The position numbers and the translations under genes are program-made. This document shows positions 1-64,000 of a DNA stretch of 64,000 bases, piece after piece. A model generated the notes under the pieces. The model was given only the letters and a program-made list of their open reading frames with translations, searched no databases and had not been told where the DNA came from. This DNA is from Halorubrum sp. PV6. GTDB taxonomy: Archaea; Halobacteriota; Halobacteria; Halobacteriales; Haloferacaceae. Position 1 is the first letter of the stretch. Each line of letters starts with the position of its first letter. The DNA is taken from positions 186,001 to 250,000 of the forward strand of contig NZ_CP030064.1 in assembly GCF_003990725.2 (NCBI RefSeq). The letters run 5' to 3'.

Positions 1-594
1 GTGTCCGTCGCCGCGGCGGCCGCCCTCGTCGCCGCGATCGCGGCCATCCCCATCGCGTACTTCGCCGCCACCCACGACTCGCCGCTGTCGACGCTGTTCG
101 AGCGGGTGACGTACGTCGGCTTCGCGGTCCCCGGAATCGTGTTGGCGCTCGCCTTAGTCTACTTCGGGTCGGGGTACCTCCCGTGGCTCTACCAGACGCT
201 CCCACTGTTGGTGTTCGCGTACGTCATCCGCTTTCTCCCGCAGGTCGTCGGGTCGAGTCGGACCGCGATCCTCGGTGTCGACCCCCGGCTCGTCGAGGCG
301 AGCCGCGCGCTCGGCGAGTCCTCTCTCGGCTCGTTCCGCCGAGTGACGTTCCCGCTCGTCCGGTCCGGCATCGTCGCCGGCGCCGCGCTCGTGTTCCTCA
401 CGACGATGAAGGAGCTGCCGGTCACGCTCATCCTCCGGCCCACCGGCTTCGAGACCATCGTCTCGCAGATCTGGCGGGCACAGGAGTCCGGGCTCTACCA
501 GTACGCCGTCGTCCCGACCCTCCTGCTTTTGCTCATCTCCGGGCTCTCGATGATCGTGATGCTCGCTCAGGAGGGCGGGGAAGACGGGCTCTGA
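1..594 (+). CDS. ABC transporter permease, C-terminal part (ferric iron/thiamine type), 5' truncated by window
   Basis: Integral membrane permease subunit of a binding-protein-dependent importer. Several hydrophobic helices are visible. The cytoplasmic EAA loop that docks on the ATPase is recognisable as [20 protein letters not shown] near residues 98-117, followed by the usual [18 protein letters not shown] helix typical of FbpB/ThiP-like permeases. The reading frame is open from base 1, so the true start lies upstream of the window and the GTG at base 1 is probably internal. Iron is the most likely substrate by family resemblance (the MKELP-type segment is common in Fe3+ permeases), but thiamine or another anion-coordinated ligand cannot be excluded. 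No partner ATPase follows; argS comes next after about 100 bases. Confidence 0.85.
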
Positions 595-664
595 CGCGGC
601 TCCGACCGCTTTCGGTCTCGACCGATCCGCCGACCCGGCTTCTCGCCGTCGCTTCGGAAGGGCC

Positions 665-670
665 TTTTAT
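665..670 (+). promoter_or_regulatory. TATA-like element of argS
   Basis: TTTTAT centred about 24 bases before the argS ATG at 692. This spacing fits a leaderless or nearly leaderless transcript, as is usual in haloarchaea. No Shine-Dalgarno motif precedes the ATG. Confidence 0.5.
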
Positions 671-691
671 GCCGACCCACGAACAGACGGT

Positions 692-2491
692 ATGTTCCGG
701 CAGTTCCGGTCGGAGGTGGCCGACGCGCTCGGCGACGCGCTCGACGCGTTGGATCTCCCGACCGACGACCTCGGTATCGAACGCCCGCCCGACGACATGG
801 ACGCGACGCTCGCCTCCAGCATCGCCTTCCGACTCGCGGGCGTGGTCGGCGACGCGCCGCCGAACGTGGCGGCGACCGTCGCCGACGCGGTCGACATCGA
901 GGGCGCCGACTACGTCGCCGCGGTCGACACCGCCGGCCCCTACATCAACTTCCACGCCGGCGAGCAGTACCTCGTCGACACGCTCGACGCGGCCGCCGCA
1001 GACGCGGCGTACGGCTCGCTCCCCGACCGCGACACCTCGGTGGTCGTCGAACACACCAGCGCGAACCCGACCGGGCCGGTCCACGTCGGCCGCGCCCGCA
1101 ACCCCATCGTCGGCGACGCGGTGGCGAACCTCCTCGACTACGCCGGCTACGACGTCGACCGCCACTACTACGTCAACGACGCGGGCCGGCAGATGGCCGT
1201 GTTCACCTGGGCGTACGAGCGGTTCGACGAAGCCGACCTCGACGAGGAGCCGGCCCGCGACCGCGCCGAGTACGACCTGGTCCGGTACTACCGCAAGGGG
1301 AACGCGTACTTAAATGAGGCCGACGAGGACGCGGTCGAGGCCGCCGAGGCGGAGATCGCCGAGATCCTCCAGGGGCTCGAAGCCGGCGACGAGGCGACCT
1401 TCGAGCGCGTCGGCGAGGTCGTCGACGCGGTTCTCGGCGGGATGAAGGCGTGTCTCGCGCGGCTCCCCGCGGAGTTCGACGAGTTCGTCAAGGAGACGCG
1501 GTTCATGCGCGACGGGTCGACCGACGAGGTGGCGGCGCGGCTCAAGGAGACCGATCACGCGGTTTACGAGGAGGACGCGTGGCAGCTCGCGCTCGACGAC
1601 TGGGGGATCGAGAAGAATCTCGTCTTCCTTCGCTCGGACGACACCTCGCTGTACACGACCCGCGACCTGGCGCACCACGAGTGGAAGTTCGAAAACTACG
1701 ACCGCGCCGTCACGGTCCTCGGCGAGGACCACAAACTGCAGGCCGACCAGCTCGACGCGGCGCTCGAACTGCTCGGCAACGACACCGACCAGCTTGACCA
1801 CCTCATCTTCTCGTACGTGAACCTCCCCGAGGGGAAGATGTCCACGCGAGAGGGCACCGGCGTGATGCTCGACGACCTGATCGACGAGGCGGTCGACCGG
1901 GCCCGCGAGGCGGTCGAGACCCGGATGGACGACCGGATCCGCGACGACGACCTGTCCGAGGCCGACGTCGAACGCATCGCCTCGCAGGTCGGGATCGGGG
2001 CGGTCCGGTACGACATCGTCTCGAAACAGCCCGCGAAGGCGATCACGTTTAAATGGGACGACGCGCTCGACTTCGAGGGCCAGTCCGCCCCGTTCGTCCA
2101 GTACGTCCACGCGAGGTGTTGTGGCATCTTACAGGAGGCCGCCGCCGCGGGCGTCGAGGTGCCGGGCGTGACGGGCGAACGCGTCGACGCGGACGCGCTC
2201 GCCGTCGACGCTACGGTCTTCGAGACCGACGCGGCCCGCGAACTCCTTCGCGAGGTGGCGCGCTTCCCGGCCGTCATCGAGTCGGCGGCGACGGATCTCG
2301 AACCGCACACCATCGCGACGTTCACCCGCGAGTTCGCCGACGCGTACAACGCCTTCTACCGCGAGTGCCCGGTGGTCACGGCGGAAGACGAGGACCTGCG
2401 GGCCGCCCGCGTCGCGCTCGTCGCGGCCGCGAAACACACGATGGCGAACGCACTCGACGTGCTCGGGGTCGAAGCGCCCGAGTCGATGTAA
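692..2491 (+). CDS. argS: Arginyl-tRNA synthetase
   Basis: Class I aminoacyl-tRNA synthetase that charges tRNA-Arg with arginine using ATP in the cytoplasm. 599 residues, normal for haloarchaeal ArgS. The N-terminal additional domain comes first. The HIGH motif then appears as HVGRARN near residue 130, followed by the characteristic [20 protein letters not shown] stretch. The KMSKS motif is present as GKMSTREG near residue 380. The C-terminal DALR anticodon-binding domain ends in a [18 protein letters not shown]-like tail typical of the family. The ATG at 692 is chosen because the family N-terminus ([13 protein letters not shown]) begins there and a TATA-like box precedes it. Confidence 0.97.
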
Positions 2492-2561
2492 CACGGGAGC
2501 GACGCTCCCGTCGAACGGTAGCGGTTCCAACTGGCAGTTCGCAGCGCGCACCGCCGCGTCT

Positions 2562-2571
2562 ACTTATAAAA
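2562..2571 (+). promoter_or_regulatory. TATA-like element upstream of prf1
   Basis: ACTTATAAAA in the 172-base gap between argS and prf1. It would start transcription near 2594 and give a leader of about 70 bases. A second, weaker candidate (CTTACTTAC, 2631-2639) sits about 27 bases before the prf1 ATG and would give a leaderless mRNA. The sequence alone does not decide between them. Confidence 0.4.
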
Positions 2572-2663
2572 CACTCTCCGAGAGACGGTCGGGGTCTCCC
2601 GATCTCTTCGCGTCGGTCGGGAGGTCAAAGCTTACTTACACGCACGCCGCCGTAGTTCGGGTA

Positions 2664-3914
2664 ATGAGTAGCGACGCCCAAGCGGCGAGCGAGGACCGGC
2701 GGAAGTACGAGTTCCGCAAGGTCATCGAGGAGCTCCGAGACTTCGAGGGCTCCGGGACGCAGCTCGTCACCATCTACATCCCCGAGGATCGGCAGGTCTC
2801 CGACGTGGTCGCGCACGTCACCCAGGAACACAGCGAGGCGTCCAACATCAAGTCCAAGCAGACGCGGACGGCGGTTCAAGACGCGCTGACCTCGATCAAA
2901 GACCGGCTCCGCTACTACGACACCTACCCACCGGAAAACGGGATGGTGATCTTCTCCGGCGCCATCGACGCCGGCGGCGGCCAGACCGACATGGTCACCC
3001 GGACCCTCGAATCGCCGCCCCAGCCCGTCGAGTCGTTCCGGTACCACTGCGACTCGGAGTTCCTCACCGAGCCGCTAGAGCACATGCTCGAAGACACCGG
3101 CCTCTTCGGGCTCATCGTCTTAGACCGGCGTGAGGCCAACGTCGGCTGGCTGAAAGGCAAGCGCGTCGAGGCGGTCAAGTCCGCCTCCTCGCTCGTCCCC
3201 GGCAAACAGCGGAAGGGGGGACAGTCCGCCCAGCGGTTCGCCCGGCTCCGGCTCGAAGCGATCGACAACTTCTACCAGGAGGTCGCGGGGATGGCCGACG
3301 ACCTGTTCGTCGACAAGCGCCACGAGATCGACGGCATCCTTGTCGGCGGCCCCTCGCCGACGAAAGACGAGTTCCTCGACGGCGACTACCTCCACCACGA
3401 ACTGCAGGACAAGGTCCTCGGCAAGTTCGACGTGGCGTACACCGACGAGTCCGGCCTGAAAGACCTCGTCGACAATGCGAGCGAAGCGCTCGCCGACCAG
3501 GAGATCGTCGAGGACAAACGCAACATGGAGGAGTTCTTTGAGAACCTCAACACCGGCGAGGAGGCCACCTACGGGTTCGACCAGACCCGGCGCAACCTCA
3601 TCATGGGGTCGGTCGACCGCCTGCTCATCTCCGAGGACCTCCGCTCCGACGTGGTCGTCTACGAGTGTCCGAACGGTCACGAGGAGTACGAGGTCGTCGA
3701 CTCGCGACACTCGACGCCCGCACACGAGTGTTCCGAGTGCGGCGAAGACGCCGAAGTCGACGAGCGCGAAGACGTGATCGAACACCTGATGGCCATCGCC
3801 GAACAGCGCGGCACCGACACTAAGTTCATCTCCACAGACTTCGAAAAGGGCGAACAGCTCCTCGACGCGTTCGGCGGCATCGCGGGTATTCTGCGGTACT
3901 CGACGGGCGTCTAA
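2664..3914 (+). CDS. prf1: Peptide chain release factor aRF1
   Basis: Archaeal/eukaryotic-type class I release factor that reads all three stop codons and triggers peptidyl-tRNA hydrolysis on the ribosome. 416 residues. The stop-codon recognition motif NIKS is at about residue 61 (SNIKSKQTRTAV). The GGQ motif that acts at the peptidyl transferase centre is at about residue 185 (KGGQSAQRF). The third domain contains a CPNGHEEYEVV...CSECGEDAE zinc-like knuckle of two cysteine pairs. Full length, with no disruption. It is convergent with the downstream DtxR-type gene, 49 bases away. Confidence 0.97.
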   Translation: MSSDAQAASEDRRKYEFRKVIEELRDFEGSGTQLVTIYIPEDRQVSDVVAHVTQEHSEASNIKSKQTRTAVQDALTSIKDRLRYYDTYPPENGMVIFSGAIDAGGGQTDMVTRTLESPPQPVESFRYHCDSEFLTEPLEHMLEDTGLFGLIVLDRREANVGWLKGKRVEAVKSASSLVPGKQRKGGQSAQRFARLRLEAIDNFYQEVAGMADDLFVDKRHEIDGILVGGPSPTKDEFLDGDYLHHELQDKVLGKFDVAYTDESGLKDLVDNASEALADQEIVEDKRNMEEFFENLNTGEEATYGFDQTRRNLIMGSVDRLLISEDLRSDVVVYECPNGHEEYEVVDSRHSTPAHECSECGEDAEVDEREDVIEHLMAIAEQRGTDTKFISTDFEKGEQLLDAFGGIAGILRYSTGV

Positions 3915-3963
3915 GCGGCGCGGACGCCAACGGCCAGCCGTCCCGAGGTGTCGTACCGCGCGA

Positions 3964-4401
3964 CTACTCCGATTCGACGGGGGCTGTCGCGATGTCCAGA
4001 CACGCACAGGCGTCGGTTTCGGGGTCGAAGCAGTCCGGACACTCCGGCTGTCGATCGATGATCGTGTCGAGCCGGTCGGCGACGGTGTCGTCGATGACCG
4101 CCTCGAGTTCGTGTGCCTCCTCGCGGAACTCCTCGACGCCGAGGACGTTCGCGAGGAAGCGCTCGATGATACAGTACGTCTGCAGCGCGTCGCGGGCGCG
4201 CACGATGCCGTCGTCGGTGAGCCGGACTCCCTTGTACTTCTCGTGTTCGGCGAGGTCGCGCTCCTCTAGTTTGCCGATCATCTCGTTTGCGCTCGCCGGA
4301 CTCACGTCCAAGGCGTCGGCTATCGACCCGGTCGACGCGGGACCGTCTTCCTGCTTCTGTACGACGTATATCGTCTTGAGGTACTGGTCTGCGGTGTTCA
4401 C
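3964..4401 (-). CDS. DtxR/MntR-family metal-dependent transcriptional regulator
   Basis: 145-residue iron- or manganese-responsive repressor. An N-terminal winged helix (TADQYLKTIYVV...ASTGSIADALDVSPASANEMIGKLEERDL) is followed by the dimerisation/metal domain (CIIERFLANVLGVEEFREEAHELEAVIDD). It ends in a short cysteine-rich tail (CPDCF...CAC) that could be an extra metal site. Length matches the short SirR-type members that lack the SH3-like domain. It lies 43 bases downstream of the ferritin-like gene on the same strand and next to the suf genes, so control of iron storage and Fe-S assembly is the natural guess. The target genes are inferred, not shown. Confidence 0.88.
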   Translation of the reverse strand: MNTADQYLKTIYVVQKQEDGPASTGSIADALDVSPASANEMIGKLEERDLAEHEKYKGVRLTDDGIVRARDALQTYCIIERFLANVLGVEEFREEAHELEAVIDDTVADRLDTIIDRQPECPDCFDPETDACACLDIATAPVESE

Positions 4402-4444
4402 TGCTTCCCTCCATCGGCACTCGTCGTCGGTTCGATCCCCCGGT

Positions 4445-4939
4445 TCATCGCTGCTCCATGACCGCTGTCACGTCTCTGACCCCATCGGCCTCGTCTTCGC
4501 GGATCGCCCGTAACTCCGTGAGCAGCTCGTCTCGGTCGATCGCGAACTCGGCGTCCGATTCTTCGAGCGCCTCGATGAGGTCGTCGTAGAACTTGTAGGC
4601 GGTCTCCTCGTTACACAGCTGATCGTAGAGGACGCCGTCGAAGTCCTCGGGGCGCGTCCGCCCGTATCGCGCGTCCACGAGCGATTCGATCTCGTCGAAC
4701 GGGACGCTGTCGACGCCGAGCCCCTCGATGAGCGACTCCAATCGCTGGCGGTGCTCGGCCGACTCCTCGGCCGCGTCGGCGAGCAGGGTCTCTATCGTGT
4801 CGTCGAGTTCGTCGTCGAGGCTCTGGTAGTGGTGGTGCGACCGCGCTTCGACGACCTCCTCTAACACGATCCCGATCTGTAACAGCCGGGCGAGCTGATC
4901 GTCTGAGTCGATCCGTTGGCTCACGCTCACGGGTCCCAC
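4445..4939 (-). CDS. Ferritin-like four-helix protein
   Basis: 164 residues, predicted almost all helical. It has pairs of acidic and histidine residues in the pattern of di-iron ferritin-like proteins (EEVVEARSHH, EESAEHRQRLE, NEETAYKFYDDLIEAL). An iron storage or peroxide-scavenging role is likely by family and by position between a DtxR-type regulator and the suf genes. The start is uncertain: GTG at 4939, or in-frame GTGs at 4930 or 4924. A GGTGGG element just upstream would serve the later GTGs better. It is not a classical Dps or bacterioferritin; the exact subfamily is unknown to me. Confidence 0.75.
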   Translation of the reverse strand: MGPVSVSQRIDSDDQLARLLQIGIVLEEVVEARSHHHYQSLDDELDDTIETLLADAAEESAEHRQRLESLIEGLGVDSVPFDEIESLVDARYGRTRPEDFDGVLYDQLCNEETAYKFYDDLIEALEESDAEFAIDRDELLTELRAIREDEADGVRDVTAVMEQR

Positions 4940-5086
4940 CTTTCACATTCCGATACAACCGTTCGCATACACGGCAGTCGGGGGCAGGCCAACTTAAGAA
5001 GTTCCCTTGGTTCGGCGCACGAGCGCGATGGCGGCGGCTCGCCGTCGTTGCACGCGAAAAATTGGAGCGTCGGTCGCCGTGCGCGA

Positions 5087-6301
5087 CTACTGCAGTCGCT
5101 CGAAGACGAGTTCCTTGACGTCGTCGCGGAACTCGTCGACCGCGATCTCCTCTAACACGGGAACGAAGAAGCCCTCGACGAGCATGTTCCGCGCCGTGCG
5201 CGAGTCGATCGTCCGACTCTCCAAGTAGAACAGGTCCTCCGCGTCGACCTGTCCGACCGTCGCCGAGTGCGACGCCTCGGTGTCGTGGTTGTGGATGATC
5301 AGCTTCGGCGACGCGTCCGCCTCGGCGTCGTCCGACAGCATCAGCGTGTTCTCGCGCTGGTAGCTCGAGGTGTTCCACGCGTCGTTGCCGACGTCTTGGA
5401 CGCCCTCGTAGACCGAGCGGGCCACGTCGTCGAGCACGCCGCGCGTGACCAGGTCGGCCGTCGTGTGCTCGGCCTGGTGCCAGACGCGGGCGTTGATGTC
5501 GAAGTGCTGGTCGTCGGTCCCGAAGAACGTCCCGACGATCTGGCTCTCGGAGCCGTCGCCGTTCAGTTCGGTCTCGACGTCGGAGCGGGTGAGCTTCGAA
5601 CCGAAGTTGCTCTCGATCCAGTCGACCGTCGAGTACGCGTCGGTTACGGCGCGTTTCAGCGAGTAGGTGTACGTCTCGTCGTCGAGGTTCTGTAGCGAGC
5701 CGAACTGCACGCTCGCGTTCTCGCCCGCGGCGATTTCGACGAGGTTCGAGAAGTACCGGTCGCCGTCGACGCTACCCTCACCGGACTCGATCGATTCGAG
5801 AATCGTCACCGACGACGACTCCTCGGCGACGACGAGCGTCTGGCTGAAAAGCGAGCGGGAGTTCATCTCCGCGCGCACCGTCACGTCCTCGACATCGACG
5901 CCCTCGGGGACGTAGACGAAGGTGCCGGTGGTGAAGAGCGCGACCGACAGCGCGGTGAAGTAGTTGTGTTCGGGGTCGAGTACGGACCCGAAGTTCGCCT
6001 CGATGACGTCGCCGTACTCGTCGAACGCCTCGGTGAAGGGGAGGACGACGACCTCGTCGTCTCCGGCCGATCGCTCCGTGGTGTCCGACTGGTTGAGCGG
6101 ATCGACCAGCGACTCGAAGTCGAGGGCCTCTAAGTCCGTCCAGCGGCGCCCCGGCGTCTGGATAACGTCGGGGAGGTCGGCCGTCTCAAGCGCCGAAAGC
6201 GCGTTCAGACGGGTCTCTAAGAGCCACTCGGGCTCGTCGCGTTCGTCGGCGATGCGTCGTACCGTGTCCTCAGAGAGGCTCTCGATTGCTTGCGTACTCA
6301 T
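5087..6301 (-). CDS. sufD: Fe-S cluster assembly protein SufD
   Basis: 404-residue beta-helix scaffold subunit of the SufBCD complex, which builds Fe-S clusters in the cytoplasm. An N-terminal helical segment (SEDTVRRIADERDEPEWLLETRLNAL) precedes the long beta-helix core. The C-terminal domain has the family signature SHSATVGQVDAEDLFYLESR, including the histidine that corresponds to the functional histidine of bacterial SufD. It ends 147 bases before the ferritin-like gene and starts 1 base after sufB ends, so it is the last gene of sufC-sufB-sufD on the minus strand. Confidence 0.95.
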   Translation of the reverse strand: MSTQAIESLSEDTVRRIADERDEPEWLLETRLNALSALETADLPDVIQTPGRRWTDLEALDFESLVDPLNQSDTTERSAGDDEVVVLPFTEAFDEYGDVIEANFGSVLDPEHNYFTALSVALFTTGTFVYVPEGVDVEDVTVRAEMNSRSLFSQTLVVAEESSSVTILESIESGEGSVDGDRYFSNLVEIAAGENASVQFGSLQNLDDETYTYSLKRAVTDAYSTVDWIESNFGSKLTRSDVETELNGDGSESQIVGTFFGTDDQHFDINARVWHQAEHTTADLVTRGVLDDVARSVYEGVQDVGNDAWNTSSYQRENTLMLSDDAEADASPKLIIHNHDTEASHSATVGQVDAEDLFYLESRTIDSRTARNMLVEGFFVPVLEEIAVDEFRDDVKELVFERLQ

Positions 6302-6302
6302 A

Positions 6303-7733
6303 TTATCCGAGCGAGCCCTCCATCTCGAGTTCGACGAGCCGGTTGAGTTCGACCGCGTACTCGATGGGCAACTCTTCCGTGATGGGCTCGATGAAGCCCG
6401 AAACGATCATCTGTTTGGCGTCGTCGTCGTCGAGACCGCGCGACTGCAGGTAGAAGATGTCCTCGTCGCCGATCTTCCCGACGGTCGCCTCGTGGGCGAC
6501 GTCGACCTTCGACTCGTTGATCTCCATGTACGGCATGGTGTCGGAGGTCGACTCGTTGTCGAACATCAGCGCGTCGCACTCCACGGCGGTCGAGGAGTTC
6601 TCGGCGCCGTCGGCGATGTGGACGAGACCCCGGTAGTTCGTGCGGCCGCCGTCCTTCGAGATCGATTTCGACTCGATGGTCGATTTGGTCTCGGGCGCGT
6701 TGTGGTACACCTTCGCGCCGGTGTCGATGTTCTGGCCCTCGCCCGCGAAGGCGATGGTGATGTGGTTGTCGGAGGCGCCGCGACCCTTCAGGATCGTCGA
6801 CGGGTACAGCATCGTCGCCTTCGACCCCATCGACCCGGAAATCCACTCCATGCGCCCGCCCTTCTCGGCGATGGCGCGCTTCGTGTTCAGGTTGTAGGTG
6901 TTCTTCGACCAGTTTTGCACGGTCGAGTACTGGACGTGTGCGTCCTCGCCGACGAAGACCTCGACGCCGCCGGAGTGGAGGTTAAACGCCGAGTACTTCG
7001 GCGCGGAACAGCCCTCGATGTAGTGGACCTCGGAGCCCTCCTCGGCGATGATGAGCGTGTGCTCGAACTGGCCCATCCCCTCGGAGTTCATCCGGAAGTA
7101 CGCTTGGACCGGCATGTCTACCGTGGTGTTCTCCGGCACGTAGACGAACGAGCCGCCGGACCAGATGGCGCCGTGCAGCGCGGCGAACTTGTTGTCGCTC
7201 GGGGGGACGCACTTCGTCATGAAGTGCTCGCGGACGAGCTCTTCGTGCTCCTGGACGGCCTCGTCCATGTTACAGAAGATGACGCCCTTCTCTTCCCACC
7301 GCTCCTGCATGTTCTGGTAGACGACCTCCGACTCGTACTGGGCGCCGACGCCGGAGAGCGCGTTCTTCTCGGCCTCCGGGATGCCCAGTTTGTCGAAGGT
7401 GTCTTTGATCTCGTCCGGCAGTTCCGTCCAGTCGTCGACGCCCGCCCGAACGTCGACGTCGGGCCGGATGTACGGAACGATCTCGTCGATGTCGACTTCG
7501 CTCAGGTCCGGCTGGCCGGGCCAGTCGGTCGGCATCGGCATCTCTTGGTACTGCTTGAGCGCGCGCAGGCGCCGCTCTAACATCCACTCCGGTTCGTCTT
7601 TGTCCTCCGAGATGACGCGGACCGTCTCCTCGGTGAGACCCTTGTCGGTCTTGAAGGCGGACTTCTCCTCCTTTTTAAACTCGAAGCGGGCCTCGGTGTC
7701 TGTCTCTTTGAGGTCGTCTTGTTGTGAACTCAT
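6303..7733 (-). CDS. sufB: Fe-S cluster assembly scaffold SufB
   Basis: 476-residue scaffold subunit on which the nascent Fe-S cluster forms with SufC and SufD. The family features are complete: the N-terminal EPEWMLERRLRALKQYQ block, CSAPKYSAFNLHSGGVEVFVG, the AENSSTAVECDALMFDNES segment carrying the conserved cysteine, and HEATVGKIGDEDIFYLQSRG with the conserved glutamate. The first ~30 residues are a charged haloarchaeal extension. It sits between sufC (52 bases upstream) and sufD (1 base downstream). Confidence 0.97.
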   Translation of the reverse strand: MSSQQDDLKETDTEARFEFKKEEKSAFKTDKGLTEETVRVISEDKDEPEWMLERRLRALKQYQEMPMPTDWPGQPDLSEVDIDEIVPYIRPDVDVRAGVDDWTELPDEIKDTFDKLGIPEAEKNALSGVGAQYESEVVYQNMQERWEEKGVIFCNMDEAVQEHEELVREHFMTKCVPPSDNKFAALHGAIWSGGSFVYVPENTTVDMPVQAYFRMNSEGMGQFEHTLIIAEEGSEVHYIEGCSAPKYSAFNLHSGGVEVFVGEDAHVQYSTVQNWSKNTYNLNTKRAIAEKGGRMEWISGSMGSKATMLYPSTILKGRGASDNHITIAFAGEGQNIDTGAKVYHNAPETKSTIESKSISKDGGRTNYRGLVHIADGAENSSTAVECDALMFDNESTSDTMPYMEINESKVDVAHEATVGKIGDEDIFYLQSRGLDDDDAKQMIVSGFIEPITEELPIEYAVELNRLVELEMEGSLG

Positions 7734-7785
7734 GATAGTATGTTACGTGTTGCCCCGTTTATTCCTGTTGAGTGACCATAATCGG

Positions 7786-8706
7786 TTACGCGGCCTCGAA
7801 CGCGTCCTCGCGGACCCAGTCGTACCCCTTGTCCTCGAGCTTCTCGGCGAGCTCCGGGCCGCCGCTCTTGACGACCTCGCCGTCAAGCATGACGTGGACG
7901 TGGTCGGGTTCGACGTAGTCGAGGATCCGCTGGTAGTGAGTGATCTGGAGGACGCCCGTGCCCTGCTCGTCGCGGAGCGCGTTGATCCCCTTCGAGACGT
8001 CTTGCAGTCGGTCGATGTCCAGCCCCGAGTCGATCTCGTCGAGGACGGCGACCGCGGGCTCTAACATTGCGGCCTGCAGGACCTCGTTCTGTTTCTTCTC
8101 GCCGCCGGAGAAGCCGGCGTTGAGGTACCGCTGCATGAACCTCTCGTCCATGTCGAGCAGTTCCATCTTCTCCGAGAGAATCTCCTGGAACTCCGCGACA
8201 CCGATCTCGCCGTCGTCGGCGGGACCCTCCATCGGGGAGGTCTCGTAGCCGGCGTCCCCGTCGTCGTCGTCGGCCGCTTCGGCGTCCTCGTCTTCGAACA
8301 GCTCCTCACGCTCGTCCGCCTTGGCGTTGAGGGACTGACGGAGGAAGTTCGTCATCGTGACACCCTCGATCTCCGCCGGGTACTGGAACCCGAGGAAGAT
8401 GCCGAGCGCGGCGCGCTCGTTGGGTTCGAGTTCGAGCAGCTCCCAGTGGTAATCTTCGTCGTCGAGGTCGCCGTCGATGTCAGCGACGTCCTCTTCGTCG
8501 AGGTGGAGCAGGACCTCGCCGCCCGTGACCTCGTAGGCCGGGTGTCCGGCGATTACCTTCGCAAGCGTCGACTTCCCGGAGCCGTTGGGACCCATCAGCG
8601 CGTGGATCTCTCCGGACTCGACGGTCAAGTCGACCCCGCGAAGAATACGTTCGCCGCCCTCTTCCGCCACTCGTGCGTGAAGATCGTTGATTTCGAGAGT
8701 TGCCAT
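7786..8706 (-). CDS. sufC: Fe-S assembly ATPase SufC
   Basis: 306-residue ABC-type ATPase that powers the SufBCD scaffold. Walker A is GPNGSGKST (about residues 39-47), the signature is [10 protein letters not shown] and Walker B is [13 protein letters not shown], followed by the H-loop ITHYQR. It is longer than bacterial SufC (about 250 residues). The extra length comes from two very acidic insertions: [20 protein letters not shown] near residue 70 and a stretch around residues 139-170 rich in Asp/Glu between the Q-loop region and the signature. The first gene of sufCBD. Confidence 0.96.
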
Positions 8707-8799
8707 ATGTATTCTCGTGCCTCGTGGATCAATAGAGTGGGTTGAGGAGGTTAATGGTTACGAATCCACCCGTAGAATATCCAAAATAGGATAAGAATT

Positions 8800-8816
8800 T
8801 TTTCGACGATCGAAAA
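8800..8816. repeat. Inverted repeat between polB and sufC
   Basis: TTTTCGA-CGA-TCGAAAA, a perfect 7-bp-arm palindrome 24 bases beyond the polB stop and about 94 bases before the sufC start. It could be a transcript hairpin ending polB or a protein site near the sufC promoter. The flanking run of six Ts lies on the plus strand, which is the wrong side for a simple minus-strand terminator. Confidence 0.35.
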
Positions 8817-8839
8817 CAGTTTTGTCCAACACGACTCGG

Positions 8840-11800
8840 CTACATGAACGAGCCGAGCCCGGTCTGTTCTTGGCCCGTCTTGACCTCCTCCCACGACATC
8901 CCCAGCGCCTCTATCACGCGCTCGATCGGCCCTTTCAACGTCTTGTCCAGCATCTTCTCCCAGTCGACCTCGAACTCCTCGGGGACCTGGTCGGCGTACT
9001 CGAAACAGATCACGTCCGGATCGCGTTTGAACTCCCCGTACAGGTGGTCTCGCTGTGGGTCGAATCCCTCCTCTTTTTCCATCCGCTGCCAAAAGTCGGG
9101 GTGGACCTTCTTCAGATAGAGCCGCTTCGGCTTCGACCCGCTGCCGAAGTTGGTCCCGAGCATCCGGTTCGCGTACTTTGCGCCTCGCACCTGCGCGGTC
9201 GGGGTGTCGTAGGCGTCGAGCTTCTTGCCGATCCCGCCCGGAATCCCGATCTCGTCGAGGTCCATCTCGCCGTCGAGAACCCGCGCGATGACGTCGACGA
9301 GGTACGATTTCACCTCCTCTAAGTCCGCGTCGATATCGTCGCCCGTCACGATCGTCTCGATGACGTTCTGCTGGACCTCCTTCGTGATCTGTGCGATGTC
9401 CGAGCGCTTGTATTCGAAGCCGGTGATGTCGATGTCGTCGACGTCTTTCCCCTCCTTCCAGATGATGTGGCCGGCGTATCGCTTCTTTTTGCCCGCCTGG
9501 AAGAACCGCCGGTAGAGTTTCTCGAACTCGATCTGGAACCGGTGGAACTCGGCGTTCAACTCGTCGCGGGCGAAGTCGTCGTAGCGCTCGTTGATGTGGT
9601 CTTCTATCTCGAAGGAGGTCTCGATCGCCTCCTCCTTCGACATGTCTGACAACGAAAGCATGACGCTGTCCGTGTCACCGTACGCAACCTCGTAGTCGAG
9701 CTCGTTTGCGGCCTCCTCGGTGAAGTCGATGACCTCGCGACCGGTCGCCGTGACGGCCGCCGCGCCCTCTTTGTCGTAGAGTCGGAACCGGTCCCACCCC
9801 GTCACGCCGTACAACGACTGCCCGACGAACTGGAACTTCCCGTTCCGCCCCGCGAGGAGCGTGTGGTTGTCTTCGACAGTCACGCAGTAGACGCCGTCTT
9901 CGGCCTCGCTCCGGGACCCGCTCCGGTGCATCCGAAGCGTGTTTTTCCCGCCTTCCGTGACGTAAACTCGCCAGCTCCCGCTGTCTCGGTTGTAGCTCGC
10001 GGTGATCCCGAGGTGAGCACAGAGGCGGAGCACGTCGTCCCGTAACCGCTCGTTCGACGTCGTGTACCGCCATGAGCCGGTCTGTCGATCACCGTCGCCG
10101 TCGATCAGCGTCTCCAGGAACGCGCGTTTCTGCGCCCTCGTCGCCTCGAAGACGCGGTCCGGGATCCGCTTGGCGAAGCTCCCATCGCCGCAGCGGTCTC
10201 GGAGGAAGTCTCCGAGCAACTCCGAGGTGAACTGATAGCTCTGGTCGTCGACGTAGTAGTCGAGCCCCATCCGATCGAGGAGATCCCCGATCGTCTCGTG
10301 GTCGGAGTCGCCGCCGTCCGCCACAGCGTCCTGTGCGATCGTCACCGTCGTCGCCGAGCCCCGACGGTTGTCGCCAAACTCCTTCTCTTCGGACGTGTAC
10401 ACGTTCCCCTCCGTAACGTACCACGCGAGCAGTTCGAGGAACTCGTCCCCGTCGAACGTTCTCGGGATCCACTTCCGACCTGACTCGCGGTGGACGAAAC
10501 TCGTCTCGCACACCGACTCGACGTACTCGCGGTGTTCCTCGAACTCCGAGGCGGTGAACACGTAGCCGGTCTGTCCGACATCCGCCTTCGGAACGCGCCG
10601 CGGCGTCCAGCCGAGTTCGGCGGTGAACGTATGGCCGTGGACGCTCGGTCGAACCCACACCTCGTACTCGCCGTCGATGGCCTCGGTCAGATCGACTTCG
10701 TCGACCCGTTCGCCGTCGGGGCCGTCCCAGTCGTGAGGCAGTTCGTAGTTGGTCGCGCGGTCGAGATTGCCGGCCTCGACGAAGCTGTATCCGTCTTCCG
10801 TCACCCCGTTCGTCTCGTTTTTCCGGACCACCATCCGGTGGTTCGGCGTCACGCGGAAGTCGATTTTCGAGGTCTCCATGTCGACGAGTTCTCCCCGGTA
10901 GTCGGGGTACGCGTGGGTCTCCTCGACGGTCTTGACTGTCATCTCTTCCGTGTCGGGATCGAGCGAGTAGACGGCGTCACCGACCTCCAAATCCGTGATC
11001 GGTCGCACGCCGTCGGGGGTCACGACCTCGGTGTCCGGCGTGAAGCAGTTCATAATAACCTTCACAGCACCCTGCTGTCGGTCGAACTGCTCGTAGGGCT
11101 CGGTGCCGGGGTCGTGGTCGTTCCGGAGCGACTTCTTCTCTTCGCGCTCGGTGAGGAGCTCGTCGACCATCTCGCGCATGATCCCGTCCGGCTCCTTCCG
11201 GAAGTGGGTCCCGTTGGGCGCGACGTACGTCTCGCCGTCGTACGCCGCGGGGTCGACCTTCGTCTCCGGGCCGGCGTTTATCGTCACCATGCACATCGGG
11301 TAGAGGCTCTTCAGGTCCTGGACCGTCACCATCTCCTTGACGCCCGTGATCGGGTCGAAGACGGCGCCGCCCTCGAAATCTTCCGACTCCTGTTGGCCCT
11401 TCGTCGGGAGCGCGAACTTCCCGAACGCCTTGTGAAGGACGTACATGTCGACGGTGTCGCCGGGCGTCGGCGCGTCCTCGATCTTACAGCCGACGAAGGT
11501 GCGCACCTCGTCCCAGAAGGCGATCACGTCCTGTTTCCGGTCTATCTCGACGCACAGCTCCACGTCGCGGATGCTGTACTCCAGTAAGCGCTCTGGGTCC
11601 TGCTCCCAGAGGTCGCCGATGTCGCCCGTGTAGCGCTCCTTGCCGACCCCGAGTTCGCGCTCGCCGACCGCGTCGAGTCGGTACGACTCCAACTCGGTGA
11701 ACATCGTGCGCTTGTAGGCGTAGAGGAGGTCGAAGACGACTCGGCCTTTAATATCCGGGCCGCCCCAGCCGGACCGCCACACCTCGCCGATCCGGGAGAG

Positions 11801-12859
11801 GCGGTCGATGTCGAGGTCGTACTCGCAGGTCTCATCCAGCAGTTCCAATCGGTCGAGAACGTACGGCGCGTCGAAATCCTCGAAGTTCCACCCGGTCATG
11901 AGATCCGGGTCGGTGTCTTGGAGGTAGTCGACGAACGCGTCGAGCATCGCGGCTTCCTCCTCGAACGTCCGGACCTCGAAGTTGAGCCTCTCGTTTTCGT
12001 CGCCTACGATTCCCTTATACTCTGGCAGATCCTCCGGCGCCGGGACCTCGGCTTCCGGGGCGTCGTACAGCCAGACGACGTACTCGTCGTCGTAGGAGTC
12101 GTGGCTGGTGAGACAGATGATCGGCTCCTCGCCGTCCTCGGGGAACCCGCGTCGGTCGTCGACCTCGATGTCGAAGGTGTTCACCCGCATGTCGGCCTCG
12201 ACCGCGGCGGGTTCGAGGTGCCCCTCGTGGACCTGTATCGTCCCGTCCTCGTCGTCGAGCCGCCGCTCTTCGACGCGGAGGCCGCCGTTGAGTCCGTTGT
12301 CGATTAAAAAGCGGTTCGGGAAGAGAATATCTGCCTCGAAACTGGTCTCGAAGTCGTCGCGGATGCTCCCGACGTCTCGGGGCGTGCGCGTGACGATCCG
12401 CGTGAGCGGTTCGCCGCGGATGCTCTCGTACGGTTCGCCCGCGACGTTCTCCTCTCGCGTGCCGATCACCACGTCGTACGCTTCGGTCGGATCGCGGTCG
12501 AGGTCGGCCGTCGGCACGTAAAAGTAGGGCTCGACGCCGATCACGCGGACGTGCTCGACGGCGTCGTCGCCGCCCTCGACCGGCCGGCGGCCGAACACGT
12601 GAACGACCGGGTACTCGTCGCTGCCGTACCCCTCCACGGCGTAGTCGATCTGAGTGATCATCAACTCGACGGTCCCCGTCGACTCCGGGAACTTCGCCTC
12701 GTCGACGTCGACCACGTCGCTGACGTGTCCGCGTCCGCCGCCGGCGACGGCGGCCGCCTCCTGTGCGGCCAGGTCCTTCCGTTCGGCCTCTGCGCTGTCC
12801 GCTGTGCCGTCGCCCGCCGATCCGGCCGACGAGAAGTCAGACAGCCCCGACTGAGTCAT
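8840..12859 (-). CDS. polB: Family B DNA polymerase with intein
   Basis: 1339-residue precursor of the replicative/repair family B DNA polymerase with 3'-5' proofreading. Exonuclease motifs: DIEVD (residues 230-234), NFEDFDAPYVLDRL (about 325) and YSIRDVEL (about 428). Polymerase motif A is DLKSLYPMCM (about 515), motif B is KVIMN...SLYGVTGW and motif C is YGDTDSVM. Motif B is split by a 410-residue intein (residues 605-1014). The mature enzyme would be 929 residues, with sequence KVIMN-SLYG restored. The N-terminal ~45 residues are a low-complexity acidic haloarchaeal extension. It is divergent from the small gene at 12961. Confidence 0.97.
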   Translation of the reverse strand: MTQSGLSDFSSAGSAGDGTADSAEAERKDLAAQEAAAVAGGGRGHVSDVVDVDEAKFPESTGTVELMITQIDYAVEGYGSDEYPVVHVFGRRPVEGGDDAVEHVRVIGVEPYFYVPTADLDRDPTEAYDVVIGTREENVAGEPYESIRGEPLTRIVTRTPRDVGSIRDDFETSFEADILFPNRFLIDNGLNGGLRVEERRLDDEDGTIQVHEGHLEPAAVEADMRVNTFDIEVDDRRGFPEDGEEPIICLTSHDSYDDEYVVWLYDAPEAEVPAPEDLPEYKGIVGDENERLNFEVRTFEEEAAMLDAFVDYLQDTDPDLMTGWNFEDFDAPYVLDRLELLDETCEYDLDIDRLSRIGEVWRSGWGGPDIKGRVVFDLLYAYKRTMFTELESYRLDAVGERELGVGKERYTGDIGDLWEQDPERLLEYSIRDVELCVEIDRKQDVIAFWDEVRTFVGCKIEDAPTPGDTVDMYVLHKAFGKFALPTKGQQESEDFEGGAVFDPITGVKEMVTVQDLKSLYPMCMVTINAGPETKVDPAAYDGETYVAPNGTHFRKEPDGIMREMVDELLTEREEKKSLRNDHDPGTEPYEQFDRQQGAVKVIMNCFTPDTEVVTPDGVRPITDLEVGDAVYSLDPDTEEMTVKTVEETHAYPDYRGELVDMETSKIDFRVTPNHRMVVRKNETNGVTEDGYSFVEAGNLDRATNYELPHDWDGPDGERVDEVDLTEAIDGEYEVWVRPSVHGHTFTAELGWTPRRVPKADVGQTGYVFTASEFEEHREYVESVCETSFVHRESGRKWIPRTFDGDEFLELLAWYVTEGNVYTSEEKEFGDNRRGSATTVTIAQDAVADGGDSDHETIGDLLDRMGLDYYVDDQSYQFTSELLGDFLRDRCGDGSFAKRIPDRVFEATRAQKRAFLETLIDGDGDRQTGSWRYTTSNERLRDDVLRLCAHLGITASYNRDSGSWRVYVTEGGKNTLRMHRSGSRSEAEDGVYCVTVEDNHTLLAGRNGKFQFVGQSLYGVTGWDRFRLYDKEGAAAVTATGREVIDFTEEAANELDYEVAYGDTDSVMLSLSDMSKEEAIETSFEIEDHINERYDDFARDELNAEFHRFQIEFEKLYRRFFQAGKKKRYAGHIIWKEGKDVDDIDITGFEYKRSDIAQITKEVQQNVIETIVTGDDIDADLEEVKSYLVDVIARVLDGEMDLDEIGIPGGIGKKLDAYDTPTAQVRGAKYANRMLGTNFGSGSKPKRLYLKKVHPDFWQRMEKEEGFDPQRDHLYGEFKRDPDVICFEYADQVPEEFEVDWEKMLDKTLKGPIERVIEALGMSWEEVKTGQEQTGLGSFM
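9818..11047 (-). other. Intein with LAGLIDADG homing endonuclease, inserted in PolB motif B
   Basis: In-frame 410-residue insertion (precursor residues 605-1014) that interrupts the conserved KxxMN-SLYG motif. Splicing residues: Cys at the first position (CFTPDTEVVTPDG), block B TPNHRMVV with the catalytic histidine at 674, block F YCVTVEDNHTLLAGRNGKF, and Ser at +1. The two dodecapeptide motifs of a LAGLIDADG endonuclease are visible: ELLAWYVTEGN (808-819) and FLETLIDGDGD (914-924). The C-terminal end is unusual: the residue before the +1 Ser is Gln instead of Asn, and the penultimate residue is Gly instead of His (FVGQ|S). The boundaries were set by matching the extein to the uninterrupted PolB motif and checking the codons (TGC at 11045-11047, CAG at 9818-9820). 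Confidence 0.95.
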
Positions 12860-12938
12860 ACCCCTCGTTCGGCGTACCGAGCAAAAAAACTCGGCTTTCG
12901 GGTGCGGCGAGGACTCCCGCCACAGAAAGGGCTTTAAT

Positions 12939-12957
12939 GTGTGAAATCATACCACAC
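12939..12957. promoter_or_regulatory. Imperfect palindrome and TATA-like box between polB and the 57-aa gene
   Basis: GTGTGAAATCATACCACAC pairs at 7 of 9 positions. It lies between a TTTAATG element (12933-12939) and the ATG at 12961, the place where a repressor would block a leaderless transcript. It is an operator candidate only. Confidence 0.4.
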
Positions 12958-12960
12958 GCT

Positions 12961-13134
12961 ATGTCATCGGATCCACGTTCCGACGCTGAGGTGGCTCGCC
13001 CGACCGGCAGCGACGCGGTCGACGCCGAGGTGGAGGCGTACGAGGACGACGGGAACGTGGTGATCTTCGACGCGGCGAACCCCCTCGCCTGGGTCGAGGC
13101 GAGTCAAACGGTCCGCCTCGCCGACGCGACGTAA
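12961..13134 (+). CDS. 57-residue conserved haloarchaeal protein
   Basis: Small acidic protein (MSSDPRSDAEVARPT...). The C-terminal half reads EDDGNVVIFDAANPLAWVEASQTV and is the recognisable conserved core of a short haloarchaeal family; I believe it is catalogued as DUF7331 but could not check. No membrane segment, cysteine or catalytic motif is present. A TATA-like TTTAATG about 26 bases before the ATG implies a leaderless transcript. It is divergent from polB. Function unknown. Confidence 0.75.
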   Translation: MSSDPRSDAEVARPTGSDAVDAEVEAYEDDGNVVIFDAANPLAWVEASQTVRLADAT

Positions 13135-13174
13135 CGACGGAACCCCTTTTGCCCGTCCCCGCGTACAGTAACCC

Positions 13175-13639
13175 GTGTTTAGCCTCGACGAGGACAACGA
13201 GGGCGAGATATCCGTCGGCGAGAGCTCCGACGCCGAACGGAAGATGACGCCCGATATCCCGAAGGCACCCTCGGTGAAGACGTTCGACGACGGCGGCGAC
13301 TTCGAGGGCGCAAGCGACGTCGATTCGAAGACCCTCCGCGCGTTCGTCGTCGCCGTCATCTACGCCAACGCTGCCGTCCTCTTCGTTTCGCTTGGCCCCA
13401 TGCTGTGGTTCTTTCAGGGGCGGTCGCGGATCGGTCCGGCGCTGTTTCTCGTCGGCCTTCTCGCCGGCGTTCGCACTTATCAGACGTATCGCTCGTGGAA
13501 GCGTTCGCGGGACGAGAAGGAGGAAGAAGACGGAAAACAGGAAGACGGAAGGCAGGAGTCGGCCGACGCCGATGCAGACAGCGACCCGACCGCTCCCGAC
13601 GACTCCGATACGGACGCCACCCCCCCGGAAGCGTCATGA
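13175..13639 (+). CDS. Small two-helix membrane protein with acidic tails
   Basis: 154 residues starting at a GTG. An acidic cytoplasmic N-terminal region (about 50 residues) is followed by two hydrophobic helices, AFVVAVIYANAAVLFVSLGPMLWFF and PALFLVGLLAGVRTYQTY. A basic stop-transfer segment and a long Glu/Asp-rich disordered tail follow. It resembles a conserved haloarchaeal membrane family of unknown role. It sits 40 bases after the 57-residue gene and 24 bases before the next gene, so the three may be cotranscribed. Confidence 0.7.
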   Translation: MFSLDEDNEGEISVGESSDAERKMTPDIPKAPSVKTFDDGGDFEGASDVDSKTLRAFVVAVIYANAAVLFVSLGPMLWFFQGRSRIGPALFLVGLLAGVRTYQTYRSWKRSRDEKEEEDGKQEDGRQESADADADSDPTAPDDSDTDATPPEAS

Positions 13640-13663
13640 CCGCCCACCCGCTTTTGCCAATCC

Positions 13664-14104
13664 ATGCAAACGGTTCGTGACGCGACCGGCCGGACGTACC
13701 TCCTCGTGAAACGGTCCAGCGAGTCGAGCCGCGTCCGAGACCCGGCCACCGGCGAGGAGCGGTACGTCGACAACGAGGACCTCCGCGTCGTCGACGGCGA
13801 GTCCCCGCTCGCGACCGCCGCCTCGGGCGTGCCGGCCTCGGTTCGGCAGACGGTCGGCGCGGTCCGCGACGACCGATCGCTCGGCCTCCTCGCGGTGGTC
13901 GTCGACGAGGGACCGATCGCCGCTGTCGACCTCCTCGACGCGACCGACATGTGCGAGTCGGACCTTCACGGGACGCTCACGGAGTTCCGTGCGGCCGGCC
14001 TGATAGACCAGGCCACAGTCGCCGGACAACGCGGCTACGAGGCGACCCCGGTCGCCGTCGAAGCGCTGGGGCTGCTGCGGGCCGGTACGGACGACCCCGC
14101 GTGA
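13664..14104 (+). CDS. Conserved haloarchaeal protein with probable winged-helix C-terminus
   Basis: 146 residues. The N-terminal half (TVRDATGRTYLLVKRSSESSRVRDPATGEERYVDNEDLRVV) looks like a small beta domain. The C-terminal half (LLAVVVDEGPIAAVDLLDATDMCESDLHGTLTEFRAAGLIDQATVAGQRGYEATPVAVEAL) has the spacing of a winged helix-turn-helix. A DNA-binding or regulatory role is inferred from fold impression only. It is followed by rad50 on the opposite strand (convergent). Confidence 0.65.
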   Translation: MQTVRDATGRTYLLVKRSSESSRVRDPATGEERYVDNEDLRVVDGESPLATAASGVPASVRQTVGAVRDDRSLGLLAVVVDEGPIAAVDLLDATDMCESDLHGTLTEFRAAGLIDQATVAGQRGYEATPVAVEALGLLRAGTDDPA

Positions 14105-14141
14105 GCTATTTATAAATACTCGCGGCAGGCGAGCGGTAGGT

Positions 14142-16835
14142 TCAGTCGTCGGCGAGCGACGCCACGTCCAGTTCGGCGGCGTCTTCGCGGTGTACCGTCG
14201 ACCGGTTCGAGCGCGGGTCCTTCTCGACGGTCACCAGCTCGTCTGCGGCGCCGACCAGCTCGTCGTCGTGGCTGACGATCAGGATCTGTCGCACGCCGAA
14301 GCCGCGCATCTCCTCGACGAGACGCACGAGCCGGGAGACGTGACCGGAGTCGAGGAAGACGGTTGGCTCGTCGAGGATGAGCGGCGGCGTCGGCGCGGCG
14401 CCCTCGATCCCCTCCGAGAGCAGCCGGTAGATCGCACAGCGCAGCGAGAGGTTAAACAGGGCGCGCTCGCCGCCCGAGAGCTGTTCGGGGTCGAGCGCTT
14501 CGCCGTCCTTCTGATACACCGTGAGGACGTACTCGCCGTCGAGTTCGATGTGCGAGTAGGCGTCGTTGCCGTACACCAACTCGAACGTCTCGTTGAGGGT
14601 GCGCTCCAACTCGGCGACGTTGCGCTGTCGGAGTTCGGCCCGGAGGTCGCCGTACATCGCCTCCAGTTCGCTCGTCTCCTCGTGGAGGCTCTCGAGCGCG
14701 GCCACCCGCTCGGCGAGCGACTCGTGTTCGGCCCGGAGATTCTCCAACTCCTGAATCTCGCCGTTGACCCCGCCGATCGCGTTTTCCAGCTCGGTCCGCC
14801 GCTCTGCGAGCCGTTCGAGTTCGTCGGCGACCTTCTCAAGGTACTCTTCGGCCCGCTGCTTTTTGTCTCGTGCGTCTGTGACGGCCTCCTCGTCGACCGC
14901 CGCCGCCAGTTCGTCGCGCCGGTCGCGCTTGTCGGCGAGCCGACTCCGCCGCTCGTCGTTCACCTCCTCGATGCTCGCCCGCTTCTCGCGCCGCCGCTCG
15001 ATTTCGTCTTCCGCGTCGGCTATCGCCTCGATCCGCTCGTCGACCGCGTCCACCGCCTCGCGGGTGTCGTCGATCGTCGCGAGCGCCGCCTCGTGCTCGC
15101 TCACCCGCGCTTCGGCCTCCTCGGCCTCTTCGCGCTTCTGTGCGGCGACCTCGCGGGCGTCGTCGGCCTCCTCGCGGAGGGTCGCCGCGCGTTCGCGCTT
15201 CTCCGTCGCCGCCTCTCTCGTTTCGGCCGCTTCCGTCCGCTTCGTTTCGACTCGCTCGTCGAGCGTGTCCACCTGCTCGTCGATCGCGTCTAACCGATCC
15301 GCCGCGTCCGCGAGGTCGTCCAACTCGGCGATCCGATCGTCGAGGTCGCTCTCGCGTTCGCGGGCGCCTTCGAGTTCGCTCTCCAACTCGGCGACCCGCT
15401 CGCGGTCCTCGTCGATCTGGCTCGCGTGCGGCGAGTCTTCGACCGGCTGACCGCACTCGGGGCACTTTCCGGCCGCGAGCAGCTCCTCCGCCTCGGCGAC
15501 TCGCTGACGGGCATTTTTCAGCTCCGTCGTCATCTCCGTGACCCGCGTGCGAACCTCGCCGCGGCGCTGTTGGAGCCGGTCGCGCTCCTCCGCGACCTCG
15601 TCGCGACCGACGTCTGCGTCCGCGTCGGCGAACCGCTCGCGGAGGCGTTCGGCCTCCTCGCGGAGGTCCTCGATCGACGCCTCGCGCTCGTCGGCCTCGG
15701 CCGTCGTCGCCTCGGCTTGCTCGTCGAGGTCGTCGGCCTCGGCCTCCAGCGTGTCGGCGCGCTCGGCGCGCTCCTCTGCCTTCTCCGCGAGGTTCGTCGC
15801 CTGATTGCGGAACGCCTCGGCGCTCACCCGCTCGTCGTCGAGCTCCTCGCGGATCTCGTTCTCTCGCTCGTCGAGGTCGGCACGGCGAGCCGCGACGGCC
15901 TCCTCGCTCGCCGCGTCGACCCCGGCCTCGTCGAGTCGGTCGTCGATCGCGTCCTCGATCGATTCGATCCGCTCGCGGGCCTCGCCGATCGCGTCGCGGT
16001 GCTCGTCGCGCTCGCGTTCGGCCGTCCGGATCGCCGCTTCGATCTCGTCGACCTCCGCTTCGACCGCCTCCAGCTTCTCGCGTTTCTCCGCGTGGGTCGA
16101 CAGCGTCTCGACGGCGGCTTCGCGGGTCTCCGTCGCCTGCTCGCGCTGCGCCTCGTAGCGTTCGATCTCGGCCGTGACCTCCGAGAGATCGCTTTCTAAC
16201 CCGTTTAACCGCTCGTGGAGTCCCTTCTCCTCTTTCGCTGCGATCTGATCGTCGAGCTGATCGAGGCGCCCGCGGCGGTTCTCCAGTACGTCTTCGACGC
16301 CGAGTCGCGCGTCGCCGGCGCGCTCGCGGTACGTCTCCAGTTTCCCGAGCTGGAGCAGGTCGTCGATCGTGTCCTGTCGCTCGCGGGGAGTCGCGTTGAT
16401 CAGCTTGTTCACCTCGCCTTGCCTGACGTACGCACAGTTGACGAACGCCTCCGCGTCCATCCGAAGGAGTTCGGTGACGAACTCCCGCACCGCCCGCGCG
16501 CCGTCGCGGGTCACGTCGCTCCCGCCCGTCGCCTCGAGCGTACACTGGTGGTCGATCCGGCCGTCGTACCGTTTGAGTCGCCGCTCGACGTGGTAGGAGG
16601 CGCCGTCGTGGGTGAACCACAGGTCGACTTCCGTCTCCTCCTCGCCGTTCGTGATCACGTCGCCGAGGGTGCCGTCGAGCGCTTTTGCGCCGTAGAGGGC
16701 GAAAAAGCAGGCCTCAAGAAGCGAGGACTTGCCGCTGCCGTTGAGCCCGTGGATGACGGTGACGCCCTCGGTCAGCCGGAGGTCGGCGTCGCCGTACGGC
16801 TTGAAGTTCGCGAGGCGGACGCGGTCGAAGTTCAC
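14142..16835 (-). CDS. rad50: DNA double-strand break repair ATPase Rad50
   Basis: 897-residue SMC-like ATPase of the Mre11-Rad50 complex that senses and processes DNA ends. Walker A GLNGSGKSS is near residue 35. A very long Glu/Arg-rich coiled coil occupies roughly residues 170-740 and is split by the zinc-hook CPECGQ near residue 457, which joins two Rad50 molecules. The ABC signature QLSGGERALFNLSLRCAIYRLL is near residue 785, and Walker B PPLILDEPTVFLD is near residue 822. Its start codon overlaps the end of mre11 by 4 bases, so the two are translated together. Confidence 0.96.
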   Translation of the reverse strand: MNFDRVRLANFKPYGDADLRLTEGVTVIHGLNGSGKSSLLEACFFALYGAKALDGTLGDVITNGEEETEVDLWFTHDGASYHVERRLKRYDGRIDHQCTLEATGGSDVTRDGARAVREFVTELLRMDAEAFVNCAYVRQGEVNKLINATPRERQDTIDDLLQLGKLETYRERAGDARLGVEDVLENRRGRLDQLDDQIAAKEEKGLHERLNGLESDLSEVTAEIERYEAQREQATETREAAVETLSTHAEKREKLEAVEAEVDEIEAAIRTAERERDEHRDAIGEARERIESIEDAIDDRLDEAGVDAASEEAVAARRADLDERENEIREELDDERVSAEAFRNQATNLAEKAEERAERADTLEAEADDLDEQAEATTAEADEREASIEDLREEAERLRERFADADADVGRDEVAEERDRLQQRRGEVRTRVTEMTTELKNARQRVAEAEELLAAGKCPECGQPVEDSPHASQIDEDRERVAELESELEGARERESDLDDRIAELDDLADAADRLDAIDEQVDTLDERVETKRTEAAETREAATEKRERAATLREEADDAREVAAQKREEAEEAEARVSEHEAALATIDDTREAVDAVDERIEAIADAEDEIERRREKRASIEEVNDERRSRLADKRDRRDELAAAVDEEAVTDARDKKQRAEEYLEKVADELERLAERRTELENAIGGVNGEIQELENLRAEHESLAERVAALESLHEETSELEAMYGDLRAELRQRNVAELERTLNETFELVYGNDAYSHIELDGEYVLTVYQKDGEALDPEQLSGGERALFNLSLRCAIYRLLSEGIEGAAPTPPLILDEPTVFLDSGHVSRLVRLVEEMRGFGVRQILIVSHDDELVGAADELVTVEKDPRSNRSTVHREDAAELDVASLADD

Positions 16836-18136
16836 AGGTAGTCCTCCATCGATACCTGCCCGTCGGTGTCGCCGGCGTCGGGATCGGCCGTCTCACCTCC
16901 CTCGGTGTCGGGATCGGTCACCTCGGTTTCGTTAGCGTCGGGATCGGCCGTCTCGCCTTCCTCGGTGTCGGGATCGGTCACCTCGGTTTCGTCGCCAGAC
17001 TCTTCTGCGGCCCGGTCGAACGAGTCGAGGTCCTCGACCCGCTCTTCGACCCGTCGTTTCACCGTCTCCCGGACGTTCGTGTCGCTGACCGTGTCGGCGC
17101 GGACCGCCTCCTCGATGTCGAGCGCGGCCTCGGACAGCCCCATCTCCTCAACCCGCTCCCGGACGGCGTCTTCCGGGTCCGCGAAGCTCACGTCGATTTC
17201 GGTGTCCGTCTCGACCTCGCGGCGGTCGTTCACACGAGCGATCAGGGCGCCTTCGTCCGTCGCGAACTCCTCGATGGCCGCCGGGGTGACCGGGTCACCC
17301 GCGCCCGTCACGTCCACGAGGACCACCGCGTCGTCGAGGTCGTGCTGGCGAACCGCCTCGCGCACCTGACCCGCTCCCTCCCCCTCGTGGAGAGTGGCCT
17401 CCACGAAGACGAACGGGCGGGTGTCGAGCGCGCGCCGGCGGATCTCCACGCGGTCGTCGCCGCCGGCGGCGTCGGCGTCGAACGTGGCGATGTTGTACCC
17501 GCGCCCCTCGCGTTCGCTCGCGCTCGCGCGCTCGGTCGACCCCGGATACGTGACCCACGTGCCGGCGACCTCGGCGACGTCGGGCGTGTGGTTGTCGCCG
17601 AGCAACATCGCGTCGAACTCGACCGTGCTCTCCGTCAGCACCGTCTCCGTGTCCCAGTCGGCGTAGCCGAACGGCTCGAAGAGACCGTGGGCGACGAGGG
17701 CGGCGTAGTCGGCGTCGTGGCTCGCGAACGCGTAGTCGAGGTCGTCGCGCCGGGAGACCGGGACGTGGTCGAGCCCGTAGAAGGCGGTGTCGCCGACGAC
17801 GGTCGGTTCGTCGCCGAGTCGCGTCGCGAGCCCGAGGCGCTCGAACAGATCGAGCCACTGGCCGCCGCGCGTCGCCTCGTGGTTTCCGACCACGGCGAGA
17901 AAGGGAATCTCGGCGTCGTCGAGCCGCCGCAGCACCGAGATCGTCCCCATCAGGTCGGCGAGTTCGGGGCGGCGATCGTGGAAGAGGTCGCCCGCGTGGA
18001 CGACGGCGTCGACCTCGTCGTCGATCGCGTCGTCGATCACGGCTGCGAAGGCGTCGAGGAAATCTTGCCGGCGGACCGGCGAGTGATACTGCGCGTACCC
18101 CACGTGGGTGTCGCCGGTGTGAATCACCCGTGTCAT
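16832..18136 (-). CDS. mre11: DNA double-strand break repair nuclease Mre11
   Basis: 434-residue metallophosphoesterase nuclease that works with Rad50. The calcineurin-type metal motifs are present in order: GDTHVGYAQYH, VHAGDLFHDRRPE, AVVGNHEATRGG and MLLGDNHTPDV. A capping and Rad50-binding region follows. The C-terminal ~55 residues are disordered and contain two copies of a 20-residue Asp/Glu/Thr repeat, ending in QVSMEDYL. The first gene of the mre11-rad50 operon. Confidence 0.95.
   Translation of the reverse strand: MTRVIHTGDTHVGYAQYHSPVRRQDFLDAFAAVIDDAIDDEVDAVVHAGDLFHDRRPELADLMGTISVLRRLDDAEIPFLAVVGNHEATRGGQWLDLFERLGLATRLGDEPTVVGDTAFYGLDHVPVSRRDDLDYAFASHDADYAALVAHGLFEPFGYADWDTETVLTESTVEFDAMLLGDNHTPDVAEVAGTWVTYPGSTERASASEREGRGYNIATFDADAAGGDDRVEIRRRALDTRPFVFVEATLHEGEGAGQVREAVRQHDLDDAVVLVDVTGAGDPVTPAAIEEFATDEGALIARVNDRREVETDTEIDVSFADPEDAVRERVEEMGLSEAALDIEEAVRADTVSDTNVRETVKRRVEERVEDLDSFDRAAEESGDETEVTDPDTEEGETADPDANETEVTDPDTEGGETADPDAGDTDGQVSMEDYL
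16874..16993 (-). repeat. Two tandem 60-bp repeats inside the mre11 3' end
   Basis: An exact 60-bp period (two copies with a few substitutions) encodes the doubled segment ADPDxxETEVTDPDTExGET in the acidic tail of Mre11. The period is in frame, so copy number can vary without breaking the gene. Boundaries are approximate by a few bases. Confidence 0.8.
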
Positions 18137-18221
18137 CTGCCCCGGTCTTGGCCGGTATCGGGTTTAGTGGTTCCGGGGGCGGAGTGAAAGTGGTCTCGGG
18201 CGCGGTCCGCTGTCGAGGTTC

Positions 18222-18533
18222 TCAGCGTCCCGTTCGCCGCTCGTCGCCGTCGCCGACCTCACGGCTCCCGGCCGCAGCCTCTCGGAAGCGCCGAAACGCC
18301 GCCCGCGCCTCTCGGCCCCGGTCGGCGGCCGCCTCGTTGCCAGCGCGCTCGGCGGCCGCAATCGCCTCGTCCAGCCGAGCGCGGCCGCCGGCGTCGACGA
18401 ACGCCGCGGCGCGTCGCAGGTCGGAGCGCGCGGCGTCGGCCTCGTCGATCACGCCGACGGACGGGTGCGTCGCGGTGTCTGTGCGGGTCGCCAGCGCGGA
18501 GAGCGCTCGCTTGACGGCGGCGGTCGAGACCAT
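18222..18533 (-). CDS. Small helical haloarchaeal protein, function unknown
   Basis: 103 residues, Ala/Arg/Glu-rich and predicted helical (AAVKRALSALATRTDTATHPSVGVIDEADAARSDLRRAAAFVDAGGRARLDEAIAAAERAGNEAAADRG). There is no metal site or membrane segment. The pattern suggests a small HEPN-like or helical-bundle protein, but I cannot assign it. The gene is isolated, 86 bases downstream (plus-strand sense) of the mre11 start. Confidence 0.6.
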   Translation of the reverse strand: MVSTAAVKRALSALATRTDTATHPSVGVIDEADAARSDLRRAAAFVDAGGRARLDEAIAAAERAGNEAAADRGREARAAFRRFREAAAGSREVGDGDERRTGR

Positions 18534-18595
18534 ACGCCGGCTGTGGCGCTATCGGTGAAAAGCGGGGGCTCCGAGACGCGACCGGACCGCCTCGC

Positions 18596-18859
18596 TCACA
18601 CGGAGAGCGTGTACAGTCGCTTCCGAGCGTCGGCGAAAGAGAACCGGGCGTCGACCGCGTTCTCCTCTTCCAGCCGCGAGAGCGCGTACCTGACCGTTCG
18701 GGGCGGAAGCAGGGTCTCCTCGGCGAGCTCGCTCTGTGTCAGCGTGTCGTTGTAGTCGAGAACTTTCGCGACGAGCTTCGCGCTCGGCGGCAGGTCTCGA
18801 ACGTCGCTCCAGCGGTCTGCGGGGTCGTCGTCCGCGGTGGCGGCGTCGGTGGCGCTCAT
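18596..18859 (-). CDS. Winged helix-turn-helix regulator (MarR/TrmB-like)
   Basis: 87 residues forming a single winged helix: LPPSAKLVAKVLDYNDTLTQSELAEETLLPPRTVRYALSRLEEENAVDARFSFADARKRLYTLSV. The helix-turn-helix TQSELAEETLLPPRTVRYALSRLEE is unmistakable. No ligand domain is present, so it is likely a small dimeric DNA-binding protein. It is divergent from pan and shares an AT-rich promoter region with it. Confidence 0.85.
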   Translation of the reverse strand: MSATDAATADDDPADRWSDVRDLPPSAKLVAKVLDYNDTLTQSELAEETLLPPRTVRYALSRLEEENAVDARFSFADARKRLYTLSV

Positions 18860-18883
18860 CCTTACCCGCTGCTATGCAATGCC

Positions 18884-18913
18884 GTTAAATAATATTTACT
18901 ATCCTGTTTTATT
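18884..18913. promoter_or_regulatory. Divergent AT-rich promoter region (HTH gene / pan)
   Basis: GTTAAATAATATTTACT (18884-18900) contains a minus-strand TATA-like ATTTAAC about 27 bases before the HTH start at 18859. TTTTATT (18907-18913) faces pan and would give a leader of about 60 bases to the ATG at 19000. The remaining bases to 18999 show nothing else clear. Confidence 0.5.
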
Positions 18914-18999
18914 ACTCTAGAGCATTTATGCCACCTATCGGCTCCGGTCTTTCTCCCCCACCCGAAACCTCTTACGCGCGAGACGCTTTATTACGGACA

Positions 19000-20217
19000 A
19001 TGACTGACACCGTCGACGACGTCGAACTCCCCTACGACGAGGGGTCGGCGTCGAGACAGGAGAAGATCGAGTTACTCCAAGAGCGGCTCGACGTGCTCGA
19101 GTCGCAGAACGAAGAGATGCGCGACAAGCTTCTCGACGCGAACGCCGAGAACAACAAGTACCAGCAGAAGCTCGAACGGCTCACCCACGAGAACAAGAAG
19201 CTGAAACAGTCCCCGCTGTTCGTGGCGACGGTCCAGGAGATCACGCCCGACGGCGCCGTGATCAAACAGCACGGGAACAATCAGGAGGCGCTCACCGAGA
19301 TCACCGCCGAGATGCGCGAGAGCCTCAACCCGGACGACCGCGTCGCGGTGAACAACTCGCTGTCCGTCGTCAAGAAATTAGAGAAGGAGACGGACGTTCG
19401 CGCTCGCGTGATGCAGGTCGAGCACTCGCCCGACGTCACCTACGCCGACATCGGCGGGCTCGAAGAGCAGATGCAGGAGGTCCGCGAGACCGTCGAGATG
19501 CCCCTCGAACACCCCGACATGTTCGCGGATGTCGGCATCACGCCCCCGAGCGGCGTGCTGCTGTACGGTCCGCCGGGCACCGGGAAGACGATGCTGGCGA
19601 AGGCGGTCGCCAACGAGACGGACGCGACGTTCATCAAGATGGCCGGCTCCGAACTCGTCCACAAGTTCATCGGCGAGGGCGCGAAGCTGGTCCGCGACCT
19701 CTTCGAGGTCGCCCGCGAGAACCAGCCGGCCGTCCTCTTCATCGACGAGATCGACGCGATCGCCTCGAAGCGGACCGACTCGAAGACCTCCGGCGACGCC
19801 GAGGTCCAGCGCACGATGATGCAGCTGCTCTCCGAGATGGACGGCTTCGACGAGCGCGGCGATGTCCGAATCATCGCGGCCACCAACCGCTTCGATATGC
19901 TCGACCCCGCCATCTTACGGCCGGGGCGCTTCGACCGCCTCATCGAGGTCCCGAAGCCGGGCACCGAGGGCCGCGAGATCATCTTCCAGATCCACACGCG
20001 GAAGATGAACCTCGCGAGCGACATCGACTTCACCGAACTCGCAGAGATGACGCCGGAGGCGTCGGGCGCCGACGTGAAAGCCATCTGTACCGAGGCCGGG
20101 ATGTTCGCGATCCGCGACGACCGCACCGAGGTCACCCTCAACGACTTCCTCGGGGCACACGAGAAACTCCAGCAGGACGACGAGACCGGCGCGGACGACT
20201 CGCTGGCGTTCGCCTGA
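19000..20217 (+). CDS. pan: Proteasome-activating nucleotidase PAN
   Basis: 405-residue AAA+ ATPase that unfolds substrates and opens the 20S proteasome. The N-terminal coiled coil (about residues 15-75, EKIELLQERLDVLESQNEEMRDKLL) is followed by the OB domain, Walker A GPPGTGKT (about 190-197), Walker B VLFIDEIDAIA (about 245) and the second-region-of-homology NRFDMLDPAILRPGRFDR. The frame is open from an ATG at 18928, but 19000 is preferred because the family N-terminus MTDTVDDVELPYDE begins there. It ends in DDSLAFA, lacking an obvious HbYX tail (L-A-F-A instead of hydrophobic-Tyr-X), which deserves comparison with other haloarchaeal PANs. Confidence 0.95.
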   Translation: MTDTVDDVELPYDEGSASRQEKIELLQERLDVLESQNEEMRDKLLDANAENNKYQQKLERLTHENKKLKQSPLFVATVQEITPDGAVIKQHGNNQEALTEITAEMRESLNPDDRVAVNNSLSVVKKLEKETDVRARVMQVEHSPDVTYADIGGLEEQMQEVRETVEMPLEHPDMFADVGITPPSGVLLYGPPGTGKTMLAKAVANETDATFIKMAGSELVHKFIGEGAKLVRDLFEVARENQPAVLFIDEIDAIASKRTDSKTSGDAEVQRTMMQLLSEMDGFDERGDVRIIAATNRFDMLDPAILRPGRFDRLIEVPKPGTEGREIIFQIHTRKMNLASDIDFTELAEMTPEASGADVKAICTEAGMFAIRDDRTEVTLNDFLGAHEKLQQDDETGADDSLAFA

Positions 20218-20264
20218 GGCGACGCCCCTCTCGGTTCGTTTCCACGCGCTCCCGACTTCGACTC

Positions 20265-20411
20265 TTATACGGCTCGCAGCACGAGGTACGGCGCGACGAA
20301 GAGCAGCGCAAATATCAGTCCAGTCGCGATCGCATATCCGACGCCGACGCCGACGAGCGCGAGCCACCCGTCGTCGGCGACGAGCGTCCGGATCGAGGAA
20401 TCTGTGCGCAT
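20265..20411 (-). CDS. 48-residue single-helix membrane protein
   Basis: Too short for most gene finders. It runs from ATG at 20409-20411 to TAA at 20265-20267 and begins MRTDSSIRTLVADDGWLALV. Next comes one long hydrophobic segment (LALVGVGVGYAIATGLIFALLFVAPYLVL) and a short basic end, RAV. The composition (acidic start, Gly-rich helix) is that of a genuine haloarchaeal small membrane protein rather than an antisense shadow. It lies between pan and the DHH gene. Function unknown. Confidence 0.6.
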   Translation of the reverse strand: MRTDSSIRTLVADDGWLALVGVGVGYAIATGLIFALLFVAPYLVLRAV

Positions 20412-20481
20412 ACTAGAGGCTTCGCCGCCGCCGACTTAACTCTCGGTGTCCCTGTCGATTCGGATCTCCTCGACCGTCGCC

Positions 20482-21660
20482 TCACACGTCGCCTGCCATC
20501 GCACGGAACAGGTCGTCGGCGAGCGCGTCGCGGTCCACGGTCTCCGGCTCCTCGTCGCTCGTCGGATCGATCGTCGGGGCGATCGCACCACCACCCATCC
20601 GCGAGTGACCGCCGCCGTCGCCGTTCTCGCGCTCGGACACGACGGTATCGATCGCGTTGCCCATGTGGACGCGGTCGTCTCGCGACCGCCCGGAGAGATG
20701 GACCGTCCCGTCGCGTTCGCCGATGACGATGACGGCGGTCACTCCCTCGAGTTGGATCAGTTCGTCGGCCGCCTGCGGGATCGCATCGATGTTGTTCACG
20801 CCCCCGACGTCGGCGACCGCGAACGACCCCTCGACCCGGCGTCCCGCGATCGCCCGCGCTTTCACCTCCAGCACTTCCGCGTCGACCGCCGGATTCGCGA
20901 TCCGGTCGAGTCGGTCCTGGTCGACCCCCGGATACACGTACGCCGCCGCCGCGAAGTCCGGTTCGCTCGCGCCGACCGTGAGGTGTTTCGTGTCGGTGAG
21001 AATCCCGTACAGCAGCCCGGTCGCCGTGTCGGTGGGGAGCGTGAGGTCGCTGTCCGTCTCGCTTTCGTGTTTGTCCGGCGGCACCGGCGTCGCGTCGTTC
21101 TCTTTGAAGTACTCGGCGATGACCGACGCGGTCGCGCCGTAGTCGGTCCGCACGTCGGTGAACGACTCGCCGGCCCCGTCGCCGGGGTGGTGGTCGACGA
21201 CCGCAAACGGGAGGACGCCGTCGGCCCCGGCGAACCCTCGCGGCTCGTTATGGTCGACGAGGACGACGGACTCGGCGGCCAGGTCGCTCACGTGGGCGAT
21301 CGGGTCCAAATCTAAGTCGAGCACCGTCCTGAACGCGCGATTCTCTTGATGTCGGATCTGTCCGGGATACTGCACCGTCGCGTCGACGCCGAGCTGCTCC
21401 GCGAGCGAGGCGACGCCGAGCGCCGCGGACATCGCGTCCGGGTCCGGGTTCGGGTGCATCAACACCGCGATCTCGTCGCGCTCGGCGAGCAGCCGACGAA
21501 ACCGCACGCCGGCCGTCCGGCGAGCGCGCAACAGTGCGTACGCGCCGCCGATGATCACCACGACCGCCACAACGGCGGCAACTGCGACGATCTCCGGGTT
21601 CTCGCGGGCGACCGCCTCCGCCTGCGAGAGCCCGTCGCCGACCGTGCTCAGAGACCACAT
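20482..21660 (-). CDS. Membrane-anchored DHH/DHHA1 phosphoesterase
   Basis: 392 residues. An N-terminal transmembrane helix (about 23-46) tethers a cytoplasmic DHH domain with HPNPDPDAMSAALGVASL, VVLVDHNEP, VVDHHPGDG and ILTDTKHL. A DHHA1 domain with the GGGHSRMGGGAI glycine motif follows. These are the metal and substrate motifs of the NrnA/GdpP branch, which degrades nanoRNA, pAp or cyclic di-AMP. With a membrane anchor but no GGDEF or PAS domain, a role in c-di-AMP/pApA or oligoribonucleotide turnover is a reasonable but unproven guess. Confidence 0.85.
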   Translation of the reverse strand: MWSLSTVGDGLSQAEAVARENPEIVAVAAVVAVVVIIGGAYALLRARRTAGVRFRRLLAERDEIAVLMHPNPDPDAMSAALGVASLAEQLGVDATVQYPGQIRHQENRAFRTVLDLDLDPIAHVSDLAAESVVLVDHNEPRGFAGADGVLPFAVVDHHPGDGAGESFTDVRTDYGATASVIAEYFKENDATPVPPDKHESETDSDLTLPTDTATGLLYGILTDTKHLTVGASEPDFAAAAYVYPGVDQDRLDRIANPAVDAEVLEVKARAIAGRRVEGSFAVADVGGVNNIDAIPQAADELIQLEGVTAVIVIGERDGTVHLSGRSRDDRVHMGNAIDTVVSERENGDGGGHSRMGGGAIAPTIDPTSDEEPETVDRDALADDLFRAMAGDV

Positions 21661-21789
21661 ACGTGCCGGTCGACTCGCTCCCTGTACATCAAGGTTCGTT
21701 ACCGTTTCGAGCCGCGTATAACACCGACTTGCCGCCGGGCGCAGTTCGTGTGCGCGCGGCCGACTGCGGAGATCACCCCCGGAGACCGA

Positions 21790-22719
21790 TCACCGACCCG
21801 TCGCCCGGAACGCCCGTACCGCGTCGCGATACCCCTGCCGGAAGGTTGGGTACGCGAACTCGTAGCCGTGTGCGACGATCCCCTCGTTCGAGCAGCGCTT
21901 GCTGGTGCGGATCCGACGCTCGGCCGCCTCGGAGAGGTCGCCGTCAGCGATCCGCGCTTCCTTCGACCGCTTTTCGGGGCGTTCCACCCCGCACGCGTCG
22001 GCCAGCCAGTCGGCGAACGCGTGTTTGTCGACCGGCTCGCTGTCGACGACCAAGACGGCCTCGCCGCGTGCGCGGTCGGCTTCGAGGAGGTGTCGAACCG
22101 CTCCGGCGGCGTCGTCGCGGTGGACCATGTTGAGGTACCCGGCCGTCACGGGGCCGTCGAGGTAGCGCTCGAGCCGATACCGGTCCGGGCCGTACAGTCC
22201 GGCGAACCGGGCGACGGTCCCGTCGATCCCGACCGCTGCGGTCGCCCCGAGCGCCACTCGCTCCGCTTCCGCGAGCACGCGGGTCTTCTCGGTCGTCGGT
22301 TCGATCGGGGTCGCCTCGTCCACCCACGCGCCGCCGTGATCGCCGTAGACGCCAGTCGACGAGGTGTAGACGAGCCGGTTCGGCGGTTCGGCCCGCGAGC
22401 CGTACGCATCGACCACGTTCTCGAGCCCCTCGACGTACACGTCGCGGGCGGCCTCGGCGCCGCGGCCGCCGGAACTGGCCGCGAACACGATCGCGTCCGC
22501 GTCCGGGAGCGCGTCGAGCGACGCCCGGTCGGTCGCGTCCGCGCGGACGGCGTCGACTTGGCCCTCGCCTCCCGCTTCGGCGACCGTTGCACCGACCGAT
22601 CTGATCGCGGCTAACCCGGCGTCGGACCGTCTGACCCCCGTCACTGTGTGGCCGCGCTCTGCGAGCTGTCGGGCGAGTTCGAGGCCGACGTAGCCGCAGC
22701 CGACGACGACAACTCTCAT
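21790..22719 (-). CDS. NAD(P)-dependent epimerase/dehydratase-like protein (extended SDR)
   Basis: 309 residues counted from ATG at 22717-22719; an open extension further upstream is out-of-frame shadow of the neighbouring gene. The Rossmann nucleotide-binding motif is GCGYVGLELARQLAERGHTVTGVRRS at the N-terminus. Later come VYTSSTGVYGDHGGAWVDE and an atypical SDR active site without a clear YxxxK. It resembles the YeeZ/WcaG-type atypical extended SDRs. Substrate unknown. Its start overlaps the upstream gene by 4 bases, so the two are cotranslated. Confidence 0.85.
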   Translation of the reverse strand: MRVVVVGCGYVGLELARQLAERGHTVTGVRRSDAGLAAIRSVGATVAEAGGEGQVDAVRADATDRASLDALPDADAIVFAASSGGRGAEAARDVYVEGLENVVDAYGSRAEPPNRLVYTSSTGVYGDHGGAWVDEATPIEPTTEKTRVLAEAERVALGATAAVGIDGTVARFAGLYGPDRYRLERYLDGPVTAGYLNMVHRDDAAGAVRHLLEADRARGEAVLVVDSEPVDKHAFADWLADACGVERPEKRSKEARIADGDLSEAAERRIRTSKRCSNEGIVAHGYEFAYPTFRQGYRDAVRAFRATGR

Positions 22720-23153
22720 GGTTTCCGCTGCTCGATGACCGCCGCGATCGCTGCCAACTGACCCAGCGTCATCGCGGCGCGTCCTTCGAGGGTCTGTTGG
22801 ACCTCCTGTCCCGTGAGGTCCGCGTCGATCGCGGCGGCGATCGTGTCCACGTCCAGCACCGCCGTCGCCATTCCCATCAGCAGGTGGTCGCGGAGTTCGG
22901 CGACGACCGCGTCGGCGTCGCGATCGGTCGGTACGGTCGCGATCGCGGCCGCGTCTTCGAGTCGGAGCGCTGCCACGTCGCCGGCGGCCGCGGCTCCGAC
23001 CGCCGCGCTCTCGACGCCGGCCTCTTCGACGATCTGATCGGGTCCGGCCTCCGCTATCGCCCCGCTCACCAGTCGCTCGAACGACGCCAACAGCGCCTCG
23101 GGGTTCACGTCGTCCGCGTCTTCTGCGGCCTCGATGACGATTTCGTGAAACAT
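22716..23153 (-). CDS. Conserved haloarchaeal protein (probable DUF5791 family)
   Basis: 145 residues, mostly helical and acidic. Its most recognisable core is ELRDHLLMGMATAVLDVDTIAAAIDADLTGQEVQQTLEGRAAMTLGQLAAIAAVIE. I recall this as DUF5791 but could not verify it. The ALRLEDAAAI...TLGQLAAIAAVI segments have the look of small helix-turn-helix units, so it may be a DNA-binding or adaptor protein. It is coupled by a 4-base overlap to the SDR gene downstream. Confidence 0.7.
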   Translation of the reverse strand: MFHEIVIEAAEDADDVNPEALLASFERLVSGAIAEAGPDQIVEEAGVESAAVGAAAAGDVAALRLEDAAAIATVPTDRDADAVVAELRDHLLMGMATAVLDVDTIAAAIDADLTGQEVQQTLEGRAAMTLGQLAAIAAVIEQRKP

Positions 23154-23195
23154 ACAACACGTCGGTCGTCGCGTTTCAAAACGACTGCGGTCGGG

Positions 23196-26100
23196 TCACG
23201 AGCCCGCACACGCCCGCCCCTCGTCCGACGCCCCGAGCGGACCGGGACACGGCCACCCCGAAGAGCGCTCGTCGCGAACCCCGTCGATGTCGCCGACGCC
23301 GGGCGGACCGGCCGGGACCGCCATCGTTATGACCGTCTGCGTCTCGAACGCGACCGGCTCCGTCTCGCCGAGCCGCACCGCCTCTCCGCCGACGTCGACG
23401 GTCACGTCGCCCGCCTCCCGAACGTACGTGAATCGCTCGCCGGGCGGCCCCACGTCGGCGCGCAGCTCGAACCGGGGATACTCCCCGCGGACCTGCACGC
23501 GCCACGCGTTGACCGTCGTCACCCAGTATCCCGGCACGGGCGCGACCGGCAACCCGGCACCGACGGCTTTGACGGGCTTGAGCGACCACTTCTCGCCGAA
23601 CTCCTCGACCGCCTTCTCGCTCGCCTTCTCCGTGGCCGTCGCGCCGGCCTTCGCCATCTCGCCTTCGAGCCGCTTTTTCATCCGGTGGCTGAGAACCGTC
23701 CGCGCACCACTCACCGTCTCGTCGACGAACCGGGTCGGGATCCGAACAGCGTCTCTCCCGGCGGCGTCCCGAGCCGTGACTCGCAGGTCAGCGGCGAGTG
23801 CGGCCTCCGACGCTCGCGACAGCGACCCGACTCTCGCGGCCTCGACAGCGACGCGCTCCGGATAGGACCCGTTCCCGACGGCGACGGCGCGTTCACCCGT
23901 CAACTCGTAGCGTTCGGCGGCTCGATCGAGCGCTCTCCGCCGCTCGTCGCCTGACAGATCGGTCCGAACGCGGAGCGTCGTGTCGAGGTCGTCGTCCACC
24001 TTCTCCAGTTTTCCAGTCAACTGCCGGGCGAGCGTGTCCCGGTCCGCCCGCAAGTCGGCGTCGTCGCCGGCGGTCAGGGCCTCGTTTGCCAAGAGCAGCG
24101 CCCGACCGGCGGTCCTGACCCGGACGGTGTCTCCGGCACCGAGAATCCGGTCGACGATTCCGCTCGACACGTCGCCGTACGGGACGGTGACGTAGTTCAC
24201 GTTCCGCACCGCGAGCGGTCGGGTCGTCGTTCCGTTCACGGCGTCGACGGTCTCGCCGTCTACACTCGTTCGCGGGAGGTATCCGGGCGAACCGCTCGGG
24301 GCGAACGTCACCGCTCCGCCGGGGCCGTCACTGCCGACCGCGTACGTTCCGGGGTCGCGGGCCGCCTCGCGGCTCGCTATCACCTCGCCGACGCTGGGGC
24401 CGCCGAACGCCTCGTTGACCCGTTCGAGGAACCCGTCAGTCGCGCGTTCGCGGTCGTCAGCGGCGGCCACTAACTCGCGTATCACGGCGTCGAGGTACGC
24501 CGCTCTCGCGGCAGTTCCGGCCCGGTCGACCGCCCCGTCGTACACCCTCGGTGCGTCGACGAGTTCTGCACGTCGCTCGCGAAGCGTCTCGGCGAGCGCG
24601 GCGTACGGCTCCGCTCTGCCGACCGCGGCGTCCGCCATCGACGCCTCCGTCTCGATGTCTCGCACGTCGCTCGCGAGCGTGGCCACGGCGGCGGCGACGT
24701 CGTCCCGATCGGTTGCCGAGTGGGACCCGAACACGGTCGTCGCCCGCGTCACTGCTCCATCCTCGACCGCGTCTTCGGCTATCCGATCGACTCCGTGCTC
24801 GGTATCGACGCCGAGGTCCGACCGTGCCGCCGACGGTACGTCGCGAAGGTCCGGACCGTCGTCGGCGTCGCCCGCGCCGAACGTCGCGGTGGCCCGTTCG
24901 GGCGCTTCCCCGCTCGGCGCGTACGCTCCCGAGACCGACACTCGCACGCGGTATCTGTCGGTGACGCTGTCGCGGGTGGTCGCTCGATGTACCGTCCTCC
25001 CGACGACCGTTCCGTTCGGACCTCGCTCGATCTCCACCCGGCGCCACTCCGCGACCGCGACGCGCTCGACGGTCGCCTCGCGGGTCGCGAGCCCGAACGA
25101 CACGCGCTCGCCGGACTCGACCACGCCTGCGGGCGTCCCCGTCGGGACACCGGATCCCGAAATCACCGGTGACCGCTCCGTGCGCGTCAGGTCGACGCGG
25201 CTCCACCCCCCGTCCGAGCCACGTGTCGGGGGAGTGGGTGGCGTCGGGGCTCCGCCGTCGACCGTCTGCGTCGTCGCTGTCTCGACGCTCGCTTCCACTC
25301 GGTACGCCTCCCGTATGAGCGTCTCTAACTCGTCGAACACGCGGGTCGCCCCCTCGTCGGCCGCGTGACCGATCGAGACGCTCGCTTCGGTGTCCATCTC
25401 CGTTCCCGTCTCGAACGCGGCGTCCTCGCTCGGTTCGGCGTCCGTGTCGCTGTGTCGAGTCTTCCCCTCCGATCCGGGTGTCGGCGCATCGAGCACGGCT
25501 TGCGTCCACGACCCTTCGTCGACCCCGGTCGGTTTGAGGAGGTCGGTCACGCCGGTCCGCGCCGTCGCACGCGCGACTCCGCCGCGCGCGTCGGGGTCGC
25601 TCGTGCCGAACACGTCGCGCTGGGTTCGGACGATCCCAGCGTTCGCCGACAGCTCCACGTGGCGGTTCGCGACGACGTTCTCGACCGGTGCGCCAGCGTA
25701 CTGACCGTATCCGCGCGCCCACGCCATCGGGTAGAGACTCGCCGTGAGTTGGCGGCCCAATCCCGGCCCTTCAACCGGGCCGCGGTCGAGTCGCTCTTCG
25801 AACGCTTCGGTCCGCTCGTGTGCGGCGAGCGTCGGCACCGCAACCACCACGGTCCGGTCCTCCGTCTTATTGACGAGCGTGCGCCCCTCGCGCGTCGCGG
25901 TCGTTCGCACGTCGTCGAACATCACCCGCGTCGCCGTCCCGTTCGCGACGGTCTCCACCTTCACTCGGTCGCGGGCCGCGAATAGATCGTCTGGGTCGTC
26001 AACGACCGGTAGCGACGCCCTCGCAGTCACACCGCCGATTTCGGCATCGACGGCCGCGAGCGCGTCCGCGCCGGCGATCGCGAGTCGGATCCGAAACGCG

Positions 26101-26465
26101 TCTTCAAACGCCGACCCGTTCCGCACCGCACGCGTCGCCTCCGCGCCCCCAGATCCAGCGTTCGCTCCGGCCGGCGCCCGTGTCACCGGTTCAGCGGCCG
26201 CCTCGTGTGCCGCCTGCCGCGCGGCCGCCCTGAGAGCGGCGGTCGAATCCGTGTCGACGCGCTCGACGGCGCGTTCCACGCTCCTGTCCTCGCTTATCAG
26301 TCCCTGATCCGCGATCCCGGCGGCGTACGTCGAACTCGTCACCAACAGAAGCACTCCGATCAGCGCGAACGGAACTCGTGCGCGCTCGTCGACAGTGAAC
26401 GACTTCCTCCGCGGCGCAGGCGGTTTCGGCTTCTCCTCTCCGGTGATGTTTCGCACACTCACCAC
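23196..26465 (-). CDS. Large pilus-locus membrane protein (DUF7286-like), 1089 residues
   Basis: A basic N-terminus is followed by a single transmembrane helix (FALIGVLLLVTSSTYAAGIAD, about residues 33-53). About 950 residues then follow that would face the cell exterior or periplasm-like space, rich in Ala, Arg, Asp and Thr. There are three or more low-complexity linkers (for example TPPTPPTRGSDGGW), and a C-terminal region with ARTVLSHRMKKRLEGEMAKAGATATEKASEKAVEEF and a following beta segment (PVPGYWVTTVNAWRVQVRGEYPRFELRADV). No enzyme motif is present. It is the last gene of the four-gene overlapping string starting at 28048. By position it is an assembly or surface component of the pilus-like system. 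I believe the family is DUF7286, unverified. Confidence 0.7.
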   Translation of the reverse strand: MVSVRNITGEEKPKPPAPRRKSFTVDERARVPFALIGVLLLVTSSTYAAGIADQGLISEDRSVERAVERVDTDSTAALRAAARQAAHEAAAEPVTRAPAGANAGSGGAEATRAVRNGSAFEDAFRIRLAIAGADALAAVDAEIGGVTARASLPVVDDPDDLFAARDRVKVETVANGTATRVMFDDVRTTATREGRTLVNKTEDRTVVVAVPTLAAHERTEAFEERLDRGPVEGPGLGRQLTASLYPMAWARGYGQYAGAPVENVVANRHVELSANAGIVRTQRDVFGTSDPDARGGVARATARTGVTDLLKPTGVDEGSWTQAVLDAPTPGSEGKTRHSDTDAEPSEDAAFETGTEMDTEASVSIGHAADEGATRVFDELETLIREAYRVEASVETATTQTVDGGAPTPPTPPTRGSDGGWSRVDLTRTERSPVISGSGVPTGTPAGVVESGERVSFGLATREATVERVAVAEWRRVEIERGPNGTVVGRTVHRATTRDSVTDRYRVRVSVSGAYAPSGEAPERATATFGAGDADDGPDLRDVPSAARSDLGVDTEHGVDRIAEDAVEDGAVTRATTVFGSHSATDRDDVAAAVATLASDVRDIETEASMADAAVGRAEPYAALAETLRERRAELVDAPRVYDGAVDRAGTAARAAYLDAVIRELVAAADDRERATDGFLERVNEAFGGPSVGEVIASREAARDPGTYAVGSDGPGGAVTFAPSGSPGYLPRTSVDGETVDAVNGTTTRPLAVRNVNYVTVPYGDVSSGIVDRILGAGDTVRVRTAGRALLLANEALTAGDDADLRADRDTLARQLTGKLEKVDDDLDTTLRVRTDLSGDERRRALDRAAERYELTGERAVAVGNGSYPERVAVEAARVGSLSRASEAALAADLRVTARDAAGRDAVRIPTRFVDETVSGARTVLSHRMKKRLEGEMAKAGATATEKASEKAVEEFGEKWSLKPVKAVGAGLPVAPVPGYWVTTVNAWRVQVRGEYPRFELRADVGPPGERFTYVREAGDVTVDVGGEAVRLGETEPVAFETQTVITMAVPAGPPGVGDIDGVRDERSSGWPCPGPLGASDEGRACAGS

Positions 26466-27142
26466 CTCCTGACGACGATCTCGACCCGTTTCTCCCCGTC
26501 ACTCGCGTTCGGTAACGGATGCGTGACCACCGCGGCGGAGACGGCGGCACCGCTCGGCGGTTCGCTGCCGACGGTGACCGGTTCCGAACGGTTGGACCCG
26601 GCCGCGGCCTCGTTGTTCTCCTGGTTCTGGCCGCGTGGTTCCCGATAGATGCGCCACGGGACTCCCGTCCCGTCCGCCACTTCGGTCTCGTTCCCGAATC
26701 GCTCAGGGCCCAGCCCGGGCGCCTCGACGACACCGCGCTCTGACGACCCTTTCGACGTCTCTGCGGGTTCCGTCGCAGGCTCCTCCCGTGTCTCTGCTGC
26801 CACCTTCGCGTCGATCCGCACTCGCCGCCCGACTCCGTGCCGAACCGCTCGCTTGGCCGCTGACTCGAAGGCCTTCGTCGACGCGGCCGCCTCGTCGCTT
26901 CTTCGATCACTGGCCGCCAGCAGGGCAAGCAGTTCGGCGCGGGTCGCGTGGACCGTCTGGGTCCCGTTCGGCCCGCCGGCTGACGCGTACGTCACCGTCA
27001 CCGTCTCCGTCGCGATCAGATCGGCCGTCTCGGCGGCCTCTGGTGTCGACGCGGGCGATCCATCGGCCACCGCACCGAGCGCGACGACGCTCGCGGAGAC
27101 ACAGAGGAGCATGACCGTTACGTCGAGGACGGTGCTCGTCAC
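26459..27142 (-). CDS. Pilus-locus protein, 227 residues (DUF7284-like)
   Basis: A short hydrophobic N-terminus (TSTVLDVTVMLLCVSASVVALGAVADG) resembles a signal anchor or pseudopilin helix. A soluble domain with an E(T)VTVTYASAGGPNGTQTVHATRAELLALLA segment follows. The C-terminus (VSAAVVTHPLPNASDGEKRVEIVVRRW) is beta-rich. It overlaps its upstream neighbour by 4 bases and its downstream neighbour by 7. Role inferred only from the locus: minor pilin or assembly factor. Confidence 0.65.
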   Translation of the reverse strand: MTSTVLDVTVMLLCVSASVVALGAVADGSPASTPEAAETADLIATETVTVTYASAGGPNGTQTVHATRAELLALLAASDRRSDEAAASTKAFESAAKRAVRHGVGRRVRIDAKVAAETREEPATEPAETSKGSSERGVVEAPGLGPERFGNETEVADGTGVPWRIYREPRGQNQENNEAAAGSNRSEPVTVGSEPPSGAAVSAAVVTHPLPNASDGEKRVEIVVRRW

Positions 27143-27579
27143 CGGTCCACCACCGCCCGTAGCGTTCCGCGAACGTTCCGGCCCGGCCCGACCGCGACCG
27201 TTACCGGGCGCTCGGCGACGGCGACTCCGTCGCTCCGCCGCCCGGTCGCCACCGTCGGCGCCTCGTCGCCGGACTGCACTCGCCAGGTCTCCCCGTCGGC
27301 TTCGAGCGTGATCGTCGTCGCGAACCGAAACTTGTCGATGTCGGCCATCCGATGCGGGTCGACGACGCCGCCCGCCGTCACCGCCGGCTCGACCCGATCC
27401 AGCGTCTCCTCGGCCGTCGGGCGCGCCCGCTCCGGTGTCGCGTCCTCGAGGGCGCCGACGTACAGTCCGAGCGCCGCGCTTACCGCGAGAACGGCGACGA
27501 GCGCGGCGGTCGGTTCGACGGCGGCGCGGCTCTCGCTCTCACGCCCGAACAGGCGCGAACTATCCGACGAGCGTGACAT
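27139..27579 (-). CDS. Pilin-like protein, 146 residues (DUF7285-like)
   Basis: The N-terminus RSSDSSRLFGRESESRAAVEPTAALVAVLAVSAALGLYVGAL has a charged leader, then a hydrophobic helix beginning after RAAVEPTAAL. That arrangement resembles archaeal type IV pilins (short basic leader, helix, beta head), but there is no textbook prepilin peptidase site. The head domain (ITLEADGETWRVQSGDEAP...ERPVTVAVGPGRNVRGTLRAVV) is beta-rich. It overlaps the preceding gene by 20 bases. Confidence 0.65.
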   Translation of the reverse strand: MSRSSDSSRLFGRESESRAAVEPTAALVAVLAVSAALGLYVGALEDATPERARPTAEETLDRVEPAVTAGGVVDPHRMADIDKFRFATTITLEADGETWRVQSGDEAPTVATGRRSDGVAVAERPVTVAVGPGRNVRGTLRAVVDR

Positions 27580-28048
27580 GGACCCCTCCGTAGTGAACCC
27601 GTCTCACCGTTATCCGATCCGGCGCCGGGCGCCACTCGTGGTCGGCCGATCTGGCCCGTTCAGCAGCGGCGGCGAGGTCTCTGGGCGTGTTGAACACCGC
27701 ATCCGGCGGAACTCCTTCGAGCACTCGACGGAGGTCGCTGCGTTCGGACGTTCCGTGTCGCGCTTCCAACACCGGTGTTATCCGCGGTGCGTGCAGCGCC
27801 GACCGCGTGGTTCCGCCCGCTCCGCCGAGCGTAACTGAGCCGTCGGTGAGCCGAATACGGTTCGCTGCGAGTCCGTGTTCGGCCGTCGCCGGGTGAGCGC
27901 CGTCGGCGACCGAATCGATCGTGTGTGCGACGCCGCTCGCGTCCGGCGGCGGGGAAGCCGGCAGCGTGGCGGCAACACCCGCGGTCGCGACGCTTACCAG
28001 CGCTACCCCGAGCCAAGCGTACGTGGCGTCGAAATGGGTCTCGAACAC
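27560..28048 (-). CDS. Pilus-locus membrane-anchored protein, 162 residues (DUF7283-like)
   Basis: One N-terminal hydrophobic helix (YAWLGVALVSVATAGVAATLPASPPP) is followed by a soluble domain. The C-terminus (WRPAPDRITVRRVHYGGVHVTLVG) is beta-rich. TATTTAAAT lies 27 bases before its ATG, so this gene seems to begin a second transcript within the pilus cluster that runs through the next three overlapping genes. Role unknown beyond the context. Confidence 0.65.
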   Translation of the reverse strand: MFETHFDATYAWLGVALVSVATAGVAATLPASPPPDASGVAHTIDSVADGAHPATAEHGLAANRIRLTDGSVTLGGAGGTTRSALHAPRITPVLEARHGTSERSDLRRVLEGVPPDAVFNTPRDLAAAAERARSADHEWRPAPDRITVRRVHYGGVHVTLVG

Positions 28049-28070
28049 GGAGCGCCTGGCCGCCTTCTCG

Positions 28071-28079
28071 TATTTAAAT
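28071..28079 (-). promoter_or_regulatory. Internal TATA box of the pilus cluster
   Basis: TATTTAAAT (self-complementary core TTTAAA) is centred 27 bases before the start at 28048. It is the strongest promoter-like element in the 23-33 kb cluster and predicts a separate leaderless mRNA for 28048-23196. Confidence 0.6.
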
Positions 28080-28105
28080 CACCGCGTCGGCGTACCACCG
28101 CCCTT

Positions 28106-29905
28106 TCACAGCAGCATCCCGGCTCCGAGGAAGGCGATGAGGTACGTCGTTGCCGCGGTCGGGAGCGCGATCCCGACTCGGTAGGCGACGAGCGTCCGGT
28201 CGAACCCCCGCTCCAGTCCGGTTGCGAGCGCGGTGAGGAGCGCAGCGAGTATCAACACGTACGCGCCGACGATCCGTCCGAGGACCGGCACCGCAAGCGA
28301 GCGACCGCCGGCGCTTGTGCCCGCCCTACTCGGTTCGGAGCCGACCGCGGGTGGCGTCCCGCCGCCGAGGGCATCTACGCCAGCCGTCGCTCCCGCGCTC
28401 AGCCCGCCGGCGTCGACGGCGTCGATGCCGGTCGCGAGCGCCACGGTCGCCCCGCCGACGAGCGGCGCGAACACCGCGGCAGTGTTCGTCAGGGTCCCAG
28501 TTACGGTCGCCAACTGTCGCCGCGCGTCGGTCTCGAGTTCGCGGAGCGATTCGAGTTGGTCGGCGAGTTCGAGGAGGACGTCGCCCGCCGGTCGTCCCTC
28601 CCGCGCGGCGACGGAGAGCAGCGCGACGGCCCCGCGAACTCGTGGCGATGGCACCGGGACGGCCGGCCCGCCGCGGCCGAGGAACGCTTCGCGGACGCCG
28701 ACCCGGAGCGTGTCGCTCCGCGTTCCTGCAGACTGGAAGAGTTCTCCCGTCGGGCCGTCGAGCCGCTCGCCGGCGTTTGCTATCGCGGTCTCGACGGCGA
28801 CGCCTTCGGCCACGTCGCCACCGATGACCGTCATGGCGTCCGGAAGCGTCCGCTCGACGACCCTGACGTTCGACAGCACCGACCTCCTGTGCCGGACACC
28901 GACGAACAGTGCGGCACCCGTCCCGACGCCGACCCCCGCGACCGGCGCGGCCCACCCGACGACGAATTTCGCTGCAACGACCGCTGCGAGGACACCGGTC
29001 GCGACTCCGACGACCGCGGCGTGACCGCTCCGCTCCGGTACGTCCGGGTGGCCGTCGTCGATACGTGGCGGGGCGAACGCCACGGGACGGCGCGAGAGCA
29101 GCCACGCCGACGCCGCGAGCAGTCCAGCCGGGAGTACGCCTAAGTAGAGCGTCGCGACCACGCCGGGGCCGATCGGGACGCCGGTCGCAGCGGCCGCCGG
29201 AAGGAGGGCGATGAGCGCGAGCGGGAGCAACACCCCGAAGGCGTACAGCGCCGAAACCGGTCCCCGAACCTCTCCGACGAACTCGGCGAGCCGATCGGTC
29301 GTGCCGGCAATCGTCGCGTCGAGCGCCCGGTCGAGGCATCGACCTCTGCGCTCCGGCGGCGCCGAGGCCGCGGTCCTCACGAGCGCCGCTGCCCGGTCGA
29401 TAGCCGGGAACCACGGCTGCCACTCGCGAGCAAACGCCCGAAGCCCGCTCGTCGGCGTGTCGGCGTTCGCTCGCTCACGCCGAGCGAGGTCCTCGGCGAG
29501 CGGTCCCTCACCGGTCCGCGCGGCGAACTGCACAGCGCGCTCTGTCGAGGGATCCAACCGCATCCGCAACACGAGTCGGCCGACGAGACCGGGCGTGGCC
29601 CCGAGCGCTCTGGTCCGTCTGAGCGCGGCCACCCATATCGGCGCTCGGTGAACGGCGTGCGTCGCCCCGAGGCCGCCTGCGAGCCCGGACACCCCTCCGG
29701 AAACGGGTCCGAAGACGAAGGCGACGACGACGGCGCAGAAGAGCCCCACGCCCACTCCGACCCGATACCCACCGTCTATCACCTGCGCGCTCGTCACGTC
29801 CCATCCGAGGAAGCCGATCGCTCGACGGAGCTCCGCCGAGCCCGTTTCGCCGCCGGCGTCTGTTCGTCGCTCACGCTCACCTCTCTCGGCAGGCGTTCCC
29901 GTCAT
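28106..29905 (-). CDS. TadC/PilC-like type II/IV secretion membrane core protein
   Basis: 599-residue polytopic protein with two T2SSF-type halves. Each half has a cytoplasmic helical domain (for example FAREWQPWFPAIDRAAALVRTA, and VVERTLPDAMTVIGGDVAEGVAVETAIANAGERL) followed by several transmembrane helices. There are about eight to nine hydrophobic helices in total. It is the inner-membrane platform that pairs with the ATPase to assemble pilins. It overlaps the ATPase gene by 4 bases. Confidence 0.88.
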   Translation of the reverse strand: MTGTPAERGERERRTDAGGETGSAELRRAIGFLGWDVTSAQVIDGGYRVGVGVGLFCAVVVAFVFGPVSGGVSGLAGGLGATHAVHRAPIWVAALRRTRALGATPGLVGRLVLRMRLDPSTERAVQFAARTGEGPLAEDLARRERANADTPTSGLRAFAREWQPWFPAIDRAAALVRTAASAPPERRGRCLDRALDATIAGTTDRLAEFVGEVRGPVSALYAFGVLLPLALIALLPAAAATGVPIGPGVVATLYLGVLPAGLLAASAWLLSRRPVAFAPPRIDDGHPDVPERSGHAAVVGVATGVLAAVVAAKFVVGWAAPVAGVGVGTGAALFVGVRHRRSVLSNVRVVERTLPDAMTVIGGDVAEGVAVETAIANAGERLDGPTGELFQSAGTRSDTLRVGVREAFLGRGGPAVPVPSPRVRGAVALLSVAAREGRPAGDVLLELADQLESLRELETDARRQLATVTGTLTNTAAVFAPLVGGATVALATGIDAVDAGGLSAGATAGVDALGGGTPPAVGSEPSRAGTSAGGRSLAVPVLGRIVGAYVLILAALLTALATGLERGFDRTLVAYRVGIALPTAATTYLIAFLGAGMLL

Positions 29906-31848
29906 CGGTCACCACCGCCAGAGCCGTCGCCCCGATGTCGACCCGCCCAGTCGACGTAGCGTTCCGGTTCGATGCGCCCAGTTCGTGCCGCCTTCGCGAT
30001 GCGATCGCTGCGCTGACCGATACACGCTCTGACGGTCGCGTACGTTTCCTCGGTTTCGGCGAGCGACTCCACGAGCCGACTCTCGCCGCGGTCGATCCGG
30101 CCGGTCGGGGCCAGTCCCGCGTCCGTCCGCTCGAACAGCGGTTCGAACGATAGGTCGCCGTCGTGGTCCACGACCTCGGCGATCACCTCAATGCGGTGGT
30201 CGTCGAGAACGACCACCAAGTCGGTCGCGGCAAACGACGACGCGGAGACCCCGAGGTCGGTGACGACCCGCTCACGGACAGCCTCGGGACTCTCGCCGTG
30301 GATCGTCCCGAGCACCGACTCGCCGGCCGCGCCGACGCGCATCGCTTCGTACAACGCGGCTGCCTCCTCGCCGCGTACCTCACCGACGACGATCGCTCCG
30401 CCGCCGAGCCGGAGCGCGGTTCGGACCGCCTCGCTCGGAGACGGCTCGGCCCCGTCTCCGACCCGAAGCCGCTGCGTGTCTCTCCCGGCCGCAGTCACCG
30501 CGTCAGCCGGGAGTTCGGGGGTGTCTTCGATCAGGATCGACCGCGCCTCGGGCGGCAGCTCCCAGAGGAGCGCCCCGAGCGCGGTCGTCTTTCCCGCGCC
30601 ACGCCCGCCGGCGACGAGCCCGGTCACGCCCCGTTCGACCGCCACAGAGAGGAGGCCTGCGGCCGCCGGCGTGATCGTTTCGACGTCGACGAGCCGCGCT
30701 AACGTCCACGCGTCCGGGTCGCCGCGACGGAAGGTGAAGGACAGCCCGTCGCTGGCGGGGTCCGTCGTCGCGGCGACCCGGACCCGCCCGGAATCGGTCT
30801 CGATCGTCGCATCGAGCGTCGGACTCGCTCGGGAGAACCCGCGGCCGCTCGTTCGCCGGAGCCGAGACGCCAACGTCGCGGCGCCCTCGGGCGGCAGCCT
30901 GACGTTGGTTCGACACCGCTCCCCGTCGGCGACCACCCGGAGCGGGTTCTCCGCGACGGGCGCGGAGACGATCGCGTCGCTCACGCGCTCGTCGGCGAAC
31001 ACGTGCTCGAATACCCCGTATCCGCGAGTGTGTCGCCTGAGCACGTCGACGAGCATCGAAACCGGGTCGTCGGTCGTCGCGACCGCTCGGACCGCCCGTC
31101 CCGGTGCCCTGTCGCCGCCAGCCGGGTCGTTGAGGAGGCGGTCCTTCGCGGCGGCCAGCCGTTCGATGGCCGCGTCGTCGAGCCGCGCCGACGGCGGCGT
31201 GAGGTGGTACGTTCGGAGCGTCTCAGTCCCGTCGTAGAGCCGCACGGTGGCCCCCGTTTCGAGATCCCACCGATCGACGAGCGTCGCGTTCGGCGGCGGT
31301 GCTGTCGCGACGCGCGTTGCCGCCATCGCCGGCCCGGTGTGTGCACGGAGCAACGCTTCGACGCCGTCTGCGTCCGCGACAACCGCTTCGAGTCCGGTCT
31401 CCGCTGCGATCCGCTTCGGCGGCCCCTCGCGACCGCTGGCCTCTCGTGCGGCCGCGAGGGGCTCCCGAGCGACCCGCTCCGCCAGCCGCGTCTCGTGGAA
31501 CGCGACCCGCTCCCGGAACCGTCCTGCGGCGAGCAGACAGGCCGCCGCACGGCCCGTGTACGACCGCTCGCGGCCGGCGTGGTGCGTCCGGATCACGTCG
31601 GCGTCCCGCTCTGTTAACGCCTCCACGACCGTCGCGAGACACTCCGGACTCGCGGCCAAGTCGCCGTGGCCGGGGCAGCCGTCGGCGTCGACCGTCAGGA
31701 CGACTCGGTCGCCCACGCCCGTTCCCACCGGCTCGTCGAACGACAGTTCGCACCGACAGTCGCCCGTCTCGCCGTCGACCCACGGGAGCGAGGAGAGCGG
31801 CGTCCCGCCGCCGTCGAGCCCTGACAGCGATGAGAGATCGAAGCTCAT
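29902..31848 (-). CDS. Type II/IV secretion (VirB11/TadA/PilB-like) ATPase
   Basis: 648-residue hexameric motor ATPase for pilin assembly or secretion. The N-terminal region is divergent and contains a few cysteines (CRCELSFDEPV, CPGHGD, C). The core has Walker A GGRGAGKTTALGALL (about residues 413-427), the Asp box ILIEDTPELP, Walker B RLGGGAIVVGEVRGEEA, and the His box GTIHGESPEAVRERV. It is coupled to the PilC-like gene downstream by a 4-base overlap. It is a different paralogue from the ATPase at the right end of the window. Confidence 0.92.
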   Translation of the reverse strand: MSFDLSSLSGLDGGGTPLSSLPWVDGETGDCRCELSFDEPVGTGVGDRVVLTVDADGCPGHGDLAASPECLATVVEALTERDADVIRTHHAGRERSYTGRAAACLLAAGRFRERVAFHETRLAERVAREPLAAAREASGREGPPKRIAAETGLEAVVADADGVEALLRAHTGPAMAATRVATAPPPNATLVDRWDLETGATVRLYDGTETLRTYHLTPPSARLDDAAIERLAAAKDRLLNDPAGGDRAPGRAVRAVATTDDPVSMLVDVLRRHTRGYGVFEHVFADERVSDAIVSAPVAENPLRVVADGERCRTNVRLPPEGAATLASRLRRTSGRGFSRASPTLDATIETDSGRVRVAATTDPASDGLSFTFRRGDPDAWTLARLVDVETITPAAAGLLSVAVERGVTGLVAGGRGAGKTTALGALLWELPPEARSILIEDTPELPADAVTAAGRDTQRLRVGDGAEPSPSEAVRTALRLGGGAIVVGEVRGEEAAALYEAMRVGAAGESVLGTIHGESPEAVRERVVTDLGVSASSFAATDLVVVLDDHRIEVIAEVVDHDGDLSFEPLFERTDAGLAPTGRIDRGESRLVESLAETEETYATVRACIGQRSDRIAKAARTGRIEPERYVDWAGRHRGDGSGGGDR

Positions 31849-31881
31849 GGCGGGCGTGGCTGCGGTATCGCTGATAAACCC

Positions 31882-32352
31882 TCACCCGATTCGCGTGACC
31901 CGGACCGTCGGCTCGCCGTCGTCGACGAGGCGGAGTTCGAGCCGGCTCTCTCCCCGCGTTCGGAGCGCGATCGGTCCGTCGACGACCTCAACGGTCGCGA
32001 CGGCCGACTCGGGTGCGATCGACAGGGTTCGGCGCCTTCCACCGTCGATTCGGTAGCGGAGCGCGGCGCCGGCGTCGGCGTCCGACCGCGCCGGCTCGAC
32101 GAGCGCGAGCCGGTCGATCTGCGGGGCCGCGATGCCGGCCGGCGCGCGGACGGTAACCGTCGTTCGCGCCGCGAGCGAGGGGTCCGAGACGCTCGTCGAT
32201 CCGGAGACGAGCCCGCCAACGGCGCGCTCGATGCGGTCCGTCTCGGTATCGAGCCGCGCTGTGGCCGTGGCGGTCTGCGCGTCCTCTAAGGCCGGCATCG
32301 CCGTCGCGAGGAGCGCGACGGCGACGAGGACGGTGAGGACGACGCGGATCAC
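31882..32352 (-). CDS. Pilus-locus membrane-anchored protein, 156 residues (DUF7311-like)
   Basis: N-terminal helix (IRVVLTVLVAVALLATAMPALEDAQTATA), then a mostly beta domain (TTVTVRAPAGIAAPQIDRLALVEP...VRVTRIG). The helix followed by an AxxxxTAxxRLDTETDRIERAV segment resembles the minor-pilin-like or TadE-type proteins often placed just upstream of the ATPase. It ends 33 bases before the ATPase start. Assignment to the locus is by position. Confidence 0.65.
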   Translation of the reverse strand: MIRVVLTVLVAVALLATAMPALEDAQTATATARLDTETDRIERAVGGLVSGSTSVSDPSLAARTTVTVRAPAGIAAPQIDRLALVEPARSDADAGAALRYRIDGGRRRTLSIAPESAVATVEVVDGPIALRTRGESRLELRLVDDGEPTVRVTRIG

Positions 32353-32379
32353 GGCTCCCCTCCCTTCGCGGCGCTGCCG

Positions 32380-33288
32380 TCAAAACGACTCACGGAGGCG
32401 CTCCAAGGCGGCCGGGCGCCACGAGTCGTCGGTCGTCCCGTCGCCCGCGTCGTCGGCGTTGCCGGTTGCGGGGGTCGAAGCGGCCGGCACGCCCGACTCC
32501 CCCTCGCCGCTCCGACCTGCAGGGAGGGCGGCGTCCAGCGCATCCTCGTCGGGCAGCGTCCCGTCGCTCGCCTCGTCTCCGGCCGCCGCGCTGCGTGTCC
32601 GTGCGTCGTGGCGCTCCGTCTCTCTGTCAGCCGCCCGCCCGTCAGCCGCGTCGTCTCTGCCCTTTCGCGCCTCAGCGAGCGCGAGGTCGGCGCGGCGTTC
32701 GACCGCCTGGTTCACCGACCGGATCGAGCCGACGTACCCCCTGATGGCCTGCGTCGCCGCCTCCAGCTCCGTGACGCGCGATTCGAGATCGTCGAGCCGC
32801 TCCGACAGCGCGTCTCGCTCCGCGGCCGCGGCCGCCTCGTCGCCGAGGTCGGCGACCGCGTCGTCGGTTCCCGTGATCGCGCGCTCGACCGCCCGCAGCC
32901 GCTCCGCGAGGCGGCCGTCGGTGGGCTCGGCGGCCGAGTCGCCACTGCGCGCGTCCTCCGGGTCGGCACCGAGCGCTCGACGCTCGTCGCAATTCGGCGT
33001 TCGGGTGTTATCAGCCCCGTCGCTCCGGAGTGCGGCCTCGTCTCCCTCTCGCTCCGCTCTCTCGGCGTTTCGGTCTGTCGCCGGCGTATCCTGCCCTGCG
33101 TGGTCGGCCCGCTCCGTCCGGTCCGTAGCCGACAGGTCCGCCGTCGCCCCCGTGGCGGTCGCCGTTCCGACCGGCGCGCGGTCGGACATCTCTGTGGCTT
33201 CGGCTCGGTGTCTCTCGCTTCCCGCCGACTCCGCCGCCTCGGTGTCGGCTCTGAACAGCCCTTCCCGTTCGCGGGTCTCGTTGGTCAC
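32380..33288 (-). CDS. Coiled-coil protein at the head of the pilus operon (DUF7310-like), 302 residues
   Basis: Disordered, acidic and Thr/Ala-rich N-terminal ~140 residues are followed by a clear coiled coil (RLRAVERAITGTDDAVADLGDEAAAAAERDALSERLDDLESRVTELEAATQAIRGYVGSIR). The C-terminus is DDSWRPAALERLRESF. No enzyme motif or membrane helix is present. It is the first gene of the operon, 27 bases before the next gene, and divergent from cetZ across 77 bases. The true start could be later (Met34, MSDRAPVG), because the first 33 residues are low complexity. Confidence 0.65.
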   Translation of the reverse strand: MTNETREREGLFRADTEAAESAGSERHRAEATEMSDRAPVGTATATGATADLSATDRTERADHAGQDTPATDRNAERAEREGDEAALRSDGADNTRTPNCDERRALGADPEDARSGDSAAEPTDGRLAERLRAVERAITGTDDAVADLGDEAAAAAERDALSERLDDLESRVTELEAATQAIRGYVGSIRSVNQAVERRADLALAEARKGRDDAADGRAADRETERHDARTRSAAAGDEASDGTLPDEDALDAALPAGRSGEGESGVPAASTPATGNADDAGDGTTDDSWRPAALERLRESF

Positions 33289-33365
33289 GCGGCCGAGTGG
33301 CCGCGGCTCTCCGGTTAAACCTCCGGGGGAAAACGTATTAGCACGGGATTAGTTACCTTACGATC

Positions 33366-34445
33366 ATGAAAGCGGTCCTCCTCGGCGTCGGCCAGGCGGG
33401 CGGGAAGCTTACGACGGCCCTCGCCGAATTCGACGCCGACGCCGGCTACGGAGCGGTGATCGACGCGCTCGCGGTGAACACGGCGTCGGCGGATCTTGAC
33501 CCCCTCCCGCTCGACACCGTCCTCGTCGGCCAGTCGCGAGTGAACGGCCACGGCGTCGGCGGCGATAACGAACTCGGCGCCGAAGTGATGGACGAAGACG
33601 TTGTCGAGGTGATGGACGCGCTCGCGCCGAAGGTGAACGCCGACGCGGAGGCGCTGTTCGTTGTCGCGGGGCTTGGCGGCGGCACCGGATCCGGCGGCGC
33701 GCCGGTCCTCGTCCGCGAACTGAGCCGAGTGTACGACGTGCCGGTGTACGCGCTCGGCGTCCTCCCCGGCCGCGACGAGGGCGCGATGTACCAGGTCAAC
33801 GCCGGACGCTCCCTCAAGACGCTCGTCCGCGAGGCCGACGCGACGATCCTGCTCGACAACGACGCGTGGCGCTCCTCGGGTGAATCAGTCGAAGGCGGAT
33901 TCGCGTCGATCAACGCCTCGATGGCCAAGCGGATCGGCCTGCTCCTCGCCGCCGGCGAGTCGGTCGAAGGGGTCGCAGAGTCGGTCGTCGACACCAGCGA
34001 GGTGATAAACACGCTGCGCGCCGGCGGCATGGCCGCGGTCGGCTTCGCGTCTGCGCCCGCCGCCGAGGAGGCGGAAGCGAACGTCACAACCGTGATGAGC
34101 GCCGTCCGAAGCGCGGTGATGACCGGGTTGTCGCTGCCGAACGCGACCGAGGCCGACGCCGGCCTCGTCGCCATCGCGGGCGACCCCGACCGGATCTCCC
34201 GGAAGGGCGCGGAGAAGGCGCGAAAGTGGCTCCAAGAGGAGACCGGCTCGATGCAGGTCCGCGGCGGCGATTTCCCCCTCGACTCCGACCGGGTGGCGGC
34301 GTTGGTCCTCCTCGGCGGCATCGAGCGCTCGCGGCGCGTCGAGGAGTTCCTCGAACGCGCGCGGCAGGCGGTCCGTGACGAGCCGGCGGAGCGGACGGAC
34401 CCCGCGGAGGCGTTCCGGAACGACGCGCTCGACGACCTCATGTAG
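33366..34445 (+). CDS. cetZ: CetZ-family tubulin-like protein
   Basis: 359-residue GTP-binding cytoskeletal protein of the archaeal CetZ group, which controls cell shape and motility rather than division. It starts MKAVLLGVGQAGGKLTTAL, the CetZ-type N-terminal G-box. The tubulin signature is GLGGGTGSGGAPVL (about residues 103-116), followed by LGVLPGRDEGAMYQVNAGRSL, ILLDNDAW and NASMAKRIGLLL. Length and motifs exclude classical FtsZ. Which of the several CetZ paralogues this is cannot be told here. Confidence 0.93.
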   Translation: MKAVLLGVGQAGGKLTTALAEFDADAGYGAVIDALAVNTASADLDPLPLDTVLVGQSRVNGHGVGGDNELGAEVMDEDVVEVMDALAPKVNADAEALFVVAGLGGGTGSGGAPVLVRELSRVYDVPVYALGVLPGRDEGAMYQVNAGRSLKTLVREADATILLDNDAWRSSGESVEGGFASINASMAKRIGLLLAAGESVEGVAESVVDTSEVINTLRAGGMAAVGFASAPAAEEAEANVTTVMSAVRSAVMTGLSLPNATEADAGLVAIAGDPDRISRKGAEKARKWLQEETGSMQVRGGDFPLDSDRVAALVLLGGIERSRRVEEFLERARQAVRDEPAERTDPAEAFRNDALDDLM

Positions 34446-34532
34446 CCGCCGTGTACCGCGCCCCACGAGGACGTAGCGCCGTCGATACCCTCGGCTCGCA
34501 ACGCCGAGCGCCGGCGAGACAGGTTCCGCACC

Positions 34533-34543
34533 TTTTTACTTTA
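34533..34543 (+). promoter_or_regulatory. TATA-like element of the GGGP synthase gene
   Basis: TTTTTACTTTA is centred about 26 bases before ATG 34564. GGTGGAG (34548-34554) also lies 9 bases before that ATG. Both favour 34564 over the upstream in-frame GTG at 34549. Confidence 0.5.
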
Positions 34544-34563
34544 GCCCGGTGGAGTCGATTCCG

Positions 34564-35262
34564 ATGAACAACCCGTGGGACGACTGGGACCACGTGCTGA
34601 AGGTAGACCCGGACAAAGATCTGTACGGGGACGACACCTTCGAGGACGTCTGCCGGACCGGGACCGACGCGATCGAGATCGGCGGGACCCTCGATGTCAC
34701 CGCGGAGAAGATGACCCGCGTCATCGACGCCGCCGCCGAGTACGACGTGCCGCTCTACCAAGAGCCGTCGAACCCCGGCGTCGTCATCGACTCGCCCGCC
34801 CTCGACGGCTACCTGATCCCGACCGTGTTCAACGCCGGCGGCCCGTTCTGGATCACCGGCGCACACAAAGAGTGGGTCCGCATCGACGATCTCGACTGGA
34901 GCCGAACGCACACCGAGGCGTACATCGTCTTAAACCCCGAGGCGTCCGTCGCGCAGCTGACCGAGGCCGACTGCGACCTCAGCGCCGACGACGTGGCGGC
35001 CTACGCGAAGGTCGCCGAACGGATGTTCGGTCAGGAGATAGTGTACGTCGAGTACTCCGGCACCTTCGGCGACACCGAGAAAGTCGCCGCCGCGCACGAC
35101 GCGCTCGACGAGGCCACGCTGTTTTACGGCGGTGGCATCCACGGCTACGAGTCGGCGAACGAGATGGCCCGCCACAGCGACGTGATCGTCGTCGGCGACC
35201 TCCTCCACGCAGAGGGCGTCGACGCGGTCCGCGAGACGGTACAGGGCGCGAAAGACGCTTAA
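34564..35262 (+). CDS. Geranylgeranylglyceryl phosphate synthase (phosphoglycerol geranylgeranyltransferase)
   Basis: 232-residue TIM-barrel prenyltransferase that makes the first ether bond of archaeal membrane lipids from sn-glycerol 1-phosphate and GGPP. Typical motifs: [11 protein letters not shown] at the N-terminus, [30 protein letters not shown] and [17 protein letters not shown], the last four lining the phosphate and glycerol sites. The ATG at 34564 is chosen on promoter and SD spacing; GTG 34549 would add five residues. Confidence 0.93.
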
Positions 35263-35285
35263 AAGCACCCCGTCGTCCCCGGCTC

Positions 35286-35894
35286 TCAGTACCCGTCGAC
35301 CATGTTCTCGACGTACTTCGCGATCACGTCCACTTCGAGGTGGACCGGGTCGCCGACCGACTTCGCCGACAGCGTCGTCAGATCGTACGTCGTCGGAATG
35401 ATCGCCACGTCGAACGCGGCCTCGCGCTTCTCGGCGACCGTCAGCGAGATGCCGTCGAGCGTCACCGACCCCTTATCAACGAGATAGTCGCCGTGTCCCT
35501 CGGGGATCGAGAAGGTGAACCGCCAGTCCTCGCCGACGCGCTCTATCGCCGTCACCTCGGCGACGGTGTCGACGTGGCCCTGCACGACGTGGCCGTCGAA
35601 CCGCCCGTCCGCGGGCATCGCGCGCTCGACGTTGACGGGGTCGCCCTCGGCAACCTCGCCGAGGTACGTCTTCTCGACCGTCTCGCTCGCGAGGAACACT
35701 TCGAACCAGTCGCCGTCGCTGGCGTCGCCCTCGGCGACGTACGCCTCGACCGTGAGACAGACGCCGCTCACGCTTATCGACTGCCCGTGATGGAGGTCGT
35801 CGAACCCGTCGACGGCGATCCGCAGCCGGATCCCGCCCTCGGTCTCGGTCCGTTCGCGGACGGTTCCGGTGTCCTCGACGATGCCGGTGAACAT
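35286..35894 (-). CDS. ribE: Riboflavin synthase, bacterial-type alpha subunit
   Basis: 202 residues from ATG at 35892-35894; a longer open frame to 35993 is rejected because the family starts MFTGIVEDTGTV. There are two lumazine-binding barrels: the first begins at MFTGIVED with ISVSGVCLTVEAY, and the second at DGRFDGHVVQGHVDTVAEV with VTLDGISLTVAEK. The enzyme dismutates two 6,7-dimethyl-8-ribityllumazine molecules into riboflavin. It is convergent with the GGGP synthase gene (23 bases apart). Confidence 0.95.
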   Translation of the reverse strand: MFTGIVEDTGTVRERTETEGGIRLRIAVDGFDDLHHGQSISVSGVCLTVEAYVAEGDASDGDWFEVFLASETVEKTYLGEVAEGDPVNVERAMPADGRFDGHVVQGHVDTVAEVTAIERVGEDWRFTFSIPEGHGDYLVDKGSVTLDGISLTVAEKREAAFDVAIIPTTYDLTTLSAKSVGDPVHLEVDVIAKYVENMVDGY

Positions 35895-35965
35895 ACCGGA
35901 TCTGAGCGCGCGCGACACATATCGGTTCGGTGTTGAGGCGCCGGATTCACCGGCCGTCGCACGCC

Positions 35966-35972
35966 TTTTATT
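35966..35972 (+). promoter_or_regulatory. TATA-like element of the 89-aa membrane protein gene
   Basis: TTTTATT is centred 26 bases before ATG 35995, predicting a leaderless mRNA. Confidence 0.5.
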
Positions 35973-35994
35973 CTCAGACGCCAATCGCAGCACA

Positions 35995-36264
35995 ATGGCT
36001 CTCGGCGTGATGGATATGATCGGACTGGCGGCGTCGCTCGTGTTCGCGCTGCCGCTCGCGAACTACGCGGTCATCCGGCTGGCCGCCGGCGAGGTCGCGC
36101 TCGGCGCCGGCCTCCTCGTCGTCGCCGTCGCCATGGTCGTCCTGCCGCAGTACTTCCTCGATCCGGGCCGGATCCTCCGCGGGTTGCTCTCGGGGCTGCT
36201 CCCGCGACAACTCCGGAGCGGCGACGACGACGCCGGCTCCGAGGGCGACTCGGTCGAGAAGTAA
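35995..36264 (+). CDS. Small membrane protein, 89 residues
   Basis: Two hydrophobic helices (GLAASLVFALPLANYAVIRLA and VALGAGLLVVAVAMVVLPQYFL) are joined by a short loop. A basic/hydrophobic segment and an acidic, Asp/Glu-rich tail of about 15 residues follow. It resembles a conserved haloarchaeal family of unknown function. The ATG at 35995 is supported by the TATA spacing. It is divergent from ribE and convergent with the M24-like gene 15 bases downstream. Confidence 0.7.
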   Translation: MALGVMDMIGLAASLVFALPLANYAVIRLAAGEVALGAGLLVVAVAMVVLPQYFLDPGRILRGLLSGLLPRQLRSGDDDAGSEGDSVEK

Positions 36265-36279
36265 CCGACGCGGTTTCTC

Positions 36280-37584
36280 TCACCCGCGGCTCTCCGGAAC
36301 GATGCCGAACGGATACGTCGCCAGCACCTCGCACCCCTCGTCGGTGACGACGACGAGGTCGGTCAGTCGCACCGCGCCCGCGCCCGGATCGGAGACCTCG
36401 GCTCCGACCGTCACGACGGTCCCCGACCGCAGCGTCCCCGCGCCCGACAGCGCTGGCGACTCGCGACGGCTCACGCCGACGCCGCGGCCGGTGCCGCGAC
36501 CGAACGCCGGACCGCCGGCGTCCGCGTTCGGATCGAAGCCGTAGGCCGCGAGCTCGGCGGTCGCCTCCCCGCGAACGGTCTTCCCCGGCACGTCCGGTTC
36601 GATCTCCGCTATCGCCGCCTCGCGCGCCGACTCGACGGCGACGTACGCCCGTCGCTCCCAGCCGCCGTCGCCGTCGACGACGAACGTCCGCGTCAGGTCG
36701 CCGTAGTAGCCGTCGGGTCCGCGGGGCGAGACGCTCACGACCACCGTCTCACCGGCCCGAATCGCCTCGTCGCCCGGCAGCCGGCGATCCGCGAGCGCGC
36801 TGCCCGCCGTGACCACACTGTTTTCCGCGTCCGTGACGCCGTGAGCGCCGAGCACTGCGTTCACCTCGCGGCGAAGTCGCTCGGTCGTGAGGGGGCCGCT
36901 CTCCCACGTGAGGGCGGGTCCGCGCTCCCCGCCTGCGCCTCCGTCGGGCCCTTCCCCCGTGACCTCGCTCTCGGCCAACACCGTCTCGGCGCGCGCCATC
37001 CCCGCGGCCGCCGCGCGCTGGACCCGCCGGAGCCGGTCGATCTCGGCGTCGGTCTTCCGGGATCGGGCGGTCGCGACCGCGTCGGTCGACGCGAGCGCGT
37101 TGCCGGCGCGTTCGAGGTACACCGCGGCGTCGTGCGGGATGGACGCGGGGACGAGAATCGGGCGATCGCCGCCTTCGCCTCCCTCTCGGTCGGCGTGGTC
37201 GCCGACGACCGCCGCGGCGCGCTCGCCGGCGTGTTCGCTCGCCTGTACCGTCCGGAGCTCGCGAGCGACGCCGTCGTGGAACTCGCCGTCACCGTCGTTC
37301 CCATCGCGCGCGCCGCTCACGAACTTTCGTTCGGCTCGCGCACGGAGCGACGGCGCGACACAGAGCACGGCGCGACCCGCGGCGTCGTCGGTCGCTGCTA
37401 TCACCAGCGCGGCCGCTCGGTCCGACCCGGCGAACCGCGTGAGATATCGGAGGTCGTCGTCGAACCGGTCGCCGACCGCGACGAAGGCGTCGGCGTCCGC
37501 GGCCGCGACGGCGTCGACGATCGGCGTGAGGTCGGTGCGCAGCGGGGGTCGCCCGTGCGACTCGTCGTCGCGCCCGCGGCTCAC
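36280..37584 (-). CDS. M24 (aminopeptidase P/creatinase) fold protein with degenerate metal site
   Basis: 434 residues. The N-terminal creatinase-like domain (to about residue 170) and C-terminal pitta-bread domain are both present (AEIDRLRRVQRAAAAGMARAE...DGYYGDLTRTFVVDG...GRGTGRGVGVSRRESP...VVTVGAEV...VRLTDLVVVTDEG). Of the five metal ligands, only Asp296 (GDLTRTF) and perhaps Glu396 remain. The first Asp is replaced (Val285), the GHG histidine is Arg363 and the last Glu is Thr408. It is therefore probably not an active metallopeptidase. Its start overlaps the end of the helicase gene by 4 bases, making it the second gene of a two-gene operon. Confidence 0.8.
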   Translation of the reverse strand: MSRGRDDESHGRPPLRTDLTPIVDAVAAADADAFVAVGDRFDDDLRYLTRFAGSDRAAALVIAATDDAAGRAVLCVAPSLRARAERKFVSGARDGNDGDGEFHDGVARELRTVQASEHAGERAAAVVGDHADREGGEGGDRPILVPASIPHDAAVYLERAGNALASTDAVATARSRKTDAEIDRLRRVQRAAAAGMARAETVLAESEVTGEGPDGGAGGERGPALTWESGPLTTERLRREVNAVLGAHGVTDAENSVVTAGSALADRRLPGDEAIRAGETVVVSVSPRGPDGYYGDLTRTFVVDGDGGWERRAYVAVESAREAAIAEIEPDVPGKTVRGEATAELAAYGFDPNADAGGPAFGRGTGRGVGVSRRESPALSGAGTLRSGTVVTVGAEVSDPGAGAVRLTDLVVVTDEGCEVLATYPFGIVPESRG

Positions 37585-39425
37585 GGCTCCGGTTCGGGAA
37601 CCGCCAACTCCGCCTGCACTTCTTCGACGAGATCCTGTGCGGGCTCGTCGCGGATCTCGTTGAAGAGCAGCACGCTGATCGGGAGCGTCGGCGCCCCGCT
37701 GATGAGGCTCTCCATGATCACGAGCCGCTCGCGGGCACGAGACATGCCGACGTAGAACACGCGGCGCTCGTTGTCGGTGAGGACGGGAACCGGGCTGGTG
37801 GTCTTCGTGAACTCGTCGACGCCGTCGACGTCGGTCGGGTCATCGATAGAGGCGGCCATCTGCTCGACCACCTTCTCCGTCAAGTCAGTCGCCACGAACA
37901 CGTGGTCGGCCTCGCGGCCCTTCGCGGAGTGGATGGTGCCGACGCGGACGCGGGTCGGGTCCATCCCCTCGTAGTCGCCGCCGAAGTACGCGCCCATCGA
38001 CTTGCGCTGGAAGCTCGTCACCTTCCTGACCATGTCGTCCGCGCTGCTCGCGTCGGGCATGAACGGGATGTACTCGTCGAGCTCGTCGCTCGTCACCGAA
38101 ATCTGGGTGACGTCGTCGCTGTCGGCGGCCTCCTCGCGGTCGTCGAGGAAGTCGTAGAACTCGTCGCGCTCGTGGGTGCCGAACGCCGAGTCCTGTAGCA
38201 TGTCGGCGAGCCGCCGGGCTTCGAGCCCGTTCACGGGGTCGCCCGCGTCGGCCTTCTCGATCGCGCTGACGTAGTCCTGGACGCGGTCGGTCCACATCCG
38301 CCCGTCGGTCAGCATCGTGAACGGGATGCCGTGGTCGATGAACTCGTCGATGAAGTCGAACATCTGGTAGCGCGCGCGGAACAGACACATCACGCTGCCC
38401 TCGTCGTCTTCGACCGTGTACCGGACGTTCCGGACGAGTTCGAGCATCGAGGGCGACTCTATCGCCTCGACGGTGCCGCCCTCCTTGCGGGGGTGGAGGT
38501 CCTTCTCCTGTCGCTTGTCGATGTGACGGATCTCGGCGTTGACGACGTTGAGGATCTCGGAGGGGAGCCGGTAGGAGTTCGGGAGGACCACGTCCTCGTC
38601 GACGTCGGTGTCGAGGAGGAGGTCGGGGTCGGCGCCCTGCCACGCGTAGACGACCTGGTCGTCGTCGCCGGCGATGAGCACCTTCTCCATGTGCGGGCGC
38701 CACTCCTCGAAGACGTTGTACTGCAGCGTCGTGATGTCCTGGAACTCGTCGATGATCAGGTAATCGACGTTCGGCACCAGCGAGCGCTGGGCGACCCGTT
38801 CGAGCATGTCCGCGAAGCCGACCAGATCGTGGTCCCCTTTATAAGACCGCCACGCGCGAATCGTCTCGGGGATGTCGATGCGGTCGTCGTCGGAGGGCCA
38901 CGTCGGCGTGTACTTGTTCCCCTGCTGGGCGTTCGGGTCCTCCTCGGGCGGGAGCCGGACCTCCTCGACGTTCCACTGGAAGGGCACGTCGTACCAGTCG
39001 GCCACGTCGCGCTCGGTGCGCTGGAGCCACTGCGAGGTGGCGATTATCTTGTTGCCGATCGTCGTCGAGCGAGCCGTCCGCCGCCCGGCGCCGCCGTGTT
39101 GGTCTTCGAACTCGATGCCGTACTCCTCACAGAATTCCTCCTTGTCGTCTTCGCCCACCACGTCGCCGCGAGAAAGGTCCAACAGCTCGTACGCCTTCGC
39201 GTGCATGGTGCTGACGTTCCCCTGGAGGCTTCGCGGGGAGATGTCGAGCCGCTCGGCGAGCCGCTCGCGGATCTCGGCTGCGGCCGCGCGTGTGTACGAG
39301 ACGACGAGTACGTCGCGAACGTCGGCGCTCTCGTCGTCGAGGATCCCCTCGACGCGGTCCAACAGAGCCGTGGTCTTCCCGCTGCCGGGACCGCCGAACA
39401 GTCGCGTCACCGTGGGATCGGTCAT
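37581..39425 (-). CDS. UvrD/Rep-type ATP-dependent DNA helicase
   Basis: 614-residue superfamily 1A helicase. Motif I GGPGSGKTTALL is at the N-terminus, followed by VSYTRAAAAEIRERL (motif Ia), YLIIDEFQDITTLQ (II), GDDDQVVYAWQGADP (III), TIHSAKGREADHVFVATDL (V) and RRVFYVGMSRARERLVIM (VI). It is shorter than PcrA/UvrD and lacks the extended C-terminal Tudor region. Probable roles are removing proteins from DNA or repair. It is the first gene of an operon with the M24-like gene. Confidence 0.92.
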   Translation of the reverse strand: MTDPTVTRLFGGPGSGKTTALLDRVEGILDDESADVRDVLVVSYTRAAAAEIRERLAERLDISPRSLQGNVSTMHAKAYELLDLSRGDVVGEDDKEEFCEEYGIEFEDQHGGAGRRTARSTTIGNKIIATSQWLQRTERDVADWYDVPFQWNVEEVRLPPEEDPNAQQGNKYTPTWPSDDDRIDIPETIRAWRSYKGDHDLVGFADMLERVAQRSLVPNVDYLIIDEFQDITTLQYNVFEEWRPHMEKVLIAGDDDQVVYAWQGADPDLLLDTDVDEDVVLPNSYRLPSEILNVVNAEIRHIDKRQEKDLHPRKEGGTVEAIESPSMLELVRNVRYTVEDDEGSVMCLFRARYQMFDFIDEFIDHGIPFTMLTDGRMWTDRVQDYVSAIEKADAGDPVNGLEARRLADMLQDSAFGTHERDEFYDFLDDREEAADSDDVTQISVTSDELDEYIPFMPDASSADDMVRKVTSFQRKSMGAYFGGDYEGMDPTRVRVGTIHSAKGREADHVFVATDLTEKVVEQMAASIDDPTDVDGVDEFTKTTSPVPVLTDNERRVFYVGMSRARERLVIMESLISGAPTLPISVLLFNEIRDEPAQDLVEEVQAELAVPEPEP

Positions 39426-39512
39426 TGTGTGTTACTGACCCCGGTTCTCCTTAAACGACGTGGCTCGGGGCTTTCCGGAGGGAACGCTCTGTACGGGCCT
39501 GAGAGGGGTCGC

Positions 39513-39671
39513 TCAGTTGCTCCGCGTCGCCCGCGCCTCCCGCACGTCGGCGCCGTCACGGACGAGGTCCTCACAGGCGGGGCAGACCCGCGGTCGGTCC
39601 ACCTCGTTCGGGGTGAACACCCGAACGTAGTCGGTCGTGACGAACGAACCGCAGTTCTGACAGGTCGGCAT
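39513..39671 (-). CDS. 52-residue zinc-binding protein
   Basis: MPTCQNCGSFVTTDYVRVFTPNEVDRPRVCPACEDLVRDG...: two CxxC knuckles (residues 4-7 and 30-33) make a small zinc ribbon. An open frame continuing further upstream is spurious, because the family begins at this ATG (39669-39671) and ATAATACTG in TATA position lies about 27 bases before it. I recall the family as DUF7563 (unverified). Possibly a nucleic-acid or protein-binding adaptor. Confidence 0.75.
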   Translation of the reverse strand: MPTCQNCGSFVTTDYVRVFTPNEVDRPRVCPACEDLVRDGADVREARATRSN

Positions 39672-39759
39672 GGTTCGTACTATCGATTGATTCCACATAA
39701 TACTGCCGCCGAACGCTATCGAAAGAAAACCGCTCACCGCCTGCGAGACGCCGTTGGCG

Positions 39760-39942
39760 TCAGGTCGGGCGCCAGTCGCAGACGCCACACTGCGCGGTTC
39801 CCTCCGGGTGTAGCGCACCACACTCGGGACACTGAAGTTTGTTATAGGATCGGTCCCAGCGTACGATCTCTGTTTCGTGGCCGCGGTCGGACAGGAACTC
39901 GTCAAACACGTCGTCGTCCGCGCTGGGTGCACTACTAGACAT
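39760..39942 (-). CDS. 60-residue zinc ribbon protein (HVO_0416-like)
   Basis: An acidic N-terminus (DDDVFDEFLSDRGHETEIVRWDRSYNKLQ) precedes CPECGALHPEGTAQCGVCDW, a compact four-cysteine zinc ribbon. The combination of a conserved DVFDEFL/RGHE segment and the ribbon is that of a widespread haloarchaeal small-protein family. A TATATATA box at 39967-39974 is 27 bases upstream of its ATG. Confidence 0.78.
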   Translation of the reverse strand: MSSSAPSADDDVFDEFLSDRGHETEIVRWDRSYNKLQCPECGALHPEGTAQCGVCDWRPT

Positions 39943-39966
39943 GCATGCTAGTTAATGCCACGCGAG

Positions 39967-39974
39967 TATATATA
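39967..39974 (-). promoter_or_regulatory. TATA box of the 60-aa zinc ribbon gene
   Basis: GTATATATACC, self-complementary, is centred about 28 bases before the start at 39942. It predicts a strong leaderless promoter. No gene starts at matching distance on the plus side. Confidence 0.6.
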
Positions 39975-40118
39975 CCTTGTTACGATGCTATCGATCTGGA
40001 AAATCGGACACGGACGATCGAAACGTGCCGGAAAAACTGCACGCGCATCTCGGCTCGCGATGCGGCCGGCCCGCACCGCGAACTGCGCCGTCAGTCGCCC
40101 CGCGCCGCGAACCCCCCG

Positions 40119-40874
40119 TCAGTCGGCCGCCGTCGGCTCGGCTCCCGGCTCGGCCGCTCCCTGTCTCGTTTCTTCCCCCGCTTCGTCCCCGGCCGATCCG
40201 GTCGAGGAGTCGCCGTCGACGAGCAGCGTCTCGACGTTCGCGAAGACGAAGCCCGCGAAGCCGACCCGAAGGAGGAGATCGAGGTACTCCAGCGTCACCG
40301 TCGCGGTGAACTGATCGAGCAGCCCGGCAATCTGTATCATCGCCCACGCGATCAACACGCCGAACGCGAAAAGCGAGAGATTCCGCGTCTTCGCGTAAAA
40401 CAGCGCCCTGTCCGGCGGCTGGCGCGACGCCGCGCCCGCGATGGGGCCGAAGAACAGCCCGAGCAGGACCACGTACCCGACGAGGATGGCGCCGGTGCCC
40501 GCCAGCGCGAGCGACCCCTCGAACACCTCGGCGAAGTCGTACCCGAGCCGCATCACCACGGTGAGCCCCATCACGCCCGCGATGTAGCGCCGACTCGCCC
40601 CGGCGACGAGGGCCGCGAAGCCGAACAAGAACGGGTACGCCGCGTAGTCGGTCACCAACTGTCCGCCGTCCAGCGTGCCGCTGCCGACGGCTATCGTCCC
40701 GATGCCGGCCGCCCACATCCCCACGCCGAGACCCGACACCGCGACGACCGCGACGAACGGGTAGCAGTACCGACGCAGTTCCGCGGGCTTGCGCGCCGCG
40801 AGCGCGAAGAGCACCACGGCGGAGAGCGCGTAGACGCCCGCCGAGACGAACCGCACCGTCGACGGCTCAATCAT
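40119..40874 (-). CDS. Opsin-fold (sensory rhodopsin-like) protein lacking the retinal lysine
   Basis: 251 residues with seven hydrophobic helices and a short hydrophilic tail after residue 220. By-eye alignment to Natronomonas sensory rhodopsin II needs almost no gaps. RRYxxxxVxxxSG in helix B, TVVM in helix D, GPxxxxAS before helix F, (L/K)xRNL at 162-166 and YLDLxxxVGF at 197-206 all match. At the position of the Schiff-base lysine stands Arg203 (codon CGG, 40266-40268). The counterion Asp75 is Thr75, Arg72 is Gln72, and pocket residues Trp76, Trp171, Tyr174 and Pro175 are Asp, Phe, Leu and Ile. Covalent retinal binding should therefore be impossible. Tyr197 and Asp199, which match the transducer-facing part of helix G, are kept. 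It overlaps the transducer gene by 8 bases. Confidence 0.85.
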   Translation of the reverse strand: MIEPSTVRFVSAGVYALSAVVLFALAARKPAELRRYCYPFVAVVAVSGLGVGMWAAGIGTIAVGSGTLDGGQLVTDYAAYPFLFGFAALVAGASRRYIAGVMGLTVVMRLGYDFAEVFEGSLALAGTGAILVGYVVLLGLFFGPIAGAASRQPPDRALFYAKTRNLSLFAFGVLIAWAMIQIAGLLDQFTATVTLEYLDLLLRVGFAGFVFANVETLLVDGDSSTGSAGDEAGEETRQGAAEPGAEPTAAD

Positions 40875-42471
40875 CGGCGCTCACCTCCGTCTCGCCGGCG
40901 ACGCGGTCCGCTGGCGCGTCGGCGCTCGCCGCCGGCCTCCCCGTCTGCCTCGCCGCCGACTCCGCGTCGGTCCGCGTCTCGAACTGGTCGAGCCGGTCGG
41001 TGAGCGACCCGGTCCGCTCCGCGAGGGAGGTCGCCGTCGTCGCCATGTCGCCGACGGTCTCGGCGGTCGCGTCCGCGGTCTCGGCGAGCGACCGAGCGCG
41101 GCTCGCGGCGTCGGTGGCGGAGGTGTGTACGGCCTCGACGCGCGCGGCGACCGACTCGATCCCCTCGGCGCCCTCGTCGGTCGCGCGGGCGATGTCCGCC
41201 ATCGCCACGTCGACGTCCTCGACCGTGCCCGTCAGTTCCTCTATCGCGTCGCCCGCGGCCCGGACCGCGGCGGTCGTCTCGTCTAACTCGGTCATCGTTC
41301 GGTCCATCTCACCCGCCACCGCCGACACGTCGTCCGTGACCTCGCCGACCGTCGCCTCGATCTCGGTCGTCGACTCGCGCGTCTCCTCGGCGAGCCCCTT
41401 CACCTCGTCGGCGACGACGGCGAACCCGTCGCCGTCGCCCCCGGCGCGGGACGCCTCGATCGAGGCGTTGAGCGCGAGGATGTTCGTCTGTTCGGCGATG
41501 TCGGCGATCACGTCCGTCGTCTCCGCGACCCCGTCCATCCGGTCGTCGAGGCCCGCGACGAGCCCGTCGAGGTCGTCGAGGAGGTCGCCGATCGCGACGA
41601 TCGCCTCGACCGCCTCCGTCGCGCGGCGCTCGCCCTCCGTGCCGAGTTCGGCCGCGGCGGTCGCGTCGCCGGCCACCTCGTCGGTCGTGGAGGCGATCTC
41701 CTCGATGGTCGCCGAGAAGTCGTCGGTGTCGGCGGCCGTCTCCCGCAGACGGTCCGTCTGTTCGTCCAACTCGTCGGCCAACGCCCGCATCTCGTCGGCG
41801 ACTTCCTGGTTCATCTCGGCGACGTCGTCGGCGCGGGTCGCCATCTCCTCGCTCGTCGACTCCACGTCGGCCGCGAACGACTGGATGTCGTCGACCGTCG
41901 TCGAGAGCCCGTCGGTCATCTCGTTGTACGCCGCCGTGATCCGTTCTATCGCATCGACGTCCGTCTCCGCCGGCAGCCGGTGCGTGAAGTCGCCCTCGGC
42001 CGCCCGCTCCATGGCGCCGCCGATGTCCTCGGCGCGCTCTAAGAGGGTGTCGGACAGCGCCTCGGCCTCCTCGCGGGCCGCCTCCGCGTCCGCCTGCGCC
42101 CGGTCGGACTCCGCGACCGCGTCGCGAAGGGACCGCCGCGTCTCGTCGAAGGCGGCGAACAGCCGGCCGATCTCGTCGCGCCGGTCGGAGGTCGCTCGGG
42201 CGTCGAACTCGCCGCGGCCGACCGCCTCGGCCGTCTCCGTCAGCCGCCGCAACTCGACCGCGACGTTCCCGATCAAGACGATTCCTAACAGGCCGAGATT
42301 GAGCGTGACGACGACGCCCGTGGCGGTCAGCGCCGCCGTCGCGGCAGCCGGAGTTCCGACGGTCGCCACGTGCGCCGCGAAGAGGGCGATGAATCCGAGC
42401 GTCGCGGCGAGCGTCGCGAGGACGGCCACCCCCACCCGGCGACCGTACCGCGCAGCGATGAGGTTCAACAT
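40867..42471 (-). CDS. Two-helix Htr-type methyl-accepting chemotaxis transducer
   Basis: 534 residues from ATG at 42469-42471; the open frame extends to 42630 but the upstream part is low-complexity and lies across the promoter. TM1 is at about 13-37 and TM2 at about 44-71, with only a few residues between them, so there is no extracellular ligand domain. A HAMP-like linker follows (VELRRLTETAEAVGRGEFDARATSDRRDEIGRLFAAFDE), then a second HAMP-like segment and long helices. The CheA/CheW-binding tip is IAEQTNILALNASIEASRAGG...FAVVADEVKGLAEET (about 320-365). This architecture is that of HtrII-type partners of sensory rhodopsins. It is followed with 8-base overlap by the opsin-like gene. Confidence 0.9.
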   Translation of the reverse strand: MLNLIAARYGRRVGVAVLATLAATLGFIALFAAHVATVGTPAAATAALTATGVVVTLNLGLLGIVLIGNVAVELRRLTETAEAVGRGEFDARATSDRRDEIGRLFAAFDETRRSLRDAVAESDRAQADAEAAREEAEALSDTLLERAEDIGGAMERAAEGDFTHRLPAETDVDAIERITAAYNEMTDGLSTTVDDIQSFAADVESTSEEMATRADDVAEMNQEVADEMRALADELDEQTDRLRETAADTDDFSATIEEIASTTDEVAGDATAAAELGTEGERRATEAVEAIVAIGDLLDDLDGLVAGLDDRMDGVAETTDVIADIAEQTNILALNASIEASRAGGDGDGFAVVADEVKGLAEETRESTTEIEATVGEVTDDVSAVAGEMDRTMTELDETTAAVRAAGDAIEELTGTVEDVDVAMADIARATDEGAEGIESVAARVEAVHTSATDAASRARSLAETADATAETVGDMATTATSLAERTGSLTDRLDQFETRTDAESAARQTGRPAASADAPADRVAGETEVSADD

Positions 42472-42501
42472 TGGTGCTACGCGGAGAGACCCGGACGCCC
42501 T

Positions 42502-42511
42502 ACTTATGAAT
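42502..42511 (-). promoter_or_regulatory. TATA-like element of the transducer-opsin operon
   Basis: ATTCATAAGT on the minus strand is centred about 35 bases before the transducer ATG. It would give a leader of a few bases and supports the start at 42471. Confidence 0.45.
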
Positions 42512-42518
42512 GAAGACG

Positions 42519-42540
42519 AAATTATCCGGTTCGATAATTT
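42519..42540. promoter_or_regulatory. Perfect inverted repeat AAATTATC-N6-GATAATTT upstream of the transducer-opsin operon
   Basis: Two 8-base arms match perfectly around a CGGTTC spacer. It is AT-rich in a very GC-rich region and lies just upstream of the TATA-like element. The position suits an activator (or a repressor of the divergent thioesterase gene, whose ATG is 99 bases away). Confidence 0.6.
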
Positions 42541-42638
42541 GCGTCGAGTTCGAGCGACCGGATTCGCGGCGACGCGCCGTCGTTTCTCGCCGCCCCCCGA
42601 GTACCGCCGTTTTTCCGCCGTCCGCCCCACCGGTCGGT

Positions 42639-43088
42639 ATGCCGTCCGTCAGCGACACCTACATCGAGAACCGCCAGCGCGTCCAGCCGACCCACACCAA
42701 CAACTACGAGTCGGCGCACGGGGGTAACGTCGTCAAGTGGATGGACGAAATCGGCGCGATGTCGGCGATGCGCGCCGCGGGCGAGACCTGTGTCACGGCC
42801 AAGATCAACGCGCTCGACTTCAAACGGCCGGTGCCACAGGGCGACACCTGCATCGTCGAGTCGTACGTGTACGCGGTCGGGCGGACCAGCCTCCGGACGC
42901 GGATCCGGGCGTACCGCGAGTCGCCCCGCACGGGCGAGCGGGAGCTGACGACGGAGTCGTACTTCGTGTTCGTCGCCGTCGACGCCGACGGGAAGCCGAC
43001 GCCGGTCCCCTCGCTTGAGGTCGCCGGCGACCGCTGTCGCGAACTGCGCGAGGAGGCGCTCGCGGCCGAACCGGACGCGGAGCGCTGA
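42639..43088 (+). CDS. Acyl-CoA thioesterase, hotdog fold
   Basis: 149 residues from ATG 42639; the frame is open upstream, but the family N-terminus MPSVSDTYIENRQRVQPTHTNNYESAHGGNVVKWMDE begins here. The NxxxxxHGGNVVKWMDEIGAMSAMRAA segment carries the catalytic Asn/His/Asp pattern of YciA/BACH-type acyl-CoA hydrolases. It is followed by VTAKINALDFKRPVPQGD and the central strand VESYVYAVGRTSLRTRIRAYRE. It likely hydrolyses medium or long acyl-CoA. Substrate not deducible. Confidence 0.9.
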   Translation: MPSVSDTYIENRQRVQPTHTNNYESAHGGNVVKWMDEIGAMSAMRAAGETCVTAKINALDFKRPVPQGDTCIVESYVYAVGRTSLRTRIRAYRESPRTGERELTTESYFVFVAVDADGKPTPVPSLEVAGDRCRELREEALAAEPDAER

Positions 43089-43112
43089 GCGCCGCCAGCG
43101 ACTCCCCGGCGC

Positions 43113-43943
43113 TCAGTAGTCGCCGAGGACGCCGAGCCGACGCGCCCGCCGCGTCGCGTACTGGAAGACGACGTAGCCGCCGAGGAGGTACCCGACCGCG
43201 ACGGCGACGAGCAGCCCGAGGTCTGCGAGGGGGAACTCCCACAGCCGGACGCCGTCGACCATCGCGCGCTGGAGCATCGCGCTCCCGTGGGCTAAGGGGA
43301 GGAACCGCGTCCACGGCGCGTCGAGGACGGGCGCCGAAATCAGCGCGACGAACCCGAACTGCAACAGGTTCAGCCAGTTGCCGATCCGCTTATAAAGCAC
43401 GGTCACGCCGCCGGCCGCGAAGCCGAGGCCGAGCACCGACGTGATCGCGAGGCCGGCGACGGCGACCACCGTGATCGGGTCGAGACTCAGCCGGGTTCCG
43501 GTGAGAAGCAGCATGACGGCGAGCACGACCGCCGAGGTGAGGAACGTCCGGACGACCTTCGCGACGCCTTTTAAAAGGGCGACCGGCGCGAACCCGAACG
43601 GCGTGGTGATGTGCCGCTCTAAGGTCCCCCACTGCACCTCGCTGCCGATGTCGCTCGACACCGACGAGTAGGCGCCGACAGACAGCGTCCACAGGAAGTA
43701 GCCGGCGATGATCCCCTCGAGCGAGTCCGTGAGCGCCTGCCCGGCCAGCAGCCGCCCGCCGTAAAAGAGCACGCCGAAGAAGAACAGCGCGATGACGATC
43801 CCCCCGATCGCGTTCGCGGGATACCGGACGAAGATCAGGTACTCCCGGTAGAGGACGGCCCGCGCGAGGTGGTAGTAGGTCGCCGGCCGCGGCTCGTCGT
43901 CGTCGCCGGTCCCGACCGGCGCGCGCTCCGTCTCACCCGTCAC
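43113..43943 (-). CDS. ABC-2 type transporter permease
   Basis: 276 residues with six hydrophobic helices and the ABC-2 layout. The N-terminal YREYLIFVRYPANAIGGIVIALFFFGVLFYGG helix is followed by GAYSSVSSDIGSEVQWGTLERHITTPFGFAPVALLKGVAKVV, the cytoplasmic coupling segment typical of this superfamily. It is an export or lipid/drug transporter subunit. It overlaps the ATPase gene by 4 bases. Substrate unknown. Confidence 0.88.
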   Translation of the reverse strand: MTGETERAPVGTGDDDEPRPATYYHLARAVLYREYLIFVRYPANAIGGIVIALFFFGVLFYGGRLLAGQALTDSLEGIIAGYFLWTLSVGAYSSVSSDIGSEVQWGTLERHITTPFGFAPVALLKGVAKVVRTFLTSAVVLAVMLLLTGTRLSLDPITVVAVAGLAITSVLGLGFAAGGVTVLYKRIGNWLNLLQFGFVALISAPVLDAPWTRFLPLAHGSAMLQRAMVDGVRLWEFPLADLGLLVAVAVGYLLGGYVVFQYATRRARRLGVLGDY

Positions 43944-45097
43944 GGGGACCGCCCTCCCGGCTCTCCGCCCGACTCTCCGTTCAGCCCCACGGCCGACTCC
44001 CCGCCCGGCTCCATGCCCGTGAGGTCGACGAACACGTCCTCCAGCTCGGGGCGCACCGTCTCGATGTCCTCCACCGTGACGCCCGCCTCGCGGAGGGCGT
44101 CCATCAGGTCGTACAGGGCCTCGCCCGCGGCGGCGACCTCCACACTGGTGGGATCGCCCGCGTCGGGGCCGGAGTCGACCGCCCGCACGTCGAACCGCTC
44201 GCGGAGGGTCGCGATCACCGCCTCGTCGATGTCGGCGCTCGCGATCCGGAGCGTGTCCCGCTCGGTCCCGGCGAGGAGCGCCCCGACGGTGTCGTCGGCG
44301 ACGATCCGACCGCCGGCCATCATCACGACGCGGTCACAGACGTCTTCGATGACGGCCATGTCGTGGCTGCTGAGCACGATGGTGAGCCCCTCCTCGCGGG
44401 CGAGCCGCCGGAGTTCGCGGCGGAGCGTCCGGGAGCTCTCGACGTCGAGCCCGAGCGTCGGCTCGTCGAGGAAGACGAGCGACGCGCCGCCCGCGAGCAC
44501 GCTCGCTAACGACACCTTCTGTTTCATCCCCCGCGAGAGCTCTCGAACCGGCGTGTCGGCCTTCTCGGTGAGTTCGAGCCGGTCGAGCAGGCGGTCGTGT
44601 CTCGCCCGCACCGAGTCCGGGTCGACGCCGGCGATGGTCGCGAAGTACCGCAGGTTCTCGCGGACGGTGAGCCGCCAGTAGTCGTTGCGCGCGCCCTCCA
44701 ACATCGCGTCCACGTCGGCGTACGCCGCTCGGCGGCCGTCGCTCACGTCCCTGCCGAACACCCGGACCGAGCCGGCGTCGGGGAGGACGATACCGAGTGC
44801 GCATTTAATAAGGGTGGTCTTGCCGGCCCCGTTCGGGCCGAGCAGCCCGACGATAGCGCCCTGCTCGACGCTCAGGCTCACATCGTCGACCGCCAGCACG
44901 CCGCCGTCGCCCGCGCCGAACCGCTTCGTGACGCCCGATACCGCCAGCGCCGGCGGCGACGAACCGCTCGGCTCGCCGTCCCCGGCGCCCTCGCTCCGGG
45001 AGCCTCCGGGTCGGCGTCCGTCTCGTCGGGACGCGTCGCGCTCGTCGCCGTCGCGCTCGTGGGGGTCGCCGCGTTCGCTCGCCGCGCTCTCTGCCAT
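43940..45097 (-). CDS. ABC-2 type transporter ATP-binding protein
   Basis: 385 residues from ATG at 45095-45097; the longer frame to 45241 runs through the promoter. An acidic linker of about 45 residues is followed by the ATPase: GLLGPNGAGKTTLIKC (Walker A), ELSRGMKQKVSLASVL (signature), SLVFLDEPTLGLD (Walker B) and SSHDMAVIEDVCD (H-loop). A C-terminal regulatory domain of the DrrA/NatA type ends in RPELEDVFVDLTG. It pairs with the permease at 43113. Confidence 0.92.
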   Translation of the reverse strand: MAESAASERGDPHERDGDERDASRRDGRRPGGSRSEGAGDGEPSGSSPPALAVSGVTKRFGAGDGGVLAVDDVSLSVEQGAIVGLLGPNGAGKTTLIKCALGIVLPDAGSVRVFGRDVSDGRRAAYADVDAMLEGARNDYWRLTVRENLRYFATIAGVDPDSVRARHDRLLDRLELTEKADTPVRELSRGMKQKVSLASVLAGGASLVFLDEPTLGLDVESSRTLRRELRRLAREEGLTIVLSSHDMAVIEDVCDRVVMMAGGRIVADDTVGALLAGTERDTLRIASADIDEAVIATLRERFDVRAVDSGPDAGDPTSVEVAAAGEALYDLMDALREAGVTVEDIETVRPELEDVFVDLTGMEPGGESAVGLNGESGGEPGGRSP

Positions 45098-45120
45098 CGC
45101 CCACGCTACGAGCCGAGCGC

Positions 45121-45130
45121 GGATATATCC
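45121..45130. promoter_or_regulatory. Palindromic TATA box shared by two divergent genes
   Basis: GGATATATCC is its own reverse complement. Its centre (45125.5) is 28 bases from the ATPase ATG (45097) and 28 bases from the ATG at 45153. One symmetric element could thus direct leaderless transcripts both ways. Confidence 0.6.
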
Positions 45131-45152
45131 GCGTCCGGCGGGTACGATCGCC

Positions 45153-45617
45153 ATGGATCTGGACCGGTTCGCCGCGGACGTACCGGCCGACGACGCGCCC
45201 GGCGACGCGCGGGTCTGCGTCGTGGCGACGCGGCCAGACACCTTCGAGCGCTGTCGCGAGGGGTTCTACCCCGCGCCGCGGTCGTACGACCGGACCCGCG
45301 CCGACTTCGAGTACGTGGCCTTCTACCGGACCGCGCCGGTGTCGGCGGTCACCCACTACGCCCGCGTCACGGCCCGCACGGAGCAGACGCGCGGCGAGCG
45401 CGGCCCGATGGACGAGGCGGACTGGGCGGCGCTCATCGACCCCTTCTCCGAGGAACGCGTCGTCGTCGTCTTCGAGTTCGCGACCCTCGTCCCGCTCGAC
45501 AGACCGGTCGAGAACGACCTGCACGGCGTGCGCGGCGCGTGGTACTGCACGGTCGCGGACCTCCGCGAGGCGGCGACGCTCTCGGGGCTGCGCGACCGCG
45601 CCGGCGCGGGCGGCTGA
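45153..45617 (+). CDS. Conserved haloarchaeal protein, 154 residues
   Basis: An alpha/beta protein beginning MDLDRFAADVPADDAPGDARVCVVATRPDTFERCREGFYPA. Later segments are FEYVAFYRTAPVSAVTHYARV, a conserved VVVFEFATLVPLDRPVEN and GAWYCTVADLREAATLSGL. These suggest a compact beta barrel of the kind seen in PUA/ASCH-like or restriction-linked EVE domains, but I cannot confirm a family. The start is fixed by the shared TATA box 28 bases upstream. Function unknown. Confidence 0.65.
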   Translation: MDLDRFAADVPADDAPGDARVCVVATRPDTFERCREGFYPAPRSYDRTRADFEYVAFYRTAPVSAVTHYARVTARTEQTRGERGPMDEADWAALIDPFSEERVVVVFEFATLVPLDRPVENDLHGVRGAWYCTVADLREAATLSGLRDRAGAGG

Positions 45618-45694
45618 ATCGGCCACGGGCGGACCGAGCGCGACCAGAAAAACGGGCGGACCGGGCGCGACCGGCGAGACGAGCGGACCGGGCG

Positions 45695-45979
45695 TTACTT
45701 CTCGGGCATCTGAGCGGCCGTGGCGTCGGCGTACGCGGCCGCGAGGTCGCCGTTCGGAAGCGCGTCGAGCGCCGCCGCACAGCCCCACCGGATCCGGTCG
45801 CGCCGCTCGCCGGGCGGGAGCTTGTTCGTCGCCACCGTCTCGGCCGTGTCGAGCGCCGCCCGCGCGGTGGCCGCGTCGCCGTCGGCGGCCGCGTCCGCGG
45901 CCGCCGCGAGCAGCTGTTCGAGGCCGGCGCGCACGTCGTGGGGAATCTCGTCCGGGTCGCCGCCGCAGTCGTCGCCCAC
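45695..45979 (-). CDS. 94-residue helical protein following the methyltransferase
   Basis: A GTG start (45977-45979) lies 2 bases after the methyltransferase stop; the larger open frame through the methyltransferase is a shadow. It reads MGDDCGGDPDEIPHDVRAGLEQLL and continues as AAAADAAADGDAATARAALDTAETVATNKL...RDRIRWGCAAALDALPNGDLAAAYADATAAQM. It is predicted as paired helices with a TPR-like periodicity. No catalytic motif. Likely cotranscribed with the methyltransferase. Function unknown. Confidence 0.6.
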   Translation of the reverse strand: MGDDCGGDPDEIPHDVRAGLEQLLAAAADAAADGDAATARAALDTAETVATNKLPPGERRDRIRWGCAAALDALPNGDLAAAYADATAAQMPEK

Positions 45980-45981
45980 GG

Positions 45982-46581
45982 CTACTCCAGTCGCGTCGCG
46001 AGCACGAACTCCGTGCTGCTCCCGAGGGGGTCCGTCGCGGTCGTCGTCTCCACCTCGCCGAACCCCGCCTCGCGCAGCTGCGTCAGGGTCCGTTCGCGTC
46101 CGGGCGCGGAGAAGAACATCCGGCCGCCCATCCAGCCGCGGCGCACCGTCTCGAACCGGCCGCCCGGCAGCGTCATGAGGAGCCGCCCGCCCGGTCGGAG
46201 GACGCGCGCGAACTCGGCGTAGACGGCGGGGTGGCGCTCGCGGGCGACGTGGAAGACCGCGTGGTACGCCGTGACCGCGTCGAACCGCTCGTCGCCGACC
46301 GGCAGCGCGGACATCTCGCCGTGAACGAGCCGAGCCGTCGGCACCGTCTCCCGAGCGAGTTCGAGCCCCTCCCGTGACACGTCGATGCCGACGCTCGCTG
46401 ACGGCAGGTTCGCGAGCGTCCGCGCGCCGTCGCCACAGCCCACGTCGAGGACGGCCGGGTCGTCCGGCAGGTCGGCGAGCAGGTCGTCGATCAGCGCGGC
46501 GTCCGAGCCGTCGGGGTCGCGTCGGGCCGCGTATGTCGCCGCCACGTCGTCCCACGCGCGGCGGACCTCGTTGCGATCCAT
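45982..46581 (-). CDS. Class I SAM-dependent methyltransferase
   Basis: 199 residues. Motif I is AVLDVGCGDGARTLANLP, preceded by the MDRNEVRRAWDDVAATYAARRDPDGSD cap seen in UbiE/COQ5-like small-molecule methyltransferases. Motif II/III is ALPVGDERFDAVTAYHAVFHV, and RVLRPGGRLLMTLPGG follows. Substrate unknown. Confidence 0.9.
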   Translation of the reverse strand: MDRNEVRRAWDDVAATYAARRDPDGSDAALIDDLLADLPDDPAVLDVGCGDGARTLANLPSASVGIDVSREGLELARETVPTARLVHGEMSALPVGDERFDAVTAYHAVFHVARERHPAVYAEFARVLRPGGRLLMTLPGGRFETVRRGWMGGRMFFSAPGRERTLTQLREAGFGEVETTTATDPLGSSTEFVLATRLE

Positions 46582-46648
46582 ACCCTACGCGTGGGGCGCG
46601 AGCGACATGACTCCTCGGTCAGTACGCGGTCGGTGCGGCTACGGCGGC

Positions 46649-46655
46649 AAAAAAA
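46649..46655 (-). terminator. T-run terminator after lctP
   Basis: Seven Ts on the minus strand, 17 bases beyond the lctP stop and flanked by GC-rich sequence. Archaeal terminators are T-tracts without a required hairpin. Confidence 0.5.
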
Positions 46656-46671
46656 GCGCGTCGCGTTGCGT

Positions 46672-48456
46672 TCAGAACGTCCCCGGAACCACCGCGTACG
46701 CGAGGATCAGGGTGAGGATACCGGTCGCAACGCCGTAGTACAGCACCGGTATCAGTTCGAGCCGGATGACGCGCCCCTCCTCGCCGATGAGGCCGACGAC
46801 GGTGAGCGCGGCGACGACGTTGTGGATGGCGATCAGGTTCCCGATCGCCCCGCCGACCGCCTGCGCGGCGACCACGATCTGGGTCGGGGCGCCGATCTGC
46901 TGGGCGGCCTCGAACTGGAAGAGGCCGAACAGGATGTCGCTGACCGTGTTCGACCCGGCGATGAACGCGCCGAACGCGCCGATGAAGCCGGAGAAGAACG
47001 GGAACAGCTGCCCGGTGAGGTCGGCCGTGGCGTCGGACAGCAGCTGGAGCATCCCCAAGTTGACCGTTTCGACGTTCTCGATCACGACCGGCGCGCCGGT
47101 CTTCTGCATGACCATCACGGTCGCGACGGCGAACCAGAGCGCGATGACCGCCGGGATGATGTTCCTGACGGCCTCGCTCCACGACTTCTTGATCCCCGAC
47201 GCGTCCATGCCGTGCAGGCCGTACGTCACGACCGCGACCAGCACGAACAGCGATCCGGGGAGGTAGAGCAGTTCGACGCCCTCAGAGAACGGCGTGCCGA
47301 GGATGTTGTTCCACGCGACGACGCCGGTCGACGCCAGGAACTGCTGGACGGGCCCGACGACCCGAGTCACGATGAGCAGGGCCGCCACGAGGATGTAGGG
47401 CGTCCACGCCATGCCCAGCGACATGTCCTGGTTGTGCATGTCCTTGAACGTCCTCGTGCCGCCGTCGGCCGCGACCCGCTGCCCGCCGCTCGAATCGCCC
47501 ATCCCGGTTCCGGGCTCGATCTTGCCGATCCAGTGGTCCGGCCACTGCTCTTGGGGGCCGAAGTCCCACTCCTCCTCGGGGAGGAAGTAGCCCGCGCGCA
47601 GCGTCGAGCCGACGACGAGCAGCCCGATCATCGCACCCAACAGGCCGGGGAACGTCGGGCCGAGGAAGTACGCCGTCAGGAGGTACGGCACCACGAACGA
47701 CGCCCACGCGAACAGCGTGAGCGGAATCACTTCGATGGCGGGCTTCAGCGAGCGCTCCTCGCCGAAGAACCGCGTCATCATCGCCACGCCGATGAACGGG
47801 ATCGCGATGCCCACGACGGCGTGGATGACGGCCGCCCAGAACCCGATCTGTGCGACGTACGCGCTGACGCTCTCGAAGCCGCCGTTCTGGACGACGGCGT
47901 ACGCTGCCGTGCCGGCCTCCGTCGGGTCCTGCCCGAAGACGACGTCTTCGAACCCGATGATAAGCGGCGTCCCGACCGCGCCGAACGTAATCGCGAGAAT
48001 GTTACCGGTCAGGGCGACCACCACCGCGGCCAGCGGCGGGAAGCCGAGTCCGACCAGAAGCGGGCCGACGATCGCGGCCGGCGTCCCGAACCCGGCCGCG
48101 CCCTCGATGAACGAGCCCATGAGGAACACAAGCAGGATGACCTGTACGCGCCTGTCGTCGCTGATCGACGAGAAGCCCGCGTTGATGACCTCGAACGCGC
48201 CCGACTGCTTGAGCGTGTACAGCAGTAGTATCGCGCCGAAGACGATGACGAGGATGCGCGTCGCCGTCAGCGCGCCCCGTATCGAGGCCGCCGCGATCAA
48301 CGTCGGAGACATCTCCCACCCGATGTACGCGGCGACCGCCGCGATGCCCCACGCGATCGGCATCGTGATCGTCGCCGGCTGGTAGAGCAGGACCATGATG
48401 ACCGCGATCGCGGCAAGCGGCAACAGCGCCAGCAGAATAAGCATCGGGTCAGCCAC
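46672..48456 (-). CDS. lctP: L-lactate permease
   Basis: About 594 residues with 12 or more hydrophobic helices. Family motifs: [73 protein letters not shown] near the first third, and [13 protein letters not shown]. The lactate/glycolate:H+ symporter LctP/GlcA family fits throughout. GTG at 48456 is chosen because GGAGG (48465-48469) lies 8 bases upstream; the GTG at 48465 would overlap that SD. It is downstream of the D-lactate dehydrogenase-like gene on the same strand but with its own promoter. Confidence 0.94.
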
Positions 48457-48464
48457 GGATACCA

Positions 48465-48469
48465 CCTCC
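48465..48469 (-). promoter_or_regulatory. Shine-Dalgarno of lctP
   Basis: GGAGG 8 bases before GTG 48456. Together with a leader of about 100 bases, it makes lctP one of the few clearly SD-led genes here. Confidence 0.55.
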
Positions 48470-48546
48470 CGATTTCAGCGGGTTCGTGCTTGGTTCGTCC
48501 GCGGTCCCCCGAGGCCCTGTTCGCCCGCAGGCCCCTCCGTTGAATT

Positions 48547-48561
48547 TGCCACTGTGTGGCA
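48547..48561. promoter_or_regulatory. Perfect inverted repeat TGCCAC-TGT-GTGGCA at the lctP transcription start
   Basis: Six-base arms with a 3-base spacer, lying just downstream of the TATA-like TAATTAAAT (48585-48593) where transcription would begin. This position suits a repressor operator for lactate uptake. Confidence 0.5.
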
Positions 48562-48584
48562 TGAACGGTGTGTTTGAATCTCAC

Positions 48585-48593
48585 TAATTAAAT
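48585..48593 (-). promoter_or_regulatory. TATA-like element of lctP
   Basis: ATTTAATTA on the minus strand, in an AT-rich patch (48570-48625) of an otherwise GC-rich gap. It predicts a start near 48562 and a leader of about 100 bases. Confidence 0.5.
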
Positions 48594-48675
48594 CTACTGA
48601 AAAAATGCTTACAATCATATTGTTACCGAGTCCCACACCCGCGCCGGGAGGGACACCCTCACCCCTGCCGTCGGC

Positions 48676-51600
48676 TCAGTCGTCGGCCGGCGACGGGTTC
48701 GGCGCTCCAGTCGCGCTCACGACGGCGGCGTCTGCCGCCCGGCCGGTCACCGCCTCGGCGACCTTCTCGATCGGATGCGGCGGGTTCTCGGCCCCGTCGC
48801 GGTCGCCCAGCTGGGAGCGGCACGACGCGCCCGGCGCCGTCACCGTCTCGCCGTCGCTTTCGTCGACCTGATCGAAGAGGATGCGACCGATCGCCTTCGA
48901 GAGGTCGTAGTGCTCCGACTCGTAGCCGAACGAGCCCGCCATCCCGCAACACGAGGAGTCCAGCGGGTCCACGTCGTAGCCGGCGCGCCGGAGCACGCCG
49001 ACCGCGTGGTGGTCCTTGTTCGTCGCCTTCTGGTTGCAGTGGCCGTGGTACGTGAGCGACTCCGCGGGCGCGTCGAACGCCAGCCGCTCGTCGACGCGAC
49101 CGGCGTCGAGGTACTCCAAGACGCCGTAGGCGGCAGCCGACACCGCGGCCACGTCGTCGCCGTCGAGCAGGTCGCGGTACTCGTCCTGGAACATCACGGC
49201 GTCGGAGGGCTCGACGAAGACGACGGACTGCCCGTCGCGAACCCGAGGCGCGAGCGCCGCGACGTTCGCCTCGGCGCGCTCGCGGGCCTCGTCGAGGAAG
49301 CCGGTCGAGAACGCCGCCCGGCCAGAGGGCGCGAGGTCGTCCGGCACCTCCACGCGGATGTCGGCCGCCTCCAACACCGCGACGGCGGCCTTGCCGGCGG
49401 CCGGGTAGCTGTAGTTGGTGTAGGTGTCGGGGAACAGCGCGACCGTGTCGACCGCCTCTTCGGGCGCGACGCTCGACCCGCCGCGGGAGGCGAACCACTC
49501 CTCGAAGCTCTCGGAGCGGAAGGTCGGCAGTTCGCGGTCCGGGGCGATGCCGGCGACGGCGTCCATCACCGCGCGGGCGCCGGGGAGCTTCGCCGCCGCG
49601 TTCGACACCGGCGCGAGCGCGCTCCCGAGCGCCGAAAAGCGGTCGATGTCGCGGAAGATCCGTTCGCGGAGGCCCGACCCCTCCTCCTCGTGGTGTTCGT
49701 GTTTCACCTCGGCTTTCAGCTTCGCGAGGTCGACGCCCGTGGGACAGTCGCTTTTACACCCCTTACAGCCGACACAGAGGCCCAACACTTCCTCCTGGAA
49801 CCGGTCGGAGTGGATCTCGTCGTCGTCGAGTTCGCCGCTGATGGCCGCGCGGAGCATGTTCGCCCGGCCGCGGGTCGACTGGATCTCCTCCTCGGAGGCG
49901 CGGTACGTCGGGCACATCACGCCCGAGTCGGTCTCCCGGCAGGTGCCACAGCCGTTACAGAGTTCGACGAGGTGCGAGAAGCCGCCCTCCTCGGAGAAGT
50001 CCAGATCGGTCTGCGGCTCGATAGACTGGTACGCCGGGCCGTACCGGAGGTTCTCGCGCATGTCGGTGTCGGCGGCGGTGTCGGGATAGCCGCGCTCGGA
50101 AGCGGTGTCGCCGTCGACGTACACCACCTTGCCGGGGTTCATCCGCCACTCGGGGTCGAACGTCGATTTGAGCTCCTGGAACGCCGACCAGAGCGACTCG
50201 CCGTACATCTTCGGGTTGAACTCGGTGCGCGCGAGCCCGTCGCCGTGCTCGCCGGAGAACGCGCCGTGGTGTTCCACGACGAGGTCCGTGATGTCCTCCG
50301 AGATGGAGTGCATCGTCTCGACGCCCTCCTCCTCTTTTAAGGAGAGAATCGGTCGGATGTGTAAGGTGCCGGACCCGGCGTGCGCGAAGTAGGCGGCCGA
50401 GGTGCCGTGGTTCTCTAACACCGCCTCGAACTGCCCGACGTACTCGGCGAGCTCCGCCGGCGGCACCGTCGCGTCCTCGATGAACGGGTACGGCTTCGGA
50501 TCGCCCTGCATGCTCATAAGGAGGGGGATGGCCGCCTTCCGGAGCTTCCAGAGGTCGCTCTGATCGGCGTCCGTGTACGCCTCCAGCACGTCGAACGCGT
50601 CGCCCTCGTCGACGAAGTGGGCGGTCGTGTCGGCGACGGCCGCCTCGAAGTCGTCGACGAGTTCGTCGTCCCACTCCAGCATGAGCGCGGCGGCCGCGCG
50701 GTCCGGGATCGGCTCGGCGTACTGCGCGAACTCCTGTGAGCCGGCCGCGAGCGAGAACACCTCGTCGTCCATCAGCTCGACCGCGCTGACGGGGAACTCC
50801 AGCGCCTCGGGCACCGCCTTCATCGCGTCGACCAGCGAGTCGAAGGTGTACAGCGCGAGCGCGGTCTCCTCGGGGCGGGTGACGAGCGACACCTCGGCCT
50901 CGACGATGGTCCCGAGCGTCCCCTCGGCGCCGACGAACAGCTTCGAGAGGTTGATCACCGCCTCGCCCGCGTCGTTCTCGTAGATCACCTTGTGGAGGTT
51001 GTACCCGGAGACGGAGCGTTTGAGGTTCGGGTACTTCTCGTCGATCTCGGCCTCGTTCTCCGCGACGAGCGCGCGGGTCGTCTCGTACAGCGCGGCCTCG
51101 CGATCGCCTTTCGCGACGATCTCCTCGTACTCCGGCGAGTCGAGGACGACCTCGCGGGTATGGATGAGCGAGCCGTCCGCGAGGACGACCCGCAACTCTT
51201 CGGTGTAGGCGTCGGTGATCCCGTACCGCACCGAGTGCGCGCCGGTCGAGTTGTTGCCGATCCCGCCCACGACGGTCGCGCGCGCCGAGGAGGCCGGGTC
51301 GGGGGCGAACTTCAACCCGTCCTCGGCCAGTCGGTCGTCGAGGTGATCTTGAACGACGCCGGGCTGGACGACCGCCCGGCGCTCGTCGGGCCGTACGTCG
51401 ACGATGTCGTCCATGTGCGTCGAGAAGTCGAGGACGATACAGCCCGGCCCGACGCTCTGGCCGGCCAGCGAGGAGCCCGCCCCCCGCGGGATGACCGGCA
51501 CGCCGTGGTCGGCGGCGACGCGCATCGTCGCCTGTACGTCCGCGACCGACTCCGGCGTGACGACGCCGGCCGGGCGCGCCTGATAGATGCTCCCGTCGGT

Positions 51601-51768
51601 GGCGTACAGCACCTGTGCGTACTCGTCGAACTGCACCTCGCCGTCGACGCGCTCGCGGAGGGCCCCCGCGAGCGCCCGATACGCGGGCACGTCCGGTCGC
51701 TCGTGACCGAGCGCGGCCGCCGACGTGTCGGCGGGCGTGTCACTCCCCTGCGCGGGCTCGCTTGCCAT
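48676..51768 (-). CDS. FAD-linked oxidase fused to Fe-S/CCG module (D-lactate dehydrogenase type)
   Basis: About 1030 residues. The N-terminal PCMH-type FAD domain (FDEYAQVLYATDGSIYQARPAGVVTPESV...RGAGSSLAGQSVGPGCIVLDFS) is followed by the FAD oxidase C domain. Two 4Fe-4S motifs come next (CNGCGTCRETDSGVMCPTYRASEEE and CVGCKGCKSDCPTGVDLAKLK). The CCG-type heterodisulfide-reductase-like region ends in SCCGMAGSFGYE. This is the Dld/GlcD-GlcF fusion layout, oxidising D-lactate (or glycolate) into the electron transport chain. ATG 51768 is preferred over 51846 because a TATA-like TTTTATT sits 28 bases before it. It is next to lctP, so lactate use is the natural role. Confidence 0.9.
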   Translation of the reverse strand: MASEPAQGSDTPADTSAAALGHERPDVPAYRALAGALRERVDGEVQFDEYAQVLYATDGSIYQARPAGVVTPESVADVQATMRVAADHGVPVIPRGAGSSLAGQSVGPGCIVLDFSTHMDDIVDVRPDERRAVVQPGVVQDHLDDRLAEDGLKFAPDPASSARATVVGGIGNNSTGAHSVRYGITDAYTEELRVVLADGSLIHTREVVLDSPEYEEIVAKGDREAALYETTRALVAENEAEIDEKYPNLKRSVSGYNLHKVIYENDAGEAVINLSKLFVGAEGTLGTIVEAEVSLVTRPEETALALYTFDSLVDAMKAVPEALEFPVSAVELMDDEVFSLAAGSQEFAQYAEPIPDRAAAALMLEWDDELVDDFEAAVADTTAHFVDEGDAFDVLEAYTDADQSDLWKLRKAAIPLLMSMQGDPKPYPFIEDATVPPAELAEYVGQFEAVLENHGTSAAYFAHAGSGTLHIRPILSLKEEEGVETMHSISEDITDLVVEHHGAFSGEHGDGLARTEFNPKMYGESLWSAFQELKSTFDPEWRMNPGKVVYVDGDTASERGYPDTAADTDMRENLRYGPAYQSIEPQTDLDFSEEGGFSHLVELCNGCGTCRETDSGVMCPTYRASEEEIQSTRGRANMLRAAISGELDDDEIHSDRFQEEVLGLCVGCKGCKSDCPTGVDLAKLKAEVKHEHHEEEGSGLRERIFRDIDRFSALGSALAPVSNAAAKLPGARAVMDAVAGIAPDRELPTFRSESFEEWFASRGGSSVAPEEAVDTVALFPDTYTNYSYPAAGKAAVAVLEAADIRVEVPDDLAPSGRAAFSTGFLDEARERAEANVAALAPRVRDGQSVVFVEPSDAVMFQDEYRDLLDGDDVAAVSAAAYGVLEYLDAGRVDERLAFDAPAESLTYHGHCNQKATNKDHHAVGVLRRAGYDVDPLDSSCCGMAGSFGYESEHYDLSKAIGRILFDQVDESDGETVTAPGASCRSQLGDRDGAENPPHPIEKVAEAVTGRAADAAVVSATGAPNPSPADD

Positions 51769-51792
51769 GCTACTGACCGGGGGCGAAAGCCG

Positions 51793-51799
51793 AATAAAA
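51793..51799 (-). promoter_or_regulatory. TATA-like element of the D-lactate dehydrogenase-type gene
   Basis: TTTTATT on the minus strand, centred 28 bases from ATG 51768. It lies inside the longer open frame, which argues against the earlier start. Confidence 0.5.
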
Positions 51800-51881
51800 C
51801 CTTTGTTCATGACAGTTCCGGTAGCGGCCACGATTCGCCCCCGCACCGGGATTTATTTCGTCGCCCCGAGACCCCCGATCC

Positions 51882-52250
51882 ATGGAGATTCTCCACACGT
51901 GTCTCAACGTGGCCGACGCCGACCGCACCGCCGACTGGTACGTCGAACAGCTCGGTTTCGAGCGCTCGTGGGAGTTCACGACGCCCGACGGCGACACGCG
52001 GAACGTGTACGTGTCCGACGACGCCGGCGTCGAGTTCCAGCTCTCGGACACCGACGGCGAGGCGCCGAGCGCGGACGGCGACCGATACGACCACGTCGCC
52101 GTCGGCGTCGACGACGTCGACGCGACGTTCGAATCGATCGACCACCACGGCGTGGTGCAGGAGCCGGGCGACCAGCCGGCGGCCGGCGCGCGCACCGCGT
52201 TCGTGAAGGACCCCGACGGGCACGCGGTCGAACTGATCGAGCCTTTATAA
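51882..52250 (+). CDS. VOC-family protein (glyoxalase/bleomycin resistance fold)
   Basis: 122 residues, two beta-alpha-beta-beta-beta modules: MEILHTCLNVADADRTADWYVEQLGFERSWEF at the start and YDHVAVGVDDVDATFESIDHHG in the middle, ending KDPDGHAVELIEPL. Metal-binding candidates are His5, Glu51-type acidic residues, His85 and Glu118. It resembles lactoylglutathione lyase, but haloarchaea lack glutathione, so the substrate is open. TTTATTT about 27 bases upstream fits a leaderless start. The stop codon falls in CTTTATAAATT. Confidence 0.88.
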   Translation: MEILHTCLNVADADRTADWYVEQLGFERSWEFTTPDGDTRNVYVSDDAGVEFQLSDTDGEAPSADGDRYDHVAVGVDDVDATFESIDHHGVVQEPGDQPAAGARTAFVKDPDGHAVELIEPL

Positions 52251-52342
52251 ATTGAGTCGGTGACAGGGGAGCGAGTCTCTACCTGGACCCGGAGTGTTGT
52301 GGCGGCCGTCTGTACGTCGTCGACGGCGCGGCGAACTCTCTC

Positions 52343-52584
52343 GAAGCCCCAGTCGCTCGCTGATAAATAGTTGATACTACACCGACGGCGACCACCCCCA
52401 AAGCCCCAGTCGCTCGCTGATAAATAGTTGATACTACACCGACGGCGACCACCCCCAAAGCCCCAGTCGCTCGCTGATAAATAGTTGATACTACACCGAC
52501 GGCGACCACCCCCAAAGCCCCAGTCGCTCGCTGATAAATAGTTGATACTACACCGACGGCGACCACCCCCAAAGCCCCAGTCGC
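52343..52584. repeat. Four tandem copies of a 57-bp repeat plus a 14-bp partial copy
   Basis: Copies at 52343-52399 (first base G instead of A), 52400-52456, 52457-52513 and 52514-52570, then a truncated start at 52571-52584. The copies are otherwise identical. Each unit has the AT-rich core CTGATAAATAGTTGATACTA and the GC-rich flank CGACGGCGACCACCCCC. The near-perfect identity means recent expansion. Confidence 0.95.
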
Positions 52585-52937
52585 GAGGACTCGCGCGGCT
52601 CGCTGCGGTCCTCGGTCGCTCACTTCGTTCGCGCCCTGCGGTCCTTACGTCGCCGTGCGTCGCCCTCGCGACTGCCCCTTTGGATCCCACCCGGCCGCAC
52701 AGCACAGCAACCGCACCTCACGCCTCTCCAGCCTCGCGGCTCCCTCCGCTTCGGTCGCCGCGTCCCTCGCGCGTGCGACAGCGCGCCCTTCGGGCGCTCG
52801 TCGGCACGCGCCACCGCACGGCATTTAGTAGTGAGTGTCGCCATTGCCACCGCTGTTCAGGTACCGTATCAGCGACAGCGCTCTACGTCACCCGCTCTCG
52901 CCACCGATCGCTGTCGCTGCGAGACGCGAACGACGCG

Positions 52938-52943
52938 AAAAAA
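52938..52943 (-). terminator. T-run terminator after the CoA lyase gene
   Basis: Six Ts on the minus strand, 48 bases beyond the stop at 52991. Confidence 0.45.
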
Positions 52944-52990
52944 TCGGTGTATCGGCGGGCGGCGGGCCGCGAGTCCGCGACGGCGACCGA

Positions 52991-53902
52991 TTACAGGATG
53001 TCCGCGGCCTCGGCCGTCTCGACGATGTCCTGAGCCATCTTGTTGGTCGCCTCGTCGACCATCTGCCCGTCGACGCTCACGGCGCCTTTGCCCTCCTCCA
53101 TCGCTTCGGCGTAGGCGTCGGCGATGCGCTTTGCGCGGTCCGCGACCTCCGGGTCCGGCGCGAACACTTCGTTGCCGATCTCGATCTGCGAGGGGTGGAT
53201 CGCCCACTTCCCGTCACAGCCGATCATGTTGGCGTTCTCGGCGGACTCGCGGAACCCGTCTGCGTCCTCGATGTCGGCGTACGGCCCGTCGAGACACGGG
53301 AGCCCGGCCGACTTCGCCGCGGAGTTACACTCCGACAGCGCGTGGTGCCAGTAGTGGCCCGGATACTCCGGGAACTGGCCGATGTCGAGTCCGGGCGTCC
53401 CCATCGCCGCGGAGTAGTCGCCGGGTCCGAAGATGATCGAGGAGAGCCGGTCGGAAGCGTGTGCGATGTCGTGGACGTTGTGGATCCCTTCGCCGTCTTC
53501 GATCTGCGGTTCGAGGCCGATACCGCCGACCTCCAGCCCGTTGTTCACCTCGATCTGTTCGAGCAGGTTCTCGACGGTGTGGATGTCGCTCGCGGACTTG
53601 ACTTTCGGGACGATGATGTCGTCGATGAACTCGCCCGCCTCGCCGACGACCGTGATGAGGTCGTCGTACCACCACTTCGTGTCGATGCCGTTCATCCGGA
53701 AACTGAGGACCTTGTCGCTCCAGTCCTCCTCGCGGGCGGCCTCGATGAGCGGTTCGCGCGCGTCCGGCTTCGCGCTCGGCGCCACAGAGTCTTCGAGATC
53801 GAGAAACACCTCGTCGGCGTCGCTATCCGCCGCCGAGTGCATCATTTTCACGTCGCTCGCAGGCGTTGCTAGCTGCGTCCGTCGAAGAGTAACGTCCGTC
53901 AT
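52991..53902 (-). CDS. HpcH/HpaI-family CoA-ester lyase (CitE-like, malyl/methylmalyl-CoA type)
   Basis: 303 residues from ATG at 53900-53902. A TATA-like TTTATTTT at 53931-53938 fits a near-leaderless start there and excludes ATG 53929. Motifs: DEVFLDLEDSVAPSAKPDAR with the metal/CoA-site Asp/Glu, IVPKVKSASDI, LEPQIEDGEGI, FGPGDYSAAMGTPG and GKWAIHPSQIEIGNEVFAP. Candidates are beta-methylmalyl-CoA or citramalyl-CoA lyase, enzymes of the haloarchaeal methylaspartate cycle. Exact substrate not settled by sequence. Confidence 0.9.
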   Translation of the reverse strand: MTDVTLRRTQLATPASDVKMMHSAADSDADEVFLDLEDSVAPSAKPDAREPLIEAAREEDWSDKVLSFRMNGIDTKWWYDDLITVVGEAGEFIDDIIVPKVKSASDIHTVENLLEQIEVNNGLEVGGIGLEPQIEDGEGIHNVHDIAHASDRLSSIIFGPGDYSAAMGTPGLDIGQFPEYPGHYWHHALSECNSAAKSAGLPCLDGPYADIEDADGFRESAENANMIGCDGKWAIHPSQIEIGNEVFAPDPEVADRAKRIADAYAEAMEEGKGAVSVDGQMVDEATNKMAQDIVETAEAADIL

Positions 53903-54051
53903 TCTGGCGAATCTATCACGCTCGTCCATGAAAATAAAGATATGTTACGCGGAGGTATTTTCATAGAGTCGAAACCGAGTAACTATTTGCTGTCGATTGG
54001 CCCGCGGGGCGCGTCGTACGCCCCGACGAGCGGCGTGTCGGCCGCGCCGCG

Positions 54052-55482
54052 TTAGCGGTCCGCGCGCCGGACCGCGGCCACGACGAGCAGCGCGAGCACG
54101 AGCGCGCCGACCACCGCACCAAGCGTCCCCAGCGAGAACAGGCCGGGCTCTTCGACCGGCTCTGCCTCCCCTTCGCCGTCGGAGTCGCCCGTCTCGGCCG
54201 ACTCGACGGCGACCGTCGCCGTCGTCGTGTCCGTCTCGCCGGCATCGTTGGTGACCGTGAGTTCGACGTCGTACTCGCCCGACTCAGCGAACGCCGTCTC
54301 GGTGACGCTCCCGGTGGCGGCCTCGCCGTCGATCGTCCAGTCGTAGGCGGTGATCTCCCCGTACTTGTCGGAGGAGCGCTCGCCGGAGAGCGAGACGGTC
54401 TCGCCGGGTGCGACCTCGTCCGATCCGACCGTGATCGCCGCCTCCGGCTGGCTCACGGCCGACACCGCGAACACCGAGAAGCCGGGCGTCTCGGCGGCTA
54501 ACACGACGTCGTCGCCGTCGCGCTCGGCGACCGTCGTCTCCAAGGCCTGCCACTCGCCGTCCGAGTAACGCGAGAGCCGGAGGTCCTCGGCGTCGGCGTC
54601 GGTCTCGGCGAGCCGATCGGCGCTGACCCGAGTCCGGATCGTGGCCGGCGTGTCCTGCGCTTGCTCGGGCACCGTGATCTCGACCACGGAGACGCCGGTG
54701 CCCGGCGGTTGGCCCGCCGATTCGGGCGGTCCGTCGAGTCCGGCAACGCCCACGTCGCCCTCGACGGCGCCGCCGAACTCGATGCCCTCGACGCCGGTCT
54801 CGCCCGTGAACTCGACGCGACTCGACTCGCCGTCGGCGCTCGGCTGTGCGGTCGCGGCCTCGCTCGCGACCGCGTTCGCGCCCGCGGGCACTTGGATCAC
54901 GTCGTCGACCGATGGCTCGTCCGTCGGTGACGTCTCAGGGGCGTCGCCGCCGTCGCCGCCTGAAGCGCCATCGCTACCGTCACCGCCGGGGGTGCTGTCA
55001 CCGCCGTCGCCGCCGGGAGTTGAACCGACGCCATCAGTGCCTTCGTCGTTTCCGTCGTCGACCTCGGGAACGTCGCCGAACGTCAGATTGACCTGCTGTA
55101 CGGCACCCGATTCGTACTCGACGGGTGACGGGTCGGTGTTCGCTGCCTCCGTCCGTGCTATCCCGTCACCGCTTACGAGGAACCGAACCTCAGTGCCGGA
55201 GTCGACCGAACTGTCACTGCCGACGAGGAGTTTCTCATCGAGCACGCCGGGGCCACCGTACTCTCCTTCCTCGACCGCGACCGAGTCCACGATGTCACCG
55301 TCGACCTCCGCTTCGATGACGATGTCTGTGGACGGCTGCTCGCCGTCGAACGTGACTGTCCCGTAGTAGGACGCTGGAGGGCTCTCAGGTCCTTCTTGTG
55401 CCGCTACGGCTCCCGGAACGGCCACCACAGCGGTGACCATCAGGAGCGCAACCAGCACCGTTCCAATGCGTTGTCGGTTCAT
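54052..55482 (-). CDS. Secreted cell-surface protein with PGF-pre-PGF and PKD domains
   Basis: 476 residues from ATG at 55480-55482, 4 bases after the upstream stop; the ATG at 55518 would overlap that gene. A signal peptide (NRQRIGTVLVALLMVTAVVAVPGAVAAQ) is followed by a beta domain and a Gly/Asp-rich linker. The PGF-pre-PGF domain comes next (VVEITVPEQAQDTPATIRTRV...LSRYSDGEWQAL...AETPGFSVFAVSAV), then a PKD domain (DEVAPGETVSLSGERSSDKYGEITAYDWTIDGE...YDVELTVTNDAG). The C-terminal EEPGLFSLG + helix + basic end resembles a PGF-CTERM anchor with PGL in place of PGF. It is probably S-layer or membrane attached and cotranscribed with the beta-helix gene. Confidence 0.88.
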   Translation of the reverse strand: MNRQRIGTVLVALLMVTAVVAVPGAVAAQEGPESPPASYYGTVTFDGEQPSTDIVIEAEVDGDIVDSVAVEEGEYGGPGVLDEKLLVGSDSSVDSGTEVRFLVSGDGIARTEAANTDPSPVEYESGAVQQVNLTFGDVPEVDDGNDEGTDGVGSTPGGDGGDSTPGGDGSDGASGGDGGDAPETSPTDEPSVDDVIQVPAGANAVASEAATAQPSADGESSRVEFTGETGVEGIEFGGAVEGDVGVAGLDGPPESAGQPPGTGVSVVEITVPEQAQDTPATIRTRVSADRLAETDADAEDLRLSRYSDGEWQALETTVAERDGDDVVLAAETPGFSVFAVSAVSQPEAAITVGSDEVAPGETVSLSGERSSDKYGEITAYDWTIDGEAATGSVTETAFAESGEYDVELTVTNDAGETDTTTATVAVESAETGDSDGEGEAEPVEEPGLFSLGTLGAVVGALVLALLVVAAVRRADR

Positions 55483-55486
55483 TGGT

Positions 55487-58400
55487 TTAGCTGTCGCCGT
55501 CTTCGTCGTCGCTGTCAATCCTCGTCTGATCGGTCAGCAACAACTCCGTGTAGTACTCCGTGGGCGACTGGTCCTCCGCGTAGCCGGTGGATATCTCGCC
55601 GGATCCGTCGACGAAGATCCAAGTGCCTCCGTACGCGCCGAAGCGTGCGGGCGGTGCACCGGGCTGTTTGGCCTGCGTTTGCAGGACTGCGGAGTCGGCG
55701 ATCGAGCCGGTTCCACCGAGCGCGGCGGTGATCCCGCTCACGTCGTTCGCTGCGCCGGTCGCAACGAGGTTCCAGCCGTTCTCGACCTCTACCGACGTGG
55801 GCTGGGCGGCTTCGCTTTCGACCGACGTATCGATCGGGACGATCATGTCTTCGTCGACGCCGTTGTTCGTGACCACGACCACGTCGCCAGCGGAGAACGT
55901 GTCGTCGGGTTCGACTTCGACGTAGCCGTCGTCGTTGTCGTAGGTGAACGCGTTCCCTTCGATGTCCAGATCGCTGAATATCTCGCTTGCGTTCCCGTCG
56001 GGCGCTGCGGAGAAGCCGACTGCGACCGCGTCTCCGCTGCTGTTGAGCTCAATGTATGAACCGTAGTTGCGGATTTCTCCTCTCTCCTCGGTGTTTACTT
56101 GCTCGATCGAGGTGGTGAGTAACGGATCGTAGATGACATTTCCACCCACGAGTGGGTCCGCGTCCTCACCGTAGTAATTAAGCGGCGCTTGGAGCGTCCC
56201 ACTCGTGTTCCCGTTATAAATGTCGAATGTGTTGTCGACAAATTCGTTCTGTTCAACGGTGATGTCTGTGGGATCTGCAAACTGATCAGCATTGTCATCC
56301 TCGCCATTAGCAGCAACGTGGAAACCAATGCCGGGGGTTATGTTCGAAATTCTCGTTTCCGACACAGACACATCAGTCGGTGAACCTGATTCTCTACTGG
56401 ACCATGTCGAAGTCACTCCGAACGCGTAGTTCCCTTCGACATCATCGATCGTGGAACCCTCAATCGTAATATCACGAATTCCTGCTTGGAGTTTTACGCC
56501 GTTTGCACCCTTTTTTGGGAACGCATCTGATGGGCCAGTAACGTTCTGGATTGTCACGTTAATCATCTCTAGGCCATCAATGTTCTCGCCACTGTCGTAG
56601 TGCTTAACGTGGATGCCTTCAACCGTTTTCGAGGTACCTTGTGGGTGGATATCTTCGACAGTGACATTCTGGATGGTCACTTTGCCGTCTTTGTCGTCGA
56701 ATCCAGACGAGTTGCCAACGAAGATTCCTTCAACCTCGCTGGAACCGCTCGGAGCACCGTTCTGGACGGTGAGATCTTGAACAGTTACCTCATCAGATCT
56801 GATGTCGATCCGTCCGTTAATATCGGGATTGCTCTCCCCGGTGAGTGTGACATTTGCGGTTTCGATCGCGACATTCTCCGAATACTGCCCAGAGTGAACG
56901 TTAATTGTATCACCGTCTTCGGCAGCGTCGACTGCTGACTGAATGGTGGAGAACTGTTCTTCAACAACTGTAGCGGCAACGACTCTGTCACCCCCCTCTG
57001 TTATCGGTGCATCGAGCCACGGGTTCACATCCACGTTACCAGATACGTCACCAGCCTCGGGTCCGGATACACTATCCCAGTAATTCAGCGTCGCATCGAC
57101 TGTTTGTCCCGCGTTGTCATAGACGATAGCCTCGTTATTATCAACGAACGTATTTTGATTGATCTGAACGCTTTCGCCACCGAACACTTCTATTGCTTTT
57201 CCGTTATCCGAGAATGTATTTTGTGAGACAGTCTCAGTAGTCCCTGAGAGACCAAGACCAGCGTAACCAAACCCGGAAACAGTGTTGTTATGGACCGTCC
57301 AATTATTGCTGTTTGTACCGATGTATATACCGTAATTATCACCGGTATTGAAGTTATTATCTGAAATAGAGACATTATCTCCTGCTGCCGCTGTACCGTG
57401 GATCGCGAACCCAGTCCCTTGTCCAGTGTTCGTGAAGTTGTTGCCTACTATTTGATGTTCGCCTTCTCCGCCATAATCAAGAACACCAACAACGGAGTCG
57501 TTGAGGAAATTATTAATTATGGTTGTATTTCCAACACTTGTTTTCTGCCGATCGCTTGTCTTTCCTATCGATATTGCACCATTTTGAGTTCGATCTTCGG
57601 AATCTGTTGTGACTGTGAACCCATCGATGGTTACATTATCACTAAACACCGTGAAACCGTTTTGATTGCCACCATCTACGATGGTCTGTTGCGGCCCCTT
57701 AATCGATACCACGCTTATGCCTTCAACTTCAACTGTGACTGATTCGTCGTAGTGGCCAGGAGCGACCTGAACGACACCCACGTCACCTGAGTGTTTAATA
57801 GCACTCTCAATTGAATCGCCGGATTGTACGATAAGGTTACCCTGCGCGGTATACTTAGCTGGACTAAGTCCCCCCGTGTAGTCGCCGACTGCGTATTGGG
57901 TCTCTATGTCTATATTCTGGAAGCTGTTCGCATTAATGAGTGAGCTGATATTATCAGCGGTTAATTCAACGCCACTACCTAAACCAACACCCTCGACCAC
58001 GTTGTCGAACGTATTGTTTTCGATGGTGAGTTCACCAACATTTTCAGTGCTGCCGATTGCGGCGAACCCGTCACGGAACGTATTCTCGGTAAGCGTGACG
58101 TTCGTGGGCGTTTTGCCCGCGAAGTCGAGTGAAACCTGCGTCTTGAAGCCCTCGAACGTGACATCATTGATCACCACGTCGTCACTTGACGTGAGGCCCA
58201 CGCCGCGGTTGTTGTCGTCGAAGTTCTCGGAGTCGTCTGGATCGACAATCGTGAGACCGCGGAGAATGGTCCCATCAGCACCCACCGGGTCCGATGGATC
58301 GCCGATGCGTACCACACCTTCGATCACCGGCTCAGCGCCATCAGCTGCGGTGATCGTGACATCGTTCACGCCAGTGATCACGACCGTCTCTTCGTATGTC

Positions 58401-58630
58401 CCGCTACCTACGGCGACAGTGTAACCGTCTTTTGCGTTGTTGACGGCAGTTTGCACGGTATCATACGGCCCGTTCTCGATCTGGTTTCCGTCCTGATCCA
58501 GAACAACAACTTCGCCCTGTCCGGCTTCCTGTGCCACCGCACTCCCGGCCAACCCGCCAACGCCTACCGCGACCATGGAAACCAGCATAATCGCAGCGAG
58601 CGCTATCGCGCGGAGCCGTTCGCGCGTCAT
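55487..58630 (-). CDS. Secreted right-handed beta-helix (NosD/pectate-lyase-fold) surface protein
   Basis: About 1047 residues from ATG at 58628-58630; the upstream extension lacks sense as a leader. The signal peptide MTRERLRAIALAAIMLVSMV... is of the haloarchaeal surface-glycoprotein style, followed by VVVLDQDGNQIENG. Many NosD-type coils carry the repeat NNTIxxNxF/GIxIxxN (for example ITIENNTFDNVVEGVGLGS, TVHNNTVSGFGYAGLGLSG, ISDNNFNTGDNYGIYIG) and two YxTVQxAVxxAxDGxTVxV-type starts. The last ~140 residues are a different domain (NGWNLVATGAANDVSGITAAL...GAYGGTWIFVDG). The middle (about 56100-58000) is clearly more AT-rich than its surroundings, suggesting acquired sequence. Sugar binding or adhesion is possible; no catalytic residues assigned. 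Confidence 0.88.
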   Translation of the reverse strand: MTRERLRAIALAAIMLVSMVAVGVGGLAGSAVAQEAGQGEVVVLDQDGNQIENGPYDTVQTAVNNAKDGYTVAVGSGTYEETVVITGVNDVTITAADGAEPVIEGVVRIGDPSDPVGADGTILRGLTIVDPDDSENFDDNNRGVGLTSSDDVVINDVTFEGFKTQVSLDFAGKTPTNVTLTENTFRDGFAAIGSTENVGELTIENNTFDNVVEGVGLGSGVELTADNISSLINANSFQNIDIETQYAVGDYTGGLSPAKYTAQGNLIVQSGDSIESAIKHSGDVGVVQVAPGHYDESVTVEVEGISVVSIKGPQQTIVDGGNQNGFTVFSDNVTIDGFTVTTDSEDRTQNGAISIGKTSDRQKTSVGNTTIINNFLNDSVVGVLDYGGEGEHQIVGNNFTNTGQGTGFAIHGTAAAGDNVSISDNNFNTGDNYGIYIGTNSNNWTVHNNTVSGFGYAGLGLSGTTETVSQNTFSDNGKAIEVFGGESVQINQNTFVDNNEAIVYDNAGQTVDATLNYWDSVSGPEAGDVSGNVDVNPWLDAPITEGGDRVVAATVVEEQFSTIQSAVDAAEDGDTINVHSGQYSENVAIETANVTLTGESNPDINGRIDIRSDEVTVQDLTVQNGAPSGSSEVEGIFVGNSSGFDDKDGKVTIQNVTVEDIHPQGTSKTVEGIHVKHYDSGENIDGLEMINVTIQNVTGPSDAFPKKGANGVKLQAGIRDITIEGSTIDDVEGNYAFGVTSTWSSRESGSPTDVSVSETRISNITPGIGFHVAANGEDDNADQFADPTDITVEQNEFVDNTFDIYNGNTSGTLQAPLNYYGEDADPLVGGNVIYDPLLTTSIEQVNTEERGEIRNYGSYIELNSSGDAVAVGFSAAPDGNASEIFSDLDIEGNAFTYDNDDGYVEVEPDDTFSAGDVVVVTNNGVDEDMIVPIDTSVESEAAQPTSVEVENGWNLVATGAANDVSGITAALGGTGSIADSAVLQTQAKQPGAPPARFGAYGGTWIFVDGSGEISTGYAEDQSPTEYYTELLLTDQTRIDSDDEDGDS

Positions 58631-58903
58631 GTCTTGATCACCATTCGGTACTTCTGCATCCGTGAAGCGTCGGTTAGCATGTGCATAATCGCAACACTCC
58701 ACCGCGGAGATGTGTCAACCGTATTGGTTGCATCCACCTAGTATCACGCCGCCAGAATCGTTGTTTCCGTCTGTTGAAACATCTTCAGGCTGTCCCTGAA
58801 ATGACGTTTCAGGCGCTCTTATCCGGATACAGAATTCACTTCTCAGACGGTGGTCCGTGCGAAGAAATCGTCGGGGTTCGAGGTGACTCCGACGCTGCCC
58901 GCG

Positions 58904-59059
58904 TCAGTCGTCGGCGGTCGGTCGCGGTTCGGCCGGTGGCTCGGGGTCGTCCACGAGTTCCGCGTCGGCTGTCTCGTCGGGTTCGTCGGTCGCCTCCTCG
59001 GGCCGGTGACGCTCTCGGAGTTCCTCGACCGAGCGCGCCTCGATGGTGTGATGGCACAT
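58904..59059 (-). CDS. 51-residue acidic protein beginning MCHHTIEAR
   Basis: Missed by length filters. ATG 59057-59059 to TGA 58904-58906. MCHHTIEARSVEELRERHRP is followed by an acidic Glu/Asp/Pro tail ending in PTADD. The Cys-His-His start could bind a metal. A TATA-like ATTAATCAAATAAAA (59078-59092) lies about 25 bases upstream. It sits 143 bases downstream of a TauE-type exporter on the same strand. I recall similar tiny proteins in haloarchaea but cannot name a family. Confidence 0.6.
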   Translation of the reverse strand: MCHHTIEARSVEELRERHRPEEATDEPDETADAELVDDPEPPAEPRPTADD

Positions 59060-59077
59060 GACAACACGTAACAAGTA

Positions 59078-59092
59078 TTAATCAAATAAAAA
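59078..59092 (-). promoter_or_regulatory. AT-rich promoter element of the MCHHTIEAR gene
   Basis: ATTAATCAAATAAAA, minus-strand TATA-like, centred about 25 bases before the ATG. Confidence 0.5.
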
Positions 59093-59202
59093 TCTCACGC
59101 CGATCCGGGCGTAGACGCGTCTCAACGAGGGGAATCGCCGACTGTTTCGAGGAGAAATCACGGCGGGTCCGGTTGTGCCACCGAACTCACGGCCACTCCG
59201 CC

Positions 59203-60282
59203 TCAGATCCCGGCGGCCATCGCGAACAGCGCGACCGAGATAATCGCGAACAGCCCACCAACACCCATTTTGATAGTCTCCGTGTTCAGCGCCGTCGAGA
59301 CGTACGGCGCGATCTGCCCGCCGAGCGTGGTCGCCGGAACGGTCCAGACGACCATGTTCCACGGCGTCGTCGCCAGGTCGATCGAGTGACCGCCCACCAG
59401 TCCGCCGCCGAACACGTGGACCACGGACGCCAACACGGCCGTCGTCGCGACGACGATGTGGTTCGTGCCGATCGCCACGCGAACCGGGACCTCGGTGCGG
59501 AGCATCGAGATGATCCCGAGTTCGCCGATGCCGAAGCCGGCGAGCCCCTGAAACACGCCGCCGATGCTGTAGTTGGCGAACCGTTCGAGGTAGCCGCCCC
59601 GCGAGTAGACGTAGTCGTCGCCGTCGCGGTCGACGCGGGTGACCGTGCCGGAGTCGTCCGTCTCGACGCCGGCCGGCCCCAGTTTGTTCTCGTCGTCGGG
59701 GAGGTCGCCCGACGAGCCGCCGTCCGTCGCGACCTCGTCGCCGTCGCTGCTGGTCGGTTCACCGTGGCCCAGGTCCGCGCGCAAGAGCAGGTACGACGCC
59801 GCGATCAGCGCGATCCCTAACAACGCGTGGAACAGGGGCTCGGGGATGACGAAGGAGAGCAGCGCCCCGCCGACGACGAAGGGGACGCCGCCCAACACGA
59901 GCGACAGCGAGAGTCGGCGGTCGACGAGTCCGTACTGGATAAAGGCGAGCGACGAACTCGACAGCCCGAACGACTCGCTGATGAGGCCGATTTTCACGAG
60001 CGTCGTCGGTTCGAGCGGGTACGCGACGAGCGGGAAGACGAAGATGAGGAAGGGGACGAAGAGCGCCGACCCGCTGATGCCGACGGTGTTGACGATGATC
60101 GCTCCGAGCGCGAACGCGAGGAACAACCACCAGTACTCGGTCCAGTAGTCGATTCCGGCGTCGGTTGGCGTCGGTGCGAAGCCGTACACCCCTGCCACGA
60201 ACGCGAGCGGCGCGAGGAAGACGATGACGTGCTGGTACCGCAGAAAGGTACGCTGCACGCCGCCGGACAGTGAACTGCTCAT
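59203..60282 (-). CDS. TauE/SafE-family anion exporter
   Basis: 359-residue membrane protein with 8-9 helices in two repeated halves: YWWLFLAFALGAIIVNTVGISGSALFVPFLIFVFPLVAYPLEPTTLVKIGLISESFGLSSSSLAF and FANYSIGGVFQGLAGFGIGELGIISMLRTEVPVRVAIGTNHIVVATTAVLASVVH. The GxxSGxL/GxGxGE and TNHIV motifs match the sulfite/organosulfonate exporter family. A charged soluble insert of about 60 residues separates the halves. Substrate unknown (sulfite, thiosulfate and others are possible). TATA-like TATAAAT (60314-60320) lies 35 bases before the start. Confidence 0.9.
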   Translation of the reverse strand: MSSSLSGGVQRTFLRYQHVIVFLAPLAFVAGVYGFAPTPTDAGIDYWTEYWWLFLAFALGAIIVNTVGISGSALFVPFLIFVFPLVAYPLEPTTLVKIGLISESFGLSSSSLAFIQYGLVDRRLSLSLVLGGVPFVVGGALLSFVIPEPLFHALLGIALIAASYLLLRADLGHGEPTSSDGDEVATDGGSSGDLPDDENKLGPAGVETDDSGTVTRVDRDGDDYVYSRGGYLERFANYSIGGVFQGLAGFGIGELGIISMLRTEVPVRVAIGTNHIVVATTAVLASVVHVFGGGLVGGHSIDLATTPWNMVVWTVPATTLGGQIAPYVSTALNTETIKMGVGGLFAIISVALFAMAAGI

Positions 60283-60313
60283 TGAGTGGTGAAACGCGAA
60301 TTACGGAGATCGA

Positions 60314-60320
60314 TATAAAT
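60314..60320 (-). promoter_or_regulatory. TATA-like element of the TauE-type gene
   Basis: TATAAAT (minus strand: ATTTATA) in the 161-base gap before the TauE gene. It predicts a leader of about 8 bases. Confidence 0.5.
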
Positions 60321-60443
60321 AGGTTCTTATCCGTGCTAATTCGCGTGAACGATTGTTTGGGTTCTCCGCGGTTGCCCGGCTCTCTGCCCGCTCCGCGGTG
60401 CCGGTCGCTTTCGGCTCACTCTGCAGTGCCGGTCGCCTTCGAC

Positions 60444-61403
60444 TCACTCCGCGGGTCGCTCACGTTCGGTCCGGTTACACACGGTCACGTCGTACAGCGC
60501 GGTCCACCGGTACCGCCGGCCGGTCCACTCGAACTCGTCGTGTGCGAGCCCGTAACACAGACACGCGAGCGAGAGCGCGTACCCCGGCACCGCGAGGAGG
60601 AACGTCCACCGCCGGTGACCGAGCGCCGCGTACGCCGCCGCGGTGACGCCGGTCACCAGCGGCACGGTGACGAACGGCGCGAGAAGCGCCCCGAGGAGGA
60701 CCGCGAGCGCCGTCAGCATCCGCGACGCGATGCCGGTCGGATCGAGGTACAGCCCCATCCGCGTCCAGCGCACCCGCCGAGAGAGCGTCTCGCGGAGGGT
60801 CCCGTCGACGGGCATCTCGCGCACGAGCGAGCGCGCCGTCTCGATTCCCTCCGCCCGCTCCGCCAGCAGGGCGTCGTCGCCGACCGTTCGTCGGAGGTCG
60901 TCGACGAACCCGTCCACGTCGATGTCGCCGCGACGGAACGCCATCGTCCCGCCCCAAACGCCCGTGTTGAAGCGGACGCTGCTCGCGACGCCCACGGCGC
61001 TCAGCGGCTCCAACAGCTTCCCGAGCGCCCCCTCGCTCACCAGGATCGGTGCGGTCGAGAGGACGTGTCCCTCGGGGAGGGCGGCGAGCCGTCGACGGAC
61101 GGTCGCGAGCCACTCGTCGCCGTGCCGAAAGTCGGCGTCGGTACACACCAGCCGGTCGTGGGTCGCGCGCTCGATGCCCGCCGCGAGCGCGTTGCACTTC
61201 GCCGAACAGCCCGCCGGCTCGCCGGCCACGACGACCGTCGCGGCCGTCTCCGCGGCCGCCTCGACGACCGGATCGTGTGGGCCGTCACAGGCGATCACGA
61301 ACTCGTCGTCCGGCGCCGTCTGCGCCGCCACCTCCGCGCAGGCATCGGTCCACTCGCGGGTCGGTAACACAACACTCACCGGCGCGGTCGGGCGCTCCTG
61401 CAT
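60444..61403 (-). CDS. Membrane glycosyltransferase, GT2/GT21 (ceramide-glucosyltransferase-like)
   Basis: 320 residues from ATG at 61401-61403; the upstream frame is low complexity and a TATA box lies 28 bases before this ATG. Family motifs in order: ACDGPHDPVV (D1), VCTDADFRHGDEWL (D2), MAFRRGDID, VGDDALLAE (D3) and LSRRVRWTRM (R/QxxRW). Two C-terminal hydrophobic helices (LTALAVLLGALLAPFVTVPLVTG and WTFLLAVPGYALSLACLCYGLA) anchor it. Likely glycosylates a lipid acceptor. Donor and acceptor unknown. Confidence 0.9.
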   Translation of the reverse strand: MQERPTAPVSVVLPTREWTDACAEVAAQTAPDDEFVIACDGPHDPVVEAAAETAATVVVAGEPAGCSAKCNALAAGIERATHDRLVCTDADFRHGDEWLATVRRRLAALPEGHVLSTAPILVSEGALGKLLEPLSAVGVASSVRFNTGVWGGTMAFRRGDIDVDGFVDDLRRTVGDDALLAERAEGIETARSLVREMPVDGTLRETLSRRVRWTRMGLYLDPTGIASRMLTALAVLLGALLAPFVTVPLVTGVTAAAYAALGHRRWTFLLAVPGYALSLACLCYGLAHDEFEWTGRRYRWTALYDVTVCNRTERERPAE

Positions 61404-61427
61404 CACCTCGACGGTCGGCGACGGGCG

Positions 61428-61437
61428 TAATATATCC
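61428..61437 (-). promoter_or_regulatory. TATA box of the glycosyltransferase gene
   Basis: GGATATATTA on the minus strand, centred about 28 bases before ATG 61403; supports a leaderless start. Confidence 0.55.
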
Positions 61438-61513
61438 GGGGGTGGCCTCCGGCGACCCTCCAGACCCGCCATCGGCACGGCCGGCGTCGTTTCGCGGACC
61501 TGAAATTTCCTCG

Positions 61514-61523
61514 CTTATATACT
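61514..61523 (+). promoter_or_regulatory. TATA-like element facing the second secretion ATPase
   Basis: CTTATATACT, about 170 bases before GTG 61685. A weaker GCTTAAC (61555-61561) is closer to the small upstream ORF. Which one is used cannot be told. Confidence 0.4.
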
Positions 61524-61592
61524 CTGAAATAACGTGTAGTGGCGAGAAGAAAACGCTTAACACACTCACTCGGCGACCCGCGAACGACGACC

Positions 61593-61688
61593 ATGAGGCG
61601 ACGGGGGCGAGCGATTCGTGGCGCTGTGTCGCTTATGAACCGAGTGGCGGCCGTCGGCGGCCGACCGCCGCGGGGAGCCGAGCCGTGA
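61593..61688 (+). CDS. Possible 31-residue upstream ORF coupled to the ATPase gene
   Basis: Runs from ATG 61593 to TGA 61686-61688, basic, reading MRRRGRAIRGAVSLMNRV onward. The stop overlaps the GTG of the ATPase gene (GTGA), the pattern of translational coupling. No family resemblance, so it could be a leader peptide or chance. Confidence 0.3.
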   Translation: MRRRGRAIRGAVSLMNRVAAVGGRPPRGAEP

Positions 61689-64000
61689 CCGACGGACCCA
61701 CCCTCCAGATCGTCGACGACGCGGAAGACGATCCGGGCGGCGCGGTCCCCGCGCCGGTGCCCCCCGACGACCCCGAGGCGTGGTACGCGCCGGCGGTCCG
61801 CGCCCAGTACGAGTCCGAGCCGGGCGTCGTCGCGACGATTCGTGAGCGCGACGGCGGCCGCTTCGGGTACGACGTGCGCGAGCCGCCGCTGTCGACGGCC
61901 GACGAGCGCGCGCTCGACCGCGTTCGCGACCACTTCTCCGACGTTCGCCACCGACGACCGCTCACGCGCGTCGGCGTCGTCGAGCGAGCCGAGTCGGGGT
62001 TCGAGCCGAAGTACGAGCGGGCGCTCACCCGCCTGATCGACGCGAGCGCGGCGGCGCGGCGCCGGATCGACTACCACGCGCTGCGGGACCTCAGACTGCT
62101 CGGCGACGTGACGCCGCTCGCCTTGGACGACCGGATCGAGGTGGCCGACGTCGGCGACGAGCGCGAACTGGTCGTCCACACCGAGACGTTCGCGCCCCTC
62201 GAAACCGGCATCGACGCCGACGCCGAGCACGTCGAGCGGGTCGCCGCAGAGCGGCTCGCCCGGTACGCGGTCGACTTCGCGGGCCTGTCCGTCGACGTGG
62301 TCGTCGCTCGCGAGCGGCTCCTCGGCTCGGACGCGTTCGAGACGAAGTACGCCGTCCGGGAGCCGGACCTCCTCCCCGGCGACGAGGCGCTGATAGCGGA
62401 GTGTAAAGAGCGGATCTGGGAGACGACCGTCAACGGCGTCGTCGACGACCGCGAGGCGTTCGTCGCCGAACACGCCCGCCGGTTCCTCTCTCGACGGCTC
62501 ACGGCGCGTAACACTCGCGCGTGGCTCGGCGCGGCGGCCCACCGCGTCCGCTCCGCGCTGGCCGACCGGGGCCTCGCCGTCCCGCCGGTCGACTCGCGGT
62601 ACGCCCGCGATCGGCTCGACGACCTGGCGTACTACGTCCTCCGCGACTTCGTCGGCGAGGGCATCCTGACGGTGCCGATCCGCGACCCGAACTTAGAGGA
62701 CGTCGAGGCCAACCGCGTCGGCGAGCGCGTGAAGGTCGTCCCTCGGCCGTCCATCGTGGCGCACGGCGACGGCGACGCGCCGACTCCGGACGCGGGCACC
62801 CGCGTCCCGACGAACCTCGCGTTCGAGGACGAGACCGCGTTCGTCAACGTCGTCACCGGGCTGGCGGCCCGCGACGGCACCGAACTCAACGCGTCGACGC
62901 CGTCGGCGAAGGTGAACCTCGACGTCGACGGCGTCGACGAGACGATCCGGTGTGCGGTCGCGCTCCCGGTCATCTCGGAGGGCGGCCCACACGTCTCGAT
63001 CCGCAAGCAGAGTGCGGACGCCTTGACGCCCGTCGACCTCATCGACCGCGGGACGCTCGGTCCCGACCTGGTCACGCTCCTGTGGCTGCTGTACGAACGC
63101 CGGGGCGTCGTCCTCTTCGCCGGGCCGACCGGCGTGGGGAAGACGACCCTGCTCAACGCCCACACCCCCTTCATCCCGTTCGACGACCGCCCCGTCTCGA
63201 TCGACGAGGGGTCCCGCGAGGTCCGGCTCCCGCACGAGACCGGCGTGTCGCTCACGACGCGCGACCACGAGGACGCGTACAAGGCCGTGAGCATGTCCGA
63301 ACTGATGGCCGAGGCGAACTACTTGAACCCCGACGTGGAGGTGATAGCCGAGATCAACACGCCCGCGAGCTTCGAGACCTTTGCGGAGACGCTCAACACC
63401 GGCCACGGCGTGATCGGGACCACTCACGCCGAAGACGTGGAGGCGCTCGTCAACCGGGTCATCGAGCGCGGGGTCCCGGCGTACCTCTTGCGAGAGGTCG
63501 ACGTGGTCGTCTTCCCCCAGCAGGTCGACGGCGAGCGCTACGTCTCGCGGGCGGTCGAACTGCTCTCCGAGGCGGAGTACGACGCCCTCGACCCCGAGGC
63601 GAAGCGCAGTCCGACGGGGAACCCCAGACACGGCGGCGCCGGCGTCATTGAAAAGGGAGCGGAACCCGTCTACTACAACACCATCGCGTGGCGCGACCCC
63701 GACGGCGCGTTCCGGTTTCCGGGTGCACCGGGCCGGTCCGACGCCGGCGGCGCCGGGTCCCCCTCCCGCGGCGCTTCGAGCGCTTCGAGCGCGTCGCGCG
63801 ACGACCGCCGCCTCCACGCCCTCGCCCGTATCGCCGATCACACCGACCGCGACCGCGCCGCCGTCGAGGCCGAGTTCGCGTCCAAGCGCCGGTACGTCGA
63901 GTACCTCGCGCGCGAGGGGGTCGACGACTTCGACGCGCTGTTCGAGTTCCTTGCGGACCTCCGGACCGACGAGGCCGCCACGGTCGAGCGCGCCGCCCGC
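61685..64000 (+). CDS. Type II/IV secretion (PilB-like) ATPase, 3' truncated by window
   Basis: At least 772 residues from GTG 61685, open to the last base; the true end is beyond the window. Acidic N-terminal region, then a long N-terminal domain (RPLTRVGVVERAESGFEPKYERALTRLI). Core: PHVSIRKQSADALTPVDLIDRGTLGPDL, Walker A GPTGVGKTTLLNA (about residues 480-492), SIDEGSREVRLP (Asp box), PDVEVIAEINT (Walker B) and GHGVIGTTHAEDVEALVNRVIERG (His box). Longer than the other ATPase in this window and closer to archaeal pilus/archaellum PilB-type motors. A PilC-like gene is expected just beyond the edge. Confidence 0.93.
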   Translation, partial: MTDGPTLQIVDDAEDDPGGAVPAPVPPDDPEAWYAPAVRAQYESEPGVVATIRERDGGRFGYDVREPPLSTADERALDRVRDHFSDVRHRRPLTRVGVVERAESGFEPKYERALTRLIDASAAARRRIDYHALRDLRLLGDVTPLALDDRIEVADVGDERELVVHTETFAPLETGIDADAEHVERVAAERLARYAVDFAGLSVDVVVARERLLGSDAFETKYAVREPDLLPGDEALIAECKERIWETTVNGVVDDREAFVAEHARRFLSRRLTARNTRAWLGAAAHRVRSALADRGLAVPPVDSRYARDRLDDLAYYVLRDFVGEGILTVPIRDPNLEDVEANRVGERVKVVPRPSIVAHGDGDAPTPDAGTRVPTNLAFEDETAFVNVVTGLAARDGTELNASTPSAKVNLDVDGVDETIRCAVALPVISEGGPHVSIRKQSADALTPVDLIDRGTLGPDLVTLLWLLYERRGVVLFAGPTGVGKTTLLNAHTPFIPFDDRPVSIDEGSREVRLPHETGVSLTTRDHEDAYKAVSMSELMAEANYLNPDVEVIAEINTPASFETFAETLNTGHGVIGTTHAEDVEALVNRVIERGVPAYLLREVDVVVFPQQVDGERYVSRAVELLSEAEYDALDPEAKRSPTGNPRHGGAGVIEKGAEPVYYNTIAWRDPDGAFRFPGAPGRSDAGGAGSPSRGASSASSASRDDRRLHALARIADHTDRDRAAVEAEFASKRRYVEYLAREGVDDFDALFEFLADLRTDEAATVERAAR

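Follow-up and report, generated by a model that had tools for sequence, protein, structure and literature searches.

A group A opsin-related protein and its taxis transducer in Halorubrum: a probable receptor for a stimulus other than light

Type 1 opsins are generally seen as light devices. The opsin fold without the retinal lysine is also found in fungal opsin-related proteins and in eukaryotic Rh-noK, for which we know of no transducer partner. The fungal proteins differ from their haloarchaeal counterparts in that their lysine was lost independently (PMC4915679). In haloarchaea, Becker et al. described in 2016 a set of 48 opsin-related proteins (ORPs) lacking the retinal lysine (PMC4915679). 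Their group A, which stems mainly from Halorubrum, carries Arg at the lysine site together with Asp76 and Leu174, and a HAMP/MCP gene lies beside 15 of 16 members. A group A ORP was found to be transcribed in Hrr. distributum, the ORP protein was not detected by LC-MS/MS of native cells, and the purified Hrr. distributum ORP displayed no band at 480-580 nm with retinal. The authors proposed taxis to a non-light stimulus and left an alternative chromophore possible. The second system suited for comparison is the SRII-HtrII pair of Natronomonas pharaonis, in which Tyr199 of the receptor forms a polar contact with Asn74 of the transducer (PMC6798134). In SRII, disruption of the salt bridge between the Schiff base and Asp73 leads to constitutive signalling (Spudich 1997, as listed by title in PMC5292967).

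The locus analysed here is located in a stretch of 64,000 nucleotides from Halorubrum sp. PV6, referred to as the window. It comprises a transducer gene and an opsin-like gene, both on the minus strand (Table 1), which display the architecture and order of a sensory rhodopsin-Htr pair, as had been recognized in a preliminary description of the DNA. Overlapping or abutting genes are found in most relatives as well, and the overlap in the window is likely to couple translation of transducer and opsin. The transducer, whose length was counted from a conserved MLN start, shows all features of the HtrII type: two transmembrane (TM) helices, a HAMP domain (Pfam, E=1.3e-12), an MCP signalling domain (MCPsignal, E=1.4e-38) and the contact residue corresponding to Asn74. 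Its TM and HAMP region matches HtrII with E=2.1e-12. In the AlphaFold2 model, helices 11-38 and 41-85 are connected by an extracellular turn of 2 residues, which is shorter than in HtrII of N. pharaonis and agrees with the earlier reading of two helices with almost no extracellular loop. Neither the Pfam search nor the model revealed a further sensory domain in the transducer.

The opsin-like protein was matched by no Pfam family, even with E values of up to 10 admitted, and by nothing in NCBIfam; phmmer searches of the PDB and AlphaFold2 modelling with Foldseek were therefore applied. It is also absent from the PF01036 matches of the host genome. In the PDB, phmmer retrieved an SRI-type rhodopsin-transducer construct with E=6e-9, and SRII with E=9e-8. 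The AlphaFold2 model, calculated from 76 sequences, has a mean pLDDT of 91.3 and a pTM of 0.83, and its top Foldseek matches are structures of the SRII/HtrII complex (E=1.6e-8; query TM 0.78, target TM 0.87). In combination, these values demonstrate that the homology to SRII is not a matter of chance.

The alignment confirms a numbering nearly identical to that of Natronomonas SRII and places Arg203, encoded by CGG, at the position of the Schiff-base lysine (K205 in SRII, R203 here). The only lysines of the protein, Lys29 and Lys162, are both situated outside helix G, which thus contains no alternative lysine for retinal. As previously noted from the sequence, the surroundings of the missing chromophore are altered at positions 72 (Arg to Gln), 75 (Asp to Thr), 76 (Trp to Asp), 171 (Trp to Phe), 174 (Tyr to Leu) and 175 (Pro to Ile). 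In addition, Trp178 is replaced by Ala, and Tyr199 and Asp201 correspond to Tyr197 and Asp199. Of the aromatic residues lining the pocket, those at W76, Y174, W178 and F127 are gone. The protein shares fold, gene pairing, transducer architecture and the Tyr199-Asn74 contact residues with the SRII-HtrII pair of N. pharaonis, but possesses neither the helix G lysine nor the conserved pocket aromatics of a sensory rhodopsin, and Thr75-Asp76 takes the place of Asp75-Trp76.

Table 1. Positions within the window of the two genes, of selected codons and of neighbouring elements.
Feature	Position	Strand	Remark
Taxis transducer (HAMP + MCP signalling domain, 534 aa)	40867..42471	-	HtrII-like, 2 TM helices
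Group A opsin-related protein (251 aa, seven TM helices)	40119..40874	-	Arg203 replaces retinal lysine
8 bp shared by transducer end and opsin start	40867..40874	-	Coordinates of both genes
Arg203 codon CGG, SRII Lys205 (Schiff-base) site	40266..40268	-	Alignment to SRII
Codons of Thr75 and Asp76 (acidic 75/76 site), putative ion-pair partner of Arg203	40647..40652	-	Covariation with Arg
Tyr197 codon, SRII Tyr199, transducer contact residue	40284..40286	-	Invariant in 129 ORPs; PMC6798134
Transducer Asn58 codon, NpHtrII Asn74, partner of SRII Tyr199	42298..42300	-	Asn/His in 67/67 ORP-paired transducers
Transducer His34 codon, NpHtrII Glu43 position, faces opsin Asp187 (SRII Thr189)	42370..42372	-	
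Promoter palindrome AAATTATCGAACCGGATAATTT, CsmR-box-like	42519..42540	-	TATC-N6-GATA core at 42523-42536
TATA-like element TTCATAAGTA	42501..42510	-	Downstream of box; from sequence
Putative thioesterase and ABC-transporter genes flanking the pair	42641-45241		Named from sequence

Arg203, W76D, Y174L, W178A, Met108 and the adjacent HAMP/MCP gene are the hallmarks of group A, and in the tree the window protein is located within the ORP clade next to the sensory opsins, on the group A branch. Identity to the Halorubrum members is mostly 69-76%, and 57-62% to three of them. The group A proteins of Becker et al. likewise combine Arg at the lysine site with W76D, Y174L, W178A, M108 and T/S127, and share the adjacent HAMP/MCP gene as well as nearby thioesterase and ABC-transporter genes, which are named in the legend of the context figure; no essential difference is apparent (PMC4915679). 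The window pair is one more ortholog of the class reported in 2016, and the earlier assumption that a lysine-less opsin paired with a transducer had not been characterised has to be withdrawn, as exactly this class is treated there. Four points go beyond the excerpted text of that report (PMC4915679): covariation of the Arg with an acid, Asn or His at transducer position 74, the promoter box and the occurrence of group A far outside Halorubrum. To our knowledge, the link between Arg and acid, the conservation of both sides of the interface and the promoter box are additions.

The group B ORPs of Natrialba and its relatives are also retinal-free, keep Tyr199 and often adjoin a transducer. However, they differ from group A by a hydrophobic residue at the lysine site, by Gly75-Tyr76, and by retaining Arg72 and Tyr51. 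A further ORP (L227, genome G332) displays His at the lysine site combined with Ala75-Tyr76. Arg at this site is also found in a separate ORP clade, which keeps Arg72, Asp/Glu75 and Tyr174 (L117, L125, L127, L131 and L132; opsins L189-L195, L197-L199, L201, L203-L206, L208 and L209, with the exception of L196). The transducers neighbouring L117, L125, L127, L131 and L132 are about 770 aa long and possess a large extracellular domain; in the transducer of L132, a stretch of 407 aa including part of this domain matched only HAMP in Pfam. The excerpts of Becker et al. make no mention of the Arg in this clade (PMC4915679).

A strong match (E < 1e-20) to the opsin-like protein is present in 26 of 52 Halorubrum species, with one copy frameshifted and one truncated. 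Across the order, 392 genomes were surveyed, and group A turned up at 36 additional loci in 33 genomes belonging to five families. In a tree of 90 opsins, group A forms a clade (n=55) with a support of 100/99, and ORPs are separated from the Lys opsins with 100/100. Pairwise identities within group A go down to 22%, with a median of 37%. Arg occupies the lysine site in 54 of the 55 proteins, the remaining one having Ser, and a transducer gene adjoins in 52 cases, one of the three exceptions lying at a contig end. Together with Tyr80, the Arg belongs to the pocket sites that are conserved in 54-55 of 55 proteins. Among Halorubrum orthologs the median dN/dS is 0.27, corresponding to purifying selection. 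Absence of both the pair and the Arg from all relatives, which the preliminary description had named as the sign of a one-off decay, was not observed; both are widely conserved across five families.

Decay of a former sensory rhodopsin that is losing its function might be suspected from the loss of all retinal residues and from the frameshifted (G022) and truncated (G033/L019) copies. Already disfavoured, it is very improbable in view of the near-fixation of Arg over a long divergence, the dN/dS value, the pair being intact in 52 of 55 cases and the transcription of orthologs (PMC4915679). The broken opsin-related gene copies in a few Halorubrum genomes (L013 8541-8849 / L138, L139 (G022), L019/L140) comprise a second partial copy, besides the frameshift and the truncation. 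The sole group A protein without Arg (L112, genome G329) combines its Ser with Ser-Gln at positions 75/76 and is situated on a long branch, with its transducer kept.

Within Halorubrum, a survey of retinal genes is uninformative, since nearly all species (49 of 52) carry a PF15461 gene for brp/blh-type retinal synthesis; canonical rhodopsins are present in 50 of 52, and the host of the window has three. Outside the genus the survey is informative: five near-complete genomes with the pair (G144, G303, G233, G180 and G363) contain neither a PF15461 gene nor a canonical rhodopsin, and the PF01036 matches of G363 are exclusively the ORPs themselves. In general, therefore, neither retinal made by the host nor a partner rhodopsin is likely to serve for sensing light. 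This also bears on the idea that the protein is still a photoreceptor, in which non-covalently bound retinal or another chromophore, for instance a carotenoid, drives the same switch. Such a function would agree with the opsin fold, with the retinal and rhodopsin genes of the Halorubrum hosts, and with the alternative chromophore left possible by Becker et al., but is quite improbable given these five genomes, the loss of the four pocket aromatics and the missing 480-580 nm band of the purified Hrr. distributum ORP (PMC4915679).

The contact between receptor and transducer was compared across 129 ORPs, all of which possess Tyr199. At HtrII position 74, the 52 group A transducers carry Asn (39) or His (13), and the same two residues occur in all 15 other ORP-paired transducers; in 8 canonical transducers of the same order this position is Gly. 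At the level of sequence, the ORP/transducer pairs thus conserve the SRII-HtrII contact in receptor and transducer alike. Of the YLDL segment, which had been described as facing the transducer and being kept, this applies to the tyrosine (Y199), whereas D201 corresponds to the second counterion, which group A does not retain as a rule. A second SRII-HtrII contact was considered as well: opsin position 189 and transducer position 43 (SRII/HtrII numbering) are Asp and His in 32 of 52 pairs, and Thr and Asp in 5 pairs of one clade. Although Fisher's test gives p=5e-4, the seemingly compensatory covariation at Asp189/His43 can be traced to a single clade and does not hold up when independent pairs are compared; it was therefore not taken as proof.

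A conserved interface could equally be expected if the ORP were an accessory subunit without input of its own, serving just to stabilise the transducer or to enter the SRII-HtrII array of the host, and the host of the window indeed has an SRII-like receptor adjoining its own transducer (L142). This role is rather improbable, as the ORP also occurs in hosts without a canonical rhodopsin, as Arg and Tyr80 are conserved at pocket sites with no obvious scaffolding role, and as the transducer lacks any further input domain. Most likely, the pair is a non-light taxis receptor with the ORP as its input. The conserved pair and Arg, the interface and the retinal-gene-free hosts support the earlier proposal that the opsin fold is the dedicated input of the transducer for something other than covalently bound retinal.

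Asp or Glu is present at position 75 or 76 in 75 of the 76 ORPs with Arg, but in none of the 53 without it; the exception (L111) displays Asn-Asn at 75/76. At the control position 201 the acid does not follow the Arg. In ORPs without Arg, position 205 varies between Leu, Val, Phe and Ile, in contrast to the fixed Arg. The Arg-acid states require only three changes on the tree, i.e. 2-3 independent contrasts, of which 3/3 agree (2/2 on well-supported branches of a larger tree), and due to this small number the covariation does not reach significance by sign test (p 0.25-0.5). The pattern points to an Arg-Asp pair having taken the place of the protonated Schiff base and its counterion, with the acid disappearing when the Arg does. 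To regard the counterion region as lost, as the earlier T/Q reading of D75/R72 implies, is too strong: the acid has been shifted to, or spread over, positions 75/76, where it tracks the Arg across the family. Since SRII becomes constitutive when its Schiff base-Asp73 salt bridge is broken, it is plausible that control is exerted at a retained ion pair.

We infer a physical complex in which the ORP would bind the transducer in the geometry of SRII-HtrII and would represent its only input. The stimulus would be other than light; covalent retinal and the retinal pocket are lost. Arg203 at the lysine site of helix G would form a salt bridge with an acidic residue of helix C where the counterion resides (Asp76 in this protein, Asp/Glu75 or Asp76 in others), thereby preserving the interhelical charge pair that holds SRII in its resting state. 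The stimulus would make or break this ion pair, and helices F and G may then tilt as in SRII; the likeliest stimulus is a small ligand, perhaps anionic or polar, that enters the vacated cavity, with pH, ions or membrane potential as alternatives. The helix motion could be transmitted to TM2 of the transducer through the Tyr197-Asn58 contact and would finally alter HAMP, CheA and archaellum switching.

The nature of the stimulus is the point at which a physical sensor has to be weighed, i.e. a buried Arg-Asp pair that reads pH, salt or ion concentration, membrane potential or tension. The postulated Arg-Asp pair can be titrated and would sit in the membrane, and Arg and acid change together. 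Ligand and physical input would share one readout, and the present data do not separate the two. However, the residues surrounding the pocket are variable, which is easier to reconcile with ligand specificities that diverge than with a single physical cue common to all, so that a physical sensor is somewhat unlikely and a small-molecule ligand is favoured. Tentatively, a light switch may have been converted into a chemical switch, with Arg substituting for the protonated Schiff base, the acid partner kept, and a ligand controlling the ion pair in the old retinal pocket.

Upstream of the pair, a TATC-N6-GATA core begins 65 nt before the transducer ATG and precedes a TATA-like element, in line with the arrangement expected of a box for CsmR, a motility regulator of Haloferax volcanii with the site consensus TATCA(N4)TGATA, reported in 2026 (PMC13286277). 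The host genome contains 24 such sites compared to 2 of the reversed pattern, and sites or degenerate forms of them precede other transducer genes, cheF, a pilin gene and a prepilin-peptidase gene. In total, 11 MCP genes as well as CheW/CheA-type matches are present in this genome. Counts of TATC/GATA matches in the 110-nt upstream regions are weak for most single orthologs, and the argument for a CsmR-like box rests on its position (about 57-67 nt upstream) and on the genome-wide excess. The box and the sites at motility genes make the pair look like a member of the motility regulon, and suggest that a CsmR-like regulon exists in Halorubrum. Box-marked loci are window 42519-42540 and L157-L166, L176, L180 and L182.

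In conclusion, we assign a probability of roughly 0.7 to the reading that the pair constitutes a motility-regulated two-gene taxis receptor, in which the ORP would form an SRII-HtrII-like complex with its transducer, act as its sole input and respond to a non-light stimulus via an Arg-acid switch. Family, fold, pairing and taxis role can be assigned with high confidence, and it is probable that the opsin is a dedicated non-light input operating through an interhelical charge pair.

If this holds true, a large and widespread retinal-free, transducer-tied branch would show how a photoreceptor was turned into a chemoreceptor or physical sensor while keeping its output machinery. Were the trigger indeed a ligand, the rhodopsin-transducer machine would be otherwise unchanged, and the result would be a prokaryotic counterpart of ligand-gated GPCRs that is made from a type 1 opsin. 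For the ORP class described in 2016, specific residues and a regulatory context are now provided by the Arg-acid pairing, by the conserved interface and by the motility-type promoter, which makes the question of the stimulus testable in genetically tractable haloarchaea.
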